Shown: positions 1 to 33,915 of the stretch, one piece after another | Position numbering within the stretch: the first letter of the stretch is position 1 | Layout: the number at the start of each line of letters is the position of its first letter | Assembly: GCA_003251535.1 (NCBI GenBank) | Contig: QKFD01000065.1 | Location: 1-33,915 of the forward strand | Direction of reading: 5' to 3' | DNA: 33,915 nt | Source: Chromatiales bacterium | Lineage (GTDB): Bacteria; Pseudomonadota; Gammaproteobacteria; Thiohalomonadales; Thiohalomonadaceae | Notes under the pieces: generated by a model | The model's input: the letters and a program-made list of their open reading frames with translations, nothing else | Databases searched by the model: none | Told to the model about the DNA's origin: nothing | Translations under genes and position numbers: made by a program

Positions 1-238
1 CCCCTCTGGCACCCTCAGCACCGCCGAGGCGATCTCGGTGGTCAACGGCGGCTTGGCGCTGGCGGCCCACTTCGGCGACGGCGTGGTACGCGCCGCCGAT
101 CTGGCCGCCGGCCTGTTGGGGGCGGTGGTGAAAGACCCGGTACAGGATGTGGTGGTGTGGAAGGAGTATCTGGAGACGGTGGTGAAGGAGCGGGAGGAGT
201 GGAAGGACCTCTACCGCGCCTGCCGCGCCATGCTCTAA
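1..238 (+). CDS. MoxR-type AAA ATPase, C-terminal fragment
   Basis: Only the last 78 or so codons are in the window; the reading frame is open from base 2 to the TAA at 236-238. The visible part is a helical AAA lid-type tail (STAEAISVVNGG near its start, ending in KDLYRACRAML) and contains no Walker motifs, so the call rests partly on context. The stop lies 21 bases before a DUF5682 gene, which overlaps a VWA gene. That order is the one seen in E. coli yehL-yehM-yehP and related MoxR/VWA operons. MoxR ATPases are thought to act with VWA partners as metal-insertion or protein-remodelling chaperones. The upstream sequence is needed to confirm Walker A and B. Confidence 0.7.
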   Translation, partial: PSGTLSTAEAISVVNGGLALAAHFGDGVVRAADLAAGLLGAVVKDPVQDVVVWKEYLETVVKEREEWKDLYRACRAML

Positions 239-259
239 CGCCACCCCTTCCGGCCCCCC

Positions 260-2500
260 ATGAGCCTCCATCTATTCGGCATCCGCCACCACGGCCCCGG
301 CTCCGCCCGCAGCCTACTGGCCGCCTTCGAGCAGCTGCGCCCCGACTGCGTGTTGGTGGAGGGGCCGCCGGAGGGGGATGCGCTGCTAGCGCTGCTGGCC
401 GATCCCGATCTCGAACCGCCCGTGGCCCTGCTGGTCTACGCCCCACAACTGCCAGGGCGGGCCGCCTTCTACCCATTTGCCCTCTTCTCACCGGAGTGGC
501 AGGCCCTCTCCTGGGCCATCCGGCACGAGGTCCCAGTCCGCTTTATCGATCTCCCCCAGGCCCACCGGCTCGCCCTGCCGGAGGCGAGCGAGGCACCAGA
601 GGAGCAAGAGGAGGCCGAGGCGACCCAAACGGCCCTCCCGACCCTGCGCCACGACCCCCTGGCGGTGGTGGCCCGCACCGCCGGCTTCGCCGATGGCGAG
701 CGCTGGTGGGAGCGGCTGGTGGAGGAGCGCCCCGACGACCAGGCACTGTTTGCTGCCATCGCCGAACTGATGGCGGAGCTGCGCCGCGACGCGGAGGCGG
801 CGGGGCTGGTAACTGACCCGCTGGAGGCCCAGCGCGAGGCGTGGATGCGCCGCCAGCTGAGGGCGGCACAGAAAGAGGGGTATGAGCGCATCGCAGTGGT
901 GGTGGGGGCCTGGCACCTCCCGGCCCTCAACGGGGAGTACAAGGTGAAGGAGGATAACGCCCTCCTGAAGGGGCTGCCGACGGTGAAGAGTAGCGCCGCC
1001 TGGGTCCCCTGGAGCCACGGTCGCCTCGCCGCTGCCGGCTATGGCGCCGGTATCGAGAGCCCCGGCTGGTATCACCACCTGTTTAGCACCGCACGCCAGG
1101 TCACCAGCCGCTGGCTGATCCACGCCGCCGCCCTGTTGCGGGAGAGTGGTCAAGAGACCTCACCCGCCCATGCAGTGGAGGCGGTGCGTCTGGCCGATAG
1201 CCTCGCCGCCCTGCGGCAACGCCCACTACCGGGACTACCAGAGTTGAACGAGGCGATCCTCACCGTGCTCTGTCACGGTGACCCGCTCATCTTCTCCCGT
1301 ATCGAGCAGCCGCTCCTCATCGGCGAGCGGCTGGGGCGGGTGCCTGAGAGTGCCCCGACCACCCCGCTGGCGCAGGACCTGACCGCCCAACAGAAGCGGT
1401 TGCGGCTCAAGGTGGAGGCGCAGTGGCGGGATCTCACCCTAGATCTGCGCAACGCCACCGATCTGGCCCGCTCCCAGCTACTCCGCCGCCTGCGGCTGCT
1501 GGCCGTCCACTGGGGCACCGGCGGCGAACGCTCCCGCGGTAGCGGCACCTTCAAAGAGCAGTGGCGCATCGCCTGGGAGCCGACGCTCGCCCTGGCCCTG
1601 GTGGAGGCAGGGGCCTGGGGCAACGATGTCGCCAGCGCCGCGACCCGGCGGGCCATCGACCAGGCGCAGGCGGCGGAGTCGATCCCGACCCTCACCGCAC
1701 TGGTGCGTGAGGTGCTATATGCCGATCTCGCAGAGGCGATGGGGCCGGTGCTGGCCGCCCTCGACGCCCGCAGCGCCGTGGCCGGCGACATCACCCACCT
1801 GATGGCGGGTCTGCCCGATCTGGCCCAGCTGCTGCGTTACGGCGATGTGCGCAACACCGCCACCGATCGAGTGGTCCAGGTGGTGCGTGACATGACCGTG
1901 CGCATCACCGCCGGCCTGGGGCTGGCGGTGAGCCACCTGGCCGAGGAGGCGGTCACCCCGCTGTTGCAGCTGCTGGTGGAGGTGGACGCCGCCATCGCCC
2001 TGCTGGACGACGAGGCCCTGTTGCTGGGGTGGCACACCGCCCTCCGTCAACTACTCGGGCGCGCCGGGGTCCACGGCCTGCTCCAGGGACGCGCCTGTCG
2101 CCTCCTACTGGACCGAGGGGCCCTCGATGGTGAGGAGGTGGGCCGCCAGCTGGCCCTCGCCACCTCCATCGGTACCCCGCCGGAGGAGGCGGCCGGTTGG
2201 ATCGACGGCTTCATCGGCGACAGCGGGCAACTGCTGGTCCACGACGACCACCTCTGGACGTTGGTGGACAGCTGGGTCAGCGGCATCGCCCCGGAGCGGT
2301 TTGATGAGGTGCTACCGCTGCTACGGCGCACCTTCAGCCGGCTCCCAGCCGGGGAGCGGGCGGCCCTCGGGCGGCGGGTGCGGGGGAGCAGTGGCCTCCC
2401 CTCCCCCCAGGCCGCCGTCGCCCTCGACAATAGCCGCGCCGCCGCCGCCCTGCCCCTACTCAAACAGCTACTCGGCTGGGAGGTGTCACCCCATGACTGA
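260..2500 (+). CDS. DUF5682 family protein (YehM-like)
   Basis: This encodes 746 residues, close to the length I recall for E. coli YehM. The N-terminus carries the family's opening signature FGIRHHGPGSARS (about residues 6-18), followed by VLVEGPPEGDALL. This layout is reminiscent of TraB/EreA-type folds, but that relation is uncertain. The rest is alanine- and leucine-rich and predicted helical, with no signal peptide or membrane segment, so it should be cytosolic. The gene follows the MoxR ATPase by 21 bases and overlaps the VWA gene by 8 bases, which indicates one translationally coupled operon. Its biochemical role is unknown. The likely role, by context, is a scaffold or effector remodelled by the ATPase-VWA pair. 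Confidence 0.85.
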   Translation: MSLHLFGIRHHGPGSARSLLAAFEQLRPDCVLVEGPPEGDALLALLADPDLEPPVALLVYAPQLPGRAAFYPFALFSPEWQALSWAIRHEVPVRFIDLPQAHRLALPEASEAPEEQEEAEATQTALPTLRHDPLAVVARTAGFADGERWWERLVEERPDDQALFAAIAELMAELRRDAEAAGLVTDPLEAQREAWMRRQLRAAQKEGYERIAVVVGAWHLPALNGEYKVKEDNALLKGLPTVKSSAAWVPWSHGRLAAAGYGAGIESPGWYHHLFSTARQVTSRWLIHAAALLRESGQETSPAHAVEAVRLADSLAALRQRPLPGLPELNEAILTVLCHGDPLIFSRIEQPLLIGERLGRVPESAPTTPLAQDLTAQQKRLRLKVEAQWRDLTLDLRNATDLARSQLLRRLRLLAVHWGTGGERSRGSGTFKEQWRIAWEPTLALALVEAGAWGNDVASAATRRAIDQAQAAESIPTLTALVREVLYADLAEAMGPVLAALDARSAVAGDITHLMAGLPDLAQLLRYGDVRNTATDRVVQVVRDMTVRITAGLGLAVSHLAEEAVTPLLQLLVEVDAAIALLDDEALLLGWHTALRQLLGRAGVHGLLQGRACRLLLDRGALDGEEVGRQLALATSIGTPPEEAAGWIDGFIGDSGQLLVHDDHLWTLVDSWVSGIAPERFDEVLPLLRRTFSRLPAGERAALGRRVRGSSGLPSPQAAVALDNSRAAAALPLLKQLLGWEVSPHD

Positions 2501-3635
2501 TCGGCGAGAGCACTACTGGCGCCTCATCTTGGGTGGCGACGGCTACGGCGCCGACCTGGAGCTGAGCGCGATGGAGCAGCAGCTCGATCAGGCGCTGCAA
2601 GCACTCTATGGTGGAGAGCGCCGAGGCGGCCTCGGCGGCTCCTCCCCCAAGGTGGCCACCTGGCTGGGGGATATCCGCCGCCTCTTCCCCAGCACCGTGG
2701 TGCGGGTGATGCAGCGTGACGCCATGGAGCGCCTCGGCCTGCAACAGTTGCTCCTGGAACCGGAGATCCTGGAGACCATCCAGCCCGATGTCCACCTCGC
2801 CGCCACCCTCATCTCCCTCAAAGAGATGGTCCCGGCCAAGGCCCGCGCCACGGCCCGGGAGGTGGTAAGACGGGTGGTGGAGGCGCTGCTGCAACGGCTG
2901 CAAGAGCCGCTGCGGGAGGCGGTCACCGGCAGCCTTGATCGCGCCCGCCGCAACCGGCGGCCGCGCTTCAAGGAGATCGACTGGGAGCGCACCATCCGCG
3001 CCAATTTGCAGCACTACTCACCCGAACACCGCACGATAGTGCCTGAACGGCTGATCGGTTTCGGCCGTAAGCGGGCGGCGCTGCAAGATATCGTCCTCTG
3101 TGTCGATCAGAGCGGCTCCATGGCCCCCTCGGTGGTACACGCCGGGATCAGCGCCGCGGTCCTCGCCTCCCTGCCGGCGGTGGCCACCCACCTGGTCTGC
3201 TTCGACACCACCGTAGTGGATCTCACCGAGCAGCTGCATGACGACCCGGTGGAGCTGCTATTCGGCGTTCAACTCGGCGGCGGGACCGATATCGCCGCCG
3301 CCCTCGGCTACTGCCGCAGCCTGGTGACCCGTCCTCAACAGACGGTGATGGTGCTGATCAGCGATCTCTATGATGGCGGTCACTCCCGCGAAACCCTGCG
3401 CCATGCGGCCGAACTGATCGCCGCTGGGGTCAATCTGATCGTCCTGCTCGCCCTCGCCGATGATGGCGCCCCCAGCTACGACCACCAGATGGCGACCGAC
3501 TTTGCCACCCTGGGGGCCCCCACCTTTGCTTGCACCCCAGACCAGTTTCCCGAGCTGATGGCGGCGGCCTTGGCGCGGGAGGATATCGCCAACTGGGCGG
3601 CAGAGCGGGGCATCGGCACCACCCGCGGGGCGTGA
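2493..3635 (+). CDS. VWA domain protein (YehP-like)
   Basis: This encodes 380 residues. The ATG at 2493 lies inside the end of the DUF5682 gene (8-base overlap). A much longer upstream reading frame exists but only shadows that gene, so I reject it as the start. Residues 1-195 are a helical N-terminal region. From about residue 200 a VWA domain follows with a complete metal site (MIDAS): D205-Q-S-G-S209, a Thr in GGGTDIAAAL, and an Asp in LISDLYDGG. VWA proteins of this type partner MoxR ATPases. The E. coli neighbour yehQ (SWIM zinc finger) is not found downstream, so a SWIM gene, if present, should lie left of the window. Confidence 0.88.
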   Translation: MTDRREHYWRLILGGDGYGADLELSAMEQQLDQALQALYGGERRGGLGGSSPKVATWLGDIRRLFPSTVVRVMQRDAMERLGLQQLLLEPEILETIQPDVHLAATLISLKEMVPAKARATAREVVRRVVEALLQRLQEPLREAVTGSLDRARRNRRPRFKEIDWERTIRANLQHYSPEHRTIVPERLIGFGRKRAALQDIVLCVDQSGSMAPSVVHAGISAAVLASLPAVATHLVCFDTTVVDLTEQLHDDPVELLFGVQLGGGTDIAAALGYCRSLVTRPQQTVMVLISDLYDGGHSRETLRHAAELIAAGVNLIVLLALADDGAPSYDHQMATDFATLGAPTFACTPDQFPELMAAALAREDIANWAAERGIGTTRGA

Positions 3636-3870
3636 GCCGCCGCGAGGTGACCAGCCAGAAGAGGTTTTTGCAAAATAGCGTGTAGAACCTTTTATAACGG
3701 GCACCTCTCCGGCCCCGCCAAGTGGCGGCAAAGCAGACAGCGCCGGCGGCCCTAGTGGGCAACGCCCCCCCTGACCGCAGGCCCACCCCCGCCATCGCTG
3801 AACTGCGCCCAACGGATAGAAGAGGCCCAGCCCCCGCCTCGCCCATCCCCCCATATGCCAATGGCTTAAT

Positions 3871-3886
3871 TGAACTTACAAGTTCA
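3871..3886. repeat. Perfect 7-bp palindrome, operator-like
   Basis: The sequence TGAACTT-AC-AAGTTCA is a perfect inverted repeat with a 2-base centre in an AT-richer patch. It has the size and symmetry of a dimeric repressor site. It lies about 325 bases upstream of the best promoter of the WGR-DUF4132 gene, so a direct link to that promoter is not evident. Confidence 0.4.
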
Positions 3887-4134
3887 CTTTAGCCTGATAT
3901 TTCCATGGTATGGGGTCCCCCTTTGCTCCCCATTGCCACCCGCCGGCATCGCCTTGAGCCCCCCAGTACGCCCCACCTTGGCCCCCTGCAACGCGCCCCC
4001 AGCCCCCTGACTGAGCCCCTCTGCCAATGGAGATGAGCCACCCGGCCAGTGCCCCCCAGCACCACATCGATGCGACATCCGTACTAAACTTTGTTTAAGC
4101 TAACCCTACAGAAGGGCTCTGAAATGGGGGAAAC

Positions 4135-4150
4135 GGCGCCTTCAGGCGCC
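4135..4150. repeat. Short hairpin GGCGCC-TTCA-GGCGCC
   Basis: A 6-bp perfect stem with a 4-base loop lies about 45 bases before the promoter of the WGR-DUF4132 gene. No T-tract follows, so terminator function is not supported. It could be a REP-like element or a chance GC palindrome. Confidence 0.3.
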
Positions 4151-4195
4151 CACGAAACATCCTCCGGAAATGGGTCAGATAAGTGTAAATGGGTA

Positions 4196-4223
4196 TTGGA
4201 AGGGTAGAGGGCTTGGCTATACT
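4196..4223 (+). promoter_or_regulatory. Candidate sigma-70 promoter for the WGR-DUF4132 gene
   Basis: The -35 candidate TTGGAA (4196-4201) is followed by a 16-base spacer and the -10 candidate TATACT (4218-4223), which matches 5 of 6 consensus bases. Transcription would begin near 4230, about 40 bases before the ATG at 4269, which has a GGGAG ribosome-binding site. The promoter implies that this gene is not simply the last gene of the MoxR operon. Confidence 0.5.
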
Positions 4224-4268
4224 CTGCCCGCCCTACCCCACCACAACTAGAGCGAGAAAGGGAGTTCC

Positions 4269-7200
4269 ATGCGGCGGTTTGAATTGGCCAAGGAGAAGCC
4301 GAATCGGTTCTGGCATATTCAGGTCAACGGTCGTGAACTGGTGCTGCACTATGGACGCTGCGGCACGAATGGTAGGCGCCAGACCCATCACTTTGAAACC
4401 AATGAAGAGGCGGCGCTGGCGGCGCGCCACCTGATCCGCGAGCGGCAGGCCGAGGGGTATCGGGAGCAGCCTTCCCACCCCAGTCGCACCTCGCCCCCGT
4501 TGGGGATCGAGTGGCCACGGGGGGGCTTCATCTGGAACGATGCCCTGCGCGCCCAGCTGCCCGTGGTGCGCGGTATCCACGCCCCGGCCACCCCCCTCTA
4601 CCAGGACGCCATCACCACCCCCCCCTCCTTTGATCGGGTCTATAGCCCCCTGGCGCGCACCGCCCCCTGGCTGCATGACCCCTGGGGCCCGGTGGAGGCC
4701 CGCTCCGCATTGAGTTCTGCCACCCTGCGCAGCGGCGATACCGCCTACTGGCATGAGCTGCTGCAACAGTGCGCCGCCCGCCCCCACCCGGAGCAGGCGT
4801 TGATCTGGGCGGTGGAGGTCGCCATCACCGAGCGGGACCTGGCCTTCGCTACCGCGGCCCTCATCGACGTGGCGGAGTTGATCGCCCCCTATATCTCCCG
4901 CTGGTCCGGCAATAGCGACGCCTTCAAACGGTTGCGCGGCATCCTGGCCGCCGCCGCCGAGGAGAGCCATGCCGCGGCCAAACAGGAGGCGGCCCAGCGG
5001 CGTGGCCGCTCACCGCTACTGGATGCGGTGATCTCCTATCTCTTCCCCGAGGTCCTGGCCTGGGCCGAGCTGGCGGTACTGGAGGACCTGCCGGAGGAGC
5101 AGCGCTGGTGGTTGAACGAGTCAACCATGACCGTCACCACCGCCTGTCGCCACTTTGAACGGGCCGCCTTCTATCTGCCCTGTGCCAAGGAGGCGGTCCT
5201 CCTGCAACTCCACCTGCACGATGAGGCGGCCCTACCGTTTCTGGAGCAGCTGCTAGAGCACGCCCGCGACAAAGAGGACCTACGCACCCTGCTCGGCCTC
5301 CTGGTTCGCCTCCACACCCCCCAACTGCTCCCCCTGCTGTTGGCCCACATTGGCCAACTAGAGGTGCGCACGGCGTTGGAGAAGCTGGCGGAGCAGTGGC
5401 CGGCGGCGGTGCTGTTCGACGCCATGGCGCGGGCCACCACCAGCGACCAGACCGCCCTCACCGAGTGGGTCACCCGGCAGGCGCTACGCTTCCCGGCCGC
5501 AACGGACAGCGCCCTCGCGGCCAGTAGCGACCTGGTGCGGGCACTGTTTGGCCAACGGATCGCCCCCAGCGCCCCGCGGGAGGCGGCGGCGGAGGCGCTG
5601 CCCCCACTGCTGCGTTATCCCCCCTGGATCAATCGGGAGCAGCCCCCGGCCATCCCCAGCTTCGCCCTACGCCCGCAGCTACCGCCCGATGGGATCCGTT
5701 GGCCGGCCGGTCTGTGGGAGGAGTGGCGCAGCTATCAGCTGCCACCCTGGCTCGCGGCCCGTGCCGAACCCGGGCAACCCCTCAGTGACCACGCCACCCT
5801 GGAGCGCTGCTATCTGCGCCAGCTACAGGTCGCCCCCGAGGCCCACGATCGCCTGCTGGCCGGCCAACGGCTGCGCCCCGGTGATCTCTGCAAGGAGGGG
5901 CAAGAGGGGCTATCGGTCGATCTCCTACTGATGTTGCCCGACGCCACCGCCATTACCCTCTGGAACGGCATCCCCCCCACCGCCTGGTTCCTCCCCAACG
6001 GCCCCGCCCCCATCCGGGCCCTACTGGCGCGCCACGGCCTGCACTGTAAACCGGGCCTCATCGCCTTTGCCACGCTACTCCCGGACCCTGGATTGGCCCT
6101 CGCCCTCCCCTTCGGCATCGCCGAGCTGGCCCCGGTAGTGGCCCACGCCTTTCTCCAGCTGAAGCGGAGTCGGCCCGCTGCCACCGCCTGGCTGCGGACC
6201 CACCCAGAGGCGGCCTCCGCGGCCCTCATCCCCCTCGCCTTTGGCCGCGAGCGGGCGGCCCAGCGCAGCGCCCTCGCGGCGCTGCGTTTCCTCGCCAGCA
6301 GCGAGCAGCAGGCCGTGGTGCGCGAGGCCGCCAGCCGCTACGGCGCCACCGCCGCCACCGTCATGGATCTGATCATCGGGGTCGATCCGGCCGCCATCCT
6401 GCCGCCGCGGATGCCCAAGCTCCCCCCCTTCTTCATCCCTGCCACCCTGCCCCGCCCTATCCTGCAAAACGGTGGCGCCCTGCCGATTCAGGCCGTGGAG
6501 CACCTGGGCCTGATGCTGGCCATCAGCACCTTGGATCAACCCTATGCGGGTCTGACGGAGGTGAAGGCGGCGTGCAACAGCGACTCGCTCGCCCGCTTTG
6601 CCTGGGGGCTATTCGAGGCCTGGCATGAGGCGGGGGCCCCCAAGAAAGAGGTGTGGGCATTCCACGCCCTCGCCCACCTGGGTGACGACGATGTGGCGCG
6701 CCGCCTCGCCGGCCTCATCCGTGACTGGCCGGGCCAAGCGGCCCACGCCCGCGCCGTCATCGGCCTGGAGATCCTGGCGGCCATCGGCAGCGATGTGGCC
6801 TTGATGCAGCTGGATCGCCTCGCCAACAAGGTGAAGTTCAAGGGGCTGAAAGAGAAGGCCGCCGAGAAGGTGGCCCAGATCGCCTTGGCGCGCGGCCTCA
6901 CCACCGATGAGCTGGCTGATCGGCTGGTCCCCGATCTGGGGCTAGACCCCAACGGCACCGCCGAGCTGAGCTTCGGGCCACGCCGCTTCTTCGTCACCTT
7001 TGACGAGCAGTTACGGCCCTGGGTCAGGGATGAAGAGGGGCACCGCCTGCCCCAACTCCCGCCCCCCACCGCCAGCGACGACCCGACCTTGGCCGCCACT
7101 GCCCAGGAGCGCTTTCAGCTGCTCCAGCGGGAGGTGGACAGCATGATCGCCCAACAGGTGCGACGCCTTGAGCAGGCGATGTGCGAGCGGCGCCGCTGGC

Positions 7201-7856
7201 CCCTGGCGGAGCTACGCCCGCTCTTCCTCGATCACCCGCTACTGCGGCAGCTGGCCCGCCGCCTCGTCTGGGCGGCCTGGCGGGAGGGTGGGCTCTATGC
7301 AACCTTCCACATCACGGCGGAGCTGACCTTGGCCGATCACCACGCCACACCGCTCGAACTACCGGCCGGCTGTGAGGTGGGGGTTGCCCACCCGCTCGAT
7401 CTCTCCTCCAGCGTGGCCCGCGCCTTCGCGGAGCGGCTGGACCAGCAGCAGCTCCAGCAGCCCTTCCCCCAGCTGGAACGCGAGACCTACACCCTGGAGG
7501 AGCATGAACGCCAGCGTGATGGGGTGACCCGCTTTGCCACCCGGCCGGTGGCCACCGACAACCTCATGGGGCTGTTGGGTCGCGGTTGGGAGCATGGAGC
7601 GGCGGAGGAGACCGGCTGGATCGGCTGGTTCATCAAACCGCTCCCAGCCGGCTTGGAGGCGGTGCTGGAGATCGATCCGGGGACCTACATAGAGGACCCG
7701 GCCGCCGAGCCGATCCAGGTGGTCACCAACATCACGGTTCAGCACCGTCGCGCCGATCGAGGGCAGCGCAACCCGCCCGATCTCGGTCTGCTCGATCCGG
7801 TGGTGATCAGCGAACTACTGCGCGACGCCGCCCTACTGGGGCTCGATCCCAAATAG
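4269..7856 (+). CDS. WGR and DUF4132 domain protein (YehI/MolR-like)
   Basis: This encodes 1195 residues, close to the roughly 1200 of E. coli YehI. Residues 1-66 form a WGR domain (LVLHYGRCGTNGR, with Tyr in place of the first Trp; then HHFETNEEAALAA). WGR domains occur in PARPs and bind nucleic-acid ends, so a nucleic-acid sensing role is a family-based guess. The middle, about 170-860, is a long Leu/Ala-rich helical-repeat region. From about residue 880 to the end lies the DUF4132 region, opening near ELSFGPRRFFVTFDEQ. There is no signal peptide or membrane span. The ATG has a GGGAG site 5-6 bases upstream. Co-location with MoxR, DUF5682 and VWA genes mirrors the E. coli yeh locus. The name MolR reflects an old molybdate link that I do not take as evidence here. 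Confidence 0.88.
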   Translation: MRRFELAKEKPNRFWHIQVNGRELVLHYGRCGTNGRRQTHHFETNEEAALAARHLIRERQAEGYREQPSHPSRTSPPLGIEWPRGGFIWNDALRAQLPVVRGIHAPATPLYQDAITTPPSFDRVYSPLARTAPWLHDPWGPVEARSALSSATLRSGDTAYWHELLQQCAARPHPEQALIWAVEVAITERDLAFATAALIDVAELIAPYISRWSGNSDAFKRLRGILAAAAEESHAAAKQEAAQRRGRSPLLDAVISYLFPEVLAWAELAVLEDLPEEQRWWLNESTMTVTTACRHFERAAFYLPCAKEAVLLQLHLHDEAALPFLEQLLEHARDKEDLRTLLGLLVRLHTPQLLPLLLAHIGQLEVRTALEKLAEQWPAAVLFDAMARATTSDQTALTEWVTRQALRFPAATDSALAASSDLVRALFGQRIAPSAPREAAAEALPPLLRYPPWINREQPPAIPSFALRPQLPPDGIRWPAGLWEEWRSYQLPPWLAARAEPGQPLSDHATLERCYLRQLQVAPEAHDRLLAGQRLRPGDLCKEGQEGLSVDLLLMLPDATAITLWNGIPPTAWFLPNGPAPIRALLARHGLHCKPGLIAFATLLPDPGLALALPFGIAELAPVVAHAFLQLKRSRPAATAWLRTHPEAASAALIPLAFGRERAAQRSALAALRFLASSEQQAVVREAASRYGATAATVMDLIIGVDPAAILPPRMPKLPPFFIPATLPRPILQNGGALPIQAVEHLGLMLAISTLDQPYAGLTEVKAACNSDSLARFAWGLFEAWHEAGAPKKEVWAFHALAHLGDDDVARRLAGLIRDWPGQAAHARAVIGLEILAAIGSDVALMQLDRLANKVKFKGLKEKAAEKVAQIALARGLTTDELADRLVPDLGLDPNGTAELSFGPRRFFVTFDEQLRPWVRDEEGHRLPQLPPPTASDDPTLAATAQERFQLLQREVDSMIAQQVRRLEQAMCERRRWPLAELRPLFLDHPLLRQLARRLVWAAWREGGLYATFHITAELTLADHHATPLELPAGCEVGVAHPLDLSSSVARAFAERLDQQQLQQPFPQLERETYTLEEHERQRDGVTRFATRPVATDNLMGLLGRGWEHGAAEETGWIGWFIKPLPAGLEAVLEIDPGTYIEDPAAEPIQVVTNITVQHRRADRGQRNPPDLGLLDPVVISELLRDAALLGLDPK

Positions 7857-7862
7857 GTGAGC

Positions 7863-7895
7863 GGGACCCGCCACTCAGGCCATGGGGCGGGTCCC
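7863..7895. terminator. Bidirectional terminator-like hairpin between convergent genes
   Basis: GGGACCCGCC (7863-7872) and GGCGGGTCCC (7886-7895) are perfect 10-base inverted arms around a 13-base loop. The hairpin begins 7 bases after the WGR-DUF4132 stop and includes the end of the opposing nuclease gene. There is no clear U-tract on either strand, so its strength as an intrinsic terminator is uncertain. Confidence 0.5.
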
Positions 7896-8726
7896 CCGGC
7901 ACTCTGGAAAACGGCTGCACCCCCAGAACGGCTGCCCCTGTAGCGCCCCCTGACGTGCGGTGCGCTGCACCATGGGGCTACCGCAGCGGGGGCAGCGGGG
8001 CAGTGACTCGGCCGCCGCCGCCACCGCATTGATCTCCTGCTTCAGCTCACTCCCCCGCAGCAGGACAATCCCGGCCTGGCGGGCAAACGCCTCCGCCTCC
8101 GCGGTGTACTCCCCCGCGGCCACCAGGAAGCCCCCCGCCGCCCGATGGGTCGCCACTAGGCCAGCCAACTCCCGCACCGGCTTGACCCCCACCCGCTGCG
8201 AGCGCCACTGCTTGCACTGCACCAAGTAGAGGGCCCCCGCCCGCCGCAGCTCAAGATCAATCCCGCCATCGGGCCCAGCGCCCCCCAGCTCCCGCACCCG
8301 ATACCCCTGGCGCCGAAACAGCTCCCCCACCAGTAGCTCAAACTCCCGCCAACTGGGGGCAAATAGCGCCTCCCGCCCGCTCGCGGCGGCCACCCCGGCC
8401 AGTAGCCGGGCACGCCGACGCCTCGCTAACCACGAGAAACAGGCCCCCAGGGCAAAGGTGAGTGGTAACAGATACTGACCCCAGAGCGCCCCCTTCTGGA
8501 GCAGCAGCGGTGGGATAGCCGCGCGCCAACCCTCGCTGTTGCGGGGCACTGACCCGGCCATCTGGGCATAGGGGTGTAGCCAGAGATAGGCGGCAGCGGC
8601 CAGGGCGACCCCTAGCCACCATGGCAGGCGGAGCAGCCCACCGATGGCCCGCCGCCAGAGGCCGCCATGGCTACGGACCACCGCCTCAATCCCCTTGCAC
8701 GGGGCGGCGGAGCGGTGGTAGACCAC
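7875..8726 (-). CDS. Membrane-anchored Mrr-type nuclease with zinc ribbon
   Basis: This encodes 283 residues. Two hydrophobic segments (about 33-51 and 83-100) precede an Mrr-like restriction endonuclease fold (about 120-230). The catalytic pattern is visible as GGID157 followed by Q170-C-K172 (LYLVQCKQW), the D...QxK arrangement of this family. A C-terminal topoisomerase-type zinc ribbon carries C245 and C248 (CPRCGSPM) with C270 and C276 (FWGCSRFPEC). Two-TM Mrr proteins are often called restriction endonucleases, but targeting of modified or foreign DNA is not proved for this type. It faces the WGR-DUF4132 gene with an 18-base gap and is transcribed separately. The start could be a little downstream of 8726, since no strong ribosome-binding site decides it. 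Confidence 0.8.
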   Translation of the reverse strand: MVYHRSAAPCKGIEAVVRSHGGLWRRAIGGLLRLPWWLGVALAAAAYLWLHPYAQMAGSVPRNSEGWRAAIPPLLLQKGALWGQYLLPLTFALGACFSWLARRRRARLLAGVAAASGREALFAPSWREFELLVGELFRRQGYRVRELGGAGPDGGIDLELRRAGALYLVQCKQWRSQRVGVKPVRELAGLVATHRAAGGFLVAAGEYTAEAEAFARQAGIVLLRGSELKQEINAVAAAAESLPRCPRCGSPMVQRTARQGALQGQPFWGCSRFPECRGTRPMA

Positions 8727-8774
8727 GACGCACTAGGGGACTGGCGGGATGCGCGATGACCGACACCGGCGCGC

Positions 8775-9389
8775 TCAGCGAGTGAGGCGACGAAAGGCGA
8801 TGGTGTTGCCGCGGGGATCGACAAACACCAGGAGATCGCTCTTCTGGAGGAAGCGAAACTGTTGTGAGACCCCATACTGCGGGGCGTAGGCAAAGATGGT
8901 GTCGCCCCGCGCCTCCAACATGCCGAAGATGGCACGCCCCCCGGCATCCCCCAAGGCAAACCGGCCGTTCTCGATCCGTAACATCTCGCCAGTGGGGGAG
9001 AGCCAACGCCCATCGAGCGAGGTGCCGGTGTGGCCGCGGGGCTCCGCGTAGCTATCCCAGGGTCCCCCAACGCTCGGGGGGGCAGCGCTATCGCCCCCCC
9101 AGCCCCAGCCACTGGCCGGTTGCAGCGCCCCCCCCGGCCACCCGTTGGCCAGGGGCATCCCCTCCCAGCCGCTCCAGGGGTTGGCGAGTGGTTGGTTCCA
9201 GCGGTACCAATCGGTGGGGCCCCCCAGCATCCCCCCTTGGGGGGCGGTGGTGGCGAAGAAGCGCAGCATGGTCTCCCACATAACCGCCATGGCGCGGGCA
9301 GCGGCGTAGGGATCGGTCGCCCTGGCGGGGAGTGGGAGCGCGAGCAGCAGGGCCAGCAACCCGGCGAGCAAGCGAGACGATTTCAACAT
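8775..9389 (-). CDS. Secreted protein of unknown function
   Basis: The product has about 204 residues, starting at MLKSSRLLAG, three codons inside a longer frame. I chose this start because it gives a clean signal peptide (positive start, Leu/Ala core, cut after PARA, before TDPYAA). The mature part has a helical opening, then a Gly/Trp/Pro-rich low-complexity linker (about residues 50-110), then a C-terminal beta-rich region (SLDGRWLSPTGEMLRIENG to NTIAFRRLTR). I recognise no family. It starts 27 bases after the ABC-2 permease stop on the same strand, so it probably belongs to the exporter operon as an envelope partner, which is an inference from spacing. Confidence 0.65.
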   Translation of the reverse strand: MLKSSRLLAGLLALLLALPLPARATDPYAAARAMAVMWETMLRFFATTAPQGGMLGGPTDWYRWNQPLANPWSGWEGMPLANGWPGGALQPASGWGWGGDSAAPPSVGGPWDSYAEPRGHTGTSLDGRWLSPTGEMLRIENGRFALGDAGGRAIFGMLEARGDTIFAYAPQYGVSQQFRFLQKSDLLVFVDPRGNTIAFRRLTR

Positions 9390-9416
9390 GGCGGGCATGA
9401 TACGCGGGATGGTCCC

Positions 9417-10412
9417 TCACTCCCACCGAAACAGCCAGGAGCCGATGGCGATGAAAAAGAGGCTCATACCCGCCAACACCGCCATCTGCGGGGCGATCTC
9501 CAGCAGACCGGCCCCGTCCAGCATGATGGCGCGGGCCGCCTCCACGATGTGGGTGAGGGGGAACAGCAGCGCCACCTTCTGCACCAGGGGATGGACCCCC
9601 TCCAGGGAGAACCAGACCCCGGAGAGCAGCATCATCGGCCAACTGATCAGATTGAGCAGCCCCTCCGCCAGCTCCTCGCTGGCCAGGCGGGCGGCAATCA
9701 CCAACCCCAGGCTGATCATGCTGACGGCCCCCAGCGCAAACACCAGCAGCAGGTTGAGATAGGAGCCAAACATCTGGAAACCGAGCAGCAGATCGGTCCC
9801 GGCGTAGACCATGGCGGTCAGTAGTAGCAGCAGCCAGAGGCGAGAGGCGATCTGTGCCGTGAGGAACTCGAAGGCGGTGAGCGGGGTGGCCTTGAGCCGC
9901 TTCAACACCCCATTCTTACGGTAGCGGACGATGACATAGCCCACCCCATAGAGGGCGCTCCACATCATGTTCATGGCCAACACCCCAGGGATGACCCAAT
10001 CGACGTAGCGCACCTGCTGCCCGCTCACCTGCTGCCGGGCAAAGCCCAGGGAGGCCGGCTTGAAGATCTGCTCCAACATATAGCCGGCTGGCGAGCCGTC
10101 GTTGATCCAATAGCGCCCAGTGGCGCGATCAAACAGCATATCGAGCTGATGGCGCTCCACCTTGGTCACGGCGTGTGGGAGATCGGTGATCTCGATGTAG
10201 TGGATATATTCAAGTGTTGGCAGCTGCGCAGCGCTGCCAGCTGCGCCATAGATCCCCACTTTGAACATGTCCCGTGGCCCGCCGGAGAAGGCCGCCGCCA
10301 AGGCGATGACGATAAAGACCGGGAAGATCACATTCCAACTGAAGGCCGCACGATCGCGCAGAAACTCCCGGTTACGGGCCGACCAGACCGCCACCCAACG
10401 TCGCAGCATCAT
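9417..10412 (-). CDS. ABC-2 type exporter permease
   Basis: This encodes 331 residues with the ABC-2 layout: an N-terminal cytoplasmic start (RNREFLRDRAAF), one membrane segment, a large extracytoplasmic loop (about 45-145), then a bundle of five or so membrane helices. The motif RYRKNGVLKRLKATPLTAFE sits at the cytoplasmic coupling helix position typical of these permeases. Its ATG overlaps the stop of the ATPase gene by 4 bases, so the two are translationally coupled and form one transporter. The substrate is not known. ABC-2 pairs of this kind export drugs, lipids or polysaccharides, and nothing in the sequence selects among these. Confidence 0.9.
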   Translation of the reverse strand: MMLRRWVAVWSARNREFLRDRAAFSWNVIFPVFIVIALAAAFSGGPRDMFKVGIYGAAGSAAQLPTLEYIHYIEITDLPHAVTKVERHQLDMLFDRATGRYWINDGSPAGYMLEQIFKPASLGFARQQVSGQQVRYVDWVIPGVLAMNMMWSALYGVGYVIVRYRKNGVLKRLKATPLTAFEFLTAQIASRLWLLLLLTAMVYAGTDLLLGFQMFGSYLNLLLVFALGAVSMISLGLVIAARLASEELAEGLLNLISWPMMLLSGVWFSLEGVHPLVQKVALLFPLTHIVEAARAIMLDGAGLLEIAPQMAVLAGMSLFFIAIGSWLFRWE

Positions 10413-11284
10413 CCCCGTAACTCCTTGCCGGTCAACTCCAGAAACAGGTCGTCCAGGGTGCGCTCACGCACCTTGAGCCCCCCCAGGGCCACCCCATGGG
10501 CCAGCAGGGTGCGAACGGTCTGCTCCACGTCGTGGGTCAGGATCTGCACGCTGGCACCACAGACAAGGTGCTCCAGCGGCAAGCCGGCCGGGACCGCCTC
10601 CAGCGGTAACTCCACCACTTGGTCACCGAAATGGGCCGCTAACAGCCCCTTGGGGGAGCCCTGCGTAACGATGCGGCCGCGGTCCATGATGGCGATCTCG
10701 TCGCATAGGACATAGGCCTCCTCCATGTAGTGAGTGGTGAGGATCACCGTCTTGCCCTGCTCGGTGATCTCCTCCACCAGGTGCCAGAGATTGCGCCGCG
10801 CCTGGGGATCGAGCCCGGTGGTGGGTTCGTCGAGAAAGACCACCGCCGGGTCATTCACCAGGGCGATGGCCAGCAGCAGTCGCTGCCGCTGACCCCCGGA
10901 GAGCCGGCGGGTATCACGATCAAGAAATGAGGCCAAATTGCACTTCTCGATCAGCTGCTCGATATCTGCGGTACGGGGGTAGAAGTGGGCAAATAGCTCC
11001 AGGGTCTCCCGCACCGTAATGAACTCTTGCAGCGCCGTGGACTGGAACATGATCCCCGCCTCCAGCCGAAACTGCGCATCCAGCGGCCGCCCCTGGAACA
11101 GAACGGCGCCGGAGGTGGGGGCTTGGATCCCCTCCAGCATCTCGACGGTGGTGGTCTTACCGGCCCCGTTGGGGCCCAGCAGACCGAAGCAGGTGCCCGG
11201 CTCGATGCCGAAACTCACCCCGTCCACGGCGCGCACACCACGGTACTGTTTGACGAGATCACGGACCTCGATGATGGCTGCCAT
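10409..11284 (-). CDS. ABC exporter ATP-binding protein
   Basis: This encodes 291 residues with all nucleotide-binding motifs: Walker A GPNGAGKTT (37-45), Q-loop near FQSTALQEF, signature LSGGQRQR (128-135), Walker B VVFLDEP (148-154), and a switch His in LTTHYMEE. The extra C-terminal stretch of about 70 residues after the core, ending in ERTLDDLFLELTGKEL, is typical of ATPases of the multidrug/ABC-2 class. It is the first gene of a three-gene set with the permease and a secreted protein. No clear promoter is visible in the GC-rich leader upstream of 11284. Confidence 0.93.
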   Translation of the reverse strand: MAAIIEVRDLVKQYRGVRAVDGVSFGIEPGTCFGLLGPNGAGKTTTVEMLEGIQAPTSGAVLFQGRPLDAQFRLEAGIMFQSTALQEFITVRETLELFAHFYPRTADIEQLIEKCNLASFLDRDTRRLSGGQRQRLLLAIALVNDPAVVFLDEPTTGLDPQARRNLWHLVEEITEQGKTVILTTHYMEEAYVLCDEIAIMDRGRIVTQGSPKGLLAAHFGDQVVELPLEAVPAGLPLEHLVCGASVQILTHDVEQTVRTLLAHGVALGGLKVRERTLDDLFLELTGKELRG

Positions 11285-11656
11285 CTGCTGCTCGTTATCA
11301 GGTCTGGAGATGAGGGGAAGGGTAGAGCGGGCCGAGTGTACCGCGCCGATGGCGATTTCTCACCCCACGCGGGGTGGTTGCAACGATTACTTCACGTTTC
11401 CAATCCTATCAATCTGGCACGTCCTAGCGGGGTGCCAAGCCCTCCCATGATGAAAAGCGGTGGGCGATCCGATCCGGTACAACAGCCAGCATGGGGTATT
11501 CCGGCGTTCCGATAATACGCGGCTGAGCGGGTGCCCAATGCGGGCCTCAAGCCGGGGATGACCTGGGCGCAGGGGGCTCTGAATTTGACAAACGCTAGAA
11601 ACGGGACGCCGAATGCCCGCCGGCGAGAGGCCAAGGGACAACCTTTGAGTCGCGCA
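11285..11656. other. Noncoding stretch upstream of the ABC exporter genes
   Basis: About 370 bases have no credible gene. Short frames on both strands lack ribosome-binding sites, and their amino acid composition (His/Arg/Cys-rich) looks like noise. A small hairpin CACCCC-ACGC-GGGGTG lies at 11361-11376, upstream of the ATPase gene. Bases 11400-11650 are less biased toward GC-rich codons than the surrounding genes and could be a decayed repeat or old gene remnant; I cannot name it. Confidence 0.4.
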
Positions 11657-11703
11657 CCTGGGCCCTGGGATGGTGTACATCGCACACCATCCCAGGGCCC
11701 AGG
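11657..11703. repeat. Perfect 20-bp inverted repeat downstream of egtD
   Basis: The arms 11657-11676 and 11684-11703 are exact reverse complements around a 7-base loop (ACATCGC). The hairpin starts 20 bases after the egtD stop on the minus strand and is the strongest hairpin in the window. No U-tract follows, so it may act as an RNA 3'-end stabiliser, a terminator aided by other factors, or a mobile palindromic element. Confidence 0.6.
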
Positions 11704-11723
11704 GTGAGGGCCGCTAGGGCCCG

Positions 11724-12758
11724 CTACTCCCAATCGCCAAACTCGAACTGTGGCGTTAATCCCAATAGATAGACCGTGAACAGCGCCTCATCGTCACTGA
11801 AGCTGCGCTCCACCCGCCAACCGGCGCGGCCGGCCAAGGTGGCAAACTCCGCTTCGGTATATTTGTAGGAGCACTCGGTGTGGATCCCCTCCCCTTCCGC
11901 GAAGTGAAACCACTGATCCGCCACCCGCACCTGGTGGCTCTGGCTGGCGATGAGGTGCATCTCCACCCGCCCGAGCATCTCGTTGTAGAAGGCGTGGTGT
12001 TGGAAGCGCTCGGTATCAAACGTCGCGTCCAACTCACGATTGAGGCGGGTCAGCAGGTTAAGGTTGAAGGCGGCGGTGATCCCGGCGGCATCGTTATAGG
12101 CCGCATCCAATCGCGCCTTCTCCTTCTTGCGATCTACCCCGATGAGGAGCGCCCCGCCCGGCCCAGCGAGCGCCGCCATATCCCGCAATAGCGCCACCGC
12201 TGCCGCCGGCTCGAAGTTACCGATGGTGGAGCCGGGGAAGAAGATGGCGCGCCGCCCGGCATGGGGGGCGAAGGCGATGGCATCACAGGCGGTCAGGTCG
12301 GCACAGGTGGCCGCGATCCCCAGCCACGGGTACTCCTCGGCCAGCCGGCCCGCCTCTGTCAGCAGCTGATCACGGCAGATATCGATAGGGGCGTAACAGC
12401 TGGGTCGCAGGACATCCAGTAGCAGCCGTACCTTGCCGCAACTGCCGGCCCCTGGCTCGATGAGGAGCAGCTCAGGCCCCAGTAGGGCAGCAATCTCCTC
12501 GCCATAGCGGCGCAAAATGGCCCGTTCAGTACGGGTGACGTAGTACTCCGGGGTTAGGCAGATACGCTCAAACAGCTCCGCCCCGGTGCCATCGTAAAAC
12601 AGCTTGGGGGAGAGGCGACGCGGCCGCCGAGAGAGCCCGCTGATCACCTCCTCGCAGAGAGACGCCTCCACCGGCGCCGTATCGTGAAAGGTAAATGGCG
12701 CCTCTGCCCGCGCCGCTACCCCCGTCTGAGGCCCAAACGCCCCTCCGCTCACCTCCAT
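11724..12758 (-). CDS. egtD: L-histidine N-alpha-methyltransferase (EgtD-like)
   Basis: EgtD trimethylates the alpha-amino group of histidine with three S-adenosylmethionines to give hercynine, the first step of ergothioneine synthesis. The frame extends to 12836, but the ATG at 12758 has a strong GGGAGGT ribosome-binding site and gives 344 residues, near the family's roughly 320. Family signatures are plain: SPKLFYDGTGAELFERI (50-66), TPEYYVTRTE (69-78), the SAM motif LLIEPGAGSCGK (98-109), FFPGSTIGNFEP, and EGEGIHTECSYKY near the C-terminus. No EgtB sulfoxide synthase gene lies next to it, which is unusual because egtB and egtD are commonly paired. The divergent neighbour is a DUF4142 gene. 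Confidence 0.9.
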   Translation of the reverse strand: MEVSGGAFGPQTGVAARAEAPFTFHDTAPVEASLCEEVISGLSRRPRRLSPKLFYDGTGAELFERICLTPEYYVTRTERAILRRYGEEIAALLGPELLLIEPGAGSCGKVRLLLDVLRPSCYAPIDICRDQLLTEAGRLAEEYPWLGIAATCADLTACDAIAFAPHAGRRAIFFPGSTIGNFEPAAAVALLRDMAALAGPGGALLIGVDRKKEKARLDAAYNDAAGITAAFNLNLLTRLNRELDATFDTERFQHHAFYNEMLGRVEMHLIASQSHQVRVADQWFHFAEGEGIHTECSYKYTEAEFATLAGRAGWRVERSFSDDEALFTVYLLGLTPQFEFGDWE

Positions 12759-12863
12759 TGCGCACCTCCCGTAGGTCGTTGGTCCAGGAAGGATGGTCGG
12801 CACATCCCGGAATTGCCAGCGGGAAGCACCACGCATTTATCGAATGGTTCGATGAATCTTATT

Positions 12864-12937
12864 GGGAATAGAAATTTCCCTAGTTCCTGTGTGCCCCTTA
12901 AGGTGCAGGCCAAGGTTCGGCGTGGACGCCGGCCGAA
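12864..12937. promoter_or_regulatory. Possible regulatory elements between egtD and the DUF4142 gene
   Basis: The 219-base divergent spacer holds an inverted repeat GGGAA-N7-TTCCC (12864-12880) and a small hairpin CGGCG-TGGA-CGCCG inside the larger near-palindrome TTCGGC...GCCGAA (12916-12937). The AT-rich stretch after it (TAATAAATAA around 12952-12961) could contain a -10 element for the DUF4142 gene, but I find no matching -35. The elements are visible; their function is not. Confidence 0.3.
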
Positions 12938-12977
12938 GACCAAATAACACCTAATAAATAACTACAGGAGCGTTCCT

Positions 12978-13511
12978 ATGCGCCTTGCGAAATCACTCCG
13001 TCTCGCCGTTGCTGCCGTTGCCACCCTGGTCCTCGCCGGCCCTGTGGCAGCCGCCGATCTCAGTGATGGCGCCATCATCGCCATCTACAACCAGGTGAAC
13101 ACCTTCGATATCGAAACCGCTGGGCTGGGTGCCGCCCAGGGCCACGACCCGAAAGTGGTTGCCCTGGCCAAGATGGTGCAGAAGGACCACACCGCAGTCC
13201 GCCAGATGGCCGCTGATCTCGCCAACAAGCTCGGCGTTGACCGCACCCTGCCGGCCGCCCGGGCCGATGCCACCGCAGAGCACGCCAAGGTGCTCGCCAA
13301 GCTTGGCGGCATGAGCGGGGCCGATTTCGACAAGGCCTATCTGCAACACGAGATCCAGTTCCATACCAGCGCCATCCAGGCCGTGAAGGATGTCCTCATC
13401 CCCTCCGCCAGCAGCCAGGAGCTGAAGGATCTCATGACCAAGGTGCTGCCCGGCTTCGAGCACCACCTGGCTGAGACCACCCGTGTTGCCAGCGAGCTGG
13501 GCTACAACTAA
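12978..13511 (+). CDS. Exported DUF4142 protein
   Basis: This encodes 177 residues with a clear signal peptide (MRLAKSLRLAV core, cut near PVAAAD at about residue 26), so the protein is periplasmic. The mature part matches DUF4142, a four-helix ferritin-like fold: ADLSDGAIIAIYNQVNTFDI, then HDPKVVALAKMVQKDH, then a helix with FDKAYLQHEIQFHTSAI and a closing LPGFEHHLAETTRVAS. Several conserved His, Glu and Asp residues face each other in this family, but metal binding is not established. The ATG has an AGGAG site 7 bases upstream. The gene is single, followed by a hairpin. DUF4142 proteins are often stress-associated. Confidence 0.88.
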   Translation: MRLAKSLRLAVAAVATLVLAGPVAAADLSDGAIIAIYNQVNTFDIETAGLGAAQGHDPKVVALAKMVQKDHTAVRQMAADLANKLGVDRTLPAARADATAEHAKVLAKLGGMSGADFDKAYLQHEIQFHTSAIQAVKDVLIPSASSQELKDLMTKVLPGFEHHLAETTRVASELGYN

Positions 13512-13524
13512 ACACCTGCCTCTA

Positions 13525-13558
13525 CGCCCTGCCCTCCCTGAGCGGATTGGGCAGGGCG
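13525..13558 (+). terminator. Terminator-like hairpin after the DUF4142 gene
   Basis: CGCCCTGCCC (13525-13534) and GGGCAGGGCG (13549-13558) form a perfect 10-bp stem with a 14-base loop, 13 bases after the stop codon. It lacks a run of T residues. Confidence 0.5.
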
Positions 13559-13766
13559 CTGCACCGAGTTGGATCGATATCCCGCAGGGAAGCGGAACTA
13601 TCTTGTGACCCCACCCCTCTCGACCCCGCCGGCCCGACTGCGTGTAGAGCGAGCGGCCCAGTAGCGTGTCCAGAGAGGAGGCGGGGCCGTAGAATCTTAC
13701 CGAAACCGCCCCATAGTAGTGTTCGACTGTTACCGTCACAGCCCCAAGCGAGAGGAGAATCGAGCC

Positions 13767-14480
13767 ATGCAGCACTCCCCTGGACTAGCCATCGTAGCGG
13801 GCGCCGGCCCTGGGCTGGGTTTTTCCCTCAGCAAGGCGCTGCTGGCAGCGGGGTATACGGTGGGGGCCTTGGCGCGCAGCCCAGAGGTGCTAGAGGAGCA
13901 CGCCCGCACCCTGGCCAGCGACCGCTTTTTGCCCCAGGTGTGCGACCTTGCCGAGCCCGCAGCGATGGAAGCGGCCATTGGCGCCCTAGAGGAGCGGGCG
14001 GGCCCAACCCAGGTCTACATCCACAACGCCGCTGGCTTCTACATGGCCCCCTTTCTCGACACACCGCCCGAGGCGTTCGAGAGCAGTTGGCGGGATACCT
14101 TCCTCGGCGCGGTACAGGGGACGCAACGGGTGCTGCCCGGGATGCTCACCGCCGGCAACGGCACGGTGCTCTTCATCGGCGCCACCGCCTCCGTCAAGGC
14201 AGCGGCCCGCTTCTCCGCCTTCGCCGCCGCCAAGTTTGCCCTGCGTGGGCTGGCCCAGTCGCTGGCACGGGAGTTTGGTCCGCGGGGGATCCATGTCGCT
14301 CATCTCATCATTGATGGGGTGATGTGGAGCCCGCGCCTCGCCCGGGGCAACTTCAATGTCCGCCAAGAGGCGTGCCTCGACTCCAATGCCGTGGCCCACA
14401 CCTGCCTGCAACTCATCGCCCAGGACCGCTCTGCCTGGACCCACGAACTCGATATCCGACCGGACGTGGAGCAGTTTTAA
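13767..14480 (+). CDS. SDR-fold protein lacking the catalytic tyrosine
   Basis: This encodes 237 residues from the ATG at 13767, which has a GAGGAG site 9 bases upstream; a frame starting at 13719 is open but lacks such a site. The fold is short-chain dehydrogenase/reductase: glycine-rich loop GAGPGLG (12-18), YIHNAAG (84-90) in the NNAG position, and Ser142 in GATAS. The usual YxxxK is F152-A-A-A-K156, so the proton-donating Tyr is Phe. I recall a classical SDR subgroup (CDD cd05373, SDR_c10) with just this change and an imperfect Gly motif. Activity may therefore be altered or absent. The gene stands alone between two hairpins. Confidence 0.85.
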   Translation: MQHSPGLAIVAGAGPGLGFSLSKALLAAGYTVGALARSPEVLEEHARTLASDRFLPQVCDLAEPAAMEAAIGALEERAGPTQVYIHNAAGFYMAPFLDTPPEAFESSWRDTFLGAVQGTQRVLPGMLTAGNGTVLFIGATASVKAAARFSAFAAAKFALRGLAQSLAREFGPRGIHVAHLIIDGVMWSPRLARGNFNVRQEACLDSNAVAHTCLQLIAQDRSAWTHELDIRPDVEQF

Positions 14481-14533
14481 ACCACACGCCCGTGGTGCAC
14501 CTACACGCACCCACAAGCGGCCAAACCGCTTAA

Positions 14534-14562
14534 CCCAGGGGGCGGGCAACCAGCCCCCTGGG
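14534..14562 (+). terminator. Terminator-like hairpin after the SDR gene
   Basis: CCCAGGGGGC (14534-14543) and GCCCCCTGGG (14553-14562) are perfect 10-base arms with a 9-base loop, 53 bases after the SDR stop. There is no T-tract. Confidence 0.5.
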
Positions 14563-14969
14563 ACCCCTGCAATGGCATCCTCAAGTCACGCCACCTCGCC
14601 TTAGTCTCAGCCCCACCTCGACCGCTCCCCGCCGGCCCACCACGCCTCCGCTACAGGTGAGAGAAAAAGGGCGGCCATCCGCATCGGCTGCGCAGTCGCC
14701 ATGGCTCTCCCAACAGACCGTGGGATCTCCACAAATCCCCTACGATGCCAGCATATTGCTGCTAGTACGCCACCTATCCCGACTCAGGGCCACCCTTAAC
14801 ATTGGTAACACCCTGTTAAAAGTGACAAGTTGACGGCCTCCTGTGGTTGCGAGAAAAGGGGCGGCCCAGGTGGCTTGCGCTGCTCGACGCTGCGATAGCA
14901 CCACGCTGGGTCGTGGGCCGGGGCGCTATTCCCGGAGTCTGTTTTATGGATGTATACCAGGAGTTCTGT
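14563..14969. other. Noncoding leader region of the large exported protein gene
   Basis: About 400 bases have no supported gene. The frame of the downstream gene is open back to 14847, but this extension has no signal peptide at its front and no ribosome-binding site, so I treat it as untranslated. The region contains the small symmetric element at 14796-14819. I looked for a c-di-GMP (GEMM) riboswitch core, which can precede surface protein genes, and did not find one. Confidence 0.4.
14796..14819. promoter_or_regulatory. Symmetric element upstream of the exported repeat protein
   Basis: TTAACA (14796-14801) and TGTTAA (14814-14819) are inverted arms with a 12-base spacer. A nested TAACA-CCC-TGTTA palindrome occupies 14806-14818. 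A possible -35 TTGACG lies just downstream (around 14831), without a convincing -10. This could be an operator; the regulator is unknown. Confidence 0.35.
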
Positions 14970-17900
14970 ATGTCCCGATGGAGATCCCTCTTTCCCCGCC
15001 GAGCGGTCGCGGCCGCTATTCTGGCGACCCTGCCCGGTATCGTCGGCGCAGAACCGCTCTTGCGCCACTCCGGCGTCATCACACTCCCTGATCAGTGGCA
15101 GGTCACCAGCCTTGCGCTGGGTGATATGACGGGCGATCACTTGAGTGATTTGATCGCCCTCGCCTACTCCCCCACCCAAGGCACGAACAGCCTATTGGTC
15201 GTCAATCAATTCGATTTCTGGTGGTTGGTCCCTGATCCCCCCATTACCGTCATCCCCCTCGCTGACGACGCCCCCGACCTTCGACCCCAACGGCTCGCCA
15301 TTGCCGATCTCAATGCCGATGGCGCCCTGGATGTCGCGGTGGCTGGCAGCTGGGGTATCGAGCTGTTTTACCAAGATCCCGACTGGGGCGGCCTCACCAG
15401 CGGTGGGGTGGTACCCGCGCTCTACAGTGAGATCCTGCGTACCGCCGATATCAACGGCGACGGCCGTACCGATCTGGTGGTAGCGGACAACGAACCAGGG
15501 ATGGCTGAAGTCCTACTCCAAAACCCGCAAGGTGAGTTCGACTTTGGGACGAGCTGGCCCATCGGCTACCGGTGGATCCTGTGGCCATCGGCCGATCTGG
15601 CCGTGGGTGATTTCAATAACGATGGGGCATCCGACTTGGTTTGGACGGATGGGCGCCACGTCAACGCCTCGCTCCAACTCAGTGGTGGCAGTTTCGCCCC
15701 ATTTACAATGTACGCAGGGGGTTATGAGCCCAATGGGGGGGTTGAGGTTGCAGACTTTACTGCCGATGGCCTCATGGAGATCGCCACCGCACGCAATGCC
15801 TACCGAGAAGATACGGTAGGGCCGACGCTCTCGCTCCTTTCGTTCGATCTCCCCATGGGATCGGCGCTCACTGAATGGCCGCTGACCCACGACATATTCG
15901 ATCTCACCACCGCGGATCTCAATCTCGACGGCCGACCGGATCTATTCACCTCGGCAGTCCAACAGGTCGATCTCTTCTATCAGCAACCCGCGACGGGTCT
16001 ACAGCTGGCCTACTCCCTCCCCACTCCCGAACTGGTCAATGACTCCAGCGCCAACAGCCGCACCACGGCCATCGGGGATCTGAATGGCGACGACCTGCCC
16101 GATGTAGTGCTCTCCGAGGGTGGCGATATTGTGGTGTTACTGGGCTACGACGAGGCGCTGCCGTTGGTGGCGGCCGGTGCCGACCAGGAGGTAGCAGCGG
16201 CCCAAGCCGTCACCCTGAACGGGTCGGTCAGCTATAGCACCCCGCTCCCCCTCCAGTGGTCGCAGTTGGCGGGCCCCAGCGTCACCCTCAGTCAAGACGG
16301 TAGCGGCCTCGCCAGCTTCACGGCCCCTGCGGTAAGTGCCTCCACCCGATTGATCTTCGAGTTGGCGACCAGTGATGCCGCTGACCGCCGGGTGAGCGAC
16401 AGGGTGAGCGTTGTGGTGGAGGATAGTCCCCCCGTGGCCGTGGCCGGCCCCGATCAGGCGCTCCTAGGTGGTGAGAGTGCCCTGCTGGACGGCACCGGCT
16501 CCTACGACCCAGAGGGGACCACCATTTACTACACCTGGCAGCAGAGCGCTGGCCCTACGGTGACCCTCAGCGCCACCGGCACCCCTGGACAGGTGAGTTT
16601 CACCGTCCCCCCCGACAGCGATCCGCTCACCTTTACCCTGACAGTGAAAGATGCCGGGGGGAAATCGGCCACAGATGAGGTGACGGTTAGTGCCCTCAAC
16701 CGGCCCCCCGTCGCCGACGCCGGAGCCGACCAAAGCTCCCATCCCAACACCCTCGTGCTGCTCGATGGCACCGCCTCCAGCGATCTGGAGGGGGCGCTCC
16801 AATATAGCTGGAGCCAACTCTCCGGTCCGGCGGTCACGCTGGAGGAGACAGCCCCCGGCTATGCCACCTTCAGCTGTGCCACGTTGGGTGACTCTAGCCT
16901 GACCTTTCAGTTGACCGTGACCGACAGCGCTGGCGCCACCGCCAGCGATGAGGTGACGGTGCAGCTGATCGACACCGCCCCCACGGCCAACGCCGGAGCG
17001 AATAGAAACATACAGGCCGGCACCACCGTTAACCTCACCGGATCCGGGAGTGATCTCGAAGGGAGTCTCACCACCCTGCAATGGGTGCAGGTGGCCGGTC
17101 CCACGGTGGAGCTGGTGCAGGAAGGTACGGCAGGCACGGCGCTCTTCGTCGCACCGCAGGTCAGTACCACGCTGACCTTCCACCTCATAGCCACCGATGC
17201 CACAGGTCAGACCGGTAGCGACGAGCTCAACATCTATGTGATCAACTACGCCCCCATCGCCCGCGCCGGTGCCGATCAGACCCAGCCCATCAACACCCCC
17301 GTGACCCTCGACGGCACCGCCTCCAGTGACCTGGAGGGGCCTCTCAGCTACGCCTGGAGCCAGATCGCCGGGCCAGCGGTGGTGTTGGCGGCGGCAGGCG
17401 AGGGGCGGGTAACCTTCACCGATACCACCTACGGCAGCCACACCCTCCAATTCCGCCTCACGGTGACCGATGCGGGGGGGCGCACCGCCACCGACGACGT
17501 GACGGTGCAGATAGTGGATGCCCTGCCGCTGGCCAATGCCGGTCTGGATCAGACCAGCCGACCCAACGCCAGCGTCACCCTCGATGGCACCGCCTCCAGC
17601 GACCAAGAGGGGCCCATCAGCTACCTCTGGAGTCAGATCGCCGGGCCTGCGGTCACCCTACTGCCGGCAGGCGAGGGACGGGTGACATTCACCGATACCA
17701 CCTACGGCAGCCACACCCTCCAGTTCCAGCTCAGCGTCACCGATGCCGGGGGGCAGACCAGCAGTGATACGGTGATGGTCCAAGTGGTGGATAGCGCGCC
17801 CATCGCCAACGCAGGGGTCGATCAGACGGTGGCAGCGGCCAGCACGCTGCTCCTCAGTGGCAGCGGTAGCGATCTCGACGGCCCGCTGACCGCCATGGTT

Positions 17901-18353
17901 TGGAGCCAGCTCTCCGGCCCGGCGGTGGCCTTGCAGGCCACAGGCACCCCGGGTCAAGTGAGTCTGCTGGCCCCCTATGGCAACGGCACAGTGCTACTAC
18001 AGTTGACGGTGACCGACAGCGCGGGCCAGCAGAGCAGCGATCAGCTACTGCTCACCACCGTCGATACGCCACCCGTTGCAGCGGCTGGGAGCGACTTCCA
18101 GACGGTGCGCGGCAGCACGGCCGACCTCAATGGCGGCGGCTCCCACGATGCCGAAGGGGCCATCGTCAGCTACCAGTGGAGCCAGCTCAGTGGGCCAACG
18201 GTGGCGCTGAGTGCCACCGCCAACCCGGAACAGGTGAGCTTTACCACTCCTTGGGTCAACCGAGACAGCGTGCTCTCCTTCCAACTCACGGTCACCGATC
18301 AGGCGGGCCAACAGAGCAGCGACACCCTCAACGTCACCGTCACCAAACGGTGA
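14970..18353 (+). CDS. Large exported FG-GAP and PKD-like repeat protein
   Basis: This encodes 1127 residues from the ATG at 14970, chosen because it has AGGAG 7 bases upstream and starts a signal peptide (MSRWRSLFPRRAVAAAILAT, cut near VGAEP). Residues 30-390 form an FG-GAP/VCBS-type beta-propeller. Six Asp-rich calcium-loop motifs start near residues 113 (DLNADG), 160 (DINGDG), 214 (DFNNDG), 262 (DFTADG), 316 (DLNLDG) and 370 (DLNGDD). Residues 398-1127 are eight PKD/K319-like domains of about 91 residues, each with a PxAxAGxDQ opening, DGTxSxDxEG, WSQxxGP and QLTVTDxxG. There is no membrane anchor or LPXTG-type tail at the end (TVTKR), so it is probably secreted or held noncovalently. An adhesion or matrix role is an inference. 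Confidence 0.88.
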   Translation: MSRWRSLFPRRAVAAAILATLPGIVGAEPLLRHSGVITLPDQWQVTSLALGDMTGDHLSDLIALAYSPTQGTNSLLVVNQFDFWWLVPDPPITVIPLADDAPDLRPQRLAIADLNADGALDVAVAGSWGIELFYQDPDWGGLTSGGVVPALYSEILRTADINGDGRTDLVVADNEPGMAEVLLQNPQGEFDFGTSWPIGYRWILWPSADLAVGDFNNDGASDLVWTDGRHVNASLQLSGGSFAPFTMYAGGYEPNGGVEVADFTADGLMEIATARNAYREDTVGPTLSLLSFDLPMGSALTEWPLTHDIFDLTTADLNLDGRPDLFTSAVQQVDLFYQQPATGLQLAYSLPTPELVNDSSANSRTTAIGDLNGDDLPDVVLSEGGDIVVLLGYDEALPLVAAGADQEVAAAQAVTLNGSVSYSTPLPLQWSQLAGPSVTLSQDGSGLASFTAPAVSASTRLIFELATSDAADRRVSDRVSVVVEDSPPVAVAGPDQALLGGESALLDGTGSYDPEGTTIYYTWQQSAGPTVTLSATGTPGQVSFTVPPDSDPLTFTLTVKDAGGKSATDEVTVSALNRPPVADAGADQSSHPNTLVLLDGTASSDLEGALQYSWSQLSGPAVTLEETAPGYATFSCATLGDSSLTFQLTVTDSAGATASDEVTVQLIDTAPTANAGANRNIQAGTTVNLTGSGSDLEGSLTTLQWVQVAGPTVELVQEGTAGTALFVAPQVSTTLTFHLIATDATGQTGSDELNIYVINYAPIARAGADQTQPINTPVTLDGTASSDLEGPLSYAWSQIAGPAVVLAAAGEGRVTFTDTTYGSHTLQFRLTVTDAGGRTATDDVTVQIVDALPLANAGLDQTSRPNASVTLDGTASSDQEGPISYLWSQIAGPAVTLLPAGEGRVTFTDTTYGSHTLQFQLSVTDAGGQTSSDTVMVQVVDSAPIANAGVDQTVAAASTLLLSGSGSDLDGPLTAMVWSQLSGPAVALQATGTPGQVSLLAPYGNGTVLLQLTVTDSAGQQSSDQLLLTTVDTPPVAAAGSDFQTVRGSTADLNGGGSHDAEGAIVSYQWSQLSGPTVALSATANPEQVSFTTPWVNRDSVLSFQLTVTDQAGQQSSDTLNVTVTKR
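16161..18347 (+). repeat. Eight tandem PKD-like coding repeats of about 272 bp
   Basis: Units begin near 16161, 16425, 16699, 16970, 17246, 17517, 17790 and 18062. Most have diverged at DNA level, but units 5 and 6 share long near-identical stretches (for example around 17415-17450 and 17690-17725, both coding VTFTDTTYGSHTLQF), which indicates a recent duplication of one unit. Such arrays can expand or contract by recombination. Confidence 0.8.
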
Positions 18354-18361
18354 TCCCCACC

Positions 18362-18389
18362 GGAACCACCGCCCTCCGGCGGTGGTTCC
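18362..18389. terminator. Strong bidirectional terminator-like hairpin
   Basis: GGAACCACCGCC and GGCGGTGGTTCC form a perfect 12-bp stem with a CTCC loop. It lies 8 bases after the repeat-protein stop and 17 bases beyond the stop of the opposing retropepsin gene, so it likely serves both. Confidence 0.65.
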
Positions 18390-18406
18390 TCCATAGCGCT
18401 GCCGCT

Positions 18407-18952
18407 TCAGTGTTCGCCGTCAGCGTCAGGGGCGGGGATCCGCAGCATTAACCGGGAGCCGCGCTGGGTAAAATCAAAGCGTTTCAAGGCACTCATGCCG
18501 AGCAGCACCTCGTCATCCGCCATCCCAGGGTTGAGGTGGGCCGCCACGTCGCGCAGCAGAAATGGCCCCAGCGCCAAGCGATCGATGCGCGTGGCACGCA
18601 CCACCACATCGCCGTTGGCGGTGGTAGCCACCTGCTCCGCCCCTGGCCGCAGCCCCAGTGCCCCCCCTAGATGGGCCGGTACGGAGACCCGTGTGGCGCC
18701 GGTGTCGATGAGGAAGGTGACCGGCTGGTCGTTGATACTCCCCGGCACCTGGTAGTGGCCCTGGGGATCGGCCCACAGCTCCAGTAGATCGGCCCCGCTA
18801 TTGAGGCGCAGTTCAACGCCCCGATTGGGGTGATCGCGCCGCTCGAAGTAGCTGTAGAAGGCAAACCACAACACCGCCAGAAAGAGCAGCCAACCGAGGG
18901 CGATCATCCAGGTGCTGAGCGTTTTCAGTTCATCTTTCTTATCCATTCCCAT
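18407..18952 (-). CDS. Membrane-anchored retropepsin-like aspartic protease
   Basis: The product has about 181 residues. A single membrane helix (roughly 14-35) follows a short charged N-terminus, so the protease domain should face the periplasm. The active-site motif FLIDTGATRVSVP (Asp near residue 83) and the C-terminal LLGMSALKRFDFTQRG match the TIGR02281 type of single-domain clan AA proteases. These would work as dimers, each giving one Asp. Possible starts are GTG 18955, ATG 18952 and ATG 18946; I took 18952 because GGA sits at a usable distance, and the choice is not firm. The substrate is unknown. The TPR gene upstream on the same strand is 55 bases away, so co-transcription is possible. 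Confidence 0.85.
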   Translation of the reverse strand: MGMDKKDELKTLSTWMIALGWLLFLAVLWFAFYSYFERRDHPNRGVELRLNSGADLLELWADPQGHYQVPGSINDQPVTFLIDTGATRVSVPAHLGGALGLRPGAEQVATTANGDVVVRATRIDRLALGPFLLRDVAAHLNPGMADDEVLLGMSALKRFDFTQRGSRLMLRIPAPDADGEH

Positions 18953-19007
18953 CACTCATCCGCTAGCGGGTATGACCACTACTGCGAGACGGCGCCCAGC
19001 ATCACCA

Positions 19008-20603
19008 TCACGGCTCTGATTCTGGTATCTGCTGGCTTGCCCGCAGGCGATCGAGCTGGCGCCGCACCTGGGGGGCCAACTCGTCGAAATGGGGTCCCAA
19101 GAGTCGATGCAGCTCCTCATCGAGCACATAGCCGATGGTCCGCCGGTAGCGTCGTCGGGCACGCCAAGCGGCCTGCTGCAACGACAACAGGGTGGGGAGA
19201 TCGGTCACTGGCAGGAGTGGCACCCCAGGGTGGGCCGCACGGTAGGCGCTGATCCGCCCCTGATGGCGACGCAGCAGCTCCGCCGGCGGGGTGGTCGCCG
19301 GCAGGGCCAAGCGATCCACTTTGGCGCCGTAACCGAGCGGGGAGAGGCGGCGTTCGTTACTGGTGATCAGCTGCCCCCCATCGGCAAAACTACTCTCCAA
19401 GGTCGCCGACTCCACCACCTGCCAGCGCCGCCACAGCCGCTGCCAACCGTGGCCAGACTGGGCCGGCAGTCGCCGCGCCAATTTGACCAGGCTCTCGCTG
19501 TCGGCGCTACGGCCGATTCGGACCACCGTGGGACGGGCGCACTCCGTCGCCCGATGGCGCGCCTCAAACTCCCCCAGAGACTCAAAGCCGAGGGCGGCCC
19601 AGCGGCGCCAGCTCCGCTCGATGTAGCGCCGCTGATCGGCAGAGAAGGGGCCCAGCTCCACCGCCACCCAGTCAGGTGCCGGCTCATGGCCCGCCTGCCA
19701 GAGGGCCTCCGCCGCGGCCACCACCTCGGCCGACGGCATATCGGCGGCGTCGAACTCGGCCAGCGGCACCTCAAATAGCGGCGCGATGGTGGTCAGACAG
19801 GGCACCGCATCGTCGGCCAGTGGCTCCAGTACGGGATCGGCCAGTGGCTCCGCCAACGGCCAGGCCGACGCCGCCGCCCCCTGGGTCGCCACATCGGCGG
19901 AGCGCTGACGCAGATCGAGGATCACCTCGCGCATCGGGTCGTCGGCCGCCATCTCAGCCAGCAGCAGGTCATACTCCGCCAGCGCCGCCGAGTAGCGGTG
20001 TAGCTGGTGGTTGAGGCGGGCCCGTCGCAGCCGGGAGCGGTTATCTTTGGGTCGCAGCTCCAGGGCGTAGTTGAGATCGGCCAGGGCCGCCAGCAGCCGC
20101 TCCGGCTCCGGCACCACGCCCCCCTCCGTCGCCGACCAGGCGGCCGATTCGGCCCAGCGGGCACGCAACAGGTAGAACTCCGGCTCATTGGGGGCGAGGG
20201 TGATGGCCTGCTCCAGGGCCAACTCCGCCTCCTCCCGCTGCCGCCAGCCATAGAGCAGAAAGGCGAGGGCGAAGTGGGCGCGGGCGCAGCGCGGATCCAA
20301 CTCAAGGGCGTGGCGTATATCGGCCTCGAATTGGGGATAATCGGCCTTCAGCCAAGCGGATAGCTCGGCCCGCTTGACCCAGGCGGGGGCGTACTCCGGC
20401 CGCAGCTCCACCACCCGCTCCACCGCCTCCAGCGCCTCATCCGGGCGGTCGAGCGCCTCCAGGCAGCAGGCGCGATGCCAGTGCAGCGGCCCATCAGTGG
20501 GCCGCTCGGGTAGGAGCGAGTCGAGCAGCGCCAGCGCCTCGCCGTGGGCCTGGCGACGCAGTAGCGTTTTTAGATTTTCTATGGCGGAGCCGCTGCTCGT
20601 CAT
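19008..20603 (-). CDS. TPR protein with unknown C-terminal domain
   Basis: This encodes 531 residues. The first 240 or so hold at least five tetratricopeptide-like helix pairs (for example HWHRACCLEALDRPDEALEA, then APAWVKRAELSAWLKADYPQ, then ARAHFALAFLLYGWRQREEA), a protein-interaction scaffold. A Pro/Ala/Leu-rich linker (about 245-290) leads to a C-terminal region with Trp/Arg-rich helices (YIERSWRRWAALGFESLG; GWQRLWRRWQVVE) that I do not recognise. No signal peptide is present, so it should be cytosolic. The start ATG at 20603 lacks a clear ribosome-binding site. It may be co-transcribed with the downstream retropepsin gene. Function cannot be given from sequence alone. Confidence 0.75.
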   Translation of the reverse strand: MTSSGSAIENLKTLLRRQAHGEALALLDSLLPERPTDGPLHWHRACCLEALDRPDEALEAVERVVELRPEYAPAWVKRAELSAWLKADYPQFEADIRHALELDPRCARAHFALAFLLYGWRQREEAELALEQAITLAPNEPEFYLLRARWAESAAWSATEGGVVPEPERLLAALADLNYALELRPKDNRSRLRRARLNHQLHRYSAALAEYDLLLAEMAADDPMREVILDLRQRSADVATQGAAASAWPLAEPLADPVLEPLADDAVPCLTTIAPLFEVPLAEFDAADMPSAEVVAAAEALWQAGHEPAPDWVAVELGPFSADQRRYIERSWRRWAALGFESLGEFEARHRATECARPTVVRIGRSADSESLVKLARRLPAQSGHGWQRLWRRWQVVESATLESSFADGGQLITSNERRLSPLGYGAKVDRLALPATTPPAELLRRHQGRISAYRAAHPGVPLLPVTDLPTLLSLQQAAWRARRRYRRTIGYVLDEELHRLLGPHFDELAPQVRRQLDRLRASQQIPESEP

Positions 20604-20720
20604 TTCAGGGGGGCAGGAGAGGGCCGGGGGGCAGAGTTTACGGGAGCGGAGGTGCTGCTGTAACCGTCACAACCGCCAGGGATCGCCCCGCCGGCCATTG
20701 GCAAAATCCCGCCCCGGGCC

Positions 20721-20750
20721 TTGGGCAAGCCCCACTTGGACCGCTATCCT
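20721..20750 (+). promoter_or_regulatory. Weak candidate promoter for the GDSL esterase gene
   Basis: TTGGGC (20721-20726) and TATCCT (20745-20750) are spaced by 18 bases, 35 bases before the ATG at 20785. Both hexamers match only 4 of 6 consensus bases, so this is tentative. The 181-base spacer also must hold the promoter of the divergent TPR gene, which I could not place. Confidence 0.3.
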
Positions 20751-20784
20751 GCCCCAACGCCCCCCCATCTGGTAAAGAGAGACC

Positions 20785-21393
20785 ATGCACCGCCGCACCC
20801 TTCTCCTCCTCCTGCTACTGCTGTGGGGCTGCTCATCGCCCCCACCCACGTTGCCGCCTCTCGCCGCCGACGCCACCCTGCTCGCCTTTGGCGACAGCCT
20901 CACCTACGGCACCGGCGCCGAGCAAGAGGGGAGCTACCCGGCCCAACTGGCGGCGCTAAGCGGCCATGAGGTGATCAACGCCGGCCTCCCGGGCGAGACC
21001 TCCGCCGAGGGCGCCCTGCGACTGCCGGAGCTGCTAGATGAATACCAGCCCCAGCTGCTCCTGCTCTGCCACGGTGGCAACGACCTATTGCGCCAGTGGG
21101 ACCCGGCCGTCACCCGTGGCCATCTACAGGAGATGGTGGCTGCGGCCCGCAGTCGAGGCATCCCCGTGGTGTTGATCGGCATCCCCAAGCCGGCCCTCTT
21201 CTCCCTGGAGTCGGCCGCCTACTATGGCGAGCTGGCGGCTGAGCTGGAGCTGCCCTATGAAGGGGAGATCCTGCCCAAGGTGCTGGCCGACAGCGCCCTC
21301 AAGGCCGATCAGGTCCACCCCAATGCCGCCGGTTATCGGCAGATCGCCAGGCGCCTCCATGAGCTGCTCGTGGCCAGCGGTGCGCTCCCGTAA
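20785..21393 (+). CDS. SGNH/GDSL hydrolase, TesA-like lipoprotein
   Basis: This encodes 202 residues. A short signal sequence with a lipobox-like LLLWGC16 predicts an outer- or inner-membrane lipoprotein. The SGNH catalytic blocks are all present: block I FGDSLT (Ser38), block II Gly70 in NAGLPGET, block III HGGND (Asn99), and block V D175-Q-V-H178. The pattern and size fit the TesA-type arylesterase/lysophospholipase/thioesterase group, which hydrolyses ester or thioester bonds in small acyl substrates. The lipobox differs from the usual LAGC, so lipidation is likely but not certain. It converges with the antiporter gene, six bases apart. Confidence 0.88.
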   Translation: MHRRTLLLLLLLLWGCSSPPPTLPPLAADATLLAFGDSLTYGTGAEQEGSYPAQLAALSGHEVINAGLPGETSAEGALRLPELLDEYQPQLLLLCHGGNDLLRQWDPAVTRGHLQEMVAAARSRGIPVVLIGIPKPALFSLESAAYYGELAAELELPYEGEILPKVLADSALKADQVHPNAAGYRQIARRLHELLVASGALP

Positions 21394-21396
21394 GGC

Positions 21397-21410
21397 CCGT
21401 CAGCTGACGG
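21397..21410. repeat. Perfect 14-bp palindrome between convergent genes
   Basis: CCGTCAGCTGACGG spans the six-base gap between the GDSL esterase and antiporter stops and the end of the antiporter gene. With no loop it is a weak hairpin at best, but it is the only symmetric element available there. Confidence 0.3.
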
Positions 21411-23232
21411 CCGCAGCGGTGACTGCCGCGGTCGCCGCCCCCTCCGGGGTGGGCTCCGGTGGCACCAAGCCGATCACCGACCAGCCCGGCCCCAACTTGA
21501 TCTCCCGCTCCGCACTGAAGACCCGCAACAGTCCCTTGGGGGTGATGGCGAAGAGGGGGATCGCCTTGCCATGGTAGCGGCTGAGGTAGGCGTGCCAATC
21601 GAAGCTCTCGCTGAGCCGGGTGGTGCGGATCTGCGCCCCTCGACTCAACTCGCTCGCCAACATCGCCCGCGTCACTCGCTCGCTGAACAGCCGGCGACAG
21701 CTATATTGCGGCCCCAGGGTCTGCTTCTCCGAGCTTCCCTTCTCCTCCGAGGTCTGCAACGCATAGACCCGATCAGAGCCAAACTCATTGCGGTAGCTGA
21801 GACAGGCGAGGGCGTTGAAGAAGGGGCGCTGGGTCACCGCCAGCAGGCGACCGATCCCCACCAGATCGAGGTGGCGCTCGGCGTGGGCGGAGGCGACATT
21901 GCCAAAGTAGGTGCGGAACCCCTCCATGCGGGCGGTGCGGATATGGTCCCAGTGGCCATCCGCCAGCACCACCGGAAACCCCTGCTCCTGGAGGGCGGCG
22001 GCGATGGCACGGGCGAGGCGATCGGCCCCGACGATGATCACCCCGCGCGGCTCCGGCTCCGAGACCCCAAGGCGATCCGCCACCAGCCGTGCGGTGAGTG
22101 ACTGGATCCCCACGGTGCCGACGATGATCCAGAAGGTGAGCGGCACCAGCAGCGCCGCCTGCTCCAACCCCAACACCTCCAGGCGCAGGGCAAAGAGCGC
22201 AGAAACCGCCGCGGCGACAATGCCGCGTGGGGCGATCCAGGCGAGCATGAGCCGCTCATTGCGGCTCAATTTAGAGCCGCGGGTGGAGAGCAGCACCGCC
22301 GCCGGCCGCGCCACCAACAGCACCACCAGCAGCAGCGCCAACGCCCCCCACCCGAGGGCGAAGAGCTGGGTCGGTTCGATGCGGGCCGCCAAGATGATGA
22401 ACAGCACCGAGACGATCATCACCGACAGGCTCTCTTTGAAATCCACCACCTCATGCACCGGCACATCCCGCAGATTGCCGAGCACCATCCCCATCACCGT
22501 CACCGCCAACAGCCCCGACTCGTGGCTGAGGGCGTTGGCCAGCGTGAAGACCGTCAACACCAGGGCCAAGGTGGCGACATTGACCAGATAGTGGGGCAGC
22601 AGATGGTGGCGCAGTAACCAGGCCAACAACAGGCTGCCCATCAGGCCGAGCACCACCCCGGTGCCGGCCATCGCCGCCAACACCGTAAACATCGCCTCCT
22701 GCTGACCGGAGACCACCACGGTGAAGACCAAGACCGCCAGCAGCGCCCCCAAGGGATCGATCAAGATCCCCTCCCAGCGCAGGATGCTGGCGATGGCGGC
22801 GGTGGGGCGCATGGTGCGCAGCAGCGGCTGGATCACGGTCGGCCCGGTCACCACCACCACCGCCCCGAACAGCGCCGCCAACTCCCAGTTAAAACCCACC
22901 AGATAGCGGGTGGCGACGGTGATCACCCCCCAGGTGACCAGCGCCCCCAGCGTCACCAGGTTGCGCACCACCCGCCCATGCTCCTTGATCTCGTGCAGCC
23001 GCAGGGTGAGGCTCCCCTCAAACAGCACCACCGCCACCCCCAGGGAGACCAGCGGAAAGAGCAGATCACCAAATAGCGCCTGGGGTACCAACAAGCCCGT
23101 GGCGGGACCGGCGATGATGCCGGCCACGAGCAAAAAGAGGATGGCCGGTAGCTTGAGTCGCCAGGCGAGCCATTGACAGACAATGCCCGTCAGGGCGACG
23201 GCAGCAAGGGTGAGGGCGCTGTGGGGATCCAT
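21400..23232 (-). CDS. NhaP-type cation:proton antiporter with RCK domains
   Basis: This encodes 610 residues. Residues 1-395 form about 12 membrane helices of the CPA1/NhaP family, which exchange Na+ or K+ for H+ at the inner membrane. VVVTGPTVIQPLL and GILIDPLGALLAV hold the TGP and DP ion-site motifs, and WIAPRGIVAAAVSALF is a typical late-helix motif. From about 403 a cytosolic TrkA-N/RCK-like domain starts (PRGVIIVGADRLARAIAAAL), which binds nucleotides and may gate transport. The tail from about 535 looks like a TrkA-C type domain (KAIPLFAITPKGLLRVFSAE). The ion preference cannot be read from the sequence. The start ATG has no strong ribosome-binding site. The neighbouring serine protease gene is divergent. 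Confidence 0.88.
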   Translation of the reverse strand: MDPHSALTLAAVALTGIVCQWLAWRLKLPAILFLLVAGIIAGPATGLLVPQALFGDLLFPLVSLGVAVVLFEGSLTLRLHEIKEHGRVVRNLVTLGALVTWGVITVATRYLVGFNWELAALFGAVVVVTGPTVIQPLLRTMRPTAAIASILRWEGILIDPLGALLAVLVFTVVVSGQQEAMFTVLAAMAGTGVVLGLMGSLLLAWLLRHHLLPHYLVNVATLALVLTVFTLANALSHESGLLAVTVMGMVLGNLRDVPVHEVVDFKESLSVMIVSVLFIILAARIEPTQLFALGWGALALLLVVLLVARPAAVLLSTRGSKLSRNERLMLAWIAPRGIVAAAVSALFALRLEVLGLEQAALLVPLTFWIIVGTVGIQSLTARLVADRLGVSEPEPRGVIIVGADRLARAIAAALQEQGFPVVLADGHWDHIRTARMEGFRTYFGNVASAHAERHLDLVGIGRLLAVTQRPFFNALACLSYRNEFGSDRVYALQTSEEKGSSEKQTLGPQYSCRRLFSERVTRAMLASELSRGAQIRTTRLSESFDWHAYLSRYHGKAIPLFAITPKGLLRVFSAEREIKLGPGWSVIGLVPPEPTPEGAATAAVTAAAVS

Positions 23233-23384
23233 GGGCGGAGCAGCGGGTCAGTGAACAGGGTAGGCGGATTGTACCGTGCCCACCCCGGATCGTTGCCAAG
23301 CGACGCGGGAGGTGGAGAATAGCGCTTGGCGCAGGCGGAGCCCCCTGCTGCCCCACCTCCCCCCAGCTATGTGAGTCGATCCCC

Positions 23385-24482
23385 ATGCCGAAGCCACTGT
23401 TTGCCGCCCCGCTGCTACTCCTGACGCTCGCCCCTTTCGCAGCCAGCGCCGCGCCACTCGCCCCCACCATCATCGGTGGCGAGCAGTCCCCCCAGGGCGC
23501 CTACCCCTGGATGGCGGCGGTGGTCGTCCACGGTGGCAACGCCTACCTGACCCAATACTGCGGCGCCACCCTCATCCACCCCCGTTGGGCGCTCACCGCC
23601 GCCCACTGCTTCCTAGATCTCAACGGCCACCTCAATCCGCAGCTGGCAGTGGACCTGGTGATTGGCCGCAGCGACCTCTGGTACGGCAGTGACGGGGTGC
23701 GGGTGGAGTCGGTGGGGGCGCAGATCTACCCCGGCTTCAGCCTCTACACCATGGATGGCGACCTGGCGCTGGTGGAGCTGGCGCAACCGGTCACCAGTCA
23801 GGGGGTGTTGCGCCTGCTGGGACCCTCCGCCATCGACGGCACCCTGCCCGCCGCCGGCAGCTCGGCCCTCGCCCTCGGCTGGGGCGATACCAACATCAGC
23901 TCCTTGGTAGAGAGCTACCCCAGCAGCCTCTACCAGGTCACCCTGCCGGTGGTGGCGTCCCAGGTCTGCGGCCCGACCGTGGCCGGCCTCCCCATCACCG
24001 ACAATATGCTCTGCGCCGGTCTGGCGGCCGGCGGGAAAGATACCTGCCAAGGGGATAGTGGCGGCCCGCTGCTAGTGCAGGGGGAGCGGGGCGAGTGGCT
24101 CCAGGCCGGCATCACCAGCTTTGGCGAGGGGTGCGCCGAGCCGAACGAGTATGGGGTCTATACGCGCGTGGCCAACTTCACCAGCTGGATCTCCGACACC
24201 ATCTGTAGCAGCGAGGAGCGCCCGGCCGCCACCCAGCTCAATGTCACACTGAGCGGCAACCACGCCACCGCCACCCTCCCGGCCGCCAGCGGCGCCAACG
24301 GCTACCGCCTCTACTACGCCCCTTGGCCGCAGATGAGCCCCGTCGGTTTTATCGATCTCTACGAGCAGACCAGCTTCGCCATCGACCTGCCGGCCGGCAG
24401 TGGCTGGTACGCCGCCGTCATGCCCTACAACGACAACTGCCTGGGCCCCCTATCCAACATCGAGACCATCCAGGTCCCCTAA
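23385..24482 (+). CDS. Secreted trypsin-like serine protease (S1A)
   Basis: This encodes 365 residues. A signal peptide (MPKPLFAAPLLLLTLAPFAA, cut near ASAAP) leads to the mature N-terminus IIGGE (29-33), so there is little or no propeptide to remove. The full triad is present: His74 in LTAAHC, Asp126 in DGDLALVEL and Ser225 in GDSGGP. Asp219, six residues before Ser225, predicts trypsin-like cleavage after Lys or Arg. Six or more Cys could form disulfides (C59-C75 is the classic pair). A C-terminal extension from about 278 looks like one fibronectin III-like domain (ATLPAASGANGYRLYYAPW). Chymotrypsin-fold S1A proteases are uncommon in bacteria outside a few groups. It converges with the MFS gene, one base apart. 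Confidence 0.9.
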   Translation: MPKPLFAAPLLLLTLAPFAASAAPLAPTIIGGEQSPQGAYPWMAAVVVHGGNAYLTQYCGATLIHPRWALTAAHCFLDLNGHLNPQLAVDLVIGRSDLWYGSDGVRVESVGAQIYPGFSLYTMDGDLALVELAQPVTSQGVLRLLGPSAIDGTLPAAGSSALALGWGDTNISSLVESYPSSLYQVTLPVVASQVCGPTVAGLPITDNMLCAGLAAGGKDTCQGDSGGPLLVQGERGEWLQAGITSFGEGCAEPNEYGVYTRVANFTSWISDTICSSEERPAATQLNVTLSGNHATATLPAASGANGYRLYYAPWPQMSPVGFIDLYEQTSFAIDLPAGSGWYAAVMPYNDNCLGPLSNIETIQVP

Positions 24483-24483
24483 C

Positions 24484-25725
24484 TCAACGCAGATCCAGCT
24501 CGGGTTCCCGATCGACCCGCGGATCCAGCTCCAGCGCCGCCGGTGAGGTGCGCACCACCGCCACAAATGGGGTGTGCTCCACCACCGGCGCGCCACGCCA
24601 GGTGCGCCAAGCGGAGTAGAGGGCGAGCAGCAGGAGGGTGAGACCAAAAAAAGGGATCAGCGCCCGCGCACCAAACCAGCCCATCGCACTACCGGCCAGC
24701 AGCGGCCCCGCGGCGGCCCCGGAGCCGTAGAGCAGCAGCAGGCCGCGGGTCGCCTCCAGCACCTCCGCCGGGGTGAGCTGGTCGTTGACGTGGGCCACCA
24801 CCAGGCTATAGACAGAGAACATGGTGCCGCCAAAGAGGAAGGCACCGGTGAGCGGTAGCCAGCGCTCCCCCGGCTGTAGCGGCGCCACCAGCAGCAGGCT
24901 GGCCACCGCACCGAGACAGACCAGGGTCAACACCCAGCGCCGATCCCAGCGATCAGAGAGATGGCCAATGGGGAGCTGCAACACCATCCCACCCAGGATG
25001 GTGACACTCATAAACAGGGCGATCCCCAGCTCAGAGAGGCCAATGCGCTGGCCAAACACCGGCGTCATGCCCCAAAAGGCCCCGCCGGCCAGACCCGCCG
25101 CCACCGCCCCCACCACCCCCAAGGGGGACTGCGCCCAGAGTTGGGCAAGCCCCAGGGCCGGGGCCGCCACCGGCTCCGGCTGCACCACCCGGGTCATGGA
25201 GACCGGCACCAACGCCAGCGAGAAGAAGATCGACACCAGGCCGAAGGGCAGAAAGGTGGTCAGCTCGGTCGCCAGCACCAGAAACTGCCCCAGCGCCATG
25301 GCCAACAGTGTCACCGCGATATAGATGGAGAAGATCTGCCCGCGCAGCCGATTGGGGGCGAGCACATTGAGCCAGCTCTCCACCACCATATAGAGCCCCA
25401 CCATGCAGATGCCGGTGATGGCGCGTAGCAACGCCCAGCTGAGCGGCGACAACCAGAGGGCGTGGCCCACGGCAGCCGCGGAGGCGATCGATGCCAGCAC
25501 CGCGAAGGTGCGGATGTGGCCGATGCGGCGAATGATGGTGGGACAGAGAAAGCTCCCCACCACAAAGCCGGCAAAGTAGGCGGACATCACCGCACCGGTG
25601 GCGAGATCGGGAAACTCCGCCAGCGTAGCGCGGATCCCAAGCACCGTACCCAGTAGCCCCACCCCCAACAGGAACAGGGCGATGGAGAAGAGCAGCGACA
25701 TGATGGAGAGGAGGATGGCACCCAT
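24484..25725 (-). CDS. YcaD-like MFS transporter
   Basis: This encodes 413 residues from ATG 25725, which has GGGGA just upstream. The open frame runs back to 26028, but that extension is Arg-rich, overlaps the divergent gene and would make the protein far too long for the family. Twelve membrane helices are visible. GAVMSAYFAGFVVGSFLCPT, then RRIGHIR, and the helix-4/5 stretch GLYMVVESWLNVLAPNRLRG are typical of the YcaD branch of the major facilitator superfamily. The substrate is unknown. The C-terminal tail (EHTPFVAVVRTSPAALELDP) is cytosolic. No terminator is visible between it and the convergent protease gene. Confidence 0.88.
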   Translation of the reverse strand: MGAILLSIMSLLFSIALFLLGVGLLGTVLGIRATLAEFPDLATGAVMSAYFAGFVVGSFLCPTIIRRIGHIRTFAVLASIASAAAVGHALWLSPLSWALLRAITGICMVGLYMVVESWLNVLAPNRLRGQIFSIYIAVTLLAMALGQFLVLATELTTFLPFGLVSIFFSLALVPVSMTRVVQPEPVAAPALGLAQLWAQSPLGVVGAVAAGLAGGAFWGMTPVFGQRIGLSELGIALFMSVTILGGMVLQLPIGHLSDRWDRRWVLTLVCLGAVASLLLVAPLQPGERWLPLTGAFLFGGTMFSVYSLVVAHVNDQLTPAEVLEATRGLLLLYGSGAAAGPLLAGSAMGWFGARALIPFFGLTLLLLALYSAWRTWRGAPVVEHTPFVAVVRTSPAALELDPRVDREPELDLR

Positions 25726-25903
25726 TCGATTTCCCCAGTAGTCAGACTGGCGCAGAGTGGGCGGCAGCATAAAGGCAATGGCCGCCACTTCGCCATCGTG
25801 GCATGGCCCCGTGTGCGCCACAGGGACAAGTGGCGTGCGAGTGAGGCGTGAATTACCACAAAACAGTAGGCAGAATAGGGCCATCGCCCCAACCCATACG
25901 CCT

Positions 25904-26827
25904 ATGACCCGCCGCCCCGCCAGCCACTGCCCTACGCCACTAGAGCCTCGGCCCCGCGCCCCTCTCCAGCGCTGGTGGGCGCGGGGGTGGCGCTGCGCCC
26001 TGCTCCCCCTGCTACTCACCCTCAGCACCGCCGCCGCAGCGGGATCCCAACCGCTCCCGCTTAGTGGTGGTGGCCAGCTCCATCAGGAGCGCACCGGGGG
26101 GGTGGGGTTTGAGTTCAACTTCTTCTGGGCCCGCCTCCCCCACAACCGGTTTGAGGTGCGCGATCTGCGTCTCGCCAGCGACGCCGCGGCCCTCTACCGC
26201 GAACTCTGCCCCGACGCCACCCTGGTCACCAGCGCCGGCTTCTGGGGCTACCGCCCCTCCGGGGCACCGATGCCGCTGGGGCTGGTGATCGAGAACGGCC
26301 ACCGCCGCTCTCCCCCATCACGCTGGCCAGGGGGCGGGGCACTGATCTGGCAGCAGGGGGAGGCGCGCATCGTCCCCTACGAGACCCTGCGCGGACCGCT
26401 GGAGGCGGAGCAGGCGATCCAGTCGATGCCCCTGCTCATCTGGGAGGGGGAGGCGCTCACCTTCAGCGATCCCCGCAGCTCCCAGCGGCTGGCGGTGGCA
26501 CTCAGTGACCAAGGAGAGCTGGTGGTGGCCGGGGTGGTGGCCCCCTGGGGGACCGGCATGAGCCTGGAGGGGTTTGCCCAACGGCTACTCGAACTCCCGG
26601 CCCAAGGCGGGCCGCGCATCCGCTACGCCCTGGCGTTGGATGGCGGTGGCAGCGTCCACCTCCACCTCCCCAGCCACGGCCTGCAACTGGGGGATGGGCG
26701 TTCGGAGTATGTCCCCAACGCCCTCTGCTTCTACCCCATCGATCCGCCCAGTCCCCCCGCCAGGCCGGCGGCCGCCGACGATCCGGAGCCGGTGGCCGAG
26801 GAGCCCGGCACCCCACCGCCCCAATGA
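25904..26827 (+). CDS. Exported phosphodiester glycosidase-like protein
   Basis: The product has about 307 residues from ATG 25904. A longer frame from 25757 overlaps the divergent MFS promoter region and has no signal at its front. A Trp/Arg-rich N-region and hydrophobic stretch (ALLPLLLTLSTAAAAG) form a signal peptide of Tat-less type. The mature protein matches the NAGPA/phosphodiester glycosidase fold: LVTSAGFWGYRPSG in the usual NGGFF position, RLAVALSDQGELVVAGV, and ALALDGGGSVHL as the catalytic-region DGGGS. The family cleaves sugar phosphodiesters. A Pro-rich tail follows. The start is uncertain because no good ribosome-binding site is seen. Its stop overlaps the next gene by 4 bases. 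Confidence 0.8.
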   Translation: MTRRPASHCPTPLEPRPRAPLQRWWARGWRCALLPLLLTLSTAAAAGSQPLPLSGGGQLHQERTGGVGFEFNFFWARLPHNRFEVRDLRLASDAAALYRELCPDATLVTSAGFWGYRPSGAPMPLGLVIENGHRRSPPSRWPGGGALIWQQGEARIVPYETLRGPLEAEQAIQSMPLLIWEGEALTFSDPRSSQRLAVALSDQGELVVAGVVAPWGTGMSLEGFAQRLLELPAQGGPRIRYALALDGGGSVHLHLPSHGLQLGDGRSEYVPNALCFYPIDPPSPPARPAAADDPEPVAEEPGTPPPQ

Positions 26828-27336
26828 GCGCCACGGGCCTGCTCGGCCGCTGGTTTGCCGATCCACTCAGCCCCAGCCAGGCGCGCCAGCTGCTGGCCCA
26901 GGCAGAGGCCCGCGAGGCGGTATTGCGGCGCCGGGGGGGACGCTGCCGCTGCTGCGGTCTCATGCGCCTCATCGCCCAGAGCTGGCTCGATCGCCCCTCG
27001 GCAGAGCCATTTCGGGATCTCCTGGTGCGCGCCCACCAACGCCGCACAAGCGCCCTCACTGAGCTGATCTACGGCCAACTGCTGGCCGCCCGTCGGCTAG
27101 AGGGGGGGAACCGCCACCTGCGCCGCGGCTTTGAGCTGGCCAGCCCCCTCCTCGCCCCCGCAGACTACTTCCAGCTACTGGAGCGCCACCGGCGCCTCGC
27201 CCTCCTGCCCGAGGCGCCCCAGCCGGCGCCGGCGGAGCCGCTGGCTACCCAACTCACCGCCGCCGCGGTCATGGAGCGGCTGCGCGGCCCTCAACGGCCC
27301 ACCATTCGCCACGACCCCAACGACACCTACGGCTGA
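26824..27336 (+). CDS. Small protein with CxCC motif, unknown function
   Basis: This encodes 170 residues whose ATG overlaps the stop of the glycosidase-like gene (ATGA), so the two are translationally coupled. It has no signal peptide or membrane span. An Arg-rich segment with C41-R-C43-C44 (residues 38-45) is the only cluster of Cys and might bind metal. The remainder is helical and Arg/Leu/Ala-rich (FRDLLVRAHQRRTSALTELI; DYFQLLERHRRLALLPEAPQ). I recognise no family. Cytosolic location beside an exported enzyme suggests a regulatory or unrelated role, which the sequence does not settle. Confidence 0.65.
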   Translation: MSATGLLGRWFADPLSPSQARQLLAQAEAREAVLRRRGGRCRCCGLMRLIAQSWLDRPSAEPFRDLLVRAHQRRTSALTELIYGQLLAARRLEGGNRHLRRGFELASPLLAPADYFQLLERHRRLALLPEAPQPAPAEPLATQLTAAAVMERLRGPQRPTIRHDPNDTYG

Positions 27337-27420
27337 GCCCCCTGACCCACCGCATTAGCGGAGTGCCGGCGCCTTTCGCTACTATGCCTCTCTCCTTAGG
27401 CCACAACCGCCACGCCCACC

Positions 27421-28491
27421 ATGTCGCTATCGACCCTCATCTTCTTCATTATCGGCATCGGCCTACTGCCGCTGGGGGCCGATCTCCTGGTACGAGGCGC
27501 CTCCCGCATCGCCACCCGCTTCGGCATCTCGCCGCTGGTGGTGGGTCTGACGGTGGTGGCCTTTGGCACCTCCGCCCCGGAGCTGGCGGTGAGCGTGCAA
27601 TCGGCCTTTGCCGGCAGCACCAGCCTGGCGCTAGGTAATGTGGTGGGGAGCAACATCCTCAATGTGCTGCTCATTCTCGGTCTCTCGGCGGTGGTGGCCC
27701 CGCTGGTGGTGCACCGTCAGCTGGTACGGATCGATGTCCCCTTGGTGATCGTCGCCTCCCTCGCCACCTGGGCCCTCGCCAGTGACGGCCACATCGGCCG
27801 GCTAGATGGGATATTGCTGTTCGCCTCCGCGGTGGCCTACGTCGGCTTCTCTATCCACCTCAGTCGCCGCAATGGGGGTGGCAACAACGCAGAGACAGCG
27901 CCGGAGACGGAGGGGCCACCGGGGCTGGGGGAGAATCTGGCGCTCCTGGCAGGGGGGTTGGTACTGCTGGTGTTCGGGGCGCGCTGGCTGGTGGCGGGTG
28001 CGGTGGAAATAGCCCACCTACTGGGGCTGAGTGATCTGGTGATCGGCCTGACCGTGGTGGCCGTGGGCACCTCGCTCCCGGAGCTGGCCACCTCGGTGGT
28101 GGCAGGCATGAGGGGCGAACGGGATATCGCTGTCGGCAATGTGGTGGGCAGCAATCTGTTCAATCTGCTGGTGGTGTTGGGGCTCACCAGCATCGTGGCC
28201 CCCCATGGGGTGGAGGTCTCCCCCGCTGCCTTCAGCTTTGATATCCCGGTGATGACGGCGGTGGCGGTAGCCTGTCTCCCCATCTTTGCCCGTGGCCACC
28301 TCATCGGCCGCTGGGAGGGGTGGCTCTTCCTCGGCTACTACATCGCCTACACCACCTTTCTGGTGCTGGACGCCACCGGCCACCACGCCCTGCCGCTCTT
28401 CCGCTCGGCCATGCTCCACTTTGTCCTACCGCTCACCGCGGTGACCTTAGTAGTGCTCAGCTGGCGCATCCTGCGGCGACCGCGGGAGTGA
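27421..28491 (+). CDS. yrbG: Calcium/sodium antiporter (CaCA family, YrbG-like)
   Basis: This encodes 356 residues with about ten membrane helices in two inverted homologous halves, the CaCA architecture. Each half carries the ion-binding alpha repeat: GTSAPELAVS followed by GNVVGSNI in the first, GTSLPELATSV followed by GNVVGSNLFN in the second. The Glu in each PEL motif coordinates the ion. The hydrophilic loop between the halves (about 150-170) is short, as in bacterial YrbG-type proteins. These exchange Ca2+ for Na+ or H+ across the inner membrane, although the physiological ion is rarely proved. The gene stands alone, with a terminator-like hairpin right after it. Confidence 0.92.
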   Translation: MSLSTLIFFIIGIGLLPLGADLLVRGASRIATRFGISPLVVGLTVVAFGTSAPELAVSVQSAFAGSTSLALGNVVGSNILNVLLILGLSAVVAPLVVHRQLVRIDVPLVIVASLATWALASDGHIGRLDGILLFASAVAYVGFSIHLSRRNGGGNNAETAPETEGPPGLGENLALLAGGLVLLVFGARWLVAGAVEIAHLLGLSDLVIGLTVVAVGTSLPELATSVVAGMRGERDIAVGNVVGSNLFNLLVVLGLTSIVAPHGVEVSPAAFSFDIPVMTAVAVACLPIFARGHLIGRWEGWLFLGYYIAYTTFLVLDATGHHALPLFRSAMLHFVLPLTAVTLVVLSWRILRRPRE

Positions 28492-28495
28492 TACC

Positions 28496-28526
28496 CCCTG
28501 CCCGCAGCCACCACCATGCGGCAGGG
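28496..28526. terminator. Bidirectional terminator-like hairpin
   Basis: CCCTGCCCGCA (28496-28506) and TGCGGCAGGG (28517-28526) pair with one bulged C across a 10-base loop. It lies between the convergent exchanger and modC genes. A T-tract is lacking. Confidence 0.5.
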
Positions 28527-28538
28527 CGCGGGGGCCGA

Positions 28539-29615
28539 TCAGTTCATCAACCCCACGCTCTTGATGCGGGCGAAGACCGCCCGCCCCGGCATCAGCCCCA
28601 GCTGCCGCACTGAACGCTCGGTGATGCGGGCGATCAGCGGTATCCCCTGGGGATCGGCCGCTGGCCGCAGCTGCACCAACACCCGCCCCGGTTCGGTGGC
28701 AGTGATGGACTCAATCACCGCCGGCCAGGCATTCAAGATGCTGCTCTGCCGCTCCGCCTCCAACGCCAGGCTCACATCCCGCGCCGGTAGACGTACCCGC
28801 ACCCGGTGCCCCGGCGCGTGGGCGATACGCTGCAACCAGATCTCCCCCCACGCGGTCTCCACCACCGTCAGGTGATCCGCCTCTTCGTGGCGCGCCACCA
28901 CCCCCTCCAGCACCGCCTCCGCCTCCCCTGCCCGCAGGGTGAGATCGACACGGGTAAGGAGATCCAGGGCCGGCCCTTCGGCCTTGAGCAGCCCCTTCTC
29001 CAGCCAGACGATGTGGTCCGCCAAGCGGGCCACCTCGGCGAGGGAGTGGCTGACGTAGAAGATGGGGATGGCCAGCTCGTCATGGAGCCGCTCCAGGTAG
29101 GGGAGGATCTCCGCCTTACTGCGCTCATCCAGGGCCGACAGCGGCTCATCCATCAGCAACAGCCGAGGACTGGTGAGCAGGGCACGGGCGATGGCCACCC
29201 GCTGCCGCTCCCCCCCGGAGAGGCCGGAGGGGGCACGGCTCAACAGCCGCTCGACCCCGAGTAGCGCCACCGCCTCATCGAAGGCAACCCGCCGCTCCGC
29301 CGCCGGCAGCCGCCGCCAGCCATATTCCAGATTGCGCCGCACCGAGAGGTGGGGAAAGAGGCTCGCCTCCTGAAACACATAACCGAGGGGGCGTCGGTGG
29401 ACCGGCATCGACCACCGCCCCTCCTGCCACACCTCGCCATTGACGACCAATCGCCCCTCCGCCTGTTGCAGGCCGGCGACACAGCGCAACAGGGTGGTCT
29501 TACCCGAACCAGAGTGGCCAAACAGGGCGGTGACCCCGCGGCTGGGGGCGACAAAGGCGGTGGTGAGCGCAAAGCCCCCCACCTGCGCCTTGAAACTGAC
29601 CTCGATCCCCGTCAT
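28539..29615 (-). CDS. modC: Molybdate ABC transporter ATPase ModC
   Basis: This encodes 358 residues. The ATPase core has Walker A GHSGSGKT (33-40), signature [15 protein letters not shown], Walker [13 protein letters not shown] and switch His in [10 protein letters not shown]. From about residue 215 the typical ModC regulatory tail follows, including a Mop/TOBE-like part ([20 protein letters not shown] and [19 protein letters not shown]), which in this family binds molybdate or oxyanions. ModC powers high-affinity uptake of molybdate through ModB. It is the last gene of the modABC set, its ATG overlapping the modB stop by 4 bases. Confidence 0.95.
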
Positions 29616-30286
29616 TGGCGCACCTCCAAACGGCGGTTGGTGAAGTGGAGGGTGAGCAGCACCAAAAACGAGAAACCGACCATCCCGGCGGCCAGGATGT
29701 GGGCCTGGTCATACTCCAACGACTCCACATAGTCATAGATGGCCACCGAGAGGACCTTGGTCTCACCTGGGATATTGCCGCCGATCATCAGCACCACGCC
29801 AAACTCCCCCACGGTGTGGGCAAACCCAAGGACCGTGGCGGTGAGGAAACCGGGCCGCGCCAACGGCACCGCCACGGTGAAAAAACGGTCTAGTGGTGAC
29901 GCACGCAGGGTAGCCGCCACCTCGATAGGGCGATCGCCCAGCGCCTCAAAGGCGTTTTGCAACGGCTGCACCACAAAGGGCATGGAGTAGAGCACCGAGG
30001 CCACCACCAATCCCCAAAAGGTAAATGGCAGCAGACCGAGGCCGAGGGCCTGAGTCATCTCTCCCACCACCCCTTTGGGTCCTAACAGCAGCAGCAGATA
30101 GAAACCGAGCACGGTGGGAGGCAGCACCAGAGGCAGCGCCACCACCGCCCCTACAGGCTGCTTCCAGAAGGAGCGGGTACGCGCCAACCACCAGGCGAAG
30201 GGGGTACCCACCAACAGTAGTAACAGCGTGGTTGTCCCTGCCAGCTGAAGCGTAAGCCACACCGGTTGCCAATCAAATTGAGCCAT
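29612..30286 (-). CDS. modB: Molybdate ABC transporter permease ModB
   Basis: This encodes 224 residues with five membrane helices. The cytoplasmic coupling motif typical of binding-protein-dependent permeases is visible as [20 protein letters not shown], followed by [20 protein letters not shown]. The length fits ModB. It pairs with ModC through a 4-base overlap. Unlike many mod operons it is separated from modA by about 300 noncoding bases with hairpins, and its ATG has no good ribosome-binding site, so its expression is likely lower than that of modA. Confidence 0.93.
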
Positions 30287-30309
30287 GACGAGAGAAAAAC
30301 CTTTAACGG

Positions 30310-30364
30310 CGGGACAGACACAGAGGCTTGGCGGCGGCGCGCCGCCAGTCGCGGACGTGTCCCG
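30310..30364 (-). repeat. Nested hairpin upstream of modB
   Basis: Outer arms CGGGACA (30310-30316) and TGTCCCG (30358-30364) enclose an inner stem TGGCGGC-GGCGC-GCCGCCA (30329-30347). The structure ends about 24 bases before the modB start and could affect its translation or RNA stability. Confidence 0.4.
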
Positions 30365-30373
30365 TTGAGGGTT

Positions 30374-30395
30374 GGCGGTAGCGGATGTTACCGCC
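30374..30395 (-). repeat. Inverted repeat with 8-base spacer in the modA-modB gap
   Basis: GGCGGTA and TACCGCC are 7-base arms around 8 bases. The spacing is like that of the ModE boxes nearby, but the arms are GC-rich and lack the CGTTAT core, so I call it only a hairpin. Confidence 0.35.
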
Positions 30396-30540
30396 CGGCG
30401 TAAGGGCTAGGCAAAGGTGAGGCGGACACCGACCCCGTGCGATCTCCCCTCCGCAGTCTCCACCGCGCGGGTCATCGGCGCCCCCCTCCAACCGACCTGC
30501 ACCACCGCCCACCCACGGCAAAGGGGCTGGCGGTGGTTGA

Positions 30541-30572
30541 GAGGGTCGCCATGGTGCGCCATGGCGACCCTC
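30541..30572 (-). terminator. Strong hairpin downstream of modA
   Basis: GAGGGTCGCCATGG (30541-30554) and CCATGGCGACCCTC (30559-30572) form a perfect 14-bp stem with a 4-base loop (TGCG), 15 bases after the modA stop. There is no U-tract. It may end part of the transcripts or protect the modA message, so that binding protein outnumbers the ModBC channel. Confidence 0.55.
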
Positions 30573-30587
30573 AAAAGGACAGAGCTG

Positions 30588-31343
30588 TTACTCCGTTCCG
30601 TAACCGTACTGCTCAATGACTGCCTTGGCCTCGGGACTCTGGAGAAACTCCAGGAACGCCTTGGCTGCCGCGCTCTCCTCGCCCTTCTTCAAGAGGGTCG
30701 CATCCTGCTTGATGGGGGCATACAGCTCCTGCGGGACGACCCAGACCGAACCGGCCTCTTCCGGCGCCAGCGCCTTCACCTGAGAGAGCGCCACAAAGCC
30801 GATCTCGGCATTGCCGGTGGAGACAAACTGAAAGGTCTGGGCGATGGAGTCCCCCTGCACCAAGCGCGGAGTTACGCTATCGGCCAGCTTCAGATTGGCG
30901 AGCACCTCCATGGCCGCCGCCCCATAGGGCGCGGTCTTGGGGTTGGCGATGGCAAGCTTGCTGAACTCACTCTTCAGCACCTCTCCCTCCCCATCCACCT
31001 TGGCGGGATCTGCGCTCCACAGCGCCAGCTTGCCCACCGCGTAGGTGAACGGCGTAGAGGCCATCCCGCTCTCAGCCAAGCGCTTCGGCCGGGCCGCATC
31101 AGCGGAGAGGAACACCTCGAACGGCGCGCCATTCTCGATCTGCGAGGTGAGCTTGCCGCTGGAACCAAAGCTGGCCACCAGGTCGTGACCAGTCTTCTCC
31201 TTGAAGATAGGGGTGAGCTTCTTGGTGACGTCAGTAAAGTTGGCAGCCACTGCCGCCTTGACCTCATCCGCCTGGGCGCCGCCTGCAACCAACCCCAAAA
31301 CCAGACCGATCGCTACCGCCACCTGCTTAAAAGAGTGCTTCAT
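30588..31343 (-). CDS. modA: Periplasmic molybdate-binding protein ModA
   Basis: This encodes 251 residues. A signal peptide (MKHSFKQVAVAIGLVLGLVA, cut near GGAQADE) directs it to the periplasm. The mature protein opens with the ModA hallmark VKAAVAANFTDVTKKLTPIF, continues with ASFGSSGKLTSQIENGAPFEVFLSAD and has ANPKTAPYGAAA, which match the binding-site segments that contact molybdate by Ser and backbone groups in this family. It delivers molybdate, and perhaps tungstate, to ModBC. The ATG has AGGAGA 7 bases upstream. A ModE-type operator (31371-31402) lies 28 bases upstream of the start, so it should be repressed when molybdate is plentiful. Confidence 0.95.
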   Translation of the reverse strand: MKHSFKQVAVAIGLVLGLVAGGAQADEVKAAVAANFTDVTKKLTPIFKEKTGHDLVASFGSSGKLTSQIENGAPFEVFLSADAARPKRLAESGMASTPFTYAVGKLALWSADPAKVDGEGEVLKSEFSKLAIANPKTAPYGAAAMEVLANLKLADSVTPRLVQGDSIAQTFQFVSTGNAEIGFVALSQVKALAPEEAGSVWVVPQELYAPIKQDATLLKKGEESAAAKAFLEFLQSPEAKAVIEQYGYGTE

Positions 31344-31370
31344 GAAGGGTTCTCCTGATGACCAAATACC

Positions 31371-31402
31371 CTACCGTTATAGTGAAAATCCCATAACGGT
31401 AG
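31371..31402. promoter_or_regulatory. ModE operator upstream of modA
   Basis: A perfect 10-base inverted repeat, CTACCGTTAT (31371-31380) and ATAACGGTAG (31393-31402), flanks a 12-base spacer. Read as the ModE pattern, the core is CGTTATAG-N8-CCATAACG (31375-31398), very like the E. coli modA operator (CGTTATAT-N8-ACATAACG, as I recall it). It sits just upstream of the modA ribosome-binding site and after the terminator of mop. Confidence 0.85.
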
Positions 31403-31406
31403 ACAT

Positions 31407-31431
31407 AAAAAAAGAGGGGTTTTTAACCCTC
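31407..31431 (-). terminator. Intrinsic terminator of mop, overlapping its stop codon
   Basis: On the minus strand GAGGG-N8-CCCTC is followed at once by seven T residues. The stem includes the mop stop codon (31423-31425). The stem is short, but the T-tract is one of the very few in the window. It separates mop transcription from the ModE-controlled modA. Confidence 0.6.
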
Positions 31432-31848
31432 GATTGCCAAGATAATGCTGGAGGCCTTGACCAGACCGCACACCTCGCCACCCACGGCCAGCCCCAACTT
31501 GCGGATACTCTCGTTGGTGATAATGGAGGTGAGCTGGTTACCGCCGGGCAGCCCAATGATCACCTCACCGTTGACGGCCCCTTCAGTACACGCCACCACC
31601 TTGCCACAGAGACGGTTACGGGCCGAGGTCATGGCCCCTTCACCGGTCATCAGGATCACCGATGAGGCCTTGATAAGGGCCACCACCGGCTTACCGGGGG
31701 CCAACTCCAGATTGCGGGCGCTCTCGTTGGTGATGATCGCCACCAGGTGATCCCCAGAGCCGAGATCCACCTTCACCTCGGCGTTCACAGCGCCAAGATT
31801 GACGGCCTCCACACTCCCCTTGAACTGATTACGGGCGCTGGTCTTCAT
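31423..31848 (-). CDS. mop: Two-domain molbindin (Mop), TOBE protein
   Basis: This encodes 141 residues made of two tandem Mop/TOBE domains (1-69 and 73-141), each with SARNxxxGxV, GAVNxEVxxxL and IITNESxRxLxL followed by VxxLxKASSxIL. Molbindins form rings that bind several molybdate ions and serve as cytosolic molybdenum storage or buffers. The two domains are like the C-terminal half of ModE encoded next door, so both derive from the same module. GAGGAG precedes the ATG at a good distance. A perfect hairpin at 31881-31902 lies about 30 bases upstream in the leader. Confidence 0.92.
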   Translation of the reverse strand: MKTSARNQFKGSVEAVNLGAVNAEVKVDLGSGDHLVAIITNESARNLELAPGKPVVALIKASSVILMTGEGAMTSARNRLCGKVVACTEGAVNGEVIIGLPGGNQLTSIITNESIRKLGLAVGGEVCGLVKASSIILAIEG

Positions 31849-31880
31849 TGCTCACTCCTCGTGTTGGTTCATGAATCGAA

Positions 31881-31902
31881 GGGGGCGGAGAGAGCCGCCC
31901 CC
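31881..31902 (-). repeat. Leader hairpin upstream of mop
   Basis: GGGGGCGG-AGAGAG-CCGCCCCC is a perfect 8-bp stem with a 6-base loop, 33 bases before the mop start. It could terminate read-through from modE or act in the mop leader. Confidence 0.4.
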
Positions 31903-31942
31903 TGCCTTGGTCCCACTGAATCTACAGGTCAGCCCCTCGTCC

Positions 31943-31963
31943 GGGGGGGGGGTGGCAACCCCC
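31943..31963 (-). terminator. GC hairpin with a G10 tract after modE
   Basis: Ten G residues in a row (31943-31952) on the plus strand, partly pairing as GGGGG-TGGCAA-CCCCC (31948-31963), lie 7 bases past the modE stop. The stem is placed like a terminator, but no T-tract follows. The homopolymer could be length-variable or a sequencing weak spot. Confidence 0.4.
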
Positions 31964-31969
31964 AGCACC

Positions 31970-32791
31970 TCACACGCTGACTGCCAGGATCACATCGCTC
32001 GCCTTAATCAGGGCACAGGCGTAAGCCCCCTCTTTCAGGCCGAGATTATGGATACTCTCGTTGGTGATGATGGCCGTCACCCGCCGACCACCGGCCAGCT
32101 CGATCACCACCTCACCATTGACCGCCCCCTCCTGACAGCGCACCACAGTGCCACACAGCTTGTTGCGGGCACTGCTCTTCGCCCCATCCTCCTCCACCAG
32201 CAGGATCACGGAGGTCTCCTTGACCAGCGCGTGGACCGGATCGCCCTCCTTGAGCCGCAGCTGCTCAATACTCTCGTTACTGACGATGGAGACCAGCCGA
32301 TCCCCCCCGGACAGCTCAACCACCACCTCGGAGTTGACAGCGCCGGAGACCAGATAGAGCACCCGGCCTTGGAACTGGTTGCGTACGGACGCCTTAAAGG
32401 AGAGGCGGCGCATCAGGTCAAAAAAGCGGTCGAAATCACCGATGGCGGCCGAGAGTCCACCGAGGAAGCGGTCATACTCCCCCTGGATCACCCGGAACAG
32501 CTCGACAATACGACGGCCGTGGTCAGTGAGGCGGGTGCCTCCACCGTGGCGACCGCCGGTCTCGCGGATCACCAGTGGCTCATCCGCCAGGTTATTCATG
32601 GCGTCCACCGCCTCCCAGGCCGCCTTATAGCTCATGCCAATAGCGCGGGCAGCGGCGGAGATGGAGCCATGTTCGGCAATCTTCTCCAACAACTCGATCC
32701 GACCTCCGCCGAGGAAGCTCTCCTCCCCCTTCTCCAGCCAGAGTCTCCCGCCGACCCGGGTCTCCTTCGGTTGTGTCCGCACGCGTGCCAT
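31970..32791 (-). CDS. modE: Molybdate-responsive regulator ModE
   Basis: This encodes 273 residues, the full-length type. Residues 1-120 are the winged-helix DNA-binding part (FLGGGRIELLEKIAEHGSIS, then AAARAIGMSYKAAWEAVDAM, then ETGGRHGGGTRLTDHGRRIV), with the helix-turn-helix near 42-62. Two TOBE/Mop domains follow (about 131-200 and 205-271), which bind molybdate at the dimer interface. Molybdate-bound ModE represses mod uptake genes and can activate molybdoenzyme genes. The ATG has a GGAGGAG site. A ModE operator covers the promoter (32805-32828), which indicates autoregulation. Confidence 0.95.
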   Translation of the reverse strand: MARVRTQPKETRVGGRLWLEKGEESFLGGGRIELLEKIAEHGSISAAARAIGMSYKAAWEAVDAMNNLADEPLVIRETGGRHGGGTRLTDHGRRIVELFRVIQGEYDRFLGGLSAAIGDFDRFFDLMRRLSFKASVRNQFQGRVLYLVSGAVNSEVVVELSGGDRLVSIVSNESIEQLRLKEGDPVHALVKETSVILLVEEDGAKSSARNKLCGTVVRCQEGAVNGEVVIELAGGRRVTAIITNESIHNLGLKEGAYACALIKASDVILAVSV

Positions 32792-32804
32792 GGCTCCTCC
32801 GGTT

Positions 32805-32828
32805 CGTTATATCACAGCGTACATAGCG
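32805..32828. promoter_or_regulatory. ModE operator upstream of modE
   Basis: CGTTATAT-N8-ACATAGCG matches the ModE operator pattern with one changed base in the right arm. It begins 14 bases upstream of the modE start and overlaps the promoter elements, so binding should block transcription. Confidence 0.8.
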
Positions 32829-32836
32829 CCTGTCAA
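32806..32836 (-). promoter_or_regulatory. Candidate promoter of modE
   Basis: On the minus strand a perfect -35 TTGACA (plus 32831-32836) precedes GATATA at 17 bases or TATAAC (plus 32806-32811) at 19 bases. Both -10 candidates lie within the ModE operator. The untranslated leader would be very short, with the ribosome-binding site right at its beginning. Confidence 0.5.
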
Positions 32837-32914
32837 AAGTGGGGTGATCATTACATTTTCCTGCGTCGATTGCTGCCTTTTGGGCGCTTACGCCGCCCTT
32901 TAGGAGGGCGCCTG

Positions 32915-32941
32915 CCCCCGCAACGGAGGACGTTGCGGGGG
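32915..32941 (-). terminator. Strong hairpin after the globin gene
   Basis: CCCCCGCAACG and CGTTGCGGGGG form a perfect 11-bp stem with a 5-base loop, 10 bases beyond the globin stop. Smaller hairpins (for example GCCCT-TTAGG-AGGGC near 32896-32910) follow. It separates globin transcription from modE. Confidence 0.6.
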
Positions 32942-32950
32942 GTTATGCCT

Positions 32951-33565
32951 CTAGGTCAGCGGCTGGGCGTCGAAGAACTCGCGGACCGTATGAAATGGAT
33001 GCCGTCGGGGCTGGGAGCGCATGGTGCGCCGATTCACCATACGCAGCGAGAAGGGCTCCATCCAGTTCCAATACTCCTCCAGCACCGCACGCGGGAAACG
33101 CACCTCCGCCAAGGCCTGCTTCAACTCCTCAATCCAGACCTCCCGCGTCTCCTCATCAATGGTGAAGGGGAAGTGGCGCGTGCGCATACAGAGATTGCCC
33201 TGGGTCGAGGTGAAGCGATCCGGCCCGCCGCACGCCTCGATCACATAGTCGGCGATCTTCTCCACTGCGGCGGCAAACCGGGTGTCATCGGGATCGAACA
33301 GGGCCCCGATGGAGCTGGCCCGCATCCGCGTATGGTGAGACCGCACCGCCGCTCGCAACATCTCCTCACCCGCCAACTCAAATATCCGCTGCGACGGAAA
33401 CGGCACCGGCGGGAACTCAAAATCGATAGAAGAGGCGACCCAGCGCGGCTCTGCCACCACCGGCACCCGCTCCGCCCGCCGGCCGCACTGGCAACCGCCC
33501 TGATGGCCGTGGCCATGCTGTCCATGGCCCTGCTCTACACCACCGTGACCTTCACCTTTGCACAT
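32951..33565 (-). CDS. Truncated-hemoglobin-like globin with Cys/His-rich N-terminus
   Basis: This encodes 204 residues from an ATG with AGGAG 7 bases upstream. Residues 58-182 match small bacterial globins: FELAGEEMLRAAVRSHH, IADYVIEACGGPDRFTS, then MRTRHFPFTI with H131 as the likely proximal haem ligand, and YWNWMEPFSLRMVNRR at the end. Residues 1-28 are an extra Gly/His/Cys-rich segment (C2, C25, C27; H7, H14, H17, H19, H21), possibly a metal-binding tail. No signal peptide is present. Such globins bind O2 or NO and often serve in NO detoxification. The gene lies upstream of modE on the same strand, and a ModE-type operator lies upstream of it. Confidence 0.8.
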   Translation of the reverse strand: MCKGEGHGGVEQGHGQHGHGHQGGCQCGRRAERVPVVAEPRWVASSIDFEFPPVPFPSQRIFELAGEEMLRAAVRSHHTRMRASSIGALFDPDDTRFAAAVEKIADYVIEACGGPDRFTSTQGNLCMRTRHFPFTIDEETREVWIEELKQALAEVRFPRAVLEEYWNWMEPFSLRMVNRRTMRSQPRRHPFHTVREFFDAQPLT

Positions 33566-33690
33566 CGCCCAGCTCCTACATTCGCGCCCACCCCCACGGC
33601 GGCGCCCAGATTCGACATAGCAAGAGATGGGCCAGCACCCAATTCGCCCTCAAGCCACTGTTTTTCGTGTGGTAACTCCGTTTCCAGTGG

Positions 33691-33696
33691 ATTTTA
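33691..33696 (-). promoter_or_regulatory. Candidate -10 element of the globin gene
   Basis: TAAAAT on the minus strand lies about 125 bases before the globin start. The ModE-type box begins 8 bases upstream of it, so it would cover the spacer and -35 region. The -35 itself is weak. Confidence 0.35.
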
Positions 33697-33704
33697 AGGG
33701 GCTT

Positions 33705-33728
33705 CGTTGTATCGAATACGACATAACG
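33705..33728. promoter_or_regulatory. ModE-type operator upstream of the globin gene
   Basis: CGTTGTAT-N8-ACATAACG differs from the E. coli-like pattern at one base in the left arm, and its right arm is an exact match. The spacing of 8-8-8 equals that of the boxes upstream of modA and modE. It lies 140 bases upstream of the globin start. It could alternatively serve a gene beyond the right end of the window. Confidence 0.7.
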
Positions 33729-33807
33729 GGTGTCGCATTTGGGCCGCCCTCCCAGATAGGTGGAGACACCACCTGCAAGAACGGACCCAATCATGATCTG
33801 ACCCCAA

Positions 33808-33915
33808 CCCTGAGAAGTGGGTGTCCTGAGAAGTGGGTGTCCTGAGAAGTGGGTGTCCTGAGAAGTGGGTGTCCTGAGAAGTGGGTGTCCTGAGAAGTGG
33901 GTGTCCTGAGAAGTG
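33808..33915. repeat. Tandem repeat of a 16-bp unit running into the window end
   Basis: The unit TCCTGAGAAGTGGGTG occurs six times (33808-33903; the first copy starts with C instead of T) plus 12 bases of a seventh. Copies 2-6 are identical. There are no spacers, so it is not a CRISPR array. The array is cut by the window end, so its true length is unknown. The flank GGGGTCAGATCATGATT (minus strand, 33789-33805) is reminiscent of sequences next to REP-associated transposases, a weak impression only. Confidence 0.9.

Follow-up and report, generated by a model that had tools for sequence, protein, structure and literature searches.

A truncated globin of the Hell's Gate globin IV (HGbIV) type, encoded on a 33,915-nucleotide contig of a Chromatiales bacterium (the window analysed here), probably belongs to the ModE regulon of its host, the box upstream of its gene being a genuine ModE operator and the protein an HGbIV-type accessory of TonB-dependent molybdenum acquisition. 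Control of the globin by molybdate and ModE had been suggested in a first-pass annotation of this DNA. As far as sequence comparison goes, such control is likely because of the box statistics and the molybdenum-linked neighbourhoods in all five genomes that carry the family, four of them other than this one, and the further boxed genes of this genome support it as well.

ModE Boxes and mod Genes of the Window

The 8-8-8 layout of Escherichia coli ModE sites recurs at three places in the window (Table 1), with mismatches counted over the 16 positions of the consensus CGTTATAT-N8-ATATAACG. These boxes, upstream of modA, modE and the globin gene, are those that the first-pass annotation had described; they carry three, two and two mismatches, respectively, and are exactly the matches that the window holds at up to three mismatches, a threshold at which 100 dinucleotide shuffles of the window gave none. 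The globin box is an inverted repeat of two CGTTATRT-like arms with 8 bp between them and is similar in quality to the modE box. The ModE repressor domain scores above its cut-off, so that the genome has both the boxes and a ModE protein. On the minus strand the gap between box and start codon is 31 bp for modA, 13 bp for modE and 139 bp for the globin, whose box is thus more distant from its gene than the other two. A scan of 32750-33915 for a sigma-70-like promoter gave none.

TABLE 1. Position and basis of assignment of the features discussed in the text.
Feature	Coordinates	Strand	Basis
modC-like ATPase with TOBE domain	28539-29615	-	ABC_tran + TOBE
modB-like permease	29612-30286	-	BPD_transp_1; modB name from gene order
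modA-like molybdate-binding protein	30588-31343	-	SBP_bac_11; modA name from gene order
ModE box 1 (predicted operator), upstream of modA	31375-31398	.	Pattern scan: CGTTATAG-N8-CCATAACG, 3 mismatches
Mop-type protein, two TOBE domains	31423-31848	-	Domain matches
modE: ModE repressor domain and two TOBE (molybdate-binding) domains	31970-32791	-	TIGR00637 100.8 bits, cut-off 98.5
ModE box 2 (predicted operator), upstream of modE	32805-32828	.	CGTTATAT-N8-ACATAGCG, 2 mismatches
HGbIV-type truncated globin, 204 aa, His/Cys-rich N-terminus	32951-33565	-	Pfam Bac_globin
His131 codon, presumed proximal haem ligand (F8)	33173-33175	-	Invariant in 6/6 family members
His77-His78 codons, aligned with HGbIV His70(B9)-His71(B10)	33332-33337	-	Sequence alignment
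ModE box 3 (predicted operator), upstream of the globin	33705-33728	.	CGTTGTAT-N8-ACATAACG, 2 mismatches
16-bp tandem repeat, 6.7 copies, at the contig end; outside the system	33809-33915	+	

In the whole genome (4.63 Mb) 11 sites match the box at up to three mismatches, compared with one for a reversed control pattern. A half-site matrix was built from 13 sites (nine of this genome, four of other genomes), with the globin box and the site at C66:49126 held out; the held-out globin box scores 24.0, the 13 sites score 21.0-29.9 when each is left out in turn, and since matrix sites and scored boxes were all found first with the same pattern, the matrix offers only limited independence as a test. 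A simulated sequence (n = 1, 4.6 Mb, 63% GC) contains no site scoring 18 or more on this matrix. A chance match at the globin was rejected on the basis of the shuffles, the reversed control pattern and the half-site matrix. In other genomes the ratio of box to control sites is 4:0 (G763), 2:1 (G764), 2:0 (G164), 6:8 (G210) and 1:6 (G242), so that in G210 and G242 the pattern has no discriminating power. G763 and G764 each have a full box at modE, and G164 has one at modA. The context of the relatives' sites was checked for all but L055 and L065-L069: sites L060 and L061 fall within one conserved coding gene common to G763 and G764, and no molybdenum gene was recognised near L062 and L063.

The boxed loci of this genome beyond the globin are modA, modE, moeA, a MolABC-like/TonB-receptor operon, a second TonB receptor and another ABC cluster. 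The MolABC-like operon (C66) has the order SBP-permease-ATPase-TonB receptor and is followed by NifA-like, TOBE and NifQ genes, while the second boxed TonB receptor is accompanied by SBP, di-haem and ExbB genes. The closest solved relative of the C66 permease is HI1471 (MolB; E 4.1e-57), with FhuB and the haem and BtuC permeases ranking behind it; the profile of the SBP finds HI_1472 (MolA; E 1e-22), its top match being 4pag, of unnamed function (E 1.1e-95). From the ModE boxes and the downstream TOBE and NifQ genes we infer that this importer carries molybdate. Alternatively, the transporter set could serve iron or haem, or iron and molybdenum jointly, with the globin handling iron or haem, as the sub-cut-off scores of the TonB receptors and the ATPase on siderophore, haem and B12 families might suggest, and as would fit the reading of an Acidithiobacillus ferrooxidans cluster as bifunctional for Fe and Mo, with a Fur box given in a figure legend (PMC2631029). 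However, the ModE boxes, the ModD, Mop/TOBE and NifQ neighbours and the ranking of the permease make this quite unlikely.

An HGbIV-Type Globin

The globin ORF matches Pfam Bac_globin with 53.3 bits (cut-off 21). Its nearest solved relative by sequence is HGbIV (4nk1/4nk2; E 8.6e-58 with a profile of three sequences), which reaches 198.6 bits versus 47.8 for the next solved globin, and HGbIV is also the best match of a fold search with the globin model (Z 19.8, next 12.2), the structural alignment giving 46% identity. By these comparisons the protein is an HGbIV-type truncated globin. With the B9-B10 register read by eye in the alignment, His-His occupies these positions in 6/6 members of the HGbIV-type family and Phe-Tyr in 18/18 other globin matches, which comprise five weaker class matches (50.4-59 bits) and 13 from outside this genome and were excluded from the family. 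Tyr at B10 is typical of group II truncated haemoglobins, and an ordinary member of that group was rejected because B10 is His. His131 is presumed to be the proximal haem ligand on the basis of alignment with other truncated globins; the structure model has low confidence over residues 117-131, which include it. In the crystal of HGbIV, for which haem binding is likewise reported, the His pair, His70(B9)-His71(B10) in the published numbering, was described to bind phosphate in the distal site (PMC4476040; title of 4nk1). A literature search found no report of HGbIV function or regulation in the text available.

Molybdenum-Linked Neighbourhoods

The family has six members in five genomes, in all of which the globin either adjoins molybdenum genes or sits within the homologous transporter operon. 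In a Thiobacillus MAG a single 9-kb contig carries a box, modE, modA and modD, followed by SBP-globin-permease, and the gene order in Parasulfuritortus is SBP-globin-permease-ATPase. The globin cluster of G801 contains eight genes homologous to the boxed C57, C66 and C52 loci of this genome (45-82% identity), so that homologues of three separately boxed loci are gathered in one globin-bearing cluster. In G164 a tandem pair of globin genes is surrounded by TonB receptors and SBPs and adjoins modD and a Mop protein gene. The SBP-type transporter also occurs without a family globin (G210, G242), and the globin is therefore dispensable for it. A search of the phylum (398 genomes) returned no family globin at E<=1e-18 besides the window's own copy, and a search across the order of G164 returned none outside G164. 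Plasmid-borne relatives are represented by four weak matches with 25-33% identity.

Globin homologues were scanned for an upstream box, the check proposed in the first-pass annotation. In three Thiobacillaceae (G763, G764 and G801) the SBP-globin operons, scanned at spacings 7-9 (L035, L036) or at spacing 8 only (L083, L084; up to four mismatches), lack a full box upstream; these orthologous operons have only two conserved half-boxes there, 42 bp apart, and the box of the Thiobacillus MAG lies on the same contig as its globin. In the 16.5-kb globin locus of G164 there is no box at up to four mismatches; a spacing-7 variant (score 16.7) precedes a TonB receptor of this locus, and a boxed modA lies ~16 kb away. 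None of the 18 Phe-Tyr globins has a box at up to three mismatches within its 1.8- to 3.5-kb locus.

It is conceivable that the third box serves a divergent molybdenum gene past the contig edge, with the globin as a bystander. The window is the entire contig and stops 187 bp past the box, within the tandem repeat, so that such a gene would be invisible, and the 139-bp gap to the globin would fit this arrangement too. Nevertheless, the homologous globin is found in a homologous uptake operon or molybdenum cluster in 4/4 other carriers, so that its membership does not depend on the box alone. Furthermore, the modE box lies 130 bp (G763) and 132 bp (G764) from its ORF, and the globin's gap is therefore not unusual. 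We regard the bystander arrangement as very unlikely.

Possible Roles of the Globin

In the proposed mechanism, the regulon of the nifH-bearing host would comprise the globin, modE, modABC, moeA, the MolABC-like importer with its TonB receptor and the second TonB receptor. ModE binding, the sign of regulation, the location in the cell and the biochemical step are all what we infer from gene and protein sequences. The globin would most likely be made under molybdenum shortage, with ModE-molybdate acting as a repressor as at modA. It most likely serves TonB-dependent molybdenum acquisition, and would most likely act intracellularly on freshly imported molybdenum. Two chemistries are candidates: the polar His-His distal pocket may hold molybdate, or the haem may be needed for freeing molybdenum from an imported chelate. 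We know of no globin for which molybdate is a ligand; the binding of phosphate by the His pair of HGbIV makes molybdate a possible, if speculative, ligand. More generally, HGbIV-type globins might be molybdate-binding haem proteins whose family-specific His(B9)-His(B10) pair, placed above the haem, is suited to molybdate as a tetrahedral oxyanion; under ModE control they could carry or buffer molybdate inside the cell, or act there as its redox-gated sensor, a proposal that we put forward tentatively and consider doubtful.

The globin could also be an oxygen sensor or scavenger that guards nitrogenase or times its metal supply, a role in oxygen sensing having been proposed for gloA of A. ferrooxidans (PMC2631029). 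In agreement with this, the host, G763 and G764 each have an nifH match that exceeds the cut-off (G801 being outside the search), and NifA-like and NifQ genes come after the boxed operon. However, G164, listed as 98% complete, has two tandem globins in a molybdenum cluster while its best nifH match reaches 38.3 bits, below the cut-off, and B10, usually Tyr, is His in 6/6 family members. Such a role therefore appears unlikely.

The first-pass annotation had offered the logic that molybdenum-dependent nitrate reduction yields NO, which the globin would detoxify. NO dioxygenase activity occurs in other truncated globins, and NapA scores above its cut-off in three of the five carriers, namely the three Thiobacillaceae. 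By contrast, NarG is above its cut-off in none of six genomes, four of which carry the globin, neither this genome nor G164 has a NapA match that exceeds the cut-off, and the recognised neighbours are metal-uptake genes, concerned with molybdenum uptake and trafficking. This logic thus found no support, and we consider it highly improbable. Nitrate may still be used by this genome, where weaker NapA-like matches fall under the cut-off (best 140.6 bits); the search covered NarG and NapA.

If the globin serves molybdenum acquisition under ModE, a structurally solved globin family without an assigned function is tied to a specific metal and regulator, and the ModE-controlled genes would gain a haem protein and TonB receptors. 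The use of a globin pocket for an oxyanion becomes directly testable, and the oxygen-sensing proposal for gloA is now one among several testable options. Molybdenum supply can limit nitrogen fixation, which is why molybdenum scavenging by such bacteria matters.

Comparison With Known Systems

Like E. coli ModE, the window ModE combines a repressor domain with two TOBE domains, and boxes are found at the mod genes; it differs in scoring under the E. coli-type equivalog cut-off (164.4 versus 369 bits). To our knowledge, the E. coli ModE regulon includes no globin, MolABC-like importer or TonB receptors. The permease and SBP of the boxed C66 operon are related to those of Haemophilus influenzae HI1470-HI1472 (MolABC), but here the importer has TonB receptors and a globin linked to it. 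With HGbIV of Methylacidiphilum infernorum the window globin has in common the His-His pair at B9-B10 and extensions at both ends, and differs from it in the His/Cys-rich N-terminus. Cyanoglobin GlbN of Nostoc commune, a group I globin encoded in a nif cluster, is another truncated globin with a connection to nitrogen fixation; we are aware of no link of GlbN to molybdenum uptake or ModE.

The first-pass annotation knew of no such link between a globin and ModE as standard ModE biology. This is fair, and the available text of PMC2474590 contains neither "globin" nor "hemoglobin", nor does that of PMC3770913 link globins to molybdate; but as early as 2008 a globin gene had been described within an Fe-Mo transport cluster, namely the truncated-globin gene gloA in a 13-gene cluster of A. 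ferrooxidans (PMC2631029). That cluster encodes two TonB receptors, a TonB system and ABC transporters with three binding proteins, and adjoins nif genes (PMC2631029). The account of gloA in section 10 of that paper concerns oxygen sensing and a Fur box and leaves ModE unmentioned (PMC2631029). Compared by description, gloA shares with the system reported here a truncated globin in a context of TonB and ABC transport.

Predicted ModE sites of the window genome

The three candidate ModE boxes lie where the first-pass annotation had located them, and a search of the window with the pattern CGTTATAT-N8-ATATAACG, allowing up to 3 mismatches, returns precisely these 3, with none in 100 dinucleotide shuffles. 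Throughout the window genome (4.63 Mb, 130 contigs) the pattern has 11 sites, against 1 for the control, the same pattern reversed. A half-site matrix was built on 13 sites, 9 from the window genome and 4 from four others, leaving out the globin box; this box scores 24.0, compared with 21.0-29.9 for the training sites in leave-one-out scoring, the sites having originally been picked by the same pattern, so that the matrix is not a fully independent test. One simulated 4.6-Mb sequence (63% GC) held no site scoring 18 or more with this matrix. In other genomes the pattern and its reversed control gave 4 and 0 sites (Parasulfuritortus), 2 and 1 (a Thiobacillus MAG) and 2 and 0 (G164, a member of the class), and the control outnumbered the pattern in the class genomes G210 (6 vs 8) and G242 (1 vs 6). 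The globin box lies 139 bp from its gene, farther than the modA and modE boxes of the window from theirs and comparable with the 130 and 132 bp ahead of the modE ORF in Parasulfuritortus and the Thiobacillus MAG; a search near it for a sigma-70-like promoter found none. The contig stops 187 bp past this box, inside a tandem repeat. Related but different short-unit repeats, each beside a TCTGACCCCAA-like motif, are found at a number of sites in the window genome (among them loci L002, L003 and L004), mostly at contig ends.

Beyond the window, boxes precede moeA, two TonB/transport operons and a further gene run. The operon on contig C66 has NifA-like (467 bits; the cut-off for NifA is 529), TOBE and NifQ genes downstream in the same orientation. 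Its permease has HI1471 as nearest solved protein (E 4.1e-57), and its substrate-binding protein (SBP) profile reaches HI_1472 at 1e-22, ranked after two unnamed binding proteins; we take these two to be MolB and MolA of the molybdate/tungstate importer of H. influenzae. Since moeA as well as NifQ/TOBE-linked and MolABC-related loci carry boxes, the boxed set reads, from sequence, as a molybdenum regulon, and its owner as a probable nitrogen fixer because nifH is found over cut-off. One nifH match is split across two adjoining frames, and partial ones lie on contigs C42 and C10. The boxes of the C52 and C66 operons are spaced similarly from the presumed start codon. The weakest box (score 18.9) sits at the start of the SBP/CobW/ABC gene run of C66, a cluster in which no molybdenum marker was found.

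Positions of predicted boxes and associated features (C, contig; L, fetched locus)
Feature	Position	Strand	Detail
modA box	C57 (window) 31375-31398		one box
modE box	C57 32805-32828		one box
Globin box	C57 33705-33728		one box
Truncated globin ORF	C57 32951-33565	minus	
Tandem repeat	C57 33793-33915		
moeA	C23		one box; MoeA 581 bits, cut-off 440
SBP-permease-ATPase-TonB receptor operon	C66; boxes within L032 7124-7344		three boxes, 15, 81 and 212 bp from presumed start (taken as L032 7108)
Second TonB receptor, then SBP, di-haem oxidoreductase, ExbB-type gene	C52; boxes within L031 7012-7244		three boxes, 24, 83 and 233 bp from presumed start (L031 7269)
SBP_bac_6, CobW-type, ABC ATPase, GCS2-like run	C66:49126; L033 6127-10704		one box, 3 mismatches
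Split nifH match	C85:207529-208354		
CTACATAACG half-boxes, Thiobacillaceae	L035 4636 and 4678; L083 6924 and 6966; L084 2197 and 2239		
Box-like site, Parasulfuritortus (G763, C12)	L064 1501-1524		3 mismatches
Luciferase-like (LLM) monooxygenase gene, G210	C11; L053 9178-10191		

Occurrence and neighbourhoods of the globin

The globin family is rare in the genomes searched. Matches better than E 1e-20 occur in 2 of 369 genomes of the class (the window genome and G164), the phylum search returned only the window's own copy (1/398), and in the Parasulfuritortus family 3 of 117 genomes carry the globin; two of these also yielded one locus each in a genome-contig scan. The total is 5 genomes and 6 genes. 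Five further class genomes (E 1e-12 to 1e-15) were rejected as members, their globins carrying Phe-Tyr. A related SBP (E<=1e-60) is found in four of the 369 class genomes, namely both globin carriers and the globin-less G210 and G242.

In the window, modE, Mop and modABC lie directly downstream of the globin. A single 9-kb contig of the Thiobacillus MAG holds a box (1 mismatch), modE, modA, modD, a phosphoesterase, SBP, globin and permease, the last interrupted by the contig end; the stretch separating modA from modD is the expected place of modB-modC. Parasulfuritortus has SBP-globin-permease-ATPase with a TonB receptor farther along; a separate contig carries modE, preceded by a box, and a modA-like gene, with a nifH at a distance of ~7 kb. 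By eye, the box-like L064 site of this genome is flanked by the 3' end of a short ModE-like gene, which seems to comprise the DNA-binding part only, and by a permease-like gene downstream on the same strand. In G801, the third Thiobacillaceae genome, SBP-globin-permease-ATPase is accompanied by genes that, by eye, resemble TonB and ExbB; a pair of TonB receptors, another SBP and a di-haem protein belong to the cluster as well. Eight proteins of this cluster match boxed loci of the window genome: C66 (SBP 74%, permease 82%, ATPase 68%, receptor 51% identity), C52 (receptor 48%, SBP 45%, di-haem protein 52%) and the C57 globin (58%). The genes are probably orthologous, and homologues from three separately boxed loci thus form one cluster in G801, globin included. 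In G164 two globin genes stand in tandem. Ahead of them are three TonB-receptor-like and three SBP-like genes, of which two each rest on homology searches and the others on reading by eye; modD and a Mop protein are adjacent, and the same contig carries, ~16 kb off, a boxed modA and modB (by eye). No nifH over cut-off was found in G164, which links the globin to molybdenum rather than to nitrogenase alone.

None of the three Thiobacillaceae SBP-globin operons is preceded by a full box. Instead, all three have two copies of CTACATAACG, 42 bp apart in a conserved upstream stretch, which match the right half of the ModE box and are candidate sites. Downstream of them lies an inverted repeat of the TATATGT-N9 type with CTACATATA; its conservation is poorer in G801. 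The G164 globin locus holds no box at up to 4 mismatches; a spacing-7 variant ahead of one TonB receptor there scores 16.7. The proposal of the first-pass annotation that the third box places the globin under molybdate-ModE control is likely right, judging from the box statistics, the boxed gene set and the molybdenum-linked neighbourhoods, and is weakened by the missing full box at homologous operons; we regard membership of the ModE regulon as quite probable.

The globin protein and its possible role

Among solved structures, Hell's Gate globin IV (HGbIV) of Methylacidiphilum infernorum comes closest, both by sequence (198.6 bits with a three-sequence profile, the runner-up reaching 47.8) and by fold (Z 19.8 vs 12.2 for the next protein; predicted model of mean pLDDT 74, with residues 1-35 and 117-131 unreliable). 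His77-His78 aligns onto the distal pair His70(B9)-His71(B10) of HGbIV and is invariant in 6/6 family members, while Phe-Tyr occupies these positions, in a register read by eye, in 18/18 other globin loci (13 and 5 non-family loci brought in by two homology searches). No box at up to 3 mismatches was found in the 1.8- to 3.5-kb loci of these 18.

ModE-molybdate would bind the globin box, and the globin would probably be made alongside the uptake genes; molybdenum shortage is the simplest condition for this, activation being possible too. Inside the cell, it would act on incoming molybdenum. Haem chemistry might free the metal from an imported chelate, a rather unlikely role hinted at by G210, whose transporter is of the same kind, with a box (1 mismatch) ahead of its TonB receptor, and whose monooxygenase gene, between SBP and permease, occupies the operon slot held by the globin in Thiobacillaceae. 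That an oxyanion-binding His-His pocket holds molybdate is rather unlikely; HGbIV is reported to carry phosphate in its distal site (PMC4476040), and its entry 4nk1 is titled 'phosphate-bound'. The logic first suggested, that the globin handles NO from molybdenum-dependent nitrate reduction, finds no support, as NarG is over cut-off in 0/6 genomes and NapA in 3/5 carriers, neither the window genome nor G164 among them.

Comparison with known systems

In the literature searched, most subscription papers lying outside its reach, neither ModE control of a globin nor any tie between molybdenum and the HGbIV His-His family was found. At the gene level the link between a globin and molybdenum transport is not new, since a 2008 report describes gloA of Acidithiobacillus ferrooxidans, a truncated-globin gene in a 13-gene cluster beside nif genes; the cluster also includes two TonB receptors, a TonB system and ABC transporters whose predicted substrates are Fe-siderophores and molybdate (PMC2631029). 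Its authors proposed oxygen sensing for gloA (PMC2631029), a function that we consider rather unlikely for the present globin. The combination of a known globin type with a known regulator provides a testable role for a globin family without assigned function.
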